From Neisseria zoodegmatis (GTDB lineage: Bacteria > Pseudomonadota > Gammaproteobacteria > Burkholderiales > Neisseriaceae), in assembly GCF_900187305.1 (NCBI RefSeq), contig NZ_LT906434.1, positions 186,001 through 250,000 on the forward strand: DNA of 64,000 nt. The letters are read 5' to 3'. Shown here piece after piece: positions 1-64,000 of the stretch. Each line of letters starts with the position of its first letter. The stretch's first letter is position 1. A program made the position numbers and the translations under genes. The notes under the pieces are model-generated. The model saw only the letters and a program-made list of their open reading frames with translations. It searched no databases and was not told where the DNA came from.

Positions 1-2804
1 AGCCGCCCGAAGGCGGCTGCCCGCAGGCATCAACCCGCTTACCCAATTGCATGAGTTTCAACACACAGCCGCCCGAAGGCGGCTGCTGCCGCCCGTGTCT
101 TCCGAGCTGCTGGTCACTCACGTTTCAACACACAGCCGCCCGAAGGCGGCTGCCTGCGCGATTTGTTCAGCGGCTTTATTGCCATTCTCTGTTTCAACAC
201 ACAGCCGCCCGAAGGCGGCTGCCGCGGCCAAAAACGCATCGGCCTGCGCGCGGGTCTGGTTTCAACACACAGCCGCCCGAAGGCGGCTGCTTTTACTTTG
301 GGGGCTGCGTACTTGGTTTTTTGGGTTTCAACACACAGCCGCCCGAAGGCGGCTGCCACACCCTTTTTCTGCAAAAACTGTACCGTCTCCAGTTTCAACA
401 CACAGCCGCCCGAAGGCGGCTGCGTGTTTCGAGCACATCATCATCGCAGGTTTGCGGGTTTCAACACACAGCCGCCCGAAGGCGGCTGCTATCTCTGTAT
501 AGATATTGTCCTCAGCGTACAAAGTTTCAACACACAGCCGCCCGAAGGCGGCTGCTGATTGTGAGCAACCAATCAACGGTCAAGACAAAGTTTCAACACA
601 CAGCCGCCCGAAGGCGGCTGCGTAATTAACGCCCAATCCTGCGTTTCCAGCAGTGTTTCAACACACAGCCGCCCGAAGGCGGCTGTCACGCAGTTTCAGA
701 AAGCTGAACAAAATGAAGATGTTTCAACACACAGTCGCCCGAAGGCGGCTGCTGTGTAGGCTGTATCTCGCACTTATGCGGCTGGTAGTTTCAACACACA
801 GCCGCCCGAAGGCGGCTGCTTTCCTGTTTAATCGAGTTGCCTGACGCACCACGAGTTTCAACACACAGCCGCCCGAAGGCGGCTGCGACTATGGCAAATC
901 CAAAAAAAGACACCCTCGTCGTTTCAACACACAGCCGCCCGAAGGCGGCTGCCAAAAACTCAATAGTTCGGGGGAGCGATGAGCTAGGTTTCAACACACA
1001 GCCGCCCGAAGGCGGCTGCGTTGCCGGTTGCCGTGCTGGATGCGTTGGCGCTTGTTTCAACACACAGCCGCCCGAAGGCGGCTGCAGAAGGTGGCTTGGC
1101 CTTTTTAACCGGCTTTATTGTTTCAACACACAGCCGCCCGAAGGCGGCTGCTTGGGGCGCAGGCAGAATGTCCATCGTGTCGGGTTTCAACACACAGCCG
1201 CCCGAAGGCGGCTGCTGGCGGTAGCAGCTGTATTTTACCCTCTGCCAACGGTTTCAACACACAGCCGCCCGAAGGCGGCTGCGCCTTTGCTTTCGCCGTA
1301 TTGCTCGCAACAAGAGTTTCAACACACAGCCGCCCGAAGGCGGCTGCCGCAAATTTTCCATACGATATAGCATACTGTCTGGTTTCAACACACAGCCGCC
1401 CGAAGGCGGCTGCTTTGACAATTGTCGGCATCACTTTCCTTGAGTGGTTTCAACACACAGCCGCCCGAAGGCGGCTGCTGCCCGCCAAGCTGCAACAAGA
1501 CCCGACTTGGCGTTTCAACACACAGCCGCCCGAAGGCGGCTGCCGGTTTTTTGACCTTTAAGGGGACTTTGATGGTGTTTCAACACACAGCCGCCCGAAG
1601 GCGGCTGCGAATAATTTCATCGGCAGTTGCCTCAACAATACGGTTTCAACACACAGCCGCCCGAAGGCGGCTGCCCATGCAGGATCAGGGTGTTCAGGTC
1701 GGTATATGGTTTCAACACACAGCCGCCCGAAGGCGGCTGCTCTCGCGTACTCTGATTTGGTTTTCGTTCCACTTGTTTCAACACACAGCCGCCCGAAGGC
1801 GGCTGCAGCAGCTTGACTATTTGGCCGACCGCAAACTGGTGGTTTCAACACACAGCCGCCCGAAGGCGGCTGCGAAAGCAGGAATTTAACATACCTTTGC
1901 ATTACTTGTTTCAACACACAGCCGCCCGAAGGCGGCTGCCTGAATCTGATTTATTAGGTTTTCTGATAAAAGGCGTTTCAACACACAGCCGCCCGAAGGC
2001 GGCTGCCATCAACATATGCACGATTGATGCGGTTTTGCCCGTTTCAACACACAGCCGCCCGAAGGCGGCTGCGGTAGCGTAATATTCAAGGCCGTTTTTT
2101 TATTGTTGTTTCAACACACAGCCGCCCGAAGGCGGCTGCTAAACCTGATTAAGTCTGATTTCGGCCACATCGAGTTTCAACACACAGCCGCCCGAAGGCG
2201 GCTGCGCCAGCTTTTCGGCTTGTGTTTGGTTGAATTTCTTGTTTCAACACACAGCCGCCCGAAGGCGGCTGCTTAAACAAGGCCAAGTCGGCATCATTGC
2301 TGATAAAGTTTCAACACACAGCCGCCCGAAGGCGGCTGCAACTTGCTTTGCCGCGCTGTTGACGTATGCTGTGTTTCAACACACAGCCGCCCGAAGGCGG
2401 CTGCGATTAGGCCAAAAAAAATCCGCCCGAAGGCGGATGTTTCAACACACAGCCGCCCGAAGGCGGCTGCCATGCCATCTTCTCCGCTACTGCAGACACG
2501 CAATGTTTCAACACACAGCCGCCCGAAGGCGGCTGCGTTCATTTCGTAGTCCTTTTTGAGAGGATTTATGAGTTTCAACACACAGCCGCCCGAAGGCGGC
2601 TGCTATTGCGTTCAAGTTTACGCGCTGATTTTAACCTGTTTCAACACACAGCCGCCCGAAGGCGGCTGCATTCAGGCGGGGGAACAGTTCAGATGACCGA
2701 ATATGTTTCAACACACAGCCGCCCGAAGGCGGCTGCCTCTTTACCCGCATCGGTACGCGCTTGCAGCGCGAAGTTTCAACACACAGCCGCCCGAAGGCGG
2801 CTGC
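1..2804 (-). CRISPR. Type I-C CRISPR array, 42 full repeats plus one partial
   Basis: A 32-bp repeat, written on the plus strand as GTTTCAACACACAG then CCGCCCGAAGGCGGCTGC, recurs every 64-69 bp from 55 to 2804; bases 1-20 are the tail of one more, so the array continues past the window. There are 42 spacers here, mostly 33-36 nt. In the reverse orientation the repeat has a 7-bp stem (AGCCGCC/GGCGGCT) closed by UUCG and ends in TGTGTTGAAAC, the layout of type I-C crRNA precursors. The array is therefore inferred to be transcribed on the minus strand from a leader beside cas2. Nearly all repeats are identical; variants are at 655-686 (last base) and 721-752 (a stem base). Open reading frames seen here are artefacts of the repeat. 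Confidence 0.98.
2405..2438 (-). terminator. Array spacer 6 that is an intrinsic terminator
   Basis: In the direction of array transcription this spacer reads ATCCGCC-TTCG-GGCGGAT followed by a run of T, then GGCCTAATC. That is a perfect 7-bp GC-rich stem with a UUCG loop and a U-tract, a classic Rho-independent terminator. It is the sixth spacer from the leader, so 36 spacers within the window lie downstream. Its stem-loop core matches the core of the CRISPR repeat. Termination in vivo is inference. Confidence 0.75.
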
Positions 2805-2994
2805 AGCCTTCTCAGAAACCTTTATCCATCAAGGCTTGCACGGCCCTGATTCGCTAAAACTCTCCGAAAACGCGAAAAGCGAGTATAACACAGCCTTATT
2901 CCGCCACACCCGCTTTCCTAATGTCCTGATTGTTAAAGAACAATTCCGCATCGCTAACCTCCCCATGTTTTCATGAGAACCACGGGTTAGCGAT
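2805..2994 (-). promoter_or_regulatory. CRISPR leader with inverted repeats and candidate promoter
   Basis: The gene-free stretch between cas2 and the first repeat. A 10-bp inverted repeat (ATCGCTAACC at 2950-2959, its complement at 2985-2994) directly follows the cas2 stop and encloses a second hairpin (CATG-AAAA-CATG core). A further palindrome, ATTGTT-AAAG-AACAAT, spans 2929-2944. A minus-strand TATACT at 2882-2887 is a candidate -10 box about 80 bp before the first repeat; its -35 is weak. Leader identity follows from its position and repeat orientation. Confidence 0.75.
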
Positions 2995-3288
2995 TCACAC
3001 GATCAGCGTATCCTGAAACACATCTACCGCCGCTTTCGCGCCGTGATGTTCCACCTTGCGCCGCCATTTGCTGCCCAGATGGTAAAAGCGCAGACTGTCG
3101 GTTTCGGGCTGGTAAGTATCCAGCAGCTTGGCCTTCAGTTTTACCCATTGATCCGGCGTAACGTCGCACTCGAATACCGAATATTGCACGCGCACGCCGT
3201 AGTCCAAACAATGTTTGGCGATGCGCCGCAGCCTCGCCTGCCCCTCTGCATCTTCCAGCGAAATATCATAAGTAATCAACATCAACAT
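2995..3288 (-). CDS. cas2: CRISPR-associated endonuclease Cas2, type I-C
   Basis: 97 aa, the normal size for I-C Cas2. It opens with MLMLITYDIS, the first beta strand carrying the conserved Asp of the ferredoxin-like fold, and contains the family pattern RLRRIAKHCLDYGVRVQYSVFEC. Cas2 forms the structural core of the Cas1-Cas2 integrase that inserts new spacers at the leader end. The start is supported by AGGGG five bases upstream. It is the last cas gene and abuts the leader. An inverted DUS pair separates it from cas1, so it may be less strongly expressed than cas1 (inference). Confidence 0.97.
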   Translation of the reverse strand: MLMLITYDISLEDAEGQARLRRIAKHCLDYGVRVQYSVFECDVTPDQWVKLKAKLLDTYQPETDSLRFYHLGSKWRRKVEHHGAKAAVDVFQDTLIV

Positions 3289-3308
3289 GCTATTTCCCCT
3301 ATTTCTGT

Positions 3309-3347
3309 TTCAGACGGCCTCAAATATAAGCGGAAAGGCCGTCTGAA
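3309..3347. terminator. Inverted DUS pair between cas1 and cas2
   Basis: TTCAGACGGCCT (3309-3320) and AGGCCGTCTGAA (3336-3347) form a 12-bp inverted repeat with a 15-base loop. Such pairs serve as terminators in Neisseria. This one sits inside the cas operon, so it may attenuate cas2. No strong T-run follows on the minus strand. Confidence 0.6.
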
Positions 3348-3365
3348 GATGCCTGTCTGAAAAAC

Positions 3366-4379
3366 TCAACGCATCAAAAACGGCGGATACTCTGCCAAAT
3401 CCCCTCGCAGATGCCGCGCCAGCAGCATCGCCTGAATATACGGCAGCAAGCCGATTTCCACTTCCTCCTGCAAAAACGGATGCATAATCTTTTCCTGCTT
3501 CTTGCTTTGCAGCGTTTGAAACAGCAACTTGCGCGCTTCGGGCTTGATATTCACCGCGCCGCTGGCCTCATGCACAAAATCCTGCGGCTTGATTTGCCCG
3601 CGGTTAATCAGGGAAAGCACCAACCTGTCCACCCACCATGCGCGGAACTCTTCCAAAATATCCTGCGCCAAACTGTCGCGCCCCGGCCGGTCGGCATGCA
3701 GAAAGCCCACCTGCGGATCCAAGCCCACGCCCTGCAACGCCCCGCTGATGTCTTTGCCCAGCACCGCATACAGAAAAGACAACAGCGCATTCACCCCATC
3801 ACGCGGCGGGCGGCGGTTGCGACCGTCAAAATCAAAACCGCTTTTCTCCGCAAGCAAATGCCGGAACACCCCGAAATAACGCGCCGCCGCATCGCCCTCA
3901 ATCCCGCGAACCTTGTCCAAACACTCCGCCCGCTTCAACTGCTGCAAAGAAAAATTCAACGCCGTTACCGCCGCCAACACCTCCGCATGCTCGCCATGAT
4001 TACGCAAACGCCGCTGCAACACCCGCTTGGCCGACTGAATCTTCGCCGCAATAATATGCCGCGCAATCGGCACAGGATTCTGCTCCGACTGCCGATACTG
4101 CGCCCGCCGCAACAACACATTACCACTCTGCCGCCCCTGCAAACGCCCCAAAAACCGCCCGTTCTCGGTAAAAAACGCCAAATTCACATTGTTTTCGCCG
4201 CAAAAACCCATCAAAAACGGCGACACCAGCACATTGCCGAAACAAAATATATGCCCGATCGCATGCACCGGCAACTGCGCCACCTTCTTGCGCTCCTGCT
4301 CCACCACCAGCGTTTCCCGCTCCTTATGCAGATAACTGCCTTGGGTGGTGATATAGAGCGTGTTTTGCAGTTTGCGCAT
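3366..4379 (-). CDS. cas1: CRISPR-associated integrase Cas1, type I-C
   Basis: 337 aa, full length. N-terminal beta-rich domain followed by the alpha-helical catalytic domain. The metal-binding triad is visible as Glu161 (in RGIEGDAAARYF), His228 (in VGFLHADRPGRDSLAQD) and Asp240. It forms the spacer-integrating complex with Cas2, with Cas4 selecting PAM-containing prespacers. In compact I-C loci cas1 normally follows cas4 directly; here a membrane protein gene and a MITE-like repeat lie between. No frameshift or missing catalytic residue is seen, so adaptation is probably functional. Confidence 0.97.
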   Translation of the reverse strand: MRKLQNTLYITTQGSYLHKERETLVVEQERKKVAQLPVHAIGHIFCFGNVLVSPFLMGFCGENNVNLAFFTENGRFLGRLQGRQSGNVLLRRAQYRQSEQNPVPIARHIIAAKIQSAKRVLQRRLRNHGEHAEVLAAVTALNFSLQQLKRAECLDKVRGIEGDAAARYFGVFRHLLAEKSGFDFDGRNRRPPRDGVNALLSFLYAVLGKDISGALQGVGLDPQVGFLHADRPGRDSLAQDILEEFRAWWVDRLVLSLINRGQIKPQDFVHEASGAVNIKPEARKLLFQTLQSKKQEKIMHPFLQEEVEIGLLPYIQAMLLARHLRGDLAEYPPFLMR

Positions 4380-4426
4380 GATAAAAACTCCTCGGATTTT
4401 GAGCGCACTCTTAGGGATTGATGCTT

Positions 4427-4438
4427 AGGCTACCTGAA
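4427..4438 (+). repeat. Eikenella-type uptake sequence
   Basis: AGGCTACCTGAA, the DUS dialect known from Eikenella, next to the MITE-like element upstream of cas1. Other 12-mer matches are at 59779-59790, 61239-61250 and 63563-63574; the 10-base core GCTACCTGAA is also at 59391-59400. The rest of the window uses AGGCCGTCTGAA. Confidence 0.8.
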
Positions 4439-4443
4439 ACAGG

Positions 4444-4541
4444 GTAGGTCGGATTCTTGAATCCGACATTTTCAAATTTATCGCAATAATTTGAGACAAC
4501 GAAAATATCAAACATTTGTCGGATACGAGTATCCGACCTAC
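4444..4541. repeat. MITE-like element with 25-bp inverted ends
   Basis: A 98-bp element bounded by GTAGGTCGGATTCTTGAATC... at 4444-4468 and its inverted counterpart at 4517-4541 (three differences in 25). Each end is itself palindromic (TCGGAT...ATCCGA). The interior is AT-rich and non-coding. A related element lies at 63655-63730, so this is a dispersed family. It sits between the extra membrane gene and cas1. Confidence 0.75.
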
Positions 4542-4554
4542 ACCAACTACATAC

Positions 4555-5346
4555 TTAGCTTAGAATATCAGCATTTTGTTGAGCTATATTTATAGTTTCT
4601 ACAACCTGTACTGGTCTAGATAAACTTTTTAACTGCATAACGTCATTTTTTATTGCGTCAAATTCACTACCAGATTTGGATATTAAAATATGTAACGGTA
4701 TTTTACCTTTCCCAGGCGAATTTCTATATAATCCAACTAGCGCTTTACTATCAGTTAATATTATTGACGATCTAAAATAACCTTTTGAGTACATATAAAT
4801 TTCAAAATTATGCTTTGAATATCTATCTGAAAAATTTTTTATCTCCTTGACAGCTTGATCAATTTTATTCTTATATGAATTAATATCATCTTTACCATTA
4901 GCATGACACAGAAGTTTAGCTGCATCAGATTCCCCATCTAACAAAATAAATGTAGTGGTCATACCTTCTTTTTCAAATCTATTACATAAATTTTCAGCAT
5001 TCTGCGTAATGAAAAACTTTCCATCATTCATGGCTATAATAAATACTTTTGATTCTTTAAAATCAAGTGATTCGATACTTCCATTTTCTAAAATAGAGGC
5101 AATTCCAACTTCATTAGCTTTTTGAAGAAGTGGTATTTCATTAAATATGAAATCCTTAGTTTCCTTTTGCAGAAATTTAGATATAGATAGAGCTGAAAAA
5201 AGAGCTATCCCAATATTTGACGATAAACTAGTCCACATATTATTTTCTTGAAATAACAAAGGAACAATTATAGACATCACAAGTAACGCTACTATTCCCC
5301 ACAGAGACAGTTTTTCTAACCATAAATTAATAGGCTTTTTATTCAT
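4555..5346 (-). CDS. Two-TM membrane protein with degenerate PLD-like domain, inside cas operon
   Basis: 263 aa, not a known cas family. Two hydrophobic segments lie near residues 13-32 and 38-57. A soluble domain of about 200 residues follows, presumably cytoplasmic. Patterns such as LLQKANEVGIASILENG, TTTFILLDGESDAAKLL and FRSSIILTDSKALVGLYRN resemble the catalytically dead PLD-like sensor domains of some bacterial regulators; no HxKxxxxD motif is present (assignment tentative). The gene is strikingly AT-rich beside the GC-rich cas genes, has its own ribosome site (AGGATAA) 36 bp after cas4, and is followed by a MITE-like repeat, all signs of later insertion. Candidate CRISPR accessory or abortive-infection membrane protein; function unknown. 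Confidence 0.85.
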   Translation of the reverse strand: MNKKPINLWLEKLSLWGIVALLVMSIIVPLLFQENNMWTSLSSNIGIALFSALSISKFLQKETKDFIFNEIPLLQKANEVGIASILENGSIESLDFKESKVFIIAMNDGKFFITQNAENLCNRFEKEGMTTTFILLDGESDAAKLLCHANGKDDINSYKNKIDQAVKEIKNFSDRYSKHNFEIYMYSKGYFRSSIILTDSKALVGLYRNSPGKGKIPLHILISKSGSEFDAIKNDVMQLKSLSRPVQVVETINIAQQNADILS

Positions 5347-5382
5347 TTAATTATCCTATTTAAAATAGAAGTAACATTTACC

Positions 5383-5991
5383 TTATTCCACTCTAAACAA
5401 CCCCGCCACATACCCCACCGACCTATCCTTCTCCACCAACTTCGGCTGGCAAACCTCAATCAACGAACAGGCTTTACAGCGTTTGCCGTATTCGGGCGGC
5501 GGGGTGGTACCGCTGTCCAGTAGTTCGCGCACATTGCGGATAACGTCCAGCGTTTCCGCCCTGAGGCCGTCTGAAAACACCACCGGCACGCGGTGGCGGG
5601 TTTGCATGTACCACAATGCGCCCTCTGCCACCGTTTGCCCGGTCATTTCCTCCAGGCACAGGGCTTGGGCGCAGAGCTGGATTTCATCGAACGGCTCGGG
5701 CTTGGGTTTGCCGCGTTTGTATTCGACGGGCTTCAGACGGCCTGTCTGAATATCGCGCTCGACCATATCCAACACGCCGTGCACACCCAATTTTTCCGCC
5801 GACACATGCACGCTGCGCTCGAAGCGCACGCCCTTGCGCGTTTCCGGCTCGCCGCCGTCCACCCGCTCATGCAAAGCGCTGCCTTGTGCGGTCAAATAGT
5901 TCTCCGCCCATACTTGTTCGTTATGAATCAAGGCACACTGGCGCGGGCAAAAGGCGTAGTGTTGCAGGGCGGAGAGCGGGATGCTTATCAT
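5383..5991 (-). CDS. cas4: CRISPR-associated exonuclease Cas4
   Basis: About 202 aa from the ATG giving MISIPLSALQHYAFCPRQCAL; an upstream in-frame ATG at 6006 has no ribosome site. The N-terminal Cys pair (CPRQC) and C-terminal cluster (CKACSLIEVCQPK) are the four iron-sulfur ligands. The RecB-like core is seen around GVLDMVERD and KPVEYKRGKPK (Asp, Glu and Lys of the nuclease). Cas4 trims prespacers and fixes PAM and orientation with Cas1-Cas2. It is separated from cas7c by a 77-bp nested palindrome that may regulate the adaptation half of the operon. Confidence 0.95.
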   Translation of the reverse strand: MISIPLSALQHYAFCPRQCALIHNEQVWAENYLTAQGSALHERVDGGEPETRKGVRFERSVHVSAEKLGVHGVLDMVERDIQTGRLKPVEYKRGKPKPEPFDEIQLCAQALCLEEMTGQTVAEGALWYMQTRHRVPVVFSDGLRAETLDVIRNVRELLDSGTTPPPEYGKRCKACSLIEVCQPKLVEKDRSVGYVAGLFRVE

Positions 5992-6008
5992 GGTATTTTT
6001 TCTCATTC

Positions 6009-6085
6009 ATAAGCGCTTATTGCGGTAAAAAACATCTATATTAAGCGCTTTATATAGTGTGTTTTTACCATTAATAAGCGCTTAT
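6009..6085. repeat. Triple AAGCGCTT palindrome between cas7c and cas4
   Basis: ATAAGCGCTTAT occurs at 6009-6020 and 6074-6085 with TTAAGCGCTTTA centred at 6041-6052. Centres are 32 and 33 bp apart, close to three helical turns. The intervening arms (GGTAAAAAACA and TGTTTTTACC) are also inverted, so the whole block is one imperfect palindrome. It could be a triple operator, a MITE remnant, or an RNA hairpin separating effector from adaptation genes. Confidence 0.7.
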
Positions 6086-6099
6086 TATGAGAATTTTTA

Positions 6100-6963
6100 T
6101 CACAGAAGTTCTTCTACGGTTACCCCCTTGAGGCCGTCTGAATGCACACTAATGCGGTAATCGCTGAATGCAGCAGCGGGTGTGCCGCTTTCGCCGTGGA
6201 TGCGCTCGACTTTGACGGCTTCAAACAGTTTATGCGCGGGTTCGTTGCCGAGTGCGCTGTCGTGTTTAAAAACAATGAGTTTGCGGGCGGCCATTTCACC
6301 ACGGGCGGCGGAGCGGTCGTGCTCGAACATGAGCCTTAAGGCGTTCCACAGCTGTTGCAGGTCTTCATCGGAGAAGCCGGTTTTGGCGGCAAGGTTGGCG
6401 GAAACGAAGCCGTGCACACGATAGAGTGCATAGGGGACGATGTATTTGCGCCCCATGGTGCGTTCTTTTTCGAGGTCTTTTTCGTTGGTTACGGCCATGC
6501 GGGTGATGGAGACTTCCAGCGGCACGATGGGGTCGACGGATTGGGCGAAGGCGAGCTGCACGGGGCCGCGCACTTGGCCGCTGTTGACTTCAGTGGTCAT
6601 CACTGCACCGAAGGTACGGATATCGAAGAAATTTTTGCACATCCATGCGGTGATGTCGCGGGCTTTGGCTTCGTCTTTGGGCAGCTTTTTGGCTTCGGAT
6701 TCGATGCCGAGGGCTTCATAAGCGCGTTTGTTTTGCAGGTTGAGCACGCTTTTTTCTTTCACGTAAATCTCATAGCCCGCTTGGTTTTCGTTGGCCAGCT
6801 CCACAAAGTTGCGGATTTTGCGCTTCAGGCACACATCGGTTACCAAGCCTTTGCTGGACTCGGGGTCGAGGCGCGGCATATTGCCGGCGTCGGGGTCTCC
6901 ATTGGGGTTGCCGTTGGTTACGTCGAAGAAAAACACGAATTCGTAGCGGTTTTGGATACTCAT
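6100..6963 (-). CDS. cas7c: Cascade backbone protein Cas7c (Csd2)
   Basis: 287 aa from the ATG (a GTG codon directly precedes it; AGGAG is eight bases from the ATG). The N-terminus [27 protein letters not shown] is the hallmark of Csd2/Csh2-type Cas7. RAMP-fold subunits coat the crRNA in several copies and set the six-base periodicity in which every sixth guide base is flipped out and not read. Translationally close to cas8c (18 bp gap). No truncation is seen. Confidence 0.97.
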
Positions 6964-6981
6964 CACTTTATCTCCTTGGAT

Positions 6982-8853
6982 TTATTCGTCTTCAGAATCA
7001 GATTCTGTCTTCAAATGATTGGCCAGCTCAATGTCTTCAGGAACATCTCCACCTTCTTGCTTGCTGTATTTTTTGAACCGCTGTTGGTAATAACCAATGA
7101 CAAAACGGCCTTGTTCTTCCAGCGATAAATGGCGGGGGAACGGGGTTTCAGCATCAAAAACGCTGACAATTTCCCCAACTTTGTTTTCCAGCCAATTGGC
7201 CAGTTTTTTAGAATCTCCTGTTACCCATTTTGCTTTTTTACCTTTTCTCAAGCCGGAGATGTGGGTACGGTAATTATCCAAAAGCAAGGGGAAAGTGCTG
7301 TGCGGCGAACTGGAAGCACCGCCGTAAAATTTATCTCTCACACCGGCATTCAACTCCCCCAAAGCAGATGATTGCGCCAATTCGATAATGGCAAACAAAC
7401 GCCCCAAGCGGTACGGAATGTCTTGAGTTTCTTCATTAAGCCCCATATCAAACTCCTCTTTGCATAAATTGTTACGTTTTAAAACCGATTTAATTACCGC
7501 TACCCGCAGGCCGCTAATGAAGCCGTCCGAGCGGATACGGCCAATCATGCGCGACAGCATGGTTTGCGGATAATGCCTGCCCGTTAAGATGGCACGCATG
7601 TATTCCCCTGCCAATTGCGGCGGAATGTCTTTGCTTTCCGACTTTTTCAGACGGCCGTCGGCTCCTTTGCGCTTGGGCGTGGTTTCCAGCAATATCCGCC
7701 AAACGGAAGGCGGTTTTGCACCCCATACAGGCGGGTTAATCGACAAATCATCGCGATGTTTTTTGATATTTTCCGCCAGCTTGCCAAACGTGGTATCCAG
7801 CCAAAAACGGATGGAAATGCGCGAAGCATTGGGTGCCAAACCCAAAATATAAAAACGGGTTTGGTCGTCCAAATTCGGATCGATTTCCCGAAGCGGGCGG
7901 CCTTTGACCACTTGCGCCAAAACATCGAAGATTTTCTGGTTTTCCTGCTCATCGTCGGGCGGTGTCATCGCGGCGGCAAAAAAACCTTCCGCTGCCTCAG
8001 CTTGCTCGGGCGTGGCGGCTTCTGCCCAGAAAACGGTGCTGGCATCGCCGATGGTCAGGCAATGGCCGTTTTCACGGCGCAGCAAGTAATTGAGTGCGGT
8101 GGTATAGGCAAAGGCAGACACTTCCGACACCGGCGCATTCGCACCCTGCTCTTTGCCGAAAGAAGTGAACGATTCCTTGTTGAAGGAAATAATCATACCA
8201 CCAGACTTTTCTCCGCCCTCAACCCCTTTAATAACTGGATGTGTACGCGCAATCGGTGCTTGTTCGCCGCTTACCAAACACAAACCCTGCTCTGCTTCAT
8301 CGCTTTGCAAATGATTGACCCACAAGGATTGTGCCGCTTCACACTGATGAATATAGCCGTGTGCACCGTCCAATTTAAACACTACGTTGGCATCGAGCAT
8401 GTCAGGCAAACATGGCGGATGGGCAAATTGCTCGGGCTGCCAACGTTCCAAAAAACGGCTCAAGGCCAACAAACCTTTGTCTTGCTCTTTCTCCAATAGC
8501 CTAAAGTGGTATTCTCTAAATGAAGAAAAACACCTGTTTGTTCTGTCCTTATCTTTTGTTTCTTTTTTAGTAACACCCAAAATATATTGGGTGTTACCCC
8601 AAAGAAAATTTGGCTTAATACTGTTGCTATTAGAGCCTCCTGTTTTAGGCACACTCATCAAGCGGGGCTGCGGCTTTTTGCCCTCAGTCGTAAAATGCTG
8701 CACCACATCCACCAACAGGCCGTCTGCATCCAACACCAGCACCCAACCGATTTTTTCTTCGCTAAACCCATAAGGTGGCACTTTCGGATTGCCCGCCACA
8801 TCATTTTCAGCCGCCAAGCGGCGGTAATAGCGTGCAAGAGCGGTCAAAATCAT
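6982..8853 (-). CDS. cas8c: Cascade large subunit Cas8c (Csd1)
   Basis: 623 aa, usual Csd1 size. It opens with MILTALARYYRRLAAE and contains the Csd1-typical IGWVLVLDADGLLVDV and the C-terminal helical region that acts as the small subunit in I-C. Cas8c recognises the PAM (5'-TTC in I-C systems) and positions target DNA for Cas3. Its ATG overlaps the cas5c stop by 4 bp, indicating coupled translation. A short AT-rich stretch around 8500-8640 (residues about 70-118) differs from the rest and may be a variable loop. Confidence 0.96.
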   Translation of the reverse strand: MILTALARYYRRLAAENDVAGNPKVPPYGFSEEKIGWVLVLDADGLLVDVVQHFTTEGKKPQPRLMSVPKTGGSNSNSIKPNFLWGNTQYILGVTKKETKDKDRTNRCFSSFREYHFRLLEKEQDKGLLALSRFLERWQPEQFAHPPCLPDMLDANVVFKLDGAHGYIHQCEAAQSLWVNHLQSDEAEQGLCLVSGEQAPIARTHPVIKGVEGGEKSGGMIISFNKESFTSFGKEQGANAPVSEVSAFAYTTALNYLLRRENGHCLTIGDASTVFWAEAATPEQAEAAEGFFAAAMTPPDDEQENQKIFDVLAQVVKGRPLREIDPNLDDQTRFYILGLAPNASRISIRFWLDTTFGKLAENIKKHRDDLSINPPVWGAKPPSVWRILLETTPKRKGADGRLKKSESKDIPPQLAGEYMRAILTGRHYPQTMLSRMIGRIRSDGFISGLRVAVIKSVLKRNNLCKEEFDMGLNEETQDIPYRLGRLFAIIELAQSSALGELNAGVRDKFYGGASSSPHSTFPLLLDNYRTHISGLRKGKKAKWVTGDSKKLANWLENKVGEIVSVFDAETPFPRHLSLEEQGRFVIGYYQQRFKKYSKQEGGDVPEDIELANHLKTESDSEDE

Positions 8854-9524
8854 TTTTTCACCTCCTCCGCAAAAAACGGCGGCACTTCAACCACCCCGTT
8901 TTTCATCTCCGCACGGAAAAAGTGCGGCAGATTGCTACCGTCGAAATCAATATCGTGCAGCATCCAACCCAAATCGCGGTCGCGCTCGTTTTCAGGTAGC
9001 TCCGACTCCGTCAGCGAATCCTCATCCACCCACGCAAAATGCGCCGGAAACTCGCGCACGCCCATGCAAGGCTGCTGGAAACACTGCCCTTTTGCGGCGC
9101 GGCGTTTAAACATCTCGATATGCTTGGCAACCGTTTCGCCCTCGCCCGCCTGCGGCGTTAACACGGCATGCGCCTCAATCACATAGCCAACATCTTTCAA
9201 CACCGTCGCCGCGCGCTGCTGACGGTCATCCTCAATCAGCGCATACAAATCTTCCACACGCTTGCGCCGCATCGCCCCGCTAACCTTGCTGGCCAAAATC
9301 TTGCTGCCCAGCTCATTGCGCCGCACCGACTCGAAACGAATCGGCTTCAACACATGAATACGGTCAACCACCCAACGAATCGCCGGCTTCCAATGCACCG
9401 CTGCCAAAATCCCCCGCGCCGCCGACGGTGTAATCACATCGTAAGACACCCGCTCCACTTTCATCTCCGGGCGGGTAAAGCAGGCGTAGTCGCCCCAGAT
9501 GTGTAAACGAACTTTATTCTCCAT
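8850..9524 (-). CDS. cas5c: Cas5c, pre-crRNA endonuclease and Cascade subunit
   Basis: 224 aa from MENKVRLHIWGDYACFTRPEMK; a GAGGAGAGAG ribosome site lies upstream, and the open frame further 5' runs into CRISPR-like repeats and is not coding. In I-C systems Cas5 replaces Cas6: it cuts the repeat at the 3' base of the hairpin, leaving an 11-nt 5' handle, then caps the crRNA. The RAMP fold and conserved PSAARGILAAVHWKP segment are present. It lies directly downstream of the mini-CRISPR, so its own mRNA leader contains a probable Cas5c cleavage site. Confidence 0.96.
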   Translation of the reverse strand: MENKVRLHIWGDYACFTRPEMKVERVSYDVITPSAARGILAAVHWKPAIRWVVDRIHVLKPIRFESVRRNELGSKILASKVSGAMRRKRVEDLYALIEDDRQQRAATVLKDVGYVIEAHAVLTPQAGEGETVAKHIEMFKRRAAKGQCFQQPCMGVREFPAHFAWVDEDSLTESELPENERDRDLGWMLHDIDFDGSNLPHFFRAEMKNGVVEVPPFFAEEVKK

Positions 9525-9545
9525 GCACCGCTCTCTCCTCTGCTT

Positions 9546-9639
9546 CTTGTTCAATCCACGCCTCCCCGAAGGGAGGCGGTTTTCATTTGAAATCATGACA
9601 AATTGTTTCAATCCACGACTATCTCAATTCAGATAATCG
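9546..9639 (-). ncRNA. Mini-CRISPR: two divergent I-C repeats around a 25-nt guide
   Basis: On the minus strand a repeat-like hairpin (CGATTATCT/AGATAGTCG, loop GAATTG) ends in TGGATTGAAAC (9605-9639). A 25-nt guide (9580-9604) beginning AATTTGTCATGATTTC follows, then a second hairpin (CGCCTCCC-UUCG-GGGAGGCG) ending in TGGATTGAAC (9549-9578). TGGATTGAAAC is the canonical I-C handle; the two stems differ from each other and from the main array. The guide matches the site at 9947-9971 beside a TTC PAM. Predicted product: a Cas5c-processed crRNA-like RNA that directs Cascade to the cas operon (CreR/CreA type). Repeats and match are seen; function is inference. Confidence 0.8.
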
Positions 9640-9648
9640 AAACCCCTC

Positions 9649-9879
9649 TTATTTTTTGTCGCGTGGCGGACAAGGATCATTTCCGTAGCTGTTACCCGCC
9701 CGAATCCTGCCATCCATTCCGTGAATCTTGGTATCTGCACGCTGATTTTTGGCAATTTCCTGCGCACGGATAATGGCCTCCTTCTGTGTTCCATAGACAG
9801 CTGTCGCCTTGCTGTTCCCTGCTCCCTTAACTGCCCATCCGTCAGAATGAGGGACAACATGTTGATTTTTCTTGCTCAT
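9649..9879 (-). CDS. Small DUF2188 protein inside the cas operon
   Basis: 76 aa beginning MSKKNQHVVPHSDGWAVKG and ending near DGRIRAGNSYGNDPCPPRDKK; the HVVP...GWAVK...A..EAI..A..IA...HG.DG.I....SYGNDP pattern is DUF2188, a family of unknown function. AAAGGAG lies eight bases before the ATG, and a plausible promoter (9908-9936) precedes it. It ends ten bases before the first pseudo-repeat of the mini-CRISPR. It sits where the toxin gene lies in CreTA modules, between the guided-repression target and the crRNA-like RNA, but toxicity is only a hypothesis. Confidence 0.9.
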   Translation of the reverse strand: MSKKNQHVVPHSDGWAVKGAGNSKATAVYGTQKEAIIRAQEIAKNQRADTKIHGMDGRIRAGNSYGNDPCPPRDKK

Positions 9880-9907
9880 AGCTAACTCCTTTACTTGCAG
9901 AGACTAC

Positions 9908-9936
9908 AGTCTAATACCTCCATCTACTCTATGCAA
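9908..9936 (-). promoter_or_regulatory. Predicted internal promoter of DUF2188-cas5c-cas8c-cas7c
   Basis: Minus-strand TTGCAT (9931-9936) and TAGACT (9908-9913) are separated by exactly 17 bp, 28 bp before the DUF2188 ATG. The boxes are imperfect but position and spacing suit a sigma70 promoter. The TTC PAM of the mini-CRISPR target begins eight bases upstream of the -35 box. Confidence 0.5.
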
Positions 9937-9943
9937 TATTTTT

Positions 9944-9971
9944 TTCAATTTATCATGTTTTAAATGACACT
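9944..9971 (+). promoter_or_regulatory. Candidate self-target of the mini-CRISPR guide
   Basis: TTC PAM at 9944-9946 followed by AATTTATCATGTTTTA. Against the guide, positions 1-5, 7-11, 13-15 and 17-18 match; mismatches in the first 18 are at 6, 12 and 16. Positions 6 and 12 are flipped out of type I crRNA-DNA duplexes. Beyond 18 the match decays, as expected for a site that is bound but not cleaved. It overlaps the cas3 stop codon. Confidence 0.7.
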
Positions 9972-12254
9972 CCTTTCAGCGGCAATGAAGATGCTGTTTT
10001 CCCAACTCAACCCCGCTACTTTGTCATACAGACCCAGACCAATCAGGCGATAAAACTGCTTGCCAAACCGCTCGTCATTGATGGCTTCAATACGGCCATC
10101 TTTGAAGAGTGCCTGCATGGCGCGCTCGGGCACTTGTACGGTGTAGGGCTGGAGCTTGCGCAGCAGTCTGCCGATTTGGTCGGCATGGCGCAGGCTGTCG
10201 ATCAGGCGTTCGGCTTCTTGGTCGAACGGGATAATCAGCGGCTGCATATGGCTTTCGATCATGCGGAATTTTTGGGCGATGGTTTGGAAGGGGAAATTGA
10301 GGCTGTTGCCTGCCTTCTTGTGCATTTCAAGAATGCCTTTGCTATCTAATTCTTTGCCTTTTTCTTCGTAAACGCGCTGGAAATAGCGGCGGATGGCTTG
10401 CGGCGACAATAGGTCGTCCGCGTGGTGGCGCACGACTTCGCGCATGGCGGCGGAGAGTAGACCGAGTTCGGACGGGGCTTTCCATTGTTCTTCGGGTTTG
10501 AACACCCAGACGAAGCTGTTTTCAGACGGCCTTTTGCCTTCGCGGTTGCAGCGTCCTGCGGCTTGGGCAACGCTGTCCAATCCGGCTTCGGCACGCATCA
10601 CCAAGGGGAAATCGACATCTACACCCGCTTCAACTAAAGAACTCGCAATCACACGGCAAGGTTGGCCGTTTTTCAGGCGGCCTCGGATGGTTTCTAACAC
10701 TTGGCTGCGGTGTTTGGCGCACATCAGGGTGGTGAGGTGGAAAACGCCGTCAAGCTGTTTGGCGCTGTCGTACAGGCTGCGGGCGTGGCGGCGGTTGTTG
10801 ACGATGATGAGAATTTGCTTGTGCTGTGCGAGCTTTTCGAGCAAATCGGCATCGGTCTGGATGCCGATATGTTGCACGGTAGTGCGGCGCAGTTTGTCGA
10901 ACAGTTCAGGCGGATTGGGGGCAAGCTCGCGGGTATTTTCTAAACCGCGATAAAAGCCATGTTCGGCCTGGATCGCGGGCTGGGTGGCGGTACACATGAC
11001 GACGGAGCAATGGTAGTTGCGCGCCAGCTCTTTAACGGCCTGCATGATGGGCAGCAAGAGTTTGAGCGGCAGCATTTGCGCTTCGTCGAGGATAATCACA
11101 CTGCCGGATATATTGTGCAGCTTGCGGCAGCGGGAGGAGCGGTCGGCAAACAGCGATTCGAAAAACTGCACGGCAGTGGTAACCACCACGGGCATATCCC
11201 AGTTTTCGGAAGCTTGGCGCAGTTTGTCTTTGCTGTGCTGGTCTTTGAGTTTACTGTCGTCAAACGTGCTGTGGTGCTCCAGCACGGCATCCTTGCCCAA
11301 ATCGCCAAAAGCCTTGCGGAACTCGGCGGCGTTTTGCTCGATGATGCTGGTGAAGGGAATCACATAAATCACGCGGCGCATGCCGTGGCGCTTGGCATGT
11401 TCGAGAGCGAAGGCCATCGAAGTGAAGGTTTTGCCGCCACCGGTGGGTACAGTGAGGGTAAACAGCCCCGGCGCTTGCTCTGCCTGACTCACGGCGTGGT
11501 CGAGAATATCGCTGCGCAGGCGGTTTAGGGCGGCATTGCGCTTATCTTCTTCGGTTTGCTGCGGCTTTTCGGCAATACGCCGTCTGAAATCGCCGATAAA
11601 GCGGTTAAAGCGTTGTTGCAGCTGCAATAAATCGGGATGACCGCCGCGCTGCACGGTTTTATCTTCCAAGCCCGCATAAAAGGCTTCGGTGTCGAGATAA
11701 TCGGCATCGACCAAGCAGGAATACAGCATGCGGGTAAAGAAGGCGTAAGAGAAAAAGGGATGGTGTTTGTCAGCCTGCAAGGGGGACGCGGGCAAAGTTT
11801 GCGGCAGGCTGATGTCCTGCTGCCACACCTCATCCGGCTCGGGAATATCGTGAATGCCTTTGCCGAATGGCACGGCCAAGCGTTGGGTTAAGGTGCGGCG
11901 GTTATCGCCCTCGCTGTTTCCGTTTGCCAAGCCTGCGTGATGGCCGGCAATGCAAAACGCCATCAACTTGCCCTGCAACCCCCAACGCTCGAAAGCGATT
12001 TTTGCGCCAGCCGTGGCATGGTCAACCGATGGCCCACCATGCAGGCGGCGGTTAAATTCCGGCGTGTATTTGCCCAAATCGTGCAATTGGCCGGTATAAC
12101 GCGCCATTTCCTCCGCACCAAAAAAAGCGGCAAACCTTGCAGCCGCCTCACCCACATTGTGGGCATGGCTGCGCATGGTTTGCCAGTATTCGTAAGGTTG
12201 GTTTTCGGCGGAATGGGCGTAGTAAATTCTGATAGTTTGATGATCCACAGACAT
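9960..12254 (-). CDS. cas3: CRISPR-associated nuclease-helicase Cas3
   Basis: 764 aa from the ATG; the GTG two codons later (12248) is better spaced from TTGGAG and may be the true start. N-terminal HD nuclease domain with His32, His58-Asp59 (LHDLGKY), VDHATAGA and IAGHHAG; then a DExH-type helicase with Walker A TVPTGGGKT (268-276), DEAQ box (390-393) and MCTATQPA. Cas3 is recruited by target-bound Cascade to nick and degrade DNA. First gene of the locus; a weak minus-strand -10 (TATGAT, 12306-12311) lies upstream. Confidence 0.97.
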   Translation of the reverse strand: MSVDHQTIRIYYAHSAENQPYEYWQTMRSHAHNVGEAAARFAAFFGAEEMARYTGQLHDLGKYTPEFNRRLHGGPSVDHATAGAKIAFERWGLQGKLMAFCIAGHHAGLANGNSEGDNRRTLTQRLAVPFGKGIHDIPEPDEVWQQDISLPQTLPASPLQADKHHPFFSYAFFTRMLYSCLVDADYLDTEAFYAGLEDKTVQRGGHPDLLQLQQRFNRFIGDFRRRIAEKPQQTEEDKRNAALNRLRSDILDHAVSQAEQAPGLFTLTVPTGGGKTFTSMAFALEHAKRHGMRRVIYVIPFTSIIEQNAAEFRKAFGDLGKDAVLEHHSTFDDSKLKDQHSKDKLRQASENWDMPVVVTTAVQFFESLFADRSSRCRKLHNISGSVIILDEAQMLPLKLLLPIMQAVKELARNYHCSVVMCTATQPAIQAEHGFYRGLENTRELAPNPPELFDKLRRTTVQHIGIQTDADLLEKLAQHKQILIIVNNRRHARSLYDSAKQLDGVFHLTTLMCAKHRSQVLETIRGRLKNGQPCRVIASSLVEAGVDVDFPLVMRAEAGLDSVAQAAGRCNREGKRPSENSFVWVFKPEEQWKAPSELGLLSAAMREVVRHHADDLLSPQAIRRYFQRVYEEKGKELDSKGILEMHKKAGNSLNFPFQTIAQKFRMIESHMQPLIIPFDQEAERLIDSLRHADQIGRLLRKLQPYTVQVPERAMQALFKDGRIEAINDERFGKQFYRLIGLGLYDKVAGLSWENSIFIAAERSVI

Positions 12255-12348
12255 TCTCCAATGTATTTTTTATTATTTCTTTATTGATTACCAAGTGAGA
12301 AATATATCATAACACTTTAGAAATTTGCACTCCCTTTCACTGCAAAAA

Positions 12349-12402
12349 GAGGCCGTCTGAAAACTACTCACAATCGGGTGAAAGCTGTTTTCAGACGGCC
12401 TC
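12349..12402. terminator. Inverted DUS terminator between tgpA and cas3
   Basis: GAGGCCGTCTGAAAAC and its complement GTTTTCAGACGGCCTC, 16-bp arms. It insulates the cas operon from the transglutaminase gene upstream on the same strand. Confidence 0.85.
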
Positions 12403-12425
12403 TGTTATAGGCAAAACCTAACAAA

Positions 12426-14402
12426 TTAATGCTGCCGCCGGTAATGCTTTTTAACGATTTTCCGTACTGCGCGATACCAGCGTTTTTGGGTGCGCAATGT
12501 CGGGCGGTCGGCGGCGTAGAGCCAGTGTTCGTATTGTTTGAGCAGGCGGATGAGCTCGGGGCTTTCGATGCCGTTGCTGTTGAGCAGTTTTTGCAGTTCG
12601 CCTGCGCTCACGGCGGGGGCGGTTTCGTCTTCTTCGCCCAGCAAGGCGGTTTTGAGTTGTGCGAAGCCTTCGTTTAGGTAATCGCGTTCGCGGTTGCGGT
12701 TGCCGAACCACCATTTCAGTAGAGGCAGCAACGCCAGTGCCATGCCTGCGGGCAGCACCAGCAGCAGGGTTTTCCAGTTGAATCCGCCCAAGCCGAGCAG
12801 CTCGAAGAGGTTGTTTTGTTTGCTTTGGTCGTAGTTCACCACCCATTGCTGCCAGTAAAATTGGCCGGTATCGCGCCAGCGGGCGAAGAGGCTGTGGCCG
12901 TCTGAAACCATATTGCGCTCGGCTTCGGGCAGGGCTTGGCTGATGCCGCTTTCGGCGCGCACGGAGGAGACGGCGGCGGTGGGGTCGACGCGCAGCCATG
13001 CTTGTTCTTGCGGCAGCCACACTTCCGCCCATGCGTGTGCGTCTTTAGAGCGGATTTGCCAGAAGCCGGCTTGTTCGTTGTATTCGGCTCCTTGGTAGCC
13101 GGTAACGACACGGGCGGGCAGGCCGACGGCGCGCATCATCACCACGAAACTTTGGGCGTAGTGTTCGCAAAAGCCTTGATGCGTGCGGAACATAAATTCG
13201 TCGATGCCGTTACGCCCCGGGGTGCGCGGCGGTTGCAGGGTGTAGCCGAACTTTTTGCTGCGGTAGTGATGCAGCACTTTGTCGATAAACTGGCGTTCGT
13301 TGGCAGACTGCTTGGCCAATGTGTCGGCGAGCAGGCGGGTTTGCAGGTTGCCTTCGGGCAGACGGGTGTAGAAATCGTGTTCATTTCGGCTGAGAGCATG
13401 CGGCAGGGTGTCGCTTAACGATGCCTGCAAGGTGATGCGGCGCAAACCTTCGCGGCTGCGGTGGGCGCGTACAATCTGCCCCATGCGTTTGGTGAGGCTG
13501 CCGTGCAGCTGGCCGACGGGATAGTCCAAAGCGGGCAACGCGCCGTTTTGGTCGCGGATAATCATTTGATATTCAACGGTGCGTGCTGGGTTGGCCACGC
13601 TGCGGGCTTCGTCTATATAGGTGTTGTCGAGCGCGCGCCAACGCACGCCGTCAAAGTCGGCCATGATGATGGCGCGCCAATACATATCGCTGCGCTGCGG
13701 CTTGATGCCGTCTGAAAAGGTAATGTTCGCCACCCATTCGTCGCTCTGCACCAGATTGCTGATGCTGCCCGGCTCCATCGAGTCGGACAAACCGGTTTTG
13801 GCCTGCCCCTGCTGAGGCTGAGGAATGCGCCATAAAGGTTCGTTCAAACGAGGCACGGCCACAAACAGCACGGCGGTCAGCGGCAGGGTAAGCAGCAGGG
13901 CTTGGCCGGTGTGTTTGGCCGCTTCTTTAACACTCAACCCGCACAGCACGGCGAAGCATATGCCTGCCATCGGCAAAGCCAGCAGCAGCCATATGCCGAT
14001 GATCAGGCTTTGATCGAACAGCACCGACGAACCGATTAAAAACAGCATGGCCAGCAGCAGCACCTGCCAGTCGCGGCGGGTATTGCCTTCGAATGCCTTG
14101 AGCATCACCATCAACAGCAGAAACGACCCCCCGCCGTCGCGCCCGATCACCGTGCCGAGCTGCTGCCACACCAGCGCGCAGCCGATAACCATCAGCAAAA
14201 CCAATGCCGGCAGCGGCAGCTTGGCCACGCCCAGCCGCAGCAAAACCAAGCGCAGCAGCCACATGCCGCCGAACACGGCCACCACCGCGGCAGGCAGCGA
14301 AGACACTAGCGGCAGCGCCGCCCACAGCAAAGTAAACAGCACGGCAGACGCAACGGCGCGCGGCGGCGGTTGTTGGAGAAAGGCGGGATTGAGAATCAGC
14401 AT
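12426..14402 (-). CDS. tgpA: TgpA-type transmembrane transglutaminase (DUF3488/DUF4129)
   Basis: 658 aa. Six or so N-terminal transmembrane segments (about residues 20-185), a periplasmic transglutaminase-like domain with the Cys-His-Asp triad visible as C412 (QGFCEHYAQSF), H456 (DAHAWAEVW) and D473 (RVDPTAAV), one more TM near 555-580 and a C-terminal DUF4129-like cytoplasmic tail. P. aeruginosa TgpA is a member. The family is usually encoded with MoxR and DUF58 genes; here those are at 25868-27710, about 11 kb away on the other strand. Substrate unknown. Confidence 0.9.
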   Translation of the reverse strand: MLILNPAFLQQPPPRAVASAVLFTLLWAALPLVSSLPAAVVAVFGGMWLLRLVLLRLGVAKLPLPALVLLMVIGCALVWQQLGTVIGRDGGGSFLLLMVMLKAFEGNTRRDWQVLLLAMLFLIGSSVLFDQSLIIGIWLLLALPMAGICFAVLCGLSVKEAAKHTGQALLLTLPLTAVLFVAVPRLNEPLWRIPQPQQGQAKTGLSDSMEPGSISNLVQSDEWVANITFSDGIKPQRSDMYWRAIIMADFDGVRWRALDNTYIDEARSVANPARTVEYQMIIRDQNGALPALDYPVGQLHGSLTKRMGQIVRAHRSREGLRRITLQASLSDTLPHALSRNEHDFYTRLPEGNLQTRLLADTLAKQSANERQFIDKVLHHYRSKKFGYTLQPPRTPGRNGIDEFMFRTHQGFCEHYAQSFVVMMRAVGLPARVVTGYQGAEYNEQAGFWQIRSKDAHAWAEVWLPQEQAWLRVDPTAAVSSVRAESGISQALPEAERNMVSDGHSLFARWRDTGQFYWQQWVVNYDQSKQNNLFELLGLGGFNWKTLLLVLPAGMALALLPLLKWWFGNRNRERDYLNEGFAQLKTALLGEEDETAPAVSAGELQKLLNSNGIESPELIRLLKQYEHWLYAADRPTLRTQKRWYRAVRKIVKKHYRRQH

Positions 14403-14589
14403 GATAGATGAGACGTAATGTGTTTATCGTGCGGCTGCGTTGCGTGCATCTTCGTGCCTAAGCAACCGCTGTTTTGTTCGAGACTTCAAACCTTCGCCGA
14501 CAACGGCAGCCGAAGTAATCTCTTTATTTTTTGTTTTTTATCATCAACATCGGGCAGATCGTCCGCAGCGATGTTTGTCGGTGTTTTTA

Positions 14590-14621
14590 AAGCATACCGC
14601 CTTATCCGCAGCGGTATGCTT
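14590..14621. terminator. Hairpin after the BolA-like gene
   Basis: AAGCATACCGC and GCGGTATGCTT form an 11-bp stem between the BolA-like gene and tgpA, both on the minus strand. The T-run is weak; a single DUS follows at 14638-14649. Confidence 0.55.
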
Positions 14622-14648
14622 CGTGTTTATCAATGTTTTTCAGACGGC

Positions 14649-14900
14649 CTAACCGCCCTGTTTCGCCGCCCATTCTTCAGGCGTTGCAGCCGTCGTAATC
14701 GACAAAGCATGCAATTCATTGCTGGCGAGCTTGTCGGCCAAACCGTCTTTAATCAGGCGGTGGCGGGCAAGGCGGGCTTTGCCTTCAAATTCGGACGATA
14801 CGATTTGGGCAAAGAAGTGGTGGCCGTCGCCTTCTACGGCAACATATTCGCAGCGGGCTACGGCTTCAATCATATTTTTTACTTGTTCGGGAGAAAGCAT
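14649..14900 (-). CDS. BolA/IbaG family protein
   Basis: 83 aa from ATG at 14900 with AAGGA nine bases upstream; the longer frame starts at TTG and is not preferred. The sequence has the BolA core: GDGHHFFAQIVSSEFEGKARLARHRLIKDGL, with the His and the helix-turn-helix-like beta-alpha fold. BolA/IbaG proteins bind monothiol glutaredoxins and [2Fe-2S] clusters and influence envelope stress responses. The short IbaG (YrbA) subtype fits best. Upstream is an inverted DUS pair (14929-14961). Confidence 0.9.
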   Translation of the reverse strand: MLSPEQVKNMIEAVARCEYVAVEGDGHHFFAQIVSSEFEGKARLARHRLIKDGLADKLASNELHALSITTAATPEEWAAKQGG

Positions 14901-15339
14901 GGCAGAGGTTCCTTTCAAAAATCAGCTTTCAGACGGCCTCGGCTGACAAGGCCGTCTGAAAAATAAGTGTGCATTATATAGGGAGGCATAAACAAACGAC
15001 AGACACAAGCCCAAACCCCGCCCCATTCCAAGCGCCCAAACCGGCCGGTTTCCGGCTTAACCGCACACCTCCGCCAAGCAACTTTCTCCCGCAAGCCCCG
15101 CCACGCCGCCAACACACGCACGCATCCGTCCCACCCGCCGCAAACAAACCGCACCCGCCCAAACTGCATACAGAAAACAACAAACGCCCCCGCCACGCCG
15201 CTCCACAATAAAAATATTCCGTCTGCCTGAGCGCGGCTGAAGCACGGCGCATTATTCGGTATAATCGCAGCCTGAGACTTCCGCCCTTCTTTTTCAGACG
15301 GCCTGTGCCGTCTGAACAGCAACTTCAACGAGAAAACCT
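14901..15339. other. Gene-free interval with DUS pairs and the ftsE promoter
   Basis: Contains an inverted DUS pair (14929-14961), a strongly C+A-biased stretch (about 14995-15200) with almost no G on the plus strand, a plus-strand TATAAT (15260-15265) with a weak CTGAAG 17 bp upstream, and a second DUS pair (15293-15317) before ftsE. Open frames across it on the minus strand have no family resemblance and are probably spurious. Confidence 0.6.
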
Positions 15340-15993
15340 ATGATCCGTTTCGAGCAAGTTTCCAAAATCTACCCCGGCGGTTTTCAAGCCCTGAAAAACG
15401 TCAGCTTCAAAATCGACAAAGGCGAAATGATTTTCGTGGCCGGGCATTCCGGCGCCGGCAAATCCACCGTACTCAAGCTGATTTCCGGCATCACCAAGCC
15501 CACCAAAGGCAAAGTATGGATGAACAACCAAGACATCGGCAGCCTCAACGACAACCAAATCGGCTTCATGCGCCAGCACATCGGCATCGTCTTCCAAGAC
15601 CACAAAATCCTGTTTGACCGCAATGTCTTACAAAACGTATTGCTGCCCCTGCGCATCATCGGCTACGACGCCAAACAAGCCGAAAAACGCGCCCGTGTCG
15701 CCATCGAAAAAGTCGGCCTGGGCGGACGCGAACTCTCCGACCCCATCACCCTGTCCGGCGGCGAACAACAACGCCTGTGCATCGCCCGCGCCGTTGTCCA
15801 CCAACCCAGCCTCCTGATTGCCGACGAACCCTCCGCCAACCTCGACCGCGCCTACGCCCTCGACATTATGGAACTCTTCAAAACCTTCCACGAAGCAGGC
15901 ACCACCGTGATTGTGGCCGCCCACGACGAAACCCTGATGGCAGACTACGGCCACCGCATCTTACGCTTGCAGGAAGGCAGGTTTGCATCATGA
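15340..15993 (+). CDS. ftsE: Cell division ATP-binding protein FtsE
   Basis: 217 aa ABC ATPase. Walker A GHSGAGKST, signature LSGGEQQR, Walker B LLIADEPSANLD and the switch His in VAAHDETLM are all present. With FtsX it forms a membrane complex that signals to periplasmic murein hydrolase activators during septation. Its TGA overlaps the ftsX ATG (ATGA), so translation is coupled. Confidence 0.98.
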   Translation: MIRFEQVSKIYPGGFQALKNVSFKIDKGEMIFVAGHSGAGKSTVLKLISGITKPTKGKVWMNNQDIGSLNDNQIGFMRQHIGIVFQDHKILFDRNVLQNVLLPLRIIGYDAKQAEKRARVAIEKVGLGGRELSDPITLSGGEQQRLCIARAVVHQPSLLIADEPSANLDRAYALDIMELFKTFHEAGTTVIVAAHDETLMADYGHRILRLQEGRFAS

Positions 15994-16904
15994 ATCACTA
16001 CCTATCCCTACACCTCGAATCCGCCGTCAACGCCGTCAAACAACTTTGGAAGCAGCCCGTCGGCACCCTGCTGATCCTCGTCATGCTCGCCATCGCCATG
16101 ACACTCCCGCTCACCCTCTACCTCGGCGTACAAAGCTCGCAAGCCGTCTTGGGCAAACTCAACGAGTCGCCCCAAATTACCCTATACATGGAACTTAACG
16201 CCGACCAAGTCGATACCGAAGCCGTCAAATCCCTGCTGGCCAAAGACACACGCATCACCAAGAGCAAATTCGTCGGCAAACAAAAAGGCCTCGAAGAACT
16301 CCAAACCAGCATGGGCGGGCAAGACCTCGTTTCCATGCTCGATGAAAACCCCCTGCCCGACGTATTCATCGTTACCCCCGACCCCGCCACACCGCCCGCG
16401 GAAATGGAAGCCCTCAAACAAGATTTAGACCAACTGCCCATGGTAGAAAGCGCCACCCTCGACACCGAATGGATGCAAACCCTCTACCAAATCAACGACT
16501 TCCTACACAAAATCTTCTGGTTCCTCGCCATAACCCTCAGCGTCGCCTTCGTCTTGGTCGCACACAACACCATCCGCCTGCAGATTCTGAGCCGCAAAGA
16601 AGAAATCGAAATCACCAAACTGCTCGGCGCACCCGCATCATTTATCCGCCGCCCGTTCCTCTACCAAGCCGTATGGCAAGGCATCTTAGCCGTCGGCGTC
16701 AGCCTCGCCCTGTGCGCCTGGTTCGTCAACGCCTCACAGCCGCTGATCAACCGCATCTTCAAACCCTACGGCCTGCACATCGACTGGCGCTATTTCTACG
16801 CATGGGAAATCCTCCTCATCATCGCAGTCGTCTCAGCCCTAGGCGTCGCCGGCGCATGGCTCGCCACCCAGCAGCATTTATTGGGATTTAAAGCGAAGAA
16901 GTAA
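15990..16904 (+). CDS. ftsX: Cell division protein FtsX
   Basis: 304 aa from the ATG overlapping the ftsE stop. Type VII ABC-transporter permease fold: TM1 near residues 22-42 (GTLLILVMLAIAMTLPLTLYL), a periplasmic domain of about 120 residues, then three TMs in the C-terminal half. The longer frame beginning at 15777 is an overlap inside ftsE. Followed by a DUS terminator. Confidence 0.97.
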   Translation: MNHYLSLHLESAVNAVKQLWKQPVGTLLILVMLAIAMTLPLTLYLGVQSSQAVLGKLNESPQITLYMELNADQVDTEAVKSLLAKDTRITKSKFVGKQKGLEELQTSMGGQDLVSMLDENPLPDVFIVTPDPATPPAEMEALKQDLDQLPMVESATLDTEWMQTLYQINDFLHKIFWFLAITLSVAFVLVAHNTIRLQILSRKEEIEITKLLGAPASFIRRPFLYQAVWQGILAVGVSLALCAWFVNASQPLINRIFKPYGLHIDWRYFYAWEILLIIAVVSALGVAGAWLATQQHLLGFKAKK

Positions 16905-16935
16905 AAATGCTTAAGTGATTTTGAATGAAACGGAA

Positions 16936-16968
16936 AGGCCGTCTGAAAAATAACTTTTCAGACGGCCT
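16936..16968. terminator. Inverted DUS terminator between ftsX and the Sel1 gene
   Basis: AGGCCGTCTGAA and TTCAGACGGCCT with a nine-base spacer at a convergent junction; suitable for both directions. Confidence 0.85.
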
Positions 16969-17024
16969 CAGCTATTATAGTTTGTTTATGATACTGAAGT
17001 AGACTAGTCTCAACAGTAAACTAC

Positions 17025-18086
17025 TTAACGCCGTTTGTCCAAAGACAGGCCGGTATCGGGGTCGAGATGATGCTTGGCCGCCAACCGCCGCATCAATTCT
17101 TCGGAAGGTTTAGCGGGAGCGGGGCCTTCATACCAGCGGACGAATTCGATTTTACCGTCCCATGCGGGTAGCTTGGCCGGAGGTAGTGGTACGATTTTAT
17201 CCAAATCGGGAACCTGAGGGTTAAGGTGGGAGTATTTAGCAACTTGTTTGCGGATGAGGCGGTATCTTTCGGAACGTTCTTTATCTACTTGATTTAAGCC
17301 TATGTAATAGCTTCTATTAGTCATATCTGTGGTAATAAAACCGAGTTCTAAAACTAGTGTAATGGTACTTCCACCTCCTTTGGCTGAATTATGTATTTGT
17401 TTGATATTATCTTTCAATTGCTTTTTGTCAATGTTATACAGCCAAGCTCTTAGGGCATGTCCTGCTTCGGAGTGTCCTTGCATAGCCGCACAACCCCAAA
17501 ATTTTTTCAGATAAGGCAATCTGACTTGTGCCGGCAAATCCCTGCGGTCTTCTACCCTTTGCCCGATATCATATTGTGCATCTTTATCTCCCAAGTCGGC
17601 GGCTTTACGCAGATAAGCATCAGCATCTTGGCTGCTGCCTCGATACATCCCCATCCGAATATAACGGGATTTACGGTAATAGGCGGCAGGTACGTTTTGT
17701 GCCAGTAGTTTATCGTTCAAATCCAGCACTTCGTTCAACACATCGGGAGCGGCTTTCTTGGAAAGTTTGCCGGAACGCAGATAGCTTTGCAGTTTCAGAT
17801 TGGCAATGGTGTCGCCGTTGGCGGCGGCAATGCGGAAGTAGCGCAGATTGTCGTTAAGGAACTCGATATTTTTCCCGGGCCAGCGTCCGTGGAGTTCGTG
17901 CCAGTAAGCATAGTTGTAAAGTAGTTCGTTTTCCTTGTTACCGTGGGTATGTTCGTCGGCATAACGGCATTGGAAATCATCCAGTTCCTTTAAAGGGTTC
18001 ATTTTAGGGGTCTCCTTGGCAAAAGCAGGTAATGCCGTCTGAAAAAGTGTGGATAATATGAGAGTGAAAAACAGTTTGGTTTTCAT
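17025..18086 (-). CDS. Periplasmic Sel1-repeat protein, candidate T6SS immunity protein
   Basis: 353 aa with a signal peptide (MKTKLFFTLILSTLFQTALPAFA). Sel1/TPR-like helical repeats are visible, e.g. YFRIAAANGDTIANLKLQSYL and AYLRKAADLGDKDAQYDIGQR; the C-terminal region is DUF6396-like (tentative). AGGAG for this gene overlaps the stop of the phospholipase gene just upstream, so the pair is co-translated. Periplasmic location, order and coupling match known immunity proteins of T6SS phospholipase effectors. Function inferred from context. Confidence 0.8.
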   Translation of the reverse strand: MKTKLFFTLILSTLFQTALPAFAKETPKMNPLKELDDFQCRYADEHTHGNKENELLYNYAYWHELHGRWPGKNIEFLNDNLRYFRIAAANGDTIANLKLQSYLRSGKLSKKAAPDVLNEVLDLNDKLLAQNVPAAYYRKSRYIRMGMYRGSSQDADAYLRKAADLGDKDAQYDIGQRVEDRRDLPAQVRLPYLKKFWGCAAMQGHSEAGHALRAWLYNIDKKQLKDNIKQIHNSAKGGGSTITLVLELGFITTDMTNRSYYIGLNQVDKERSERYRLIRKQVAKYSHLNPQVPDLDKIVPLPPAKLPAWDGKIEFVRWYEGPAPAKPSEELMRRLAAKHHLDPDTGLSLDKRR

Positions 18087-18094
18087 TATTTCTC

Positions 18095-20179
18095 CTAGTC
18101 TAAACTGCTAACCTTGGTATTAGCCCTGAAAAATTCTCGAATACGGCTTTGTGGGCTATGACCAGAAGCTTCATTACGATTGTTATAAGCTGTAATGTTT
18201 TTCCATTTTTCAAATATGTCTTCCAAATCAAATCCTTGGATATATTGCGCCTCAGGGTTGTCACATAAATGTATTTTCCAAAGCTGTTGCCGTAAATCCG
18301 TAGCATATTCAATACATTCAGTTAGAATCGCAATTTCAGTATCCACTTCCATACTGCGGGTGTTGAGGTTGGCCGAGCCTAGAACCGCCATGGTGTCGTC
18401 GATGATGCTACATTTGGAATGAATATAAGTTTCTTGCCACGGTAAAGCAGGAGTAGCAGCATTTTCCGAATAGGTGCGGGAGGTATCAGCGGCTACCAAG
18501 GTGCAGATGATGCTTTTGAGACGGAATTCGTTTGCAAATTCCTCGCCAACGTTATAATGTGCATACAATTCTTTATAACGTGCATCCAATTCTGCTTTTT
18601 TTTCCTGAATGGCTTGGCCTTCACGATTATATTCAGCCTGTGCCGATTTGTTCATTAATTTGGGATTTCTCGCTTTGTGTCTTTTTTCTCGCAACTCTAA
18701 TGCTTTTTGCTCTTCTGAAAGCTCTTTGGCTTTTTGAAGGTCGTCTTCCTTAAAATCAGGCTGCCAGCCGCGATCACGAGCAACTTCCGGCATTTGGTGC
18801 CGTTTGCCCAAGGCTTCAAACATACGGTCGGTATTTTTGGTTCCCGAGCCTATGCCGGTATCGCTGGAATTGGTTAGGGCAAACCAATAAAGGAAATTAC
18901 CCTCGGTTTCCTGCGGCCATTGCTCAGAGCGGTATTTCAGTTGTTCTTTTAAGGCTTCCACCAAAGGTGGAAAGCGGAAATATTGGTTTTCGGTATAGAT
19001 AAATTTGGTTGCATGACGAATGTTTTTAATATACATCCGTGCAATGTCTTTGATTTCCTCTCTGCGGTAAGTGCGCAGTATTTGTGCGTAAAGATGATGG
19101 CCTTTTACTTGTCCGCCGGGCACGGGCAACTGCATAGGAATTTTACATTTTTGCAGGGGTTCAATCAGCTTTGCTGCTTTTTCGTCTCCGATATCGGATG
19201 ATATCTCCGCATCAGGTCTGATAACTTTCCATAACTGGTCGAAATTCTTTTTAATCAATATCAACGGCGCGCCGTAAACTTTGCAAGAAATATCTTGTAA
19301 AGGAGTGGCAACATTTTTACCTCGGCCGGCTGCTTCAATATTGTTTGAGATGGCATCGCCGTTGTATAGATGTTCGTCGTTATCCCAATAACTGTCTAGA
19401 TAGTTATGACCGAGCACAAAACCAGTTGGAATAATATCTTCATCATTGCTATCAAAGTCAATCAATACTGTTTTTTGATGATTACTGGCAGTAAAAAAGT
19501 AAACCATTCTTTGCGTTATACCAATCGCATCTTTGGTAACTGTGGCATCTATATATTCACTATCTTGGTATGGATCTGCCGCATGCGTTTCAAATTCTAA
19601 ATTTTCAACCTTGCTGTTGGCGTATTTTTCCCACCATTCAACATCGACATCAGCCAAGCTTTCTTCTTTGTTTATTCGCGTGCTAACTATCTTGGGAGCG
19701 TATGAGGTTAAATAACCCGGCATATTTACCAGATCATCACCTGCTAGATTTTGTATGCCCAATGGCAAAGAAAAGCATAATATTTTAACTCTAACATTCT
19801 CTCTTGCTTTTTGAGCCAGTAACTCCCCCAACCGAAAAGAATAGTTTTCTTGCAAGATTTCGGAAAAAGCAGGATTTGCATTTCCTCTTTTTAAAAATAA
19901 AGAAGGTTGAAAACCCCAACAGACTATTTCGACACTAAGTTTTGCGGCTACAAGTGCGTCATATAAAGCACCAAATGCACGCTCTCCATTGATCAAAGGG
20001 AAAATCAAGGCTTCTCTATTATTTACTTGATAATACATATCATCATCAGCAGAGCCATTGCTCCTTACTGAGAATTTATTCTCTGCTTGAGTTAGCTCTT
20101 TTTCTACGAACCAAATGCCGTTCACTTTAGCATTCATCATAGAGCATTGTTGAATCGGTAATTTAATCACTTGTGCCAT
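18095..20179 (-). CDS. T6SS phospholipase D effector (Tle5-like)
   Basis: 694 aa with two HxKxxxxD catalytic motifs: His234-Lys236-Asp241 (NHQKTVLID) and His587-Lys589-Asp594 (HSKCSIID), the latter followed by GSANLNTRS. Between them is an ENQYF segment typical of Tle5-type PLDs. A charged helical insertion spans about residues 480-545. No signal peptide, consistent with delivery by VgrG. It overlaps vgrG by 17 bp and has AAGGGAAAG before its ATG. Predicted to hydrolyse membrane phospholipids of rival cells. More AT-rich than the VgrG core. Confidence 0.9.
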   Translation of the reverse strand: MAQVIKLPIQQCSMMNAKVNGIWFVEKELTQAENKFSVRSNGSADDDMYYQVNNREALIFPLINGERAFGALYDALVAAKLSVEIVCWGFQPSLFLKRGNANPAFSEILQENYSFRLGELLAQKARENVRVKILCFSLPLGIQNLAGDDLVNMPGYLTSYAPKIVSTRINKEESLADVDVEWWEKYANSKVENLEFETHAADPYQDSEYIDATVTKDAIGITQRMVYFFTASNHQKTVLIDFDSNDEDIIPTGFVLGHNYLDSYWDNDEHLYNGDAISNNIEAAGRGKNVATPLQDISCKVYGAPLILIKKNFDQLWKVIRPDAEISSDIGDEKAAKLIEPLQKCKIPMQLPVPGGQVKGHHLYAQILRTYRREEIKDIARMYIKNIRHATKFIYTENQYFRFPPLVEALKEQLKYRSEQWPQETEGNFLYWFALTNSSDTGIGSGTKNTDRMFEALGKRHQMPEVARDRGWQPDFKEDDLQKAKELSEEQKALELREKRHKARNPKLMNKSAQAEYNREGQAIQEKKAELDARYKELYAHYNVGEEFANEFRLKSIICTLVAADTSRTYSENAATPALPWQETYIHSKCSIIDDTMAVLGSANLNTRSMEVDTEIAILTECIEYATDLRQQLWKIHLCDNPEAQYIQGFDLEDIFEKWKNITAYNNRNEASGHSPQSRIREFFRANTKVSSLD

Positions 20180-22808
20180 TATTCTTTCCCTTTAACTTTC
20201 CGGCAACTAAGTCAGCATAATGCTGGGCAGCTTCTGCTGCACTGGCGGTATCCATTCCTTTAGGAAAATAAAACCCTTGATTGATTAGTTTTGATTTTTT
20301 AGTGTTTTCCTGATATTCATCGATAAGCGACATTTTATAGATTTCCCCGTTAGCCAGCTCCAGTTTGTATTGCTGGGTAGGTATTTGATGTTCTATAGCA
20401 ATATTTCCACTTTTATCGATTACTCCTCGTTTTATCTCTCTTCCATCTGCGTACAATTTAAAAGGCATACCTTCAAATGCTTGTTTACCATGGGCTGAGC
20501 GCGCAATATTTAAAGCTAATGTTCGAGTCGGAATCGTTTTCGGCCACTCGGGATGAGTGTAATTCATAGTGGCCGGCCCCATCACCTGAAACCCCGCACA
20601 CTTCACCCACACCATCTTCGGACAGCCCAGCTCAATGTTGCCATCCTTAATCTTGATATACGCCCCACCGCTGGTGAGCAGGATTTCGTCTTTGGCCGCC
20701 ACGGTCACTTTACCGGCGCTGCTGGTAATGGTGGCGTCTTTGAGGGCGTTGATCTGCATCTCGTCGTTCTGTGCCTGTATCTCCACCTTGCCCTGATTGG
20801 CCTGTAACTTCGCCCCGTTGCTCTGGGCAAACAGGTTGACGCTTCCGACCGCATGGGCGGTGAAGTTGCTGCCGGCGCTGATGTCGGTGTCGCCGCCGCT
20901 GATGTGGTGGATGTGTTGGCCGGCGGTATGCAGTTGGCTTTGCGGGGTGGCGGTGGCGATGCCGTCGGGGGCGGATTGGATGATGCCGGAGCGTTGCAGC
21001 TGTTTGAGGCTGTCGTTCAGACGGCCTGCCTGTTCTTCGGCTTCGGTGGCTTCGTTTTTGGCGGTATGGGCGGCTTTGTTAAGGCTTTTAGCCAAACTGA
21101 GTGCCTGTTCCATTTGGGCGATGGCGGCATCCATATCCAATACCTGTCCTGCCGCCTGATTTTGGGCATCGGCACTGATAAACAAACCTTTCCCCGCCCG
21201 TAATGAGCCCCAACTATCGGTACGCAGCTCGAAGCCTTCGCCGTTGTCGCCGCGTTTCTGTCTTTGGCCGTCGACGATATGGCCGAGGTTGAGTTGGGTT
21301 TTGCCGTATTCGGTCGCCAGTTTGATGTGTTCCTGCCCCTGTTTGTCTTCCATGCGCAGCTTATTATTCGCCCAAGTGCGGATGACGTTACGGGTGTTCC
21401 AATCGGCAGGCACGTGGTCGGGGTGGGAACTGTCGTGCATCACTCCGCTGATGTAGGGCCTGTCGGGATTGCCCTGTACGAACGACAGCATTACTTCGGT
21501 GCCTTCGTGCAGCGGGAAGTGTTGGCCGTAGTCGGGGCCGGCATAGGGCTTGGCTAAGCGGATGGGACGGCTTTCTCCGCCCGGACTCCATTCATCAAGG
21601 TCGAACGGCAGTTTGACGCGGTAACGGCCCATATTGTCGATATAGGCGTAGGTGTAGTTGCCGGGGCTGGTGACTCTGGCGGGAAGGCTGCCTTGGATCT
21701 TCGGCAACGGGGTGATGCGTTCGGGGCGGAAGATGCTGTCGGCGGGAATGGCGGTGAAAGTATGGCTGTATGCTTGGTCGCGGCTGCCGCTGTGGGTGAG
21801 CGATACCGCCAACCAGCCGTTGGGTGCTTCGCTGAAGCTCGGGGCCGTCTGAAACACCAGACCGGGGCGAAGCGCGGTGATGTTGCCGCTGCCGGAAGCG
21901 ACGATACGGCGGCTGTGGTCGAGCTGTTGCAGTAAGGCCGTCTGAAGTTGGGCTTCTTCGGGTGTTTTTTGATGCAAACCCCAATGGCTGTCGCTGCCGA
22001 GTAAGACGCTGCTGTCGGTTTCCGTACCCTTCGCCGTTACTGCGGACGATAAGTCGGTATCGGCATCGCGGTAGTTGTAGTCGCCGACGCGGATGGATTC
22101 GAGAATGGGATTGTGCTTCACCTGTAAGGCAAACACCGCTTCCTCGCCAACGCTCTCCAACCCGCCGTGGGGGCGGTAGGGATAGGGGGAAGTGTGGCTG
22201 CGAAAATAATGGGCGGCATCGTCACCGAATACCGCCACATCGCCATATTGGGCATTCTGCTCGAAGGCATACCAAATCCCTTCTTCTTCGCACAGCCGGT
22301 TGAGAAAGGCAAAGTCGGATTCCTGATACTGGGTCACATACTCGCGTACACCGTATTCGCGTGAGGTATTGAAACGGAAATCGACGCCGGAGAAGCCGTG
22401 GTGTTTCAACAGCGACGAAATAATGTCGGGCACGTTTTGGTTTTGAAACAGACGCGAAGTGCGGTGGTGCTTCAATGCGGCGATGCGGGGTTCCAATACC
22501 ATGCGGTAACGGGTCTCGTCCGCCGATACCGACAGCTTCTCGCACGAAGTGATGATGCCGCTCCATTCCTTCAGCGCTTGGGGGGCGATCATTCCCTCAA
22601 TCAACCCCAACACATCAGAGCTTACCGGCGTCACCGTAAACTTGGCCGCTTGATTAATATACGACGACAGCGGCAGGTCGGCATCGACTGAGGTGAGTTC
22701 GATGTCGAGACGGTAGGCTGTGTTGAGTGCTTCGGTGGCGGTGAAGGAGACGACGGAGAGGGAGGGGCTGAAGCGGGAGAAGCTGAGGTGGTAGGATTGA
22801 GTTTGCAT
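20163..22808 (-). CDS. vgrG: Type VI secretion spike protein VgrG with C-terminal extension
   Basis: 881 aa. Residues 1 to about 480 are the gp27/gp5-like core (e.g. VTQYESDFAFLNRLCEEEGIWY; MLSFVQGNPDRPYISGVMHD), then a DUF2345 beta-prism region to about 745. The last ~135 residues (from PTRTLALNIARSAHGKQAF) include a possible transthyretin-like module (FKLYADGREIKRGVIDKSGNI). Base composition turns AT-rich at about 20570, just where this extension begins, so the tail travels with the downstream effector and is its likely adaptor (inference). No other T6SS structural gene is in the window. Confidence 0.93.
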   Translation of the reverse strand: MQTQSYHLSFSRFSPSLSVVSFTATEALNTAYRLDIELTSVDADLPLSSYINQAAKFTVTPVSSDVLGLIEGMIAPQALKEWSGIITSCEKLSVSADETRYRMVLEPRIAALKHHRTSRLFQNQNVPDIISSLLKHHGFSGVDFRFNTSREYGVREYVTQYQESDFAFLNRLCEEEGIWYAFEQNAQYGDVAVFGDDAAHYFRSHTSPYPYRPHGGLESVGEEAVFALQVKHNPILESIRVGDYNYRDADTDLSSAVTAKGTETDSSVLLGSDSHWGLHQKTPEEAQLQTALLQQLDHSRRIVASGSGNITALRPGLVFQTAPSFSEAPNGWLAVSLTHSGSRDQAYSHTFTAIPADSIFRPERITPLPKIQGSLPARVTSPGNYTYAYIDNMGRYRVKLPFDLDEWSPGGESRPIRLAKPYAGPDYGQHFPLHEGTEVMLSFVQGNPDRPYISGVMHDSSHPDHVPADWNTRNVIRTWANNKLRMEDKQGQEHIKLATEYGKTQLNLGHIVDGQRQKRGDNGEGFELRTDSWGSLRAGKGLFISADAQNQAAGQVLDMDAAIAQMEQALSLAKSLNKAAHTAKNEATEAEEQAGRLNDSLKQLQRSGIIQSAPDGIATATPQSQLHTAGQHIHHISGGDTDISAGSNFTAHAVGSVNLFAQSNGAKLQANQGKVEIQAQNDEMQINALKDATITSSAGKVTVAAKDEILLTSGGAYIKIKDGNIELGCPKMVWVKCAGFQVMGPATMNYTHPEWPKTIPTRTLALNIARSAHGKQAFEGMPFKLYADGREIKRGVIDKSGNIAIEHQIPTQQYKLELANGEIYKMSLIDEYQENTKKSKLINQGFYFPKGMDTASAAEAAQHYADLVAGKLKGKNNGTSD

Positions 22809-22882
22809 GATTCAAAATCTGCTGAAAACAAATAAGCGCGATTTTAAACCATACGGATATTTATATGATATATAATTGAAAT

Positions 22883-22928
22883 AAAAGGCCGTCTGAAAAG
22901 CCAAACGGCTTATTTCAGACGGCCTTTT
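22883..22928. terminator. Inverted DUS terminator of leuS
   Basis: AAAAGGCCGTCTGAA and TTCAGACGGCCTTTT arms between leuS and vgrG (both minus). Confidence 0.85.
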
Positions 22929-22942
22929 TGAGACAATCAACC

Positions 22943-25606
<2,664 letters not shown>

Positions 25607-25673
25607 TCAGAAAAACGTAAAGATAAGGCGGAATTATAGCAGTTTAATGCAAGGCTTTTGGGGAAATGTAGAG

Positions 25674-25730
25674 AGGCCGTCTGAAACCGAAAGCCAATCA
25701 CGGCACGCCCCATCTTTTTTCAGACGGCCT
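25674..25730. repeat. Inverted DUS pair between leuS and moxR
   Basis: AGGCCGTCTGAA (25674-25685) and TTCAGACGGCCT (25719-25730) in the divergent region between leuS and moxR. Not needed as a terminator there; probably an uptake signal. Confidence 0.7.
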
Positions 25731-25867
25731 CAACGGCACTTGCACATTTTCGCCACACCTGACAATACCGGGCGTAACCATCCGGCAGATTTGGCGGCTT
25801 CCCATGCTAAAATGCCCACCGCTTAAAAACTTCCGTAACCACACTTCTACAAAACACAAAAAACACA

Positions 25868-26779
25868 ATGAATAATCACATCCAACACGCATTACACCAG
25901 CTTAACTCGCTGATTCTGGGGAAAGAAACCGTTTTAAAACAATTGATGGCCGCCATACTCGCAGGCGGGCACGTGCTGCTGGAGGATGTGCCCGGCGTGG
26001 GTAAAACCACATTGGCGCACGGCTTGGCGGCGGTGTTGGGGCTGGACTACCGCCGCGTGCAGTTCACCAACGATATGCTGCCTTCGGATTTGCTCGGGGT
26101 GAATGTGTTCCGCCCGAACGAAGGCCGCTTCGAGTTTCACCCCGGCCCCGTATTCCATTCTTTTTTATTGGCCGACGAAATCAACCGTGCTTCGCCCAAG
26201 CTGCAATCTGCGCTGTTGGAGGCGATGGAAGAGCATCAGGTATCGGTGGACGGTAAAACCTACTCGCTGCCCGAGCCGTTTATCGTGGTGGCAACACAAA
26301 ACCCGACCGAGCAGCTGGGTACGTTTCCGCTGCCCGAATCACAACTCGACCGTTTTATGATGCGGTTGAGCATGGGTTATCCCGTGGCCGATGCCGAAAA
26401 ACAGCTTTATTTTCAGGGCGACCGCCGTCAAGCGCTTCCCGCTTTGCAGGCGGTGTGCAATGCGCAGACGCTGCAACAATGGCAGCAACAGGCGGCGCAG
26501 GTGAAGTTTGCACAGGCTGCCGCAGACTATGTGTACCGTTTGGTGCAGGCTACGCGCCAGCCGGGGCGGTTTGTGCTGGGACTCAGCCCGCGCGCGGGTT
26601 TGGCTGTGGTGAATGCGGCGAAAGCATGGGCGTTTATGCAGGGCAGAGGGCATGTGCTGCCGGAAGACATCAAAGCGGTATGGGTGCCGGTGGCCAACCA
26701 CCGTTTGCAGCCGGTGCAGCAAGGCATGACCAGCGCACAGATTTTGGCGGATCTGCTCAATCATGTGGCCGTCGCGTAA
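25868..26779 (+). CDS. MoxR-family AAA+ ATPase
   Basis: 303 aa. Walker A DVPGVGKTT, Walker B LLADEINRA, sensor ATQNP and the MoxR helix-2 insert. MoxR proteins act as chaperone-like ATPases, typically paired with DUF58/VWA proteins. The start of the DUF58 gene overlaps its last 17 bp. In many proteobacteria a tgpA gene completes the operon; here it lies at 12426-14402. Confidence 0.95.
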   Translation: MNNHIQHALHQLNSLILGKETVLKQLMAAILAGGHVLLEDVPGVGKTTLAHGLAAVLGLDYRRVQFTNDMLPSDLLGVNVFRPNEGRFEFHPGPVFHSFLLADEINRASPKLQSALLEAMEEHQVSVDGKTYSLPEPFIVVATQNPTEQLGTFPLPESQLDRFMMRLSMGYPVADAEKQLYFQGDRRQALPALQAVCNAQTLQQWQQQAAQVKFAQAAADYVYRLVQATRQPGRFVLGLSPRAGLAVVNAAKAWAFMQGRGHVLPEDIKAVWVPVANHRLQPVQQGMTSAQILADLLNHVAVA

Positions 26780-27710
26780 ACACAAACTGCCCGCCGTGGC
26801 AGGGCGTTCTCCCGATTTGGCTTCACTGCATTGCCGCCCGACCCGTTTGGGTGCCGGCCTGTTGGTAACGGTGTTGCTGCTGTGGCTGGTGGGGCTGAAT
26901 TATCAGGTCAATCTGGCGTATGCCGCCGCTTTCTGGCTGGCAGGTTTTTTGGCGGTGGCGGTGTTACTGAATCTGCGCCAGCTTTTGGATGTGCAGATAG
27001 ATGTCAACATGCCGAAAGAGGTGTTTGCGGGACATACGGCGGTGCTCGAATTAACCGCTCGGCAAAACTCGCGCCGCCGTTGGTTGTGGCTGTGCAGCGA
27101 AGACGATTTCCTCAATCCCAACCAAACAGCGGCGAAACTCTGGCAGCCGTGGCAGGTGAATTCAGACGGCCTCTCCGTGTATCACTGGCAGATTCCCGCG
27201 CTGATGCGGGGCTATTTGCGCGTACCGCCGCTGCGCACGGCTGCGGTAGCGCCGTTCGGCATGAGCATGGTGCAGTGCGTGTGGCATTGGCCGAGCGATG
27301 CTGTAGTGTTTCCCGCACCGATTCCGCACGATCTGCCCGACGGCCGTGAGCGCGGCGGCGAAACCGACCGCAAACGAGCGCCTGTTCAGGGCGGCGACGA
27401 TTTGTCTTATTTGCAGCCTCATCAAGAAGGCGCGTCGTTGCAGCATGTGGCTTGGAAAGCCTATGCAAAAACCGGCCAAATGCTGGATAAGCGTTTTGAA
27501 GAACCGCAAACAGCTGTCCGCAATACTGTGATTTCGTATCTGGATTACCCCGCCGGCACCTCCAAAGACCGCTTGGCAGGCTTGCTGTGTTTCCGCGTTT
27601 TGGAAGCCGAACGCAGCGGGCAGACATATTCGCTGGAGCTGCCGCAACGGGTGATTGCCCCGCAGAAAGGGCAGCGCGAAATCTGCCTGACGGCGTTGGG
27701 ATTGTGGTAG
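26763..27710 (+). CDS. DUF58 membrane protein
   Basis: 315 aa. Two TM segments (about residues 33-70), then a DUF58 domain with the signature GDDLSYLQPHQEGASLQHVAWKAYAKTG (a variant of the usual D-W-.A.T...). Overlaps moxR by 17 bp. Members are thought to work with MoxR ATPases in envelope functions. Role not defined. Confidence 0.92.
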   Translation: MWPSRKHKLPAVAGRSPDLASLHCRPTRLGAGLLVTVLLLWLVGLNYQVNLAYAAAFWLAGFLAVAVLLNLRQLLDVQIDVNMPKEVFAGHTAVLELTARQNSRRRWLWLCSEDDFLNPNQTAAKLWQPWQVNSDGLSVYHWQIPALMRGYLRVPPLRTAAVAPFGMSMVQCVWHWPSDAVVFPAPIPHDLPDGRERGGETDRKRAPVQGGDDLSYLQPHQEGASLQHVAWKAYAKTGQMLDKRFEEPQTAVRNTVISYLDYPAGTSKDRLAGLLCFRVLEAERSGQTYSLELPQRVIAPQKGQREICLTALGLW

Positions 27711-27874
27711 CGAGGTTTCTCAAGGCCGTCTGAAAAACATATTCTGCAACCGAAGCCTAACCGCGCTTGCGGAACAGATTTGTTTGTAGCTGTTCTAATG
27801 ATGCAAGAAAACTGGGCGCGATGGTCGCCCCTTTACTTTGTACCGAACAATCACAACCGCTTTGGAGTATGAAT

Positions 27875-28846
27875 ATGATGAATCTGAAAACCCGCTTGGT
27901 TAAATTGGCAGGCACATGCGCCTTATTGGCGGCTTTGCCGTTTGCACAAGCGGAACCTGCCCCGTCTTTCAACTGGCACTCGCCCAAGCTGACCAGCAAC
28001 GTTTGGAAAGTCAGCAAACCGGGGCAGCCGGATTCTTACCTGCTCGGCACGCTGCATCTCGGCCTGAAAAACAAACCGTTAAGCAAGCAGGCAAAGGCTT
28101 TGCTGGCCAAAACAGACAAACTGGTTACCGAAGTCGATATGTTGCCCGATGAAAAAGCGGTTGAAGAGATGGGCGCATATATGGGGCAGCAGATGATTTC
28201 GCCAAATTCATTGCGCACCGCTTTGGGCGAAAAAGAATTTACCAACTTGAAACGCCATTTCGAGCGCTCGGCCAAGCTGTCGGTTTTCTTGCCGGTATTG
28301 GAAAACCTGCAACCGTGGGCGGCCGTGATGCTAATGATGGAATACAATCCCAAAGGATACAGCGCCGAAAACGGCGTGGACATCCTGCTCTCGCAAGCAG
28401 CCAAGAAAGCAGGCAAACCGCGCGGCAGCTTGGAAAACGTTCAAGACGTGTTCCACCACTTTTCTTCCATTCCCAACGATCTGGCGTTGGCTATGCTGAA
28501 AAGCATGGTGAAATACCACGCGCAAGACACCGCCGACATCCGCACTTTGCACCGTCTATATGCGCAAAACCGCTTCAAAGACATTCCGGCGTTTATGGAC
28601 AAAAACCTCTCGAAACCGCGCATGAAGCCGGAAGAAGTTACCGCCGCGCGCAAGTGGATGGAGCAAGACCTGATCGCCACCCGCAACCGCGCATGGATGC
28701 CGGAAATCCAAAAAAACGTCGATACTCAGAAAACATTGATTGCCGTGGGCATCGGCCACCTTGCCAGCCAAGAAGGTTTGATCGAGCAACTGCGCCGCAA
28801 AGGCTATACGGTTACGCCCGAACCTGCGCTGAAAGCATGGCATTAA
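27875..28846 (+). CDS. TraB/GumN family secreted protein
   Basis: 323 aa from the ATG seven bases after TTTGGAG. Signal peptide ending near ALPFAQA. Family motifs are GTLHLG near the N-terminus of the mature protein and GIGHLA near the C-terminus, with the conserved Glu in VTEVDML. TraB/GumN proteins share the Tiki metalloprotease fold; bacterial members are mostly uncharacterised. Followed by a strong terminator. Confidence 0.9.
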   Translation: MMNLKTRLVKLAGTCALLAALPFAQAEPAPSFNWHSPKLTSNVWKVSKPGQPDSYLLGTLHLGLKNKPLSKQAKALLAKTDKLVTEVDMLPDEKAVEEMGAYMGQQMISPNSLRTALGEKEFTNLKRHFERSAKLSVFLPVLENLQPWAAVMLMMEYNPKGYSAENGVDILLSQAAKKAGKPRGSLENVQDVFHHFSSIPNDLALAMLKSMVKYHAQDTADIRTLHRLYAQNRFKDIPAFMDKNLSKPRMKPEEVTAARKWMEQDLIATRNRAWMPEIQKNVDTQKTLIAVGIGHLASQEGLIEQLRRKGYTVTPEPALKAWH

Positions 28847-28924
28847 CCTTAACTTTAAGGCCGTCTGAAAAACGAGTTTGCAGGTTTTGCTAAAGCACAC
28901 TTTGTGAGCTTCGCCAAAACACAA

Positions 28925-28970
28925 CATGCCGCCGTTTCCTGATGTTGGAAACGGCGGCATGTTTTTTATT
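28925..28970 (+). terminator. Intrinsic terminator
   Basis: A perfect 15-bp stem (CATGCCGCCGTTTCC and complement) with a seven-base loop followed by TTTTTTATT. Ends the TraB/GumN transcript and lies between convergent genes. Confidence 0.95.
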
Positions 28971-28994
28971 CGCTATGAAGGAAGTTGCCCAATC

Positions 28995-29795
28995 TCAAGG
29001 CGTAACGATGCGGGCGGGTTTCAGCAAAACATGTTCCGCTTGGCCGGGGCCGTCTGAAACCTGAAACTCGGCTTGCTCCCAATCGTCGGTCTGCAACTGG
29101 CGGTAGCGCAGCGTGTAAGCCCCTGCCGCCAGTTTGAACACGGTAAAGTCGGCGGCGGGCGGGATATACAGCGTGCGGATGGCGGTTTTTTTATCCGCCG
29201 GATAAATCTGCACAAACACTGGCGAGCGGTTATCGGCATTGTCTATCTTCACCATGCCGTTGCCGTTTTCGGCCAACACGGGATAGCCTTCCCAATATTG
29301 GGCAAACTCGGGATAAGATGCACCCGCATCGCCGCTGCGGACGGCAGGCATATCCGATACGGCTTGGCGCTGCTGATCGGCCAGCCAAAACAAACCTGCC
29401 AGCACCGCCAGAAAAAACACCAGCCCCAGCCACAAGCGGCGTTTTTTGAATGTGTGTTGCGGCGGATATTCCGTTTCGGTTTCAGACGGCCTCATGTTAA
29501 ACGGCTGCCCTGCCCCGCTTTCGCTTTCTGCGGCAAACGTTCTGTCTTCGCCTGCCATACCACCGTGCTGTTGCGAGGCAATCCATTCATCGTGTGCGCG
29601 GCGCTGTTCGGGGTCGGACAATATGGCGTAGGAACGGTTGATCAGGCTCATGATGCGGTCGGCATCGGGATTATCGTGATTTTGGTCGGGATGATACTTT
29701 TTGCACAGCGAGCGGTAGGCTGCGCGGATTACTTCTATCGGCGCATCCTGTGAAACTTTCAGATTGTCGTAATGGGTGCGTATGCGCTTCGACAT
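28995..29795 (-). CDS. Membrane-anchored J-domain protein
   Basis: 266 aa. N-terminal DnaJ domain (residues 5-70) with the HPD motif in KKYHPDQN, a linker, one TM near residues 118-137 (LWLGLVFFLAVLAGLFWLAD), and a C-terminal domain of about 130 residues of unknown fold. J-domains stimulate DnaK ATPase; no zinc-finger or G/F region, so not canonical DnaJ. Client unknown. Confidence 0.88.
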   Translation of the reverse strand: MSKRIRTHYDNLKVSQDAPIEVIRAAYRSLCKKYHPDQNHDNPDADRIMSLINRSYAILSDPEQRRAHDEWIASQQHGGMAGEDRTFAAESESGAGQPFNMRPSETETEYPPQHTFKKRRLWLGLVFFLAVLAGLFWLADQQRQAVSDMPAVRSGDAGASYPEFAQYWEGYPVLAENGNGMVKIDNADNRSPVFVQIYPADKKTAIRTLYIPPAADFTVFKLAAGAYTLRYRQLQTDDWEQAEFQVSDGPGQAEHVLLKPARIVTP

Positions 29796-29870
29796 CGTAT
29801 CCTGCTGAAACCGTTTGAAAAAGAGGGATTATATAGCAAAGCTCGCGCATGGAAACTTTTGCCATAAGCC

Positions 29871-29905
29871 AAAGGCCGTCTGAAACGCTTTTTCAGACGG
29901 CCTTT
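29871..29905. terminator. Inverted DUS terminator of pyk
   Basis: AAAGGCCGTCTGAA and TTCAGACGGCCTTT, 14-bp arms with a seven-base loop, just downstream of pyk. Confidence 0.88.
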
Positions 29906-29938
29906 GATGTAACGCCTTTAGCCCAAATGCGTGAATGT

Positions 29939-31411
29939 TTACCCGCGCACGGTGAAAATTTGCAGCATATTGGTCGAGCCGGTTTCGCGCATACGCGAGC
30001 CGCTGGTGATGATGTATTGGTCGCCCGCAGCCAGCACTTGGCGCTCGACCAGCGTTTTTTCCACCTGCTCCAAAGCGGTATCGTGGTCGGTGCTGGTCGC
30101 CAAAATCATGGGGCGGACGCCGCGGTACATGGCCATGCGGCGCTGGGCGGAAATGCTCGGCGTCAGCGCGTAAATCGGCAGCTGGATGCTGTGGCGGCTG
30201 ATTTCAAACGCGGTCGAACCGCTTTCGGTGAGGGTAACAATGGCGCGCGCGTTGACGGCTCGGGCAACGTGAACCGCGCCGCCGGCAATCGCCAAATTGG
30301 TGCTCACCGCCTCGTCGCTGTATTCTTCGCTCACGCCGTTGAGCGAATCCTGCTCGGCTTCGGCGGCGGCGCAAATCAGCGCCATCTGACGCACGGTTTC
30401 AAACGGATACGCACCGATGGCGGTTTCTGCCGAGCACATCACCGCGTCGGTGCCGTCCAGCACGGCATTGGCCACGTCGCTCACTTCGGCGCGGGTCGGC
30501 ACGGGGTTGGTAATCATGCTTTCCATCATCTGCGTGGCGGTAATGCTGAAACGGCGCAGCTCGCGGGCGCGGCGGATCATGCGTTTTTGCAGGGCGGGCA
30601 CGGCGGCGTTGCCGACTTCTACCGCCAAATCGCCGCGGGCAACCATGATGCCGTCTGAAGCCAAAATGATTTCATCAAGATGGGTAATCGCTTCCACCCG
30701 TTCGATTTTCGCCACCAAGCCGGGACGCACGGCGTCGCTGCCCTGCATTTCCTGCTCGACCAAACGGCGGGCGGTGTGCATGTCTTCGGCAGACTTCACA
30801 AAGCTGACCGCCAAATAGTCGCAGCCGATGGCGACGGCGGTTTTCAAATCGCGGAAATCTTTTTCGGTGAGCGCGCCCGCAGAAAGGCCGCCGCCCTGTT
30901 TGTTGATGCCTTTATTGCTTTTCAACACATGGCTGTTTTGAACGGTGGTCAGGATTTCGCTGCCGCCGACGCTGTCCACAATCAAAGTGAGCAGGCCGTC
31001 GTCGAGCAATAAAATGTCTCCGGCTTTCACATCTTTGGGCAGGTCGCGGTAATCGAGGCCGACGCGTTCGCGGCTGCCCTCGCCTTCCAAAGCCGCATCG
31101 AGCAGCAGTTTTTCACCGGCTTCAAGCTTGATGCTGCCGCCTTCGATTTTGCCCACACGGATTTTCGGGCCTTGCAGGTCGGCCATAATCGCCACCTCGC
31201 GGCCGGCCAGTTTGGCAGCTTCGCGGACGATGCGGGCGTTTTCTTGATGAAATTCGGGCGTGCCGTGGCTGAAATTGAAGCGGACGACATTCAAGCCGCC
31301 TATGGCAATCATATCTTTCAACAGGTCAACATTGTTGCTGCCCGGGCCGAGGGTGGCCACGATTTTAGTATTATGGCGGATGCGGGTTAAATCGCGTTGT
31401 GAAGCATTCAT
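29939..31411 (-). CDS. pyk: Pyruvate kinase
   Basis: 490 aa from ATG at 31411 with AAGGA eight bases upstream; an ATG three codons earlier abuts the ribosome site and is unlikely. Contains NTKIVATLGP, MADLQGPKIRVG, the active-site Lys region in DYLAVSFVKSAED, and MVARGDLAVEVG. Catalyses PEP + ADP to pyruvate + ATP, the last step of glycolysis. Full length. Confidence 0.98.
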   Translation of the reverse strand: MNASQRDLTRIRHNTKIVATLGPGSNNVDLLKDMIAIGGLNVVRFNFSHGTPEFHQENARIVREAAKLAGREVAIMADLQGPKIRVGKIEGGSIKLEAGEKLLLDAALEGEGSRERVGLDYRDLPKDVKAGDILLLDDGLLTLIVDSVGGSEILTTVQNSHVLKSNKGINKQGGGLSAGALTEKDFRDLKTAVAIGCDYLAVSFVKSAEDMHTARRLVEQEMQGSDAVRPGLVAKIERVEAITHLDEIILASDGIMVARGDLAVEVGNAAVPALQKRMIRRARELRRFSITATQMMESMITNPVPTRAEVSDVANAVLDGTDAVMCSAETAIGAYPFETVRQMALICAAAEAEQDSLNGVSEEYSDEAVSTNLAIAGGAVHVARAVNARAIVTLTESGSTAFEISRHSIQLPIYALTPSISAQRRMAMYRGVRPMILATSTDHDTALEQVEKTLVERQVLAAGDQYIITSGSRMRETGSTNMLQIFTVRG

Positions 31412-31601
31412 GGCAAACATCCTTTTGATTTCGATACTGTTTGGCGTAATGGAGGGAATTTTAACCCGAAACTTGCGAACTTGTTGGATAATTACAGATT
31501 TTTATGATACAGGCTAAACTTTCCGTGCGCTGTTTTGGTAAGCATCACGGCGAAATCTGCCGTATTTTTATTTTGATTCTTAAATGCTTAATCGTGCCTT
31601 T

Positions 31602-31632
31602 AGGCCGTCTGAAAGATTATTTCAGACGGCCT
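31602..31632. terminator. Inverted DUS terminator of the Slam gene
   Basis: AGGCCGTCTGAA and TTCAGACGGCCT with a seven-base loop, 20 bp downstream of the Slam stop codon. Confidence 0.85.
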
Positions 31633-31651
31633 CGATATCACCAAAGCGGTT

Positions 31652-33079
31652 TTAGAAGGTTTTTTGCAGCGCCAAGCCGATTTCGTTTTGCTTGTAGCTG
31701 TTCAAACCGATATTGCCGTTCACTCTGCGGTGCTTCAGATTCAGCACCGGCTTCAAGCCCGCCACTTTCCAGCGGTCGGCGGTGAGACTGAGGGTGTAAA
31801 TCTGCTCGTTGTCGCGGCGGCGGTTTTGGAAGAAAGCTTCGTATCCGTCGTGAGAGCGGCGGCGGAAGGTGGCATTAAAGGCCGAACTGAAGCCCTGCGG
31901 GAATATTTTCACTGCGCCGACCCGCGCGGAAGTTTGGCGGTAAGCAAACACATCGCTCTGTGCCGTGCGGCGTTGGTAATCTAAACCGGCGTAAAGCATG
32001 ATGTCGTGGCGCGGGAGGTAGGTGAGCGTATTGTTGGCGGTAACCATGTGGCCGTCCAAATGGTTGAAACGCTCGACATAATTCAGGCGCGTCCATTCCA
32101 GCTCGGTGTTCCACAGCCAGTTGCTGCCGCTTCTTTCCCACTCGCCGCGCACACCGTAGCCGAGCTGCTCGGTTTTGCCGCCGCTGTTGTTCCACTCAAA
32201 CACCGGCGCCAAAGTAAAGCTGTCGCGGTGGTTTTCAAACTGGTAGCCGGCGCTCACATTGACTGTGTGCGAGCCGCGCTCTTTGCGGTTGCGGTAAACG
32301 GTTCCGTAGGCAATACCGCGGGCTGTTACGCCGTGATGCCCACTGATTTGCCAACGGCGCACGGCGGTGCTTTCGTATCTTGCGCCCACGCCGCTTTCAA
32401 CGGGGTCGGCCTGCAAGACGCTGCTGCATTCGTCGTCTTCGTCGCTCAGCCGGTGGCACCACTCTTTGCCTGTGCCGGGGCTGTGGTTGATGTTGCTGTT
32501 CCATACGCCGCCGATTTGTACCGACCCTCGCCATGAATTGCGTTGGTTTAAGGCCGTCTGAAAAGAGGCAATGTTTTCGCGAACACTTTCGGGCAGATCC
32601 GGCGCCCGGGCAATCTGCACAAACTGCGATTGGGCTTCACGGTTCAGATGGCCTTCATACAACAGTCTGGCCAAATCGAGGCGGCCGCGGGTGAAGTCGG
32701 GCTGGCGTTCCAGCAAGGTTTCGTAGTGCCGCTTGGATTCTTTCCATTTGCCGTCGGCACGCGCCAACGAAGCACGCGCCAGCAGGGCAACGTCTTGGTC
32801 GTGGTCGGCTTGTTGTTCGTATTCTGCAAGCAGGCGGCGTGCGGCAGGCCAATCGCTATGGTTCACCGCTTCGTAAAGTGCGGCGCCGGTGTCTTGAGGT
32901 GCGGTTTCTTCTCCGCGCATCGCAGCCTGCGCTTCGGCATCTTTCTCCCACACTTCGCGCTCTTGCGCCCTGTCCATCTGGCGGGTGTTCTGCCACAAGC
33001 GCTGCTGGGTATCGTCGTCTTGCGCCAAGGCAGGCCAACTCACCGCCACCAAACACAGCCAAACTGTTTTTTTCAACAT
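31652..33079 (-). CDS. Slam-family outer-membrane translocator (DUF560)
   Basis: 475 aa from MLKKTVWLCLVAVSWPALAQ (signal peptide; AGGTG six bases upstream). N-terminal TPR-like region about residues 50-165 (ALLARASLARADGKWKESKRHYETLL), then a C-terminal beta-barrel of alternating aromatic strands ending in Phe (LALQKTF). Slams move surface lipoproteins or secreted proteins such as hemophilin across the Neisseria outer membrane. The gene just upstream encodes a probable substrate, as in characterised pairs. An attenuator-like hairpin separates the two. Confidence 0.92.
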   Translation of the reverse strand: MLKKTVWLCLVAVSWPALAQDDDTQQRLWQNTRQMDRAQEREVWEKDAEAQAAMRGEETAPQDTGAALYEAVNHSDWPAARRLLAEYEQQADHDQDVALLARASLARADGKWKESKRHYETLLERQPDFTRGRLDLARLLYEGHLNREAQSQFVQIARAPDLPESVRENIASFQTALNQRNSWRGSVQIGGVWNSNINHSPGTGKEWCHRLSDEDDECSSVLQADPVESGVGARYESTAVRRWQISGHHGVTARGIAYGTVYRNRKERGSHTVNVSAGYQFENHRDSFTLAPVFEWNNSGGKTEQLGYGVRGEWERSGSNWLWNTELEWTRLNYVERFNHLDGHMVTANNTLTYLPRHDIMLYAGLDYQRRTAQSDVFAYRQTSARVGAVKIFPQGFSSAFNATFRRRSHDGYEAFFQNRRRDNEQIYTLSLTADRWKVAGLKPVLNLKHRRVNGNIGLNSYKQNEIGLALQKTF

Positions 33080-33104
33080 AATCTGCACCTAAATGTTCAG
33101 ATAA

Positions 33105-33145
33105 ATAAAAATCCGCTTATTTGATATTGCAACAAATAAGCGGAT
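33105..33145 (-). terminator. Terminator/attenuator between substrate gene and Slam
   Basis: ATCCGCTTATTTG (33111-33123) pairs with CAAATAAGCGGAT (33133-33145); on the minus strand ATTTTTAT follows. Placed to let substrate mRNA exceed Slam mRNA. Confidence 0.85.
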
Positions 33146-33198
33146 GATTGGATTCAGGCGTTTAGGGAAAGTTTCCCGTGAGGCCTGTTTGCCCTAAC

Positions 33199-33987
33199 TT
33201 ACTTCTTCACACCGCCGAACGCAGTGTTCAGATTGTGGTTGGTTTTGAACTTAGCCACACCAGCCAAGCTTGAGGCGTTGTTGCCGAAGAAGTTACCTTC
33301 AACTTTACCTACATGGCCGTTAGCGTAGGCGTAGCCTTCAAACTCTGCATCTTTGGTATCGATGTAAGTGTTAACGTTCATGTTAACCGCTGAGTTTTTC
33401 AGCGAACCTGCCAAGGTACGGGCACCGAAGTCGGCTCTCAAAGTACCGGTCATCAGGTTGTTGCCTTTATATTGGTTAAAGCCTTTAACCGCATAAGTAG
33501 CAGTACCATAAGTAGGCATGTTGCGGGTGCGGCTGTCGCCTGAGTAGAACACGGCACGGTTAGAACCTTTGGCAAACTCGCGGCCTACCCATTCGCCGTA
33601 CTGTACGCTCGCCCCGCCGCTGCGGATGCTGTTGAACGAGAATTTACCGATGTCCTGACCAGTATAGTGGTTTTTGGCAACGATGGTTTTCACGCCGTTG
33701 CGGTCAACACTCGCTCTGTGGTGATCCAAAGCTTTGTAGTGAATACCGGATTGGTATGCTGCGCTTTTCAGCAGTTTTTTGTTTACAGCTTCAGATTCAG
33801 GCTTAGGCAATCTGGCTTTGGCAGCTTTCTTAGCAGCTTTGGCAGCTTTTTTCGCAGCCTTCTCTTTTACTTTGTTATCGTAATAAGATTGATCCGGCGT
33901 CCAGTAATCATGGTAATCGGCAAAAGCGCCGGCGCTCAAAGTTGCAGCCAAGATAACAGCAGCAGTTTTTTTCAGGTTGAGTTTCAT
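33199..33987 (-). CDS. Probable Slam substrate, secreted hemophilin-like protein
   Basis: 262 aa from MKLNLKKTAAVILAATLSAGAFA (AAGGA eight bases upstream; the upstream extension lacks a ribosome site). Signal peptidase I cleavage is predicted after AFA; no lipobox Cys, so it is not a lipoprotein. A Lys/Ala-rich helix (residues about 40-60) precedes the body; the C-terminal half, with TGTLRADFGARTLAG and GKVEGNFFGNNASSLAGVAKF, has the eight-strand barrel pattern of Slam-dependent proteins. Ligand unknown; heme or iron acquisition is inferred from family and a possible Fur site. Confidence 0.85.
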   Translation of the reverse strand: MKLNLKKTAAVILAATLSAGAFADYHDYWTPDQSYYDNKVKEKAAKKAAKAAKKAAKARLPKPESEAVNKKLLKSAAYQSGIHYKALDHHRASVDRNGVKTIVAKNHYTGQDIGKFSFNSIRSGGASVQYGEWVGREFAKGSNRAVFYSGDSRTRNMPTYGTATYAVKGFNQYKGNNLMTGTLRADFGARTLAGSLKNSAVNMNVNTYIDTKDAEFEGYAYANGHVGKVEGNFFGNNASSLAGVAKFKTNHNLNTAFGGVKK

Positions 33988-34345
33988 AGTCGTAGTCCTT
34001 TTCATCAAAGTGACAAACAAAGTCAGCTTCTTACAGCTGGGCGCAACAATTATTGTTCATGACCGTGTATGCAGCGTTAAATCTCTTCAACCCTGTGCAT
34101 CGGGTTATGCCTTATTGTTTGATTCTCATTGTATGGATCGAAACTTAGGTTAAAATTAGCCGGATTTTAATTCAGGTAAAGATTTGGGTAATGTTTGTAT
34201 CTTGCTGATTGATATAAATTATTCAGCCAATTTCATCTGCATAAAAACCGGATTTTCTACACTCTGAAACAACCGTTTTTTTAACGGTTGCAAAGATGTT
34301 GATGAGGCCGTCTGAAAACACTTTTTAAGATTGAAGGAGAATGAA
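33988..34345. other. Gene-free interval between Slam substrate and methyltransferase
   Basis: Divergent promoter region. Contains the possible Fur site (34120-34130), a small AAAAACGGT-type hairpin near 34269-34289 and one DUS at 34304-34315. No gene seen. Confidence 0.6.
34120..34130 (-). promoter_or_regulatory. Possible Fur box upstream of Slam substrate
   Basis: Minus-strand AATGAGAATCA matches 10 of 11 positions of the core AATGATAATCA of the Fur consensus; the flanks match poorly (about 11 of 19 overall). Located about 135 bp upstream of the substrate start. Confidence 0.35.
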
Positions 34346-34948
34346 ATGTCGCGCTGGGATGAACGCTACCAACCCGAAGAATATGTGTTCGGTACCGAGC
34401 CAAACGAATTTATCGCCCGCATCCGCCCGTATCTTCCCCCGCAAGGCAAGGCGCTCGATTTGGCTACCGGCGAGGGGCGCAACGGCGTGTTCCTTGCACA
34501 ATTAGGCTTGGAAACGGAAGGCGTAGATATGTCGGCACGCGGTTTGGAAAAAGCACAAAAGCTGGCTCAAAGCAAAGGCGTGGACTTTACCACCCGTCTC
34601 GACAACATAACGGAAATGGACATGCCGTCTGAACATTATTCGGTGATCACTTCGGTGTTCTGCCATTTCCCCGAGCCGGAGCGCACGCGCACCATGCAGC
34701 GCATCATCCGCTCATTAAAAAGCGGAGGCTTGTTTGCAGGCGTGTTTTACCACCCCGATCAAATTGCTTACGGCACAGGAGGCCCCAGCGATCCGGCATT
34801 GTTGGGCAACTTGGAAGAAATGCAACAGGCCTTGTCCGGCTTAGAATGGTTGATTGCCGAACACTCTGTAAGGGAAATGAACGAAGGCAGCCGCCATCAA
34901 GGTTTAAGCTCGGTCATCTGCCTGCTGGGCAAAAAACCTCATCCATAA
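34346..34948 (+). CDS. Class I SAM-dependent methyltransferase
   Basis: 200 aa from MSRWDERY, six bases after AAGGAG. Motif I ALDLATGEGRNGVFLAQLG binds SAM; VDMSARGLEKAQKLA is motif II. Resembles the small TehB-like/UbiE-type methyltransferases; substrate not predictable. Monocistronic, with a hairpin terminator at 34970-34995. Confidence 0.88.
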   Translation: MSRWDERYQPEEYVFGTEPNEFIARIRPYLPPQGKALDLATGEGRNGVFLAQLGLETEGVDMSARGLEKAQKLAQSKGVDFTTRLDNITEMDMPSEHYSVITSVFCHFPEPERTRTMQRIIRSLKSGGLFAGVFYHPDQIAYGTGGPSDPALLGNLEEMQQALSGLEWLIAEHSVREMNEGSRHQGLSSVICLLGKKPHP

Positions 34949-34969
34949 GGAAACTAATATAAACAAGAC

Positions 34970-35000
34970 AAGTCTCTGATATTTATCAGGGACTTTTATT
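34970..35000 (+). terminator. Intrinsic terminator of methyltransferase gene
   Basis: AAGTCTCTGAT pairs with ATCAGGGACTT (one G-U), followed by TTATTTT. Confidence 0.85.
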
Positions 35001-35223
35001 TTGGCTCCAAACAGCCCATGTCGAAACATGCTTGTCCTTGCGCTTGCCTAATTTACTGTAACAATATGTTCCATATATATTTTCTATACATTTTGTTAAT
35101 AAATGTTATGCATAATGGAATGTTGTAAAACTGATTGACCAACATTCACAATAACTAAGATACTTCGGAAATTTTAATTGAGCTGAATAGCAAAAATTAC
35201 CTTAGAAAAAGCAAAGGCATACC

Positions 35224-37083
35224 ATGACAGAACAAGAAAACAATAAAACCCATGCAGAAAAATCGGCGCAAAACGACGATTTGATGAGCGCCGAAAACAC
35301 ACATGAGCAGCACAACACAATGAGTAACTTAGCAGCACAAGAGCCGGTTTTGATGCTGGAAAACTTGGAGGACAAGGAAAACCTCCAATCGCCGACAGAA
35401 GAAGCGGCATTAAACGAATCCGAATCTGCCGACGATCCGGCGGCCGCAGCCAAAAAAGCCAAAAAGAAACTGTTGAAACAACAGCGCAAAGCCAAAAAAG
35501 AAGCTACTTCAGAACCGGCGGAAGAACCCACATTGCAACTAGGCACGGCAAAAGGTGTAGAAACCATGTTCCGCAACGCGTTCCGTACGGAAATGGAATT
35601 ATTGGCTTTGGCAGCAACCAAAGCCAATATCATGATTTCATTAAACGGCTTTATCGTATCCGCTTTAATGATTTCCGGTGCGTTTATTTTCTCAACTTCC
35701 CCCGATTTTCTTGTGCCGGCCGGTATCTTTATGGCAACGGCCGCCGCCTCTATTGTCTTTGCTTTATTGTCGGCCTCTCCAGAGCGTATGGGTAAAATGC
35801 GTGCCACCGTCGAATGGCTGAAAGATGTGTTCAAACGCAAGGCCTCCCTTCGCGATTTCAAAACACGGGTATATGAACCGGAAGCGCATTTTGTCGATGA
35901 ATCGCCCAATATTCTGATTTACGAAGACCGCGTCAAAATATCCAAAGACCGCTACTGGGAAATGATGCAGGATATTATGGCCAACCGCGAAGAAGTATAT
36001 AAAAAAATGAGTGAAGAGCTTTACTGGCTCGGCTCTTTGGCTAACAAGCAGTTCAAATACCTGAACATGTCATACGCTGTTTTCCGCTGGGGGCTGCTCT
36101 TCTCGGTGCTGGCCTTTATCGCGATTAAAACCCTGCCCAATGTCGTGCCGTCTATGCGTGCAGACAAAGCTGCGGCAGAGCTGCGTAATCTCGGCATTAA
36201 TTCATTCAAAGGGTTGTACGAACCTTCAGCCGTACAGCAGCTGCCTGACGGCCGCCTGCTGGTTATAGAAGACGAACATTCCCGCGCTGCCAGCATCGTA
36301 TCGTTTAACAAAGACGGTACTTTAGATGAAAACGAATCAATCGATACCCGAATTGTCCGCGGCTTCAAACGCAAACTGAGTGATTTGGAAGGCCTGACTT
36401 TGGATAACGACGGTTATGTTTATGCCATCACCTCGCATTCCCGCAACAGAGAAGGCGTGCGCCGCCCCGACCGCGAACACTTTATACGCTTCAAAATCCG
36501 TGGCAACGAAGTGGTGGAATTAAGTTCGTTTAACGGCTTGGTGGACATCTTGGAAACATCAGAGCAAGTAGAACAACTTATCCGCGGCAAAATCGGCACG
36601 ATGTTGGATTTCAAAACCATCAATATCGAAGGTTTGGCCTACGATCCCACCAAAAACCGCCTGCTGCTGGGCTTCCGTGACCCCGAATTCAGCGATAAAT
36701 CCATGATTCTCTACATCGACAATCCTAAAGAAATGTTTGAGAAAAAAGCCAAACCCAACTTTGTTGACGTTGCTTTCTTGGATATTAAAGGCGGCGGTAT
36801 CCGCTCGATAAACTACGATGCAGTATTGAAATCATTTATCTTGACCAACGAAGTGAAAGATGAAAAAGGCAAGAAATTCCCGCAATTCTGGCTATGGAAC
36901 GGCGAACCTGCTTCCGAAGCCAAACCTATCGACTTGCCCAATATGAATCACATGACCAACGTCGAAGCCGTAGATTCTGTGAAGGTAAACGGCCAAAACC
37001 GTCTGATTTTCATGAGCGACGACGGCGACGCCACCAAAAATATCGGTGGTAAATACATGATCGTAGAATATGATAAATTCTAA
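35224..37083 (+). CDS. PycTM-like membrane domain fused to DUF3616 propeller
   Basis: 619 aa. Residues 1-110 are acidic then Lys/Ala-rich. Residues 115-302 match the Pycsar effector TM domain (PycTM/DUF5706): AATKANIMISLN (131-141), TMs near 138-156 and 161-183, KISKDRYWEMMQDIMANR..., YWLGSLANKQFKYL and TM 283-302. Residues 330-619 match DUF3616: LYEPSAVQQLPDGRLLVIEDE, DLEGLTLDNDGYVYAITSHS, NIEGLAYDPTKNRLLLGFRDP. Known PycTM proteins respond to cyclic nucleotides and damage membranes, but no cyclase is nearby and the genes either side are housekeeping. Function open. Confidence 0.85.
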   Translation: MTEQENNKTHAEKSAQNDDLMSAENTHEQHNTMSNLAAQEPVLMLENLEDKENLQSPTEEAALNESESADDPAAAAKKAKKKLLKQQRKAKKEATSEPAEEPTLQLGTAKGVETMFRNAFRTEMELLALAATKANIMISLNGFIVSALMISGAFIFSTSPDFLVPAGIFMATAAASIVFALLSASPERMGKMRATVEWLKDVFKRKASLRDFKTRVYEPEAHFVDESPNILIYEDRVKISKDRYWEMMQDIMANREEVYKKMSEELYWLGSLANKQFKYLNMSYAVFRWGLLFSVLAFIAIKTLPNVVPSMRADKAAAELRNLGINSFKGLYEPSAVQQLPDGRLLVIEDEHSRAASIVSFNKDGTLDENESIDTRIVRGFKRKLSDLEGLTLDNDGYVYAITSHSRNREGVRRPDREHFIRFKIRGNEVVELSSFNGLVDILETSEQVEQLIRGKIGTMLDFKTINIEGLAYDPTKNRLLLGFRDPEFSDKSMILYIDNPKEMFEKKAKPNFVDVAFLDIKGGGIRSINYDAVLKSFILTNEVKDEKGKKFPQFWLWNGEPASEAKPIDLPNMNHMTNVEAVDSVKVNGQNRLIFMSDDGDATKNIGGKYMIVEYDKF

Positions 37084-37132
37084 AACCTGCTAGAAAATAA
37101 AAGCCTTGGCTCCCAATAGGCTTGAAAATAAA

Positions 37133-37165
37133 AGCACTTGGCATCTCCTTGCCAAGTGCTTTTTA
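37133..37165 (+). terminator. Intrinsic terminator
   Basis: AGCACTTGGCA and TGCCAAGTGCT, 11-bp stem with a six-base loop, followed by TTTTATAT; ends the PycTM-DUF3616 transcript. Confidence 0.92.
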
Positions 37166-37454
37166 TATAGACAACAAACTTATTCTTATGCGCCTGAAGG
37201 CCGTCTGAAAATATCCCCCAACCTAAAGCTAAACTCAAGAATCCAGTCCAGCAAGCCCAAATTTGGAGATTGCCTTGCGGAAAAACCAAATGAATAAAGC
37301 TATATTTGGTAGATCAACTTATTTGCTGCAAACAAAAGCAGTCGTTCCAATGCTCCCCATTCTGTCTGCTTTGTTTAATTACACCAGATGAAATCAAATG
37401 TTAAAAATGCGATAATCTGCGCTTATCTTCCACTTTACCGAAGGAAACCGCATC
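37166..37454. other. Gene-free interval before folD
   Basis: Holds one DUS (37198-37209) and AT-rich sequence; the folD promoter must be here but no clear boxes were found. Confidence 0.5.
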
Positions 37455-38309
37455 ATGAGCGCGCAATTGATTAATGGCAAAGAGATTTCCCAACAACGTT
37501 TAGAAATGCTCAAACAAAAAACAGCAGCCCGCCAATCAGCCGGCTTACGTGCCCCATGCTTGGCTGTCGTATTGGTAGGCGATGATCCCGCCAGTGCCGT
37601 ATATGTGCGCAATAAAAAAACAGCTTGTGAAAAAGTCGGTTTCCGCTCACTCTCCTACGAACTGCCCGCAGACACCTCTCAAGACACCCTGCTCAAATTG
37701 GTGGACGATTTAAACGCTGATGCCGGCGTTGACGGCATTTTGGTACAACTGCCCTTACCCGCTCAAATCAACAGCCAAGCAGTATTGGAACGAATCTTAC
37801 CTCATAAAGACGTAGACGGCTTCCATCCCTACAATGTAGGCCGTCTCGCCGTAAAAATGCCGCTCCTCCGTCCTTGCACACCTAAAGGTGTGATGACTTT
37901 ATTAGAAACTTATAACATCGACCCCAAAGGCAAAAAAGCCGTTGTCGTCGGCGCTTCAAATATTGTCGGCAGACCACAAGCATTAGAACTCTTATTAGCC
38001 CGCGCCACCGTAACCGTTTGCCACAGCGCCACCCAGAATCTGGCCGAAGAAGTAGGCGCTGCAGATATCGTGGTCGTAGGTGTAGGCATTCCTAATTTTG
38101 TAAAAGGCGAGTGGATTAAACCGGGCGCCGTTGTCATTGATGTAGGCATCAACCGCCTAGAAGACGGCAAACTGTGCGGTGATGTAGAATTTAATGCAGC
38201 CAAAGAGCGAGCATCCATGATTACCCCCGTCCCCGGAGGTGTAGGCCCGATGACAATTGCAACACTTTTAGAAAATACCCTACAAGCTGCTGAACTTCAC
38301 AATGCCTGA
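37455..38309 (+). CDS. folD: FolD, methylene-THF dehydrogenase/cyclohydrolase
   Basis: 284 aa, normal FolD size. Contains the active-site region [13 protein letters not shown] (catalytic Lys), [18 protein letters not shown] and the NADP-binding [10 protein letters not shown], ending with [12 protein letters not shown]. Interconverts 5,10-methylene- and 10-formyl-THF for purine and fMet synthesis. GAAGGAAACC upstream of the ATG. Confidence 0.98.
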
Positions 38310-38421
38310 TTAATGATCGTCTGATTAATATAGTCATTCTCACCATACCATTATAGATATCGCAAAGTTAAGATTGATACAAACAGACAATCTCAATCAA
38401 TCTAGGTTAAGGCCTTCACCA

Positions 38422-38466
38422 AAATCAACAGCCGAAGTCCGATCGCAGGATTTCGGCTGTTGATTT
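38422..38466 (+). terminator. Intrinsic terminator of folD
   Basis: A 15-bp stem (AAATCAACAGCCGAA and complement) with a 15-base loop, followed by TTTATT. Confidence 0.85.
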
Positions 38467-38670
38467 ATTCTAATATTCCTTTATCCTTCCTCAGATGCAC
38501 GATCATTAGGCACCAACACCCTTGCCGCCATTTAAGCTGCTGCAAAAACATATAGCACTTAAGACTTTGGTTAAAAACATTTTTTGTCTAATAATAGCGT
38601 CGTAAAATCAAATTTTTTTACTCTATACGGTGTTTATCCAAATCGAGAAGCACATTTAAAAGCTTCGAAC

Positions 38671-38815
38671 TGAGACTTTTGCAAAACCCTCAGATGTGGA
38701 CGCAGTTCAAGGCGTAGAAGCGCAGCGAGTGCAGACATATCATATAGATAGGCAAACGAGTGAGCAGCACACAACGCAGAAATGCGCGGCAGATGGGGGT
38801 TTTGCAAAGGTCTCA
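38671..38815. mobile_element. MITE-like element with IS-type inverted ends
   Basis: TGAGACTTTTGCAAAACCC at 38671-38689 and its inverted copy at 38797-38815 (one difference in 19). The GAGACCTTTGCAAAA ends resemble those of Neisseria IS5-family elements such as IS1106 (from memory). The 145-bp element has no transposase; the open frame across it is not a gene. Confidence 0.75.
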
Positions 38816-38861
38816 AACTATGTGTAAATCAAAAATCTTTCCCCCTACCCCTTACACAAAA

Positions 38862-38893
38862 AAGAAAAGCACAGTAAAAACTGTGCTTTTCTT
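38862..38893 (-). terminator. Terminator of the atp operon
   Basis: AAGAAAAGCACAG and its complement with a TAAAAA loop; the arm itself supplies T-runs on the minus strand. Confidence 0.88.
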
Positions 38894-38917
38894 GGGTAAA
38901 TAAACAATCTATTTCTA

Positions 38918-39343
38918 TTATTTATTTCTTTGCGAGCGAATATAATCCAAGGTTTTCAACTGTGCAATTGCAGCAGCCAACGCAGCATGTGCCTTAGCCA
39001 ATGATTCATCATCACCAGCCTGAGAAATGCGTGCCTCAGCAGCTTTCTTAGCTTCCTCAGCACGAGCTTGATCCATTTCTTCACTGCGTACTGCCACATC
39101 AGCCAACACAGTCAGCTTATCAGGTTGAACCTCTAAAAGCCCACCTGAAACGGCTACCAATATTTCATCAGCTGCACCAGGTACGGTCAAACGCAAAGCA
39201 CCCGGGCGAACTAAACTCATGATCGGCTCATGTCTCGGGTAAATACCAAGCTCACCTGTCAGAGTCGGCACAACTACAAAGCTGGCCTCCCCTGAATAAA
39301 TATTCTGCTCATTACTTACCACTTCAACTTGCATGATACTCAT
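38918..39343 (-). CDS. atpC: ATP synthase F1 epsilon subunit
   Basis: 141 aa. N-terminal beta-sandwich (LTGELGIYPRHEPIMSLVRPG) and a C-terminal helical hairpin. Forms the central stalk with gamma and inhibits ATP hydrolysis. AAGGAGG is five bases before ATG. Last gene of the operon, ten bp after atpD. Confidence 0.97.
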   Translation of the reverse strand: MSIMQVEVVSNEQNIYSGEASFVVVPTLTGELGIYPRHEPIMSLVRPGALRLTVPGAADEILVAVSGGLLEVQPDKLTVLADVAVRSEEMDQARAEEAKKAAEARISQAGDDESLAKAHAALAAAIAQLKTLDYIRSQRNK

Positions 39344-39353
39344 GCCGGCCTCC

Positions 39354-40760
<1,407 letters not shown>

Positions 40761-40787
40761 CTATTTTAAATGAACGGCGCAGCAGCC

Positions 40788-41663
40788 TTAAACAGCAGCT
40801 GCACCTGCAACAATTTCTGACAACTCTGTGGTAATCGCCGCTTGACGCGACTTGTTATACACCAAACGCAATTCTTTAATGGCATTACCTGCATTATCCG
40901 TAGCAGCTTTCATTGCTACCATACGTGCGGCTTGTTCTGATGCCATATTGTCGCTTAGTGCCTGATAAACCACAGACTCTAAATAGCGGCGGACTAAATA
41001 TTCCAAAACAGCAACCGGACTTGGTTCATAACGATAATCCCAATTGTAATCGCTATTTTCGCTTACGCTTTCGATTGTGTTTTGACCTACTGGCAATAAA
41101 ATCTCATTGCGCGGTTCCTGACGCATAGTATTAACAAAGCCAGAATACACCAAATGAATCACATCTAAATGCTGTTTCTCATAGCGTTGGAAAATTTCAG
41201 TCAATGCTCCCAGCAATTTTTCCATGCGTGGAGTATCGCCCAAATTAACCACACTAGCGATTACATTTAATCCGATTCGTTGGCAAGCTGCTAATCCTTT
41301 GCTGCCAAAGCACACAACATCAACTTCAATACCTTGGTCTTGATACTCTTGAACTTGTGCTAAAAATTTCTTCAATACATTAGCATTCAAGCCACCACAT
41401 AAACCTTTATCGGTGGTGATCAAAATGAATCCTACGCGTTGTACGCTACGATGCGATTCAAGCAATTTGACACCATGGTCCGAATGGGTCTGTGCCAAAT
41501 GGCTCATAACTAAACGCACTTTTTCAGCGTACGGACGCGCAAGACGCATCCGCTCTTGAGTCTTCCGCATTTTAGAGGTTGACACCATTTGCATCGCTTT
41601 AGTGATCTTTTGTGTATTTTGAACACTACGGATTTTGGTGAGAATCTCTTTTCCTACTGCCAT
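40788..41663 (-). CDS. atpG: ATP synthase F1 gamma subunit
   Basis: 291 aa. N-terminal GKEILTKIRSVQNTQKITKAMQMVS helix and the C-terminal helix ending ITTELSEIVAGAAAV form the rotating coiled-coil shaft. DKGLCGGLNAN is the conserved Rossmann-like strand turn. 25 bp after atpA. Confidence 0.98.
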   Translation of the reverse strand: MAVGKEILTKIRSVQNTQKITKAMQMVSTSKMRKTQERMRLARPYAEKVRLVMSHLAQTHSDHGVKLLESHRSVQRVGFILITTDKGLCGGLNANVLKKFLAQVQEYQDQGIEVDVVCFGSKGLAACQRIGLNVIASVVNLGDTPRMEKLLGALTEIFQRYEKQHLDVIHLVYSGFVNTMRQEPRNEILLPVGQNTIESVSENSDYNWDYRYEPSPVAVLEYLVRRYLESVVYQALSDNMASEQAARMVAMKAATDNAGNAIKELRLVYNKSRQAAITTELSEIVAGAAAV

Positions 41664-41688
41664 TTCAGACTCCTTTCATCCTGAATTC

Positions 41689-43236
41689 TTAAGCTTGATA
41701 AGCGTAAGAAGATTTGAATGATTTCATAGCCTGAATCAGCACTTGCTCATTTTCATCAGACATCGCACCTGAAGCATTAATAGCATCAAGTACATCTGGA
41801 TGTTGAGTACGCACATAGCTCAGGAATTCAGCTTCAAAAGCTAAGGCTTTCGATACCGGAACATCTTCATATGAGCCGTTATTAATAGCCCACAATGTCA
41901 ATGCCATTTCAGCAGTATTCAATGTACTGAATTGCTTTTGCTTCATCAACTCAGTTACCACTTCACCATGTTGAAGTTGTTTTCTTGTCGCTTCGTCAAG
42001 GTCTGAGGCAAATTGCGAGAATGCAGCCAGCTCACGATATTGAGCCAAAGCCAAACGAATACCGCCACCAAGCTTCTTAATTACCTTGGTTTGTGCTGCA
42101 CCACCCACTCGAGACACTGAAATACCCGCATTAATCGCAGGACGAATACCCGAGTTAAACAAGTCGGTTTCCAAGAAGATTTGGCCGTCTGTAATAGAAA
42201 TCACGTTGGTAGGAACGAAAGCTGATACGTCACCCGCTTGGGTTTCAATGATGGGCAAGGCAGTCAACGAACCTGTTTTACCTTTTACTTCGCCATTTGT
42301 CAGCTTTTCTACTTCGTCTGCATTAATACGTGCAGCACGTTCCAGCAATCGACTGTGCAAGTAGAATACGTCTCCAGGATAAGCTTCACGACCAGGAGGA
42401 CGACGTAACAGCAAAGAAATCTGACGGTAAGCAACCGCTTGCTTGGACAAGTCGTCATAAACAATCAATGCATCTTCGCCACGGTCACGGAAAAATTCAC
42501 CCATCGTACAGCCTGAGTAAGGTGCGATGAATTGCAAAGCTGCCGCTTCCGAAGCAGTCGCCGCAACGACAATGGTATGTTCCATTGCACCATATTCTTC
42601 CAGTTTACGTACCACGTTGGCAATTGAAGAAGCTTTTTGACCTACTGCCACGTAAATACAAACAACGCCTGTACCTTTTTGGTTAACGATTGCATCCAAT
42701 GCAACTGCTGTTTTACCAGTTTGGCGGTCACCAATAATCAACTCACGCTGACCGCGACCAATAGGCACCATGGAATCAATCGATTTCAAGCCAGTTTGCA
42801 TCGGCTGATCAACTGATTGACGAGCAATAACACCCGGAGCAATTTTTTCAATCGGCGCAGTCAGAGTAGTATTGATCGGGCCTTTCCCATCAATAGGATG
42901 ACCCAAAGCATTAACAACACGGCCAACCAATTCACGACCGATAGGCACTTCTAAAATGCGCCCGGTACACTTAACTTCGTCGCCTTCTTTAATACGCTCA
43001 TATTCACCCAGCACGACGGCACCTACGGAGTCGCGCTCCAAGTTCATAGCCAAACCGAACGTGTTGCCGGGGAATTCAAGCATTTCACCTTGCATAACGT
43101 CTGACAAGCCATGAATGCGTACAATACCGTCTGTAACAGAGATTACTGTGCCACGAGTACGAATTTCTGCATTAACAGATAAATTTTCTATCTTGGCTTT
43201 AATCAAATCGCTAATTTCAGCAGGATTAAGCTGCAT
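41689..43236 (-). CDS. atpA: ATP synthase F1 alpha subunit
   Basis: 515 aa. Walker [30 protein letters not shown] and the arginine-finger region [18 protein letters not shown]. Non-catalytic nucleotide-binding subunit alternating with beta. Ten bp after atpH. Confidence 0.99.
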
Positions 43237-43246
43237 GAAAACTCTC

Positions 43247-43780
43247 CTAATTTGTCATAGCCGTATACAAAGCATTCAATTTACCTTGTAACGACAGATC
43301 CAATACTTGGTCACCAATCTCAACTTTGACCCCACCAATTAATGACTCATCTACCTGGGTAGTAGCTACTAAATTGGTACCAAAACGTTTTTGCAATTCG
43401 TTGGTCAAATCATTCAACTGCACATCATTTAAAGGATAAGCACTGTAAATAACGGCTTGTTTTGTTTGATTGAGTGCCAAAGTTAAGTCTTGAAATTGCG
43501 CATAAACTTCAGGGAGAATCTGTAAGCGTTTTTGCTCGGCAAGTACCAATACAAAATTTTTCAGATTTTGGTCGCTCAAATCAACCAGCTTTGCCAAAAC
43601 ATCTGCTTTTTCAGCAACGTCTTGCTCCGGCTGTTCGATAAATGCAGCAACTTTTTCCTGTTGCACAACAGACGCCAATTCTTTTAGTCCGCCCAACCAA
43701 GACTGTATTTGGTTTTTTTCTTGTGCCAACCCAAACAATGCTTTTGCATAGGGTCTGGCAATTGTTGCGAACTCAGCCAT
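43247..43780 (-). CDS. atpH: ATP synthase delta subunit
   Basis: 177 aa. [13 protein letters not shown] at the N-terminus and the C-terminal [25 protein letters not shown] signature. Links F1 to the peripheral stalk. Four bp after atpF. Confidence 0.97.
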
Positions 43781-43784
43781 AAGA

Positions 43785-44255
43785 TTACAGCTCCTGTTTT
43801 AGGGCACTTAATATTTGCGCGTGCTTTTCAGCATTTACTTCACTGCGCAAGATAGATTCAGCACCTTTTACAGCCAATGCAGCAACTTGCTCACGTAACG
43901 CTTCGCGAGCACGGTTTGTTTCCTGCTCCACATCAGCTTTGGCTTGCGCTGTAATGCGGGCGGCTTCATTTGAAGCTTGCTCTTTAGCTTCTTCTACAAT
44001 TTTTGCCGCTCGCTTTTCGGCGTTAGCTACCATTTCGGCAACTTGGTTACGCCCATCGGCCAAGAGTTCTGCAACTTTCTTTTCTGCCTGTTCAAAATCG
44101 CTCTTACCGCGCTCGGCTGCAGCCAAGCCCTCTGCGATTTTATCGGCGCGCTCGTCCAAAGCTTTCGCGATGGGTGGCCACACAAATTTCATGGTAAACC
44201 ACACCAAACCGAAAAATACGATTAACTGCGCAAATAAGGTTGCATTAATATTCAC
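43785..44255 (-). CDS. atpF: ATP synthase Fo subunit b
   Basis: 156 aa. One N-terminal TM (residues 5-25, [20 protein letters not shown]) followed by a long charged helix, the dimeric peripheral stalk. Confidence 0.97.
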
Positions 44256-44331
44256 TTTACTTAACCTTCGTATTAGGGTTAATCAAACAAACAGTGTTTC
44301 GCATAGACATCGAAACGGTTTCCTGTTCGGA

Positions 44332-44580
<249 letters not shown>

Positions 44581-44672
44581 TTAAAAACAAAGGTTAAAAA
44601 CTACGTTGAAAAAACTATTTCTTCTACTGTAAAAACAGACTAATCAATCTTTATCGTGTATTAAAAATCAAA

Positions 44673-45882
<1,210 letters not shown>

Positions 45883-45915
45883 ACAAGTGACTCAAAGGCA
45901 CTATTAAGCGGGGCT

Positions 45916-45944
45916 ACTATAATCAAGATGCGTTTAAGCGTCAA
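45916..45944 (-). promoter_or_regulatory. Promoter of the atp operon
   Basis: Minus-strand TTGACG (45939-45944), 17-bp spacer, TATAGT (45916-45921), each one base off the sigma70 consensus or close. Located 34 bp upstream of atpI. Confidence 0.85.
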
Positions 45945-46132
45945 GACAATTGTTAACCTTTGTCAATGAAATATCGGCTGAAGTTTTGTTTTATATAACT
46001 GAAACTTGCTTTCTTTTCACAGCCAGACTACATGATACTACACAACATTAAAAATTAAACAGCGGATTATCTGTTGATTTGTGAATAATCTGCCCTTTTT
46101 ACGGCTGATTACACGCAGTTTATATTAAAGTG

Positions 46133-46160
46133 AAGGCCGTCTGAATTTTCAGACGGCCTT
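46133..46160. terminator. Inverted DUS terminator of parB
   Basis: AAGGCCGTCTGAA and TTCAGACGGCCTT with only two bases between the arms. Confidence 0.85.
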
Positions 46161-46191
46161 TGGCATAGCTTTTTTTTACTTTGAAAATCGC

Positions 46192-47052
46192 TCAATAGTC
46201 GTAATCCACACCTAATTGCTGTAACAGATTTTCCAGCGTTTCTGGCGTATCGAAATATAAAACGATTTTGCCTTTTTTCTGATTTCTGCTCTGCACTTCG
46301 GCATTCACGCCTAATTTATTGGTAATCGCTTCATTTAAACGGCGGATATCGGGGTTGATTTTTTTGGACGGCGCCGGTTTCTGCCCTTGTTGGAGCATTT
46401 GGCTTCGGCGCTCGACTTCACGAACCGACCAGCCGTTTTTTACTGCTTTTTGAGCCAGCAATAATTGATCCACAACGGGCAAAGTCAGTAACGCTCGCGC
46501 ATGCCCCATTTCCAAACGGCGTTGATACAGCATATCTTGCACAGGCTCCGGCAATCCCAACAAGCGCAGGCTATTGGAAATCGCGCTTCGGCTTTTGCCA
46601 ACGGCTTTTGCAATGGTTTCGTGTGTTAGGCTGAACTCATCCGCCAAGCGCTTTAAGCCACGAGCTTCCTCAATGGGGTTCAAGTTTTCACGCTGCAAGT
46701 TTTCAATCAACCCCATTGCCAGCGCGGCTTCATCGCTAATGCTTTTAATCACGACCGGAATCTCAGTCAAGCCTGCCAACTGGCTGGCACGCCAGCGGCG
46801 CTCACCCGCAATCAGCTCGTATTGCGACAACCCACGCTCGCGCACAATCACAGGTTGAATTACCCCTTGCGCTTTAATGGATTCAGCTAATTCATGCAAG
46901 GCTTCGTCGTCCATTTGCACGCGCGGCTGGTAGCGACCCGGTTGGATGTCGGACACTGCCACAGTCGTCAGACGGTCGTTTCCACCGTCGTCGATATTAT
47001 TAGAAATAAGAGAGTCTAAACCGCGGCCCAAGCCGCCTTTTGGTTTTGCCAT
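46192..47052 (-). CDS. parB: Chromosome partitioning protein ParB
   Basis: 286 aa from MAKPKGGLGRGLDSLIS (AAGGA eight bases upstream; the longer frame runs through DUS repeats). The CTPase motif is in YELIAGERRWRASQLAG and the helix-turn-helix in THETIAKAVGKSRSAISNSLRLL. Binds parS and loads SMC near the origin. No parA is adjacent; the neighbour upstream is udk on the other strand. No clear parS (TGTTTCACGTGAAACA type) was spotted. Confidence 0.97.
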   Translation of the reverse strand: MAKPKGGLGRGLDSLISNNIDDGGNDRLTTVAVSDIQPGRYQPRVQMDDEALHELAESIKAQGVIQPVIVRERGLSQYELIAGERRWRASQLAGLTEIPVVIKSISDEAALAMGLIENLQRENLNPIEEARGLKRLADEFSLTHETIAKAVGKSRSAISNSLRLLGLPEPVQDMLYQRRLEMGHARALLTLPVVDQLLLAQKAVKNGWSVREVERRSQMLQQGQKPAPSKKINPDIRRLNEAITNKLGVNAEVQSRNQKKGKIVLYFDTPETLENLLQQLGVDYDY

Positions 47053-47114
47053 GTGAAGTATCCTTTTTTCAGACGGCCTTAATTGTATCGGATATTGAAC
47101 ATCGCCGCATGCCT

Positions 47115-47140
47115 GGCTTTCAGACGGCCGTCTGAAAGCC
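47115..47140. repeat. 26-bp perfect palindrome of two fused DUS
   Basis: The half-site GGCTTTCAGACGG is followed without gap by its complement; the two DUS share the central GGCC. It lies in the divergent parB-udk promoter region. Confidence 0.9.
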
Positions 47141-47191
47141 TCGAATGATTTCACGTTATAATAACAGCACGTTTATCAAGAAATTTGTCTT

Positions 47192-47827
47192 ATGAAAAAG
47201 CCCATTATTATCGGCGTGGCCGGCGGATCAGGATCAGGTAAAACCACGGTATCGCAAGCGATTTACCGCGAGTTCAACGGAAGCCCGATTACGATTATCG
47301 AGCAAGACTATTATTATAAAAACCAACCTGAGCTGCCACTTGAAGAGCGTAAAAAACAGAATTACGACCATCCTTCAGCCTACGACAACGACTTGCTGTT
47401 GAACCATATCCAACAGCTGCTCGAGCGTAAAACCGTAGAGATTCCACAATATGATTACACAAACTACAGGCGCCATTCGCAAACCAAGCACCAAGAGCCT
47501 GTTGATGTGATTATTATCGAAGGCATTTTGGCCCTGTATGATGAGCGTATCCGCAATTTGATGGATATTAAACTGTTTGTAGATACGGATGGCGATTTGC
47601 GTTTTATCCGCAGGATGTTACGCGATATCCAAGAACGCGGCCGTTCGGTGGAGTCTGTTGTCAAACAATATACGAAACAAGTCCGCCCGATGCATAATCA
47701 GTTTGTGGAACCTACAAAGCGCCATGCCCACATTATCATTCCTTGCGATGAACAAAATAATGTGGCCATTGACGTATTGATTGCGAAAATCCGTACCGTT
47801 TTACAAGAGCAACCTGAACTGGTTTAA
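47192..47827 (+). CDS. udk: Uridine kinase
   Basis: 211 aa. Walker [21 protein letters not shown], and [13 protein letters not shown] are Udk signatures. Phosphorylates uridine and cytidine in pyrimidine salvage. Full length; convergent with the next gene. Confidence 0.97.
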
Positions 47828-47845
47828 CAGGATTTTTAATCGCCT

Positions 47846-48328
47846 TTAATAGACTTTGAAAGGCAAAAACGACAGATCCATCACATACGCTTTGGGGTTA
47901 GGCCAATCCACCTTAACGGTGATGCTATCTTTAAGATAAGGCTTAGGGTCTTGCCCCATGGGCGGGCTGACAAACGTATATATTTGGCCGTTATCCGGAT
48001 TCGGGGCAACAGCAATGATTTCGTATTGGTCAATGTAATTACCGTCGCCCGTTTTCCTGCTCCACTTCTTCACTTCCTGCACAGCGGCTTGAACTTCCAC
48101 GCCATTACTGATTGCCTGCTGCTGCCCTTGATACTTCGGCAACAGAATAAAAAACAGAATACCGCCCAAAATTAACGCGACCAACCAAGTTATCGGATGG
48201 GGAACAAAAAAGCCCGCGAATAAAGCAATCACAAACAAAACGCCGGCAATTACAAGTGTAGTTAGGGAAATCACGCTGCTTCTTCTTTCATCAATCAAAA
48301 TTAATCGTAGCGCTTCATATAGGAGCAT
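47846..48328 (-). CDS. Small membrane protein, DUF3592-like
   Basis: 160 aa as drawn; a GTG start at V19 (just after AAGAAG) is possible, because the drawn ATG lacks a ribosome site. Two TMs (residues about 22-42 and 46-64) then a soluble domain with NGVEVQAAVQEVKKWSRKTGDGNYIDQYEIIAVAP, the beta-rich pattern of DUF3592-type proteins (tentative). Function unknown. Confidence 0.7.
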   Translation of the reverse strand: MLLYEALRLILIDERRSSVISLTTLVIAGVLFVIALFAGFFVPHPITWLVALILGGILFFILLPKYQGQQQAISNGVEVQAAVQEVKKWSRKTGDGNYIDQYEIIAVAPNPDNGQIYTFVSPPMGQDPKPYLKDSITVKVDWPNPKAYVMDLSFLPFKVY

Positions 48329-48414
48329 ATTTCATATTTTCAAATAGTTATCGTTGGCAAATATAGCACCTGCTTCGTATCGTATCTTGTCTGGCTCGAC
48401 TGATCAAAATCATT

Positions 48415-48444
48415 CAGGCCGTCTGAATTTTTTCAGACGGCCTG
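48415..48444. terminator. Inverted DUS terminator of proB
   Basis: CAGGCCGTCTGAA and TTCAGACGGCCTG with a TTTT spacer, just downstream of proB. Confidence 0.88.
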
Positions 48445-48450
48445 AAGATA

Positions 48451-49575
48451 CTACCAATGCAATGCCATATTATCTCTGTGTATCAGTTCTTCTTCATTGA
48501 TATAGCCGAGCTTGCTGATAATCTGTTCAGACGGCGTCCGCAAAATCTTACCGATTTCGCCGCTACTGTAATTAACCAAACCTCTGGCGATTTCTTTACC
48601 TTCGGTATTCAAAACGGCAACCAACTCGCCGCGATGAAAATGCCCGTCAACTCGAACACACCCCACCGGCAGCAGACTTCGGCGGCCTTCGATTAATGCT
48701 TTGACTGCGCCGTCATCTATCACAATTTTTCCGGCTTGTTGAACATGCCCCAACAGCCACTGCTTACGTGCTGCTACACGGCTATGACTACTGAAAAATA
48801 GGGTGCCGATGCTCTCGCCGTTCAGCAAACGTAGTAGAACGTCTGGTTCACGCCCGGAAGCTACGATGGTTATCGCTCCGCTTAATGCTGCGCGTTTGGC
48901 TGCCAGCACTTTGGTGTACATACCCCCCGTACCTACCCCGCTGCCTGCTCCGCCCGCCATATTTTCCAACTCGGGATGTTCTGCCGAGATGTTGCTGATA
49001 AATTGGGCGTGCGGATTTTTGCGCGGATCGCTATCGTATAAGCCTTTTTGGTCGGTCAAAATTATCAAAGCGTCGGCATCAACAAGGTTGGCAACCAACG
49101 CCCCTAGTGTGTCGTTATCTCCGAGCTTAATCTCTTCCGTGGTCACGGTATCGTTTTCATTGATGATCGGCACAATGCCTTTCTCAAGCAAAGTACGCAA
49201 CGTACTGCGGGCATTAAGATAACGGGTACGGTTACTTAAATCTTCGTATGTTAAAAGAATTTGTGCCGTATGCACCTGATGTGGCAGAAAAGCCGTTTCA
49301 TAGGCTTGCGCGATACCCATCTGCCCTACTGCCGCTGCGGCTTGCAGTTCGTTTAACGCCGTCGGGCGCTTCGGCCAGCCCAAGCGTTTAATGCCTTCTG
49401 CAATCGCTCCGCTAGACACGAACACAACCTCTATGCCTTTCTTCTTCAATTCGGCAATTTGACCGGCCCATTGATTAAGCGCCTCTTGGTCTATACCTTT
49501 CCCCTCGGCAGTCACCAAACTGGACCCTACTTTTACCACTATCAAACGGGCGTGGGAAATATTCTCTACTTGCAT
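48451..49575 (-). CDS. proB: Glutamate 5-kinase
   Basis: 374 aa. Amino acid kinase domain ([47 protein letters not shown]) plus a C-terminal PUA domain (about 280-365). First step of proline synthesis; feedback inhibited by proline in the family. Monocistronic. Confidence 0.98.
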
Positions 49576-49628
49576 AACAAGCTTTCATCTAAAAAATAAA
49601 CATATCAACCGATTGGTTTTCAGACGGC

Positions 49629-49931
49629 CTATTCCCTATTCCGGCCATGCCAAAAATAACGCCACACAAAAGTAGGAAAGGCGAAAATCAAATACAAGCA
49701 GATTACGACTGCGTAAAATTCCCAATCCTGATGATGGACCGTGCCTACACGCGATTCAAGCATATAAGCCAAACCTGCCGTGATGCCGAATCCTATGAAA
49801 AGCTCAAACAAATGATGCCCGATGTGCTTATGCTTAAGTTTGAACACACCCAGCAAACGTTGGGTTAAAAAAGGCGCATTGGCAAAAATAAATGCCAACA
49901 ACAGCAAGATATACATAGATGAAGTCATCAT
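49629..49931 (-). CDS. DUF2818 membrane protein
   Basis: 100 aa with three TMs; sequence such as FIFANAPFLTQRLLG and LYLIFAFPTFVWRYFWHGR is typical of DUF2818, often found downstream of nuoN in betaproteobacteria, as here. Role unknown; its distribution suggests a link to complex I. Confidence 0.85.
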   Translation of the reverse strand: MMTSSMYILLLLAFIFANAPFLTQRLLGVFKLKHKHIGHHLFELFIGFGITAGLAYMLESRVGTVHHQDWEFYAVVICLYLIFAFPTFVWRYFWHGRNRE

Positions 49932-49945
49932 TACACCTTAATATT

Positions 49946-49963
49946 TTCAGACGGACGTCTGAA
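49946..49963. repeat. Near-palindromic fused DUS
   Basis: TTCAGACGGACGTCTGAA, two DUS cores overlapping head to head, between DUF2818 and the nuo terminator. Confidence 0.7.
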
Positions 49964-49990
49964 TATTTATTTAAGTTGCCATATTAACAA

Positions 49991-50017
49991 AAACGGCAGC
50001 TTTCGTGGCTGCCGTTT
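49991..50017 (-). terminator. Terminator of the nuo operon
   Basis: AAACGGCAGC and GCTGCCGTTT, ten-bp stem, followed on the minus strand by TTGTTAAT. Twenty bp after the nuoN stop. Confidence 0.9.
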
Positions 50018-50036
50018 ATAACTCGCTTCAATGCTG

Positions 50037-51479
50037 TTACAGCGTATTCTCTAATGCTTTTAAGCACCAATCCATCATACTTTGCGGCATCACACCCCAT
50101 ACCAGCAAAAGTGCCGCATTGATGGATAAGAAAACCTTGGTTGCAACATTACTGCCAATTGCATGGTCGCTGCTAGGCTGATCAAAATACATCACTTTAA
50201 CCACTCTCAGGTAGTAGAAGGCACCAATCAAGCTCATCAGCACAGCGAATACCGACAACCACACATAACCTTCGGAAAGCAATGCCTTGATCACGGCGAA
50301 CTTAGCGTAGAAGCCCATCAACGGCGGAATACCTGCCATTGAGAACATGACCAAAAGCATCAAAAGAGCATACCAAGCATTACGTTGGTTCAAACCGGCC
50401 AAATCGTTCACTTCTTCGCATTCAAACGATTCGTTTGACAACAACATCAATACACCGAAACCAACCAAACCCATAATGACGTAAGTAATGGCGTAATACA
50501 GACCTGCGCTAAAGCCTACCACTCCGGCTAAAAACGCCAACAAGATAAAGCCCATATGAGAGATGGTGGAATAGGCAAACATACGTTTGATATTGGTTTG
50601 CATGATGGCAGCCAAGTTACCCAAAATCAACGAAGCTACCGCCAAAATGGCCAGCATTTTCGTCCAATCGGCACTTTCCGTATTCAATCCTGAAACCAAA
50701 ATACGGAAGGCAAAGATAACCGCGGCAATCTTCGGCACAGTACCGATAAAAGCAGCCACAGAAGTCGGTGCGCCTTGGTATACATCAGGTACCCACATAT
50801 GGAACGGCACAGCACCTAATTTGAATGCAAGCGCCACCACGATAAACACCACGCCCAACTTCAACAGCCAGCCATGTGCATTGCCTTGAAGAACATATTC
50901 TTGAATAGCAGCAAACTCTAAAGAGCCGGTTGCTCCGTATACCATAGAAATACCGTAAAGCAGCAAACCGGAAGCCAAGGCACCAAGTACAAAATACTTC
51001 AACGCGGCTTCGGCTGCTTTTGCCGAATCACGACGCAAAGCAATCATGGCATACAAAGACAAAGACAGCAGCTCAAGACCGATATACGCAGTCAAAAAAT
51101 GCCCTGCGCTAACCATCACGCTCATACCTATCAAACCGAAGAGCGACAGTGTATAAAACTCTCCTTTAAAGATATTGCGCGATTCATTGTATGGCTTGCT
51201 ATACACAAATAATGCAAACAAGGCTGCATACATTACCATCTTAGACAATTGCGACATACCGTCGGCAATATACATACCGCTGAAAGTAGCCACACTACCC
51301 GGAGCCCATACCGACCATTGCGTAGCCGCAACGGCCACCAATGAAGCCAGGCTTAGCAGATGCGTGATATAACGGTTTTCATCTTTCAGCCATAAATCAA
51401 CCAATAAAACTATACCCAATGCCGAAAGCAAAACTATTTCAGGCATGGCGGGGATTAAATTCAAATCAGTCCAGTTCAT
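50037..51479 (-). CDS. nuoN: NADH-quinone oxidoreductase subunit N
   Basis: 480 aa, about 14 TMs. Antiporter-like core with KLGAVPFHMWVPDVYQGAPT (conserved Lys) and KRMFAYSTISHMGF. One of three proton-pumping antiporter-like subunits of complex I. Ten bp after nuoM. Confidence 0.98.
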   Translation of the reverse strand: MNWTDLNLIPAMPEIVLLSALGIVLLVDLWLKDENRYITHLLSLASLVAVAATQWSVWAPGSVATFSGMYIADGMSQLSKMVMYAALFALFVYSKPYNESRNIFKGEFYTLSLFGLIGMSVMVSAGHFLTAYIGLELLSLSLYAMIALRRDSAKAAEAALKYFVLGALASGLLLYGISMVYGATGSLEFAAIQEYVLQGNAHGWLLKLGVVFIVVALAFKLGAVPFHMWVPDVYQGAPTSVAAFIGTVPKIAAVIFAFRILVSGLNTESADWTKMLAILAVASLILGNLAAIMQTNIKRMFAYSTISHMGFILLAFLAGVVGFSAGLYYAITYVIMGLVGFGVLMLLSNESFECEEVNDLAGLNQRNAWYALLMLLVMFSMAGIPPLMGFYAKFAVIKALLSEGYVWLSVFAVLMSLIGAFYYLRVVKVMYFDQPSSDHAIGSNVATKVFLSINAALLLVWGVMPQSMMDWCLKALENTL

Positions 51480-51488
51480 TCACACACC

Positions 51489-53015
51489 TCAAATTTTGCT
51501 TTGCGCCACTTGTACAATCAAATCATTCGCAGCCTGATGGATGACCGCAATAAACGGTTCCGGCCACAGACCCATACCCAAAACCGCAAACGCCAGTACG
51601 GCCAAAATCACAAATTCACGGCAATTTACGTCTTGCATTTTTTGTACTTCAGGGTTTTTGATCTCACCGAAAATGACACGTTTATACATCCACAAAGTAT
51701 AAGAAGCGCCATAAATCAGCGTAATCGCGGCCAAGGCACCAATCCAAAGGTTAACTTCGACTGCCCCCATGATCACCATGAATTCACCCACGAAACCTGA
51801 AGTCGCAGGCAACCCGGCATTAGCCATGCCAAACAGCATCATAAATGCTGCAAACTTAGGCATTACATTCACCACGCCACCGTAATCGGCAATATTGCGG
51901 CTGTGCAGGCGGTCATACATTACACCGATACACATAAACATGGCAGCAGATACGAAACCGTGGGAAATCATTTGGATAATCGCACCTTTCAGCGCCCAGT
52001 CGTTCAACTGGCCATACTCTGCGCCACTAAAAACACCGGCAAATGCAAATAAACCGAGCGTTACAAAACCCATATGGCTGATTGAAGAATAAGCAACCAA
52101 TTTTTTCATATCGGTTTGTACCAAAGCCACCATACCGATATAAATCACTGCAATCAGGCTCAACACCACTATCGCCGGTGCAAAGTAGCGCGAAGCATCA
52201 GGCAAGATCGGCAGAATAAAACGCAAGAAACCGTACGCACCAACTTTCAAAGTAATGGCTGCAAGTACCATCGAACCACCGGTCGGCGCTTCAACGTGGG
52301 CATCAGGCAACCAAGTGTGCACAGGCCACATCGGTACTTTGACTGCAAATGAAAGGAAAAACGCAATGAAAAGTAACTGCTGCACGCCCAGCGGAATCTG
52401 CTTCAGGTTTTGGAAGTCCACGATAGAGAAACTGCCACCTGTTTGGTAAGAAAGATAAACCAAAGCAACCAACATCAGCAGCGAACCCATCAATGTATAG
52501 AGAAACAGCTTCACAGAAGCATATACGCGGCGCGGGCCACCCCACATACCGATAATCAGGTAAAGCGGAATCAGCATGCCTTCGAAGAACACATAAAACA
52601 GAATGGCATCTTGAGCAGCAAACGCACCATTAATCAGGCCAGACATAATTAAGAATGCAGCCATATATTGCGCAGCACGCTTTTGGATAACTTCCCAGCC
52701 TGCCAACACCACCATCAGGGTAATAAAAGCATTCAGGATAATAAACAGCACCGAAATGCCATCTACACCCAAAGCATAATTAATGTTGAGCGCAGGAATC
52801 CATTGGTGGAATTCTTGGAACTGGTAACCGCCGTTCAAACGGTCAAACCTTGCAAACAAAGGCAGTGTTACCAAGAATCCGGCCAGCGAACCGATCAATG
52901 CAAGCACACGAGCCAGCGGCGCACGGTTGTCCGAACCCGTAGCAAGCACCAGTACGCCGGCGACAATCGGTACCCATATTGCCAAGCTGAGTAGGTTGTT
53001 GAAAAACATAGTCAT
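51489..53015 (-). CDS. nuoM: NADH-quinone oxidoreductase subunit M
   Basis: 508 aa from MTMFFNNLLSLAIW (ACAGG upstream). Contains VKVPMWPVHTWLPDAHVEAPT and KKLVAYSSISHMGFV, with the conserved pumping Glu in FFEGMLIPLYLIIG. Fourteen-TM antiporter-like subunit. A 177-bp gap with a DUS separates it from nuoL. Confidence 0.98.
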   Translation of the reverse strand: MTMFFNNLLSLAIWVPIVAGVLVLATGSDNRAPLARVLALIGSLAGFLVTLPLFARFDRLNGGYQFQEFHQWIPALNINYALGVDGISVLFIILNAFITLMVVLAGWEVIQKRAAQYMAAFLIMSGLINGAFAAQDAILFYVFFEGMLIPLYLIIGMWGGPRRVYASVKLFLYTLMGSLLMLVALVYLSYQTGGSFSIVDFQNLKQIPLGVQQLLFIAFFLSFAVKVPMWPVHTWLPDAHVEAPTGGSMVLAAITLKVGAYGFLRFILPILPDASRYFAPAIVVLSLIAVIYIGMVALVQTDMKKLVAYSSISHMGFVTLGLFAFAGVFSGAEYGQLNDWALKGAIIQMISHGFVSAAMFMCIGVMYDRLHSRNIADYGGVVNVMPKFAAFMMLFGMANAGLPATSGFVGEFMVIMGAVEVNLWIGALAAITLIYGASYTLWMYKRVIFGEIKNPEVQKMQDVNCREFVILAVLAFAVLGMGLWPEPFIAVIHQAANDLIVQVAQSKI

Positions 53016-53192
53016 AGCCTGTGGTTTATCAAAATAAAAATTGTTGTTATCGGGTAAATCAGTTTTCAAAACGACCTGAAAAGAACATCAAAGCATCTGA
53101 AAACTGATTTAGCACTCTTTCGTTTGTTCAATTCTTCTCGCTTTCACATAGAAAGCGTTTGGTTGCTCTGTAAGCAAGCTTTTCAGACGGCC

Positions 53193-55211
53193 TTATTTAA
53201 ACCATAACCCCCAGAAAAACGCTACCACCAATACCAGCACACCTGTCACCATAAAGGCTGCATATGTGTAGATGAAACCGGTTTGCATTTTGCGGACTTG
53301 AGCGGCAATAGCGCCAACCAGTTTGGCAGAACCGTTCACCAAACCATTATCAATAATGGCGGTATCGATGGCTTTCCAGAAGAAAGTGCCTAATGCACGG
53401 CTACCTTTGGCAAATACATTGAAATAAATCGTATCCAAATAGTATTTGTTATCAAGCAGTTTATAAACAGGGCTGAAAGCAGCCGCGATTTTTGCAGGTA
53501 AGTGAGGCGCTTTAACGTATAAAACGTAAGCTGCAACAACACCGGCAATCGCGAGATAAAGCACAGGCGTATGCAAGCTGTGTGAAACCATTGCCAACGG
53601 ACCATGGAAGGCTTCTTTCATTTGCGCCATTACCGGATGCGCTTCATGGTTCACATAAATCACATCTTTAAAGAAATCGCCGTAGAGCATAGGTTCGATA
53701 GCGATATAACCGATGACCACCGACGGAATAGCCAACAAAATCAGAGGCAAAGTAACTACCCAAGGGCTTTCATGCGGATTATCGTTCTTACCTAAGCCGT
53801 GATGATGTTCTTCATCGTGGCCGTCTGAATGGTGATCGTGATGGATTTCACGCCATTTTTCTTTGCCATGGAACACCATGAAATATTGGCGGAACGCATA
53901 AAATGCAGTAACAAACACGCTGGCCAAAACAGCAAAATAAGCGAAACCACTACCCGGCAAGTCACTGAAATGTACAGCCTCAATAATCGAATCTTTAGAA
54001 TAGAAACCGGAAAACAGAGGAGTACCAATCAGAGAGAGATTACCGATAAGCATGGTAATCCAAGTAATCGGCATGTATTTTTTCAGATTGCCCATATGAC
54101 GCATATCTTGGTCATGGTGCATACCGATAATGGCACTACCGGCAGCCAAGAACAACAGAGCTTTAAAGAAAGCGTGCGTCATTACATGGAACATCGCAAT
54201 CGAATAAGCTGACACACCCAAAGCCACAGTCATATAGCCTAACTGCGACAGAGTAGAATAAGCCACCACGCGCTTAATATCGTTTTGAATTGTGCCAAGA
54301 AAGCCCATAAACAGCGCAGTAATTGCACCAATTACCATAATCACAGAAAGTGCGGTTGTGGACAATTCATAAATCGGCGACATGCGCGATACCATAAACA
54401 AGCCGGCAGTTACCATTGTTGCCGCGTGAATCAATGCAGAAATCGGCGTAGGACCTTCCATTGAATCGGGCAGCCACACATGCAGCGGGAACTGGGCAGA
54501 CTTACCCATTGCACCGACAAACAACAACAGACAGGTTACGGTAATCAAGTCCCAACCGAAAATCTGCATACCTACCACATTAGGCAGATAGGCAAATACA
54601 TCAGCATAGCGCAGACTGCCACCGAAATAGGCCAATACCAAGCCGATGCCGAGAATAAAACCGAAGTCACCGACACGGTTTACCAGAAAGGCTTTCAAGT
54701 TGGCAAAAATTGCGCTTTCACGTTTGAAGTAAAAACCGATCAGTAAATACGACACCAAGCCCACAGCTTCCCAACCGAAGAACAGCTGGATGAAGTTATT
54801 ACTCATTACCAGCATCAACATACTGAAAGTAAACAAAGAAATATAGCTGAAAAAGCGTTGGTAACCTGTTTTCTCATCGTGCATATAACCGATGGTATAG
54901 ATATGCACCATTAACGATACCGATGTTACCACCACCATCATCATGGCAGTCAGTGTGTCGACTAAAAAGCCTACAGAGAAGTCAATGCCTCCCATGGTTA
55001 ACCATGTGTAAACATTTTCGTCAAACTTTGCACGGGTTCCATTAATAAAACCCCACAATACATAGCCGGACAATACTGCTGATACTGCAACGCCGAGGAT
55101 AGTGACAGTGTGTGCTCCTTTACGGCCGATTTGATTACCAAACAAACCGGCCAACAACGATCCGACCAAAGGAATCAGAGCAATCGCCAGATATAAGCTC
55201 ATATCGTTCAT
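53193..55211 (-). CDS. nuoL: NADH-quinone oxidoreductase subunit L
   Basis: 672 aa. GKSAQFPLHVWLPDSMEGPTP and KRVVAYSTLSQLGYM core, plus the long C-terminal lateral helix of NuoL. A His-rich cytoplasmic loop (HHDHHSDGHDEEHHHG, around residue 465) is notable and could bind metal. Distal proton pump of complex I. Confidence 0.98.
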   Translation of the reverse strand: MNDMSLYLAIALIPLVGSLLAGLFGNQIGRKGAHTVTILGVAVSAVLSGYVLWGFINGTRAKFDENVYTWLTMGGIDFSVGFLVDTLTAMMMVVVTSVSLMVHIYTIGYMHDEKTGYQRFFSYISLFTFSMLMLVMSNNFIQLFFGWEAVGLVSYLLIGFYFKRESAIFANLKAFLVNRVGDFGFILGIGLVLAYFGGSLRYADVFAYLPNVVGMQIFGWDLITVTCLLLFVGAMGKSAQFPLHVWLPDSMEGPTPISALIHAATMVTAGLFMVSRMSPIYELSTTALSVIMVIGAITALFMGFLGTIQNDIKRVVAYSTLSQLGYMTVALGVSAYSIAMFHVMTHAFFKALLFLAAGSAIIGMHHDQDMRHMGNLKKYMPITWITMLIGNLSLIGTPLFSGFYSKDSIIEAVHFSDLPGSGFAYFAVLASVFVTAFYAFRQYFMVFHGKEKWREIHHDHHSDGHDEEHHHGLGKNDNPHESPWVVTLPLILLAIPSVVIGYIAIEPMLYGDFFKDVIYVNHEAHPVMAQMKEAFHGPLAMVSHSLHTPVLYLAIAGVVAAYVLYVKAPHLPAKIAAAFSPVYKLLDNKYYLDTIYFNVFAKGSRALGTFFWKAIDTAIIDNGLVNGSAKLVGAIAAQVRKMQTGFIYTYAAFMVTGVLVLVVAFFWGLWFK

Positions 55212-55229
55212 TTTTCTTATTTCTCCCGA

Positions 55230-55535
55230 TTAACCCTTCAAACTGTTCAAATCCGCTACATTAATCGTGTTGCGGTTACGGAATACCAATACCATAATCG
55301 CCAAACCGATGGCAGACTCGGCTGCTGCAACAGTTAGCACGAAGAACACGAAAATCTGCCCCGCGGTATCGCCAAGGTATTGTGAAAATGCGATAAAGTT
55401 AAAATTCACTGCCAACAGCATCAACTCGATCGACATCAACAATACCAACACGTTTTTGCGGTTCATAAAAATGCCCATCGCGCTAATACCGAACAACAGA
55501 GCGGCCAGCACCAAATAATGCGTAATCGTAATCAT
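55230..55535 (-). CDS. nuoK: NADH-quinone oxidoreductase subunit K
   Basis: 101 aa, three TMs. The conserved Glu residues lie in [14 protein letters not shown] and [11 protein letters not shown]. Start overlaps nuoJ stop by 4 bp. Confidence 0.97.
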
Positions 55536-56191
55536 GCTTTGCCCTCCTCTGCTTGGCCGTCTGAATCGCTTTCAGGTTGTGACGGTTGCTGTACCACAGC
55601 TTCCATTTTTACCATACGCATACGACCTTCTTTGGCATTCACTTTCACTTGATCGGCAGGATTAATATATTTGGGGTTAACCGTTTTGCGGTGTACCAAC
55701 GCAATCGCTGCCACCATGCCCAGCACCAACAGCACCGCAGCCAATTCGAACGGCAGCAAATAAGTGGTGTAAATTTGGCTGCCCAAATCGCGCACGTTGC
55801 TGTAATCGGCGGGAATATCTTTCATGGAGCCGAATGCGGCCAAATTGGTATCAGGTGCAATCAAAATCATAATTAACGCAACGGCCATCAGCACACCTAC
55901 TGTGAAAGCCACCGGAGCATTACGCCAGAAACCGGCACGCATTTCTTCGATGTCGATGTTCAACATCATCACCACAAACAGGAACAGCACCATTACTGCG
56001 CCAACATATACCACTACTAAGGTAATGCCCAAAAATTCGGCCTGCATCAGCATCCACATCATTGCCGACATACAGAAAGTAAGCACCAAATACAAAGAAG
56101 CGTGCACCGGGTTTTTGGCGGTAACGGTTTTTACCGCACCAAATAGGATAATGGCCGCCAATATGTAGAACATAATCAGAGAAAAAGTCAT
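55532..56191 (-). CDS. nuoJ: NADH-quinone oxidoreductase subunit J
   Basis: 219 aa, five TMs; [20 protein letters not shown] is the family signature including the pi-bulge helix. The charged C-terminal tail, with a DUS in its coding sequence, is species-variable. Confidence 0.97.
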
Positions 56192-56203
56192 GGTTCTGTT
56201 CCT

Positions 56204-56683
56204 TTAGCGGTAGGGTGCATCGGCAGCTTTGCGTTTGGCGATTTCGGCTTCGTATTTGTCGCCAATCGCCAGCAGCATGGGTTTGGTGTAGTGCAAATCA
56301 CCGCGCTTCTCACCGTGGTATTCGAGAATATGGGTTTCCACAATGGCATCGGTCGGGCAGGCTTCTTCGCAAAAGCCGCAAAAAATGCACTTGGTCAAAT
56401 CGATATCGTAACGGGTGGTACGGCGGCTGCCGTCTTCGCGTTGCTCCGATTCGATATTAATCGCCATTGCCGGGCAAACCGCTTCGCACAGTTTGCAGGC
56501 AATGCAGCGCTCTTCCCCGTTCGGATAGCGACGCTGGGCATGCAGGCCGCGGAAACGCACGGATTGCGGCGTTTTTTCTTCGGGGAACATAATGGTTTCT
56601 TTGCGGGCGAAAAAGTTTTTGAGCGTAACACCCATGCCTTTTACCAATTCGCCTAGCAGGAAGGTTTTGACTAAATTTGCCAT
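56204..56683 (-). CDS. nuoI: NADH-quinone oxidoreductase subunit I
   Basis: 159 aa with two 4Fe-4S motifs, [12 protein letters not shown] and [12 protein letters not shown] (clusters N6a/N6b). Normally follows nuoH directly; here a CDF-type metal transporter gene lies between. Confidence 0.98.
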
Positions 56684-56843
56684 AATTACACCCTACCCTA
56701 TTGTTGCGGATAGCTTTCTTTTAATTAAAAATTTATCTTGGTTAATAAAAAACTGTTTATTAAACAAATCACTTCCATAATATTTCTTCAAAAATTTTTC
56801 TGCATAAAAATTCAACCGACTGCCGTCAAATGCTTCGTTCTAT

Positions 56844-57641
56844 TCATCGTGCCAATTTCAATATTCTAATTGCACCTAAAATTACCCATGCAAATACAAT
56901 GACACCAACAATCAAATCTGGATAGGGTGATTGCCACCATAATACCAAAGCACCTGCCACAATCACTCCCAAATTTACCAATACATCATTAGAAGTAAAA
57001 ATCATACTAGCCTGCATATGTTCTTCTTGACTACCATTTTGGCGCAATAAATACAAACACACTACGTTAGCCATTAAAGCCAAACATGACACCCACATCA
57101 TCATTTTAAAATCAGGTAACATCTCAAAATCCCAAAATCGTTTTAACACTTCTATAAGACCCATTACAGCTAAAGTTATCTGAAACCACCCAGCCCAATA
57201 CGCAATATTTTTCTTATAAATCGTACTTTTACCCACAGCCAATAAAGCCATAAAATAAACTAAGCTGTCTGCCAACATGTCCAAACTATCTGCTATCAAA
57301 CCTACTGAGTGTGACCACCACCCTGCAATACTTTCAATCAGAAAGAACACAAAATTAATGACTAACACCACATACAACAACTTTTTCTGTTGTTGCTCAA
57401 CAGGAATCTCTACTGAATCAACCCGCGTGTGCTCAATACATTGAATGTCCCAACCCAATGTTTGTAGATGTTCTAAAACAGATTTACCACCATCTTCATG
57501 GTACACCGTTAAAGTTTTATTTGATAAATTAAACTGAAGTTTTTTAACTTCAACCACATCATCTAATTTCATGCGAATTAACTGCTCTTCACAAGAACAA
57601 TCCATTTGTGCGATACGAAAAACAGTTTTTTGTAAAACCAT
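56844..57641 (-). CDS. HMA-CDF cation transporter inserted in nuo operon
   Basis: 265 aa from MVLQKTVFRIAQMDCSCEEQL (GAGAGG upstream). Residues 1-70 are an HMA-like ferredoxin fold with a CSC metal site; residues about 90-265 are six-TM cation diffusion facilitator with SVGLIADSLDMLADSL (Asp pair) and FTSNDVLVN. Efflux of a divalent or soft metal is predicted; the ion is not known. Strongly AT-rich against flanking nuo genes, so probably acquired horizontally. It breaks nuoH from nuoI. Confidence 0.88.
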   Translation of the reverse strand: MVLQKTVFRIAQMDCSCEEQLIRMKLDDVVEVKKLQFNLSNKTLTVYHEDGGKSVLEHLQTLGWDIQCIEHTRVDSVEIPVEQQQKKLLYVVLVINFVFFLIESIAGWWSHSVGLIADSLDMLADSLVYFMALLAVGKSTIYKKNIAYWAGWFQITLAVMGLIEVLKRFWDFEMLPDFKMMMWVSCLALMANVVCLYLLRQNGSQEEHMQASMIFTSNDVLVNLGVIVAGALVLWWQSPYPDLIVGVIVFAWVILGAIRILKLAR

Positions 57642-57807
57642 ATTTCCTCTCCACATGATAAATAACTAATCTATCAATACACAAAAGCACCTTCAGCTTT
57701 GTTATTTTGCAATCTTTTTCAATAGAAAAAAACACACTCTCTTGTCTCAAGATACTTATTACATACGATTAACGGTAAGCTTTCAAATTTCAATGTAATC
57801 TCATCAA

Positions 57808-58857
57808 CTACGACCATAGGCTTAGGGGCGAAATCATCCACAAGCCGAGCAATACGATGCACACAAAAGTTACCGGAATCAGCACTTTCCAGCCCAAACG
57901 CATAATTTGGTCGTAACGGTAGCGCGGGAAAGTGGCACGAATCCACAAATAGCCGTAAAGGATAAAGGCCATTTTCAAGAACATCCAAAATGCGCTCGGC
58001 GTACCGATAATACCCCAGCTTTGCGGGAACGGAGACAGCCAACCGCCTAAGAACATGATAGCGGTAAGCGCACCGATCAGAATCATGAAAATATATTCGG
58101 CAAGGAAGAACAGGGCAAATGCAAAGCCCGAATACTCCACATGGAAACCGGCCACGATTTCCGACTCGCCTTCGGCAACGTCGAACGGTGCACGGTTGGT
58201 TTCGGCTACGGCGGAAATCAGATACACGATGAATACGGGGAACAAAGCAAACCAGTTCCAAGAGAAAATCGAACCGCCGGCAATGCCTTGGGCTTGGCTG
58301 GCAACAATTTCTTTGAAATTCATGCTACCCGAAACCATTACCACACATACCAATGCCGCACCCATGGCAATTTCGTAAGAAATGGTTTGGGCTGAAGAAC
58401 GCATGGCACCTAAGAATGAATATTTGGAGTTGGAAGCCCAACCCGCAATAATCACACCATACACCGATAAAGAGGTAATCATCAGAATATACAGCAAACC
58501 CGCATCCACATTGGTCAGCAGCCATTCATCAGAAAACGGAATCACCGCCCAAGCTGCAAACGCAGGCATCAGCGACATCATCGGGCCGATATAAAACAAC
58601 GCTTTATTCGACAGTTTGGGGCGGGTAACTTCTTTAAACAGCAACTTCAACACGTCGGCAAACGGCTGAATCAAACCAAACGGGCCGGTTACGTTCGGGC
58701 CGACGCGCAGCTGCATATAGCCGATTACCTTACGCTCGAAGTAGGTAAGATACGCCACCGTCAAAATCAACGGGATCAAGATAATCACGATTTTCAGCAC
58801 AATCGAAACGATTAAGCCGATCTCATTACCCAACAAGGCTTGGAACCATTCCTGCAT
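57808..58857 (-). CDS. nuoH: NADH-quinone oxidoreductase subunit H
   Basis: 349 aa, eight or so TMs; [24 protein letters not shown] and the quinone-site Glu cluster [19 protein letters not shown] are present. Two bp after nuoG. The minus-strand frame at 57719-58261 is an out-of-frame shadow. Confidence 0.98.
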
Positions 58858-58859
58858 GA

Positions 58860-61118
58860 TTAACCCCGCGTCAGTTCGATAGTGTTCATCAACGCACCCG
58901 ACGCAGCATTTTCAGAATGCAGCGGCAGATACACAACATTTTCAGGCAAGCCCGCATCGGCGCTTACACGCACACCAACCGCAGCGCCGCCCTGCCCTGC
59001 CTGCACGGCCTCGCCGTCTTGCAAACCCAAAGCAGCCAAGGTGTTCGGATGAACACGGGCGGCTGGCACTTGTGCATGTGAAGTCGCTTGCAATGGAGCG
59101 GAGCGGCGCACAATCGCATCGGTATGGTAGATGCCCACACCGCCTACGCGCACCAAACCGGAGGCCGTCTGAACGGCTTCGCCTTGCCAAGTGCTGCGGT
59201 TGTTGAGTTTTTCAGGCAGGCTTTCTTTGTTTACCGCTTCTCTCAACACTTGCTCGCTGCTGTCGTATTCGAAGCCTTCCAGCTCGAACACATTGCCCAG
59301 CACACGCAAAACTTTCCACAACGGACGCGAATCAGCAAAGCCTTTTACCACACCGTGGAACGATTGCAGACGGCCTTCCATGCTGATAAAGCTACCTGAA
59401 GTTTCGGTAAACGGTGCAATAGGCAACATCACATCGCACACTTCGCGCAGAGTTTCGCTTTCAAACGGAGTAAACGCCATCACACTTTGGGCTTGCTTCA
59501 ATGCAGCCACTGCTTTACCGCCGTTTGCCACATCAATTTCAGGCTCTACATTCAACAGCAATACGGCTTTTTTCGGTTGCGCCAACATTTCTTGAATGCT
59601 GTTGCCGCGGTTCACACCCAACACATCCGCACCCACGCTGTTGGCGGCTTGCGGCAGAACACCCAAAACCGCACCGGTGGCATCGGCCAATTCCTGAGCG
59701 GCAGCATAAACCGCCGCATAATCGGGGTGGTTTTGCACTTCGGCACCCAACACGATTGCCGCTTTTTCGGCATTTTTCAGGCTACCTGAAACAGCGTTTT
59801 CAAGGTCTTGCGCCATGTTTTTCAGACGGCCTGCCCATTCGTTCGGATGTACGGCTTCCTGTGCCAACAGAGGCATGTGCAATTCTTCTTTGCTGCTCGC
59901 CATGATGCTCAAAGCCATATAAGACTTGGCGGCACGGCGCAAACGGGCTGTCAGCAGCGGTTGTTCTTTGCGCAGATTCGCGCCTACAACCAGCACGGCA
60001 TCGGCATTGCCCAAACTTTCAATGCTTTGGCCCAGCCATTGCGCACCTTTCAAGCTGCCCGCAAGGCGGCTGTCTTGCTGCATCAGGCGTGTGTCGAAAT
60101 GCTTGATATTGAGGCCGTCTGAAAGTTTTTTGGCCAGATACAGCTCTTCAACGGTATTCATCGGGTTGGCCCAAATACCTACCGCATCTTGGCCGTCTTC
60201 TTTTTGAATGCAATCTAAGGTTTTACGCACATATTCGAGCGCGGTTTGCCAATCCACTTCATGCCATTGGCCGCCGTGTTTGATTTTCGGGGTTTTCAGA
60301 CGGCTTTCGTGATACAGGCCTTCGTAGGCGAAGCGGTCGCGGTCGGAAATCCAGCATTCGTTCACGGCTTCGTTTTCCAACGGCAACACGCGGCGCACGG
60401 TGTGGTCTTTGGTTTGCACGATTAAGTTGCTGCCCAAAGCATCATGCGCGGAAATGGTTTTGCGGCGGCTCAATTCCCAAGAGCGGGCATCGTAGCGGAA
60501 CGGTTTGCTGGTTAAGGCACCCACCGGACACAAATCAATTACGTTGCCGGACAATTCGGTTTCCACCGCTTTGCCGATAAACGGCATGATTTCGGAAAAC
60601 TCACCGCGATTGGCCATAGCGATTTCCTGCAAACCGGCAATCTCTTCGGTAAAGCGCACACAGCGGGTGCAGTGGATACAGCGGCTCATTTCTTCCGCCG
60701 ACACCAACGGCCCCATATCTTTGGGCACAACCGAGCGTTTTTCTTCTTGATAACGGCTCGACGATTTACCGTAACCCACGGCCAAATCCTGCAACTGACA
60801 CTCACCGCCCTGGTCGCAAATCGGGCAATCCAGCGGGTGGTTGATGAGCAGAAATTCCATCACGCCTTCCTGAGCCTGCTTGGCCTTGGCGGAATGGGTA
60901 TGCACCACCATGCCGTCTGTTACCGGCGTGGCACAGGCAGGCAGGGGTTTGGGGGCTTTTTCCACCTCCACCAAGCACATGCGGCAGTTGGCGGCAATGG
61001 ATAATTTTTTGTGGTAGCAGAAATGCGGGATATAAGTGCCCAGCTCGTGCGCCGCTTCCATTACGGTCGCACCCTGCTTGACTGCAATCTGTTTACCGTC
61101 GATTTCAATTTGTAACAT
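58860..61118 (-). CDS. nuoG: NADH-quinone oxidoreductase subunit G
   Basis: 752 aa. N-terminal 2Fe-2S ferredoxin domain ([16 protein letters not shown]), then [18 protein letters not shown] and [10 protein letters not shown] clusters, and a molybdopterin-oxidoreductase-like domain. Carries several DUS including an Eikenella-type copy at 59779-59790. A 1-kb interval with DUF411 separates it from nuoF. Confidence 0.98.
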
Positions 61119-61440
61119 GGTGTGTTTCCTAGTTACGGTTTTATTAAAAATTTAAATGAGGCCGTCTGAAATACTGTTTTTTTATTTGTTGTATACGTTT
61201 ACCAAGTTTTCAGACAGGCATTTTATTTTTGACTGTGTTTCAGGTAGCCTGTTTTTCAATTCCGACTTCATTAATTAGTTTTTTAAAGCTTCAAGGCAAA
61301 TTCTGCCTGATTGAAAGGGAATCAATCATGTAAGTAGATTGGGTTTTAAACCCAATGTTTCAGACGGCCTGATATTTGTGTTGGGTTTTACAACCCAACC
61401 TACTCTTACTGGAATTAATAACCCAACCTTCTCTTACATA
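61119..61440. repeat. Gene-free interval with a MITE-like hairpin element
   Basis: Between nuoG and the DUF411 gene. Includes a partial inverted DUS pair (61158-61215), an Eikenella-type DUS (61239-61250) and, at about 61330-61409, an element with ends GTAAGTAGATTGGGTTTTAA and an inverted counterpart ending CCTACTCTTAC around a central DUS. Possibly hairpin-forming in the nuo transcript. Confidence 0.65.
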
Positions 61441-61971
61441 TTAGTAAGATTGATAAATTTGATTACTCCCGTTTTTAGCGACCAATAACACATCATAAGG
61501 ATGCTTCCGATTTTGATACATTTCTCCATCCATACCAGGAGAACCCAACGGCATACCAGGTGTTGCCAAACCCAAAGCCTCTGGTTTTTCTTTGAGCAAA
61601 CGGCGAATATCCGTTGCAGGTGTATGTCCTTCTATAACATAACCATCTACTTTGGCTGTATGGCACGCCCCATATTTTTGCGGCATCCCTAACTCATCTC
61701 TCGCTTCACGATTACCAGTATTGTGTACAACCACTTGGAAGCCGTTATCCTCCATATGCTTAACCCATTCAGTACAACAACCGCAATTGGGATCCTTCCA
61801 CACCTCCACTTTATGTTGATGTGAAAGCAAATCCTTATCCGCCAAATCTGCGTAATCCATTTGTTGCCGATGATTAGACTCGGACACCAAGCCAAATACC
61901 ACTGCTGAAACAGCAACAGATACAGTAAAAACCCAAGCTGTTTGCTTAGAAAAGAATTTTATTTTTTTCAC
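61441..61971 (-). CDS. DUF411 metal-binding protein inserted in nuo operon
   Basis: 176 aa with an N-terminal signal anchor (WVFTVSVAVSAVVFGLV). The DUF411 core has VEVWKDPNCGCCTEWVKHM (Cys pair of a thioredoxin-like fold), KYGACHTAKVDGYVIEGHTPATDIRRLL and TPGMPLGSPGM. Members are periplasmic proteins linked to copper resistance. AT-rich like the CDF transporter 4 kb away; both are heavy-metal genes inserted into the same operon at different junctions. Confidence 0.92.
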   Translation of the reverse strand: MKKIKFFSKQTAWVFTVSVAVSAVVFGLVSESNHRQQMDYADLADKDLLSHQHKVEVWKDPNCGCCTEWVKHMEDNGFQVVVHNTGNREARDELGMPQKYGACHTAKVDGYVIEGHTPATDIRRLLKEKPEALGLATPGMPLGSPGMDGEMYQNRKHPYDVLLVAKNGSNQIYQSY

Positions 61972-62150
61972 AATCTCATCCTCAAATTAAAATTTAAGCA
62001 GCCAATTAGACCAATTCGAGAGAAATATTTTGACTATAATCAACCAACATTTTCACATTGAAGTTTTATAAAAACCAAACTGAATCAATCAATGAAAAAA
62101 AACCAACCTTATTATTGAAAAGGCACTACTTTCCAACCAGCCGGCTTTTA

Positions 62151-63446
62151 CTAACACCACTTATGCTCTTTAGCCGGTTTGCCATGCTCGATATAGTGTT
62201 CAAATTCATGGCGGAAATGCTTGGTAAAGCTGCGCACGGGGAATACGGCGGCATCGGCCAAGGCGCAGATGGTGCGGCCGGCCATATTGTTGCCGACCGA
62301 ATCGAGCAAGTCCAAATCTTCGGGGCGGCCTTTGCCTTCGGCAATGCGGTGCACCACGCGGTATAACCAGCCGGTACCCTCGCGGCAGGGAGTGCATTGG
62401 CCGCAGGATTCTTCGTGGTAGAAGTAGCTCAAGCGTTCGAGGGCTTTGACCATGCACACGTCTTCGTCCATCACGATAATCGCGCCCGAACCGAGCATGG
62501 AACCTGCTTTGGCGATGGAATCGTAATCCATGTTCAAGGTCATCATTACTTCGCCGGGCAATACGGGCGCAGACGAACCGCCGGGGATCACGGCTTTGAG
62601 TTTTTTGCCGTCTTTCATGCCGCCGGCCATTTCCAGCAGTTTGGCAAACGGCGTACCTAACGGCACTTCGTAGTTGCCGGGGCGTTCAACGTGGCCGGAA
62701 ATGGAAAACAGTTTGGTGCCGCCTGCGTTTTCGATGCCTTTGTCGGCAAAGGTTTGTCCGCCGTCACGGATAATGAACGGCACCGAAGCAAAAGTTTCGG
62801 TGTTGTTGATGGTGGTGGGTTTTCCGTACAGGCCGTATGAAGCGGGGAACGGCGGTTTGAAGCGCGGTTGGCCTTTTTTGCCTTCGAGCGATTCCAGCAA
62901 GGCGGTTTCTTCGCCGCAGATATATGCGCCGTAACCGTGGGCGGCAAACAGCTCGAAGCTGAAATCCGTTCCCATGATGTTTTTACCCAAGAAACCGGCT
63001 TGGCGGGCTTCGGCCAGGGCTTCTTCAAAACGCTGGTAACCTTCGAAGATTTCGCCGTGGATATAGTTGTAGCCTGCTTCCGCGCCCATTGCGTATCCGG
63101 CAATGATCATGCCCTCGATCAACGCATGGGGGTTGAAGTTGATGATGTCGCGGTCTTTGAATGTGCCGGGTTCGCCTTCGTCGGTGTTGCAGACGACGTA
63201 TTTCGCACCGGGAAAGGAACGGGGCATAAAGCTCCATTTCAAACCGGTGGGGAAGCCCGCACCGCCGCGCCCGCGCAAGCCCGAAGTTTTAACTTCGGCA
63301 ATCACGTCGTCTTGCGACATGTTTTCAGTCAGGATTTTACGCAGCGCTTGGTAGCCGCCGCGCGCTTGGTATGCTTCCAAGTGCCAACAGTCGGGATTGC
63401 GGGTATCGACGTTTTCAAAAATCACGCCTGATTGGAAAATAGCCAT
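62151..63446 (-). CDS. nuoF: NADH-quinone oxidoreductase subunit F
   Basis: 431 aa. NADH-binding [16 protein letters not shown]-binding [12 protein letters not shown], and the 4Fe-4S motif [14 protein letters not shown]. Electron entry point of complex I. Normally followed directly by nuoG. Confidence 0.98.
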
Positions 63447-63743
63447 TTGCTTAGCCCTAATCGGTTAATCTTCTTCAATCTTTTGTTTTGCCGCCCAACC
63501 GCCTGATGCGGTTATGCGCTGATATTTTTTACATGCCTGTCTGAAGGGTTTTCAGACGGCTTTTCAGGTAGCCTTGTTGAGGCCGTCTGAAAAGGGATTT
63601 TTTAAAGTGTTTAAAATGCTTCGCCGTATCGGATTCAAATGCCTTCAATGTTTTGTAGGTCGGATTCTTGAATCCGACAGTTTGTCCGAGTTAAAACCTT
63701 GCTAATATCGGATTCAAGAATCCGACCTACGGCTTGCTGCCCG
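63447..63743. other. Interval between GFA gene and nuoF with DUS and MITE
   Basis: Holds an inverted AG-DUS arrangement around an Eikenella-type DUS (63551-63592) and the MITE-like element 63655-63730. No gene. Confidence 0.7.
63655..63730. repeat. MITE-like element, second copy
   Basis: 76 bp with ends GTAGGTCGGATTCTTGAATC... and an inverted counterpart ending GAATCCGACCTAC, same family as 4444-4541 but with a shorter interior. Confidence 0.75.
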
Positions 63744-64000
63744 TTATTTCTCCGCGCCAATCATGGCTAAAAACTCATGCTCGGTCAGTTTCGGCGTATC
63801 GTTGGCCAAATCGTAATACGGTGCTTTGCAGTCGATAAAAATTTGGCTTTCCAGCTCAAAATCGGCGTTATCGGCAAATAATCCCGCATTGATGTAATAA
63901 TCGTCGCCCACCTGAACAAACAGGTGCGTGCCGCATTGTTTGCAGAAACAGCGTTGCGCCCATTCGGACGAGCGGTAGCGGCCTATATGTTCGCTGCCAC
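63744..64000 (-). CDS. GFA-family protein, partial
   Basis: C-terminal 84 or more residues, running off the window edge. Translation gives SEWAQRCFCKQCGTHLFVQV then INAGLFADNADFELESQIF and FIDCKAPYYDL, ending LTEHEFLAMIGAEK. The CFCKQCGTHLF zinc motif and following strand identify the GFA (formerly glutathione-dependent formaldehyde-activating) family. Lies where nuoE would be expected next to nuoF, so it is a third extra gene in this nuo region. Confidence 0.88.
   Translation of the reverse strand, partial: GSEHIGRYRSSEWAQRCFCKQCGTHLFVQVGDDYYINAGLFADNADFELESQIFIDCKAPYYDLANDTPKLTEHEFLAMIGAEK

Follow-up and report, generated by a model that had tools for sequence, protein, structure and literature searches.

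A two-repeat mini-array between cas3 and cas5c of a Neisseria type I-C operon encodes a 25-nt guide that pairs in part with a site over the cas3 stop, and across related loci such guides and their targets covary. The guide probably directs Cascade to repress a promoter that would serve a cargo gene, the guide itself, and the Cascade genes; the arrangement would be like that of the CRISPR-suppressed immune systems (CRISIS), with feedback built in, and not that of a pure cas-regulating RNA (CreR).

Anatomy of the operon and its mini-array

The window, meaning the whole stretch of DNA that was analysed, is 64 kb of a 2.55-Mb Neisseria genome and holds a complete type I-C set in one operon (cas3, cas5c, cas8c, cas7c, cas4, cas1, and cas2). 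The features, by position in the window, are the following.

1..2960, minus strand: main CRISPR array, GCAGCCGCCTTCGGGCGGCTGTGTGTTGAAAC; 42 repeats counted, left end cut by the window and right end approximate
2995..3288, minus strand: cas2
3366..4379, minus strand: cas1
5383..6006, minus strand: cas4
6100..6966, minus strand: cas7c (TIGR02589, type I-C Cas7)
6982..8853, minus strand: cas8c (TIGR01863, type I-C Cas8c)
8850..9527, minus strand: cas5c (TIGR01876, type I-C Cas5c)
9549-9639, minus strand: mini-array of two repeats, between cas3 and cas5c
9549..9579, minus strand: mini-array repeat 2, handle GTGGATTGAAC (one A short), 8-bp hairpin, from sequence and fold
9580..9604, minus strand: guide (pseudo-spacer) of 25 nt, from sequence
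9605..9639, minus strand: mini-array repeat 1, 5' handle GTGGATTGAAAC, 9-bp hairpin, from sequence and fold
9649..9879, minus strand: cargo gene DUF2188 (PF09954), PADLOC candidate PDC-S16, 76 aa, from Pfam and PADLOC
-35 at 9936-9931 and -10 at 9913-9908, minus strand: possible sigma-70 promoter TTGCAT-17-TAGACT, read by eye, weak match to consensus
9944..9946, plus strand: target PAM TTC, from sequence
9947..9971, plus strand: target protospacer, partial match (15 of 18 from the PAM), over the cas3 stop, from sequence
9960..12254, minus strand: cas3, stop at 9960-9962

Two divergent I-C repeats around a 25-nt guide between cas3 and cas5c had been put forward in a preliminary description of the locus, and this anatomy was borne out base by base. 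Repeat 1, folded with three extra bases, gave -10.5 kcal/mol (z of -3.3 against shuffles), and repeat 2 gave -17.5 kcal/mol (z of -3.5). The handle of the mini-array is GTGGATTGAAAC, while that of the genome's own array of 42 repeats is TGTGTTGAAAC. The mini-array is not built as an ordinary immune array: its repeats and handle are unlike those of the main array, its spacer is about 25 nt long, and the site that it matches lies in its own operon. Among viral contigs, searched for exact matches only, there is no copy of the first 22 nt of the guide. Cas5c is the repeat-processing subunit in type I-C. Downstream of the possible promoter lie, in order, DUF2188, the mini-array, cas5c-8c-7-4, a 263-aa ORF, and cas1-2. 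The 263-aa ORF (4555-5346, minus strand), placed between cas4 and cas1, interrupts the cas operon a second time and has no match in Pfam, NCBIfam, or PADLOC. A 25-nt repeat containing ATAAGCGCTTATT occurs twice at 5997-6086, between cas7 and cas4, and is also an inverted repeat.

Guide and target in the window

Counted from the PAM, guide and target match at positions 1-5, 7-11, 13-15, and 17-18 and mismatch at 6, 12, and 16, exactly as had been claimed, and the target does overlap the cas3 stop (9947-9971 covers 9960-9962). The PAM is TTC; passages of a study on the I-C system of N. lactamica give TTC and TTT as its consensus PAMs (PMC10865793). Besides the guide itself, the target is the best 18-nt match to the guide in the 64-kb window, the runner-up having 14 of 18, and none of 200 shuffled guides equalled its score at a TTN PAM anywhere in the locus (16 kb). 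The pattern TTHAATTTNTCATGNTTT, which joins the PAM to positions 1-5, 7-11, and 13-15, has a single exact match in the 2.55-Mb genome, and that match is the target; two sites have one mismatch, and the sites with at most two mismatches number 27 in all versus 13 for the reversed control.

Mini-arrays in related loci

A Cas5c search of 46 genomes of the same genus found a match in 28, the window genome included, and the window's genome and 15 others with Cas5c at E <= 2e-60 were followed. Contigs of GTDB genomes were likewise scanned with Cas5c; this gave at least 578 relatives, of which the best 80 were kept. The 16 fetched regions, one of which is the window's, and these 80, less six duplicates (L051, L052, L053, L055, L065, and L122), make 90 distinct Cas5c loci, 40 of which have a mini-array just before cas5c. 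Mini-arrays were recognised by the repeat handle, with patterns loosened after sight of the sequence for L037, L060, L063, L072, and L098; L123 has a handle-like match with a 10-nt gap in coding sequence and was counted as having none. The second hairpin is clear in most mini-arrays and weak in L090, L094, and L110, and the guides comprise many unrelated sequences. Since cas3 is in reach in 38 of the 40, L045 and L072 were left out of what follows. Where the gap between cas3 and cas5c exceeds 150 nt, 38 loci have a mini-array and 14 do not; where it is smaller, none of 36 has one. The Fisher test on these counts is weak evidence, because a mini-array needs about 90-150 nt, the cut-off was chosen post hoc, and the loci are related. 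A solitary degenerate repeat in reverse orientation was seen by eye in L046, between divergent cas3 and cas5c.

Covariation of guide and target

Sites were scored at 15 contact positions (1-17 minus 6 and 12) beside a TTN PAM, taking all sites of each locus, for 38 guides. For 32 of the 38, the best site falls in the interval from -60 to +80 nt around the cas3 stop, as against 264 of 7600 shuffled guides; the binomial P for this count, about 5e-41, assumes independent loci, which these are not. In 25 of the 32 loci, the score of the site is reached by at most six of 200 shuffled guides; in L035, L049, L050, L066, and L121, at least 20 of 200 reach it. Sites were also chosen afresh, by a TTH PAM and positions 1-5, 7, and 8 alone, in the interval from -60 to +260 around the cas3 stop. 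All seven of these positions match in 27 of the 38 loci (22 non-redundant guides). Outside the positions used for the choice, 9, 10, and 11 match in 18, 22, and 21 of the 22 guides and 13 and 14 in 16 and 18, and agreement is down to chance by position 18 or so. Over positions 9-11 and 13-16, the loci's own pairs agree at 118 of 154 positions, and the best of 20000 re-pairings reaches 77; with positions 7 and 8 counted, which had been used in choosing the sites, the figures are 162 of 198 and 104. Guide and target covariation in other Neisseria I-C loci, named in the preliminary description as a test, was thus found, and it extends to Pasteurellaceae, Cardiobacteriaceae, and other Proteobacteria.

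Reading by a type I Cascade predicts free variation at positions 6 and 12. Across the 22 guides, position 6 matches in three and position 12 in seven, both at chance, as expected if the two are unread, a point already made in the preliminary description, and the odd mismatch pattern in the window is explained by this free variation. On comparison of the loci, a crRNA-like regulator used by I-C Cascade without cleavage, as the preliminary description had proposed, is strongly supported. The same pattern bears on the idea that guide and target are two operators of one DNA-binding protein and are alike for that reason. They do lie near each other in one operon; however, one copy stands behind a repeat handle and the other usually behind TTN, positions 6 and 12 are at chance, and most loci have a sequence of their own, unlike a conserved operator. 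The mismatch pattern rules this explanation out, and it is given hardly any probability at all. It is also highly improbable that the mini-array is a leftover, with degenerate repeats around an old phage spacer and a match at the end of cas3 arising by chance in AT-rich DNA. The divergence of the repeats and the shortness of the spacer (25 nt versus about 34) would suit such a leftover, but covariation across loci, the location of the targets, and the mismatch pattern speak against it, as do the sole exact fit of the pattern in the genome and the lack of an exact viral match to the first 22 nt. As a general account, chance matching or a leftover spacer is ruled out by covariation, location, and the genome-wide pattern search.

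Exceptions are found in six of the 38 guides, which do not have their best site at the cas3 stop. Full-seed sites occur at +219 in L059 and at +96 in L105, and in L043 and L057 the site at the cas3 stop merely ties with a site elsewhere. The site in L063 is between the cargo and the mini-array, right before the latter, an arrangement that would be plain autoregulation of the CreR kind. For the guide of L098, no site was found at the cas3 stop. These six suggest that some guide-target pairs have decayed or work otherwise.

The possible promoter at the target

A predicted promoter next to the target was part of the preliminary description. Its boxes are present, but they agree with consensus at only 3/6 and 4/6 positions (7/12), and a strict scan of 9500-10000 on both strands found no promoter, the TTGCAT/TAGACT pair included. 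That pair was picked by eye, and the promoter finder ranked another pair first in the window. The -35 had been placed eight bases from the site; the gap between PAM and -35 is in fact seven bases. The possible promoter points toward DUF2188. Several relatives have better boxes than the window's at the same place: the -35 starts 10-12 nt from the edge of the PAM in L032, L034, L039, L048, L058, and L059, and the weak pair of the window starts at 10. For targets on the opposite strand (L090, L094, L105, L110, and L120), the -35 begins 40-46 nt from the end of the PAM. Evidence for the promoter across loci is partial, since for many others the finder gave different spacings, poor boxes, or none.

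The cargo gene DUF2188

Between the target and the mini-array is a 76-aa ORF that was absent from the preliminary description. It matches DUF2188 in Pfam (PF09954, E 2e-23) and the phage-defence candidate PDC-S16 in PADLOC (E 1e-35), which is a candidate and not a proven system. The family is large, with 2786 homologues at E 1e-3, and members in Vibrio, Alteromonas, and Pontiella still have 78-81% identity; in an alignment of 34 sequences (33 drawn from the best 120), 28 of the 76 residues do not vary. An AlphaFold model (pLDDT 70) predicts, with moderate confidence, the order strand-strand-strand-helix-strand-strand; it has no match in the PDB at E <= 0.001, and a sequence search of the PDB was empty. 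DUF2188 has no match to a toxin family. By tblastn, six of the loci carry DUF2188 (the window, L034, L037, L039, L048, and L059). Guide positions 7-11 comprise four different sequences in these six, and the target mismatches the guide there at one position of one locus. The DUF2188 frame of L037 is broken near its start, and its guide and target still pair.

Cargo between cas3 and cas5c in relatives

The target holds its place at the cas3 stop as the cargo grows, from a few hundred bases in small slots to 1.7-4.0 kb (L040, L042, L054, L058, L060, L066, and L067, with a tied site in L043), 10.1 kb (L036), and 11.4 kb (L032). PADLOC defence families are matched in 10 of 12 scanned guide loci with large cargo; the scan left out L035 and the SIR2 partners in L054 and L057. 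The large cargoes are the following.

L032: type III restriction-modification (RM), DrmD-like helicase, and RhuM
L035: resembles L032 by ORF layout
L036: type III RM, REase_III
L066: remnants of type III RM with REase_III
L042: Gabija GajA/GajB
L043: SIR2 and HerA
L054 and L057: HerA
L063: Dsr2 (DSR2)
L058: PD-T4-4
L040: PDC-M48B
L060: NA37 by Pfam, no PADLOC match
L067: 443-aa protein, weak PADLOC match only

The clearest sign of cargo exchange between fixed regulatory edges comes from Neisseria L040 and Rodentibacter L054, which have identical targets, near-identical guides, and different cargo. Such cargo can also do without a guide, since 14 loci with a gap above 150 nt have no visible mini-array.

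Cargo without a mini-array, among others: Thoeris in L061; GmrSD in L038 and L044; Old-like ATPase in L033 (L056 alike by Pfam); Dsr2 in L064

A GIY-YIG-like ORF was seen by eye in the slots of L104 and L125, where no mini-array was seen.

Small slots hold other things. ORFs of 42-54 aa with one hydrophobic stretch are present in 7 of 20 small-slot loci scanned (L041, L076, L086, L101, L102, L116, and L118). By eye, L074, L082, and L115 also have small proteins with one hydrophobic stretch, the overall range being about 42-68 aa. These proteins are possible membrane toxins. In some small slots (L037, L039, L047, and L041), the greedy ORF caller picked the wrong frame, so DUF2188 in miscalled slots was taken from tblastn and small membrane ORFs from the hydrophobic-stretch scan or by eye. 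The slots of L090, L094, and L098 have no ORF of 35 aa or more and hold little besides the mini-array. L105, L110, and L120 have no convincing ORF, and by eye they show a compact segment with a GC-rich hairpin and the look of a structured RNA; these segments may be RNA cargo of the CreT type. A strong ribosome-binding motif and a tiny start-codon hairpin were seen by eye in L105 and L120.

Comparison with known systems

Several systems in which CRISPR effectors repress genes have reportedly been described: CreTA by Li et al. (2021, Science), CreR by Liu et al. (2023, Cell Host Microbe), CRISIS by Shu et al. (2024, bioRxiv 2024.12.27.630466), and CrePA by Shu et al. (2025, Nat Chem Biol). Regulatory mini-arrays in many type I loci, with spacers partly matching the promoters of cas or cargo genes, are said to have been reported by Shmakov et al. 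(2023, NAR gkad495); the mini-array of the window would be like these in its standalone repeats and in a spacer partly matching a presumed promoter.

CRISIS, in which a CRISPR complex represses, is reported via passages of PMC12409349, and by analogy the window locus is probably a member in kind, with feedback of the CreR sort. A candidate defence gene, DUF2188/PDC-S16, is embedded between cas3 and cas5c, and known defence systems are embedded in the slots of relatives (for example, Gabija in L042). As for a guide at the cargo promoter, the pairing of guide and target is firm, but the promoter match is weak and went unfound by the strict scan. The locus differs from CRISIS, as far as those passages describe it, in its subtype (I-C), in the fixed place of the slot, at the junction of cas3 and cas5c, and in its DUF2188 cargo. 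It also differs in where the guide is encoded: DUF2188, the mini-array, and the cas genes lie behind the possible promoter, so the guide is downstream of the promoter region that it apparently targets.

CreR is reported in types I-B, I-E, and V-A in passages of PMC13131331 and is treated also in PMC12737573. The window shares with it, on these partial accounts, a crRNA-like guide, partial complementarity to a presumed promoter inside a cas locus, and a likely feedback through Cascade; it differs in being I-C and in that cargo comes first after the target, with cas5c-8c-7 further downstream, behind the cargo gene. A reading as CreR only, with the guide as a Cas autorepressor, the promoter serving mainly cas5c-8c-7, and the cargo a passenger between promoter and cas5c, is rather unlikely. 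It would suit the position of the mini-array and the Cascade genes, which are downstream of the target in the same direction, as well as the existence of CreR in those three types. No other promoter was found in 9500-10000, where the scan missed the proposed promoter as well; in L063, the target is directly before the mini-array, and L090, L094, and L098, holding little else than the mini-array, suit pure Cas feedback. Against this, 32 of 38 loci have the target ahead of the cargo, at distances from cas5c of up to 11.4 kb, and not beside it; 10 of the 12 large guide-bearing cargoes scanned belong to defence families by match, and between L040 and L054 the cargo differs where guide and target are kept.

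CrePA and CreTA are alike in principle. Passages of PMC12737573 describe CreP as typically a KilA-N toxin, and passages of PMC9458426 describe CreTA as having degenerate ectopic repeats and a guide that directs Cascade to a nearby gene, CreT being an RNA toxin. The window would share with CrePA the repression of a protein gene by a guide RNA and a CRISPR effector, and with CreTA the degenerate ectopic repeats and a guide that would direct Cascade to repress a nearby gene. It differs from the former, as described there, in having DUF2188, with no match to a toxin family, in place of KilA-N, and from the latter in having a protein gene where CreTA has an RNA toxin, although some relatives may have RNA cargo. 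A CRISPR-dependent toxin-antitoxin, with a toxic cargo and a guide through which the cell comes to depend on Cascade, is likewise doubtful. Consistent with it are the short ORFs with a hydrophobic stretch (7 of the 20 small-slot loci scanned) and the compact, RNA-like cargo seen by eye in L105, L110, and L120, and CrePA, in the passages cited, has a protein toxin released by Acr (PMC12737573); DUF2188, very conserved, with 2786 homologues, and itself without a toxin family match, argues against it for the window.

Proposed mechanism and implications

In the preferred reading, which joins cargo control to feedback, Cas5c would cut the transcript of the mini-array into a crRNA-like RNA that is loaded into type I-C Cascade. 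With a PAM and a seed match, Cascade would then bind the promoter region just behind cas3, and the short match would not allow the full R-loop needed for cutting by Cas3. Bound Cascade would block the promoter and so repress the cargo (DUF2188/PDC-S16), the mini-array, and cas5c-8c-7. If Cascade were inhibited by an anti-CRISPR, titrated by crRNAs, or in short supply, the promoter would be freed; the cargo would then be produced, as a second defence line, and the stock of Cascade would be restored. According to passages of the N. lactamica study, I-C Cascade directed to a TTC site represses a promoter, and it functions with a single-repeat guide (PMC10865793).

Feedback on the level of Cascade, as proposed in the preliminary description, is only one half of this reading. 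It stands as a likely by-product, because the mini-array and cas5c-8c-7 are downstream in the same direction; control of the cargo in the slot is the other half. Since the target lies before the cargo slot and is kept at the cas3 stop even with 10-11.4 kb of cargo, control of the cargo is at least as likely as autoregulation of the Cas genes.

Whether the cas3-cas5c junction of many proteobacterial I-C loci is more generally a regulated plug-in slot, with edges that co-evolve, contents that are swapped, and one promoter that drives cargo, guide, and Cascade in a single loop sensing free Cascade, is an evenly balanced question. At one edge of such a slot would be a Cascade target with a promoter, by the cas3 stop, and at the other, ahead of cas5c, the mini-array with the guide; the contents would be whole defence systems, small membrane proteins, DUF2188, or RNAs. 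If this is true, removal of Cascade by an anti-CRISPR would deploy a second defence and replace Cascade together. The natural covariation suggests that the compact I-C Cascade is probably a gene regulator that works from a seed-driven match of about 11-17 nt, with positions 6 and 12 free. Because the I-C system of N. lactamica already serves as a repression tool, the model is testable in laboratory strains. DUF2188, widespread and very conserved, becomes a testable candidate for second-line defence, and new anti-phage genes can be sought in the cas3-cas5c interval beside a mini-array.
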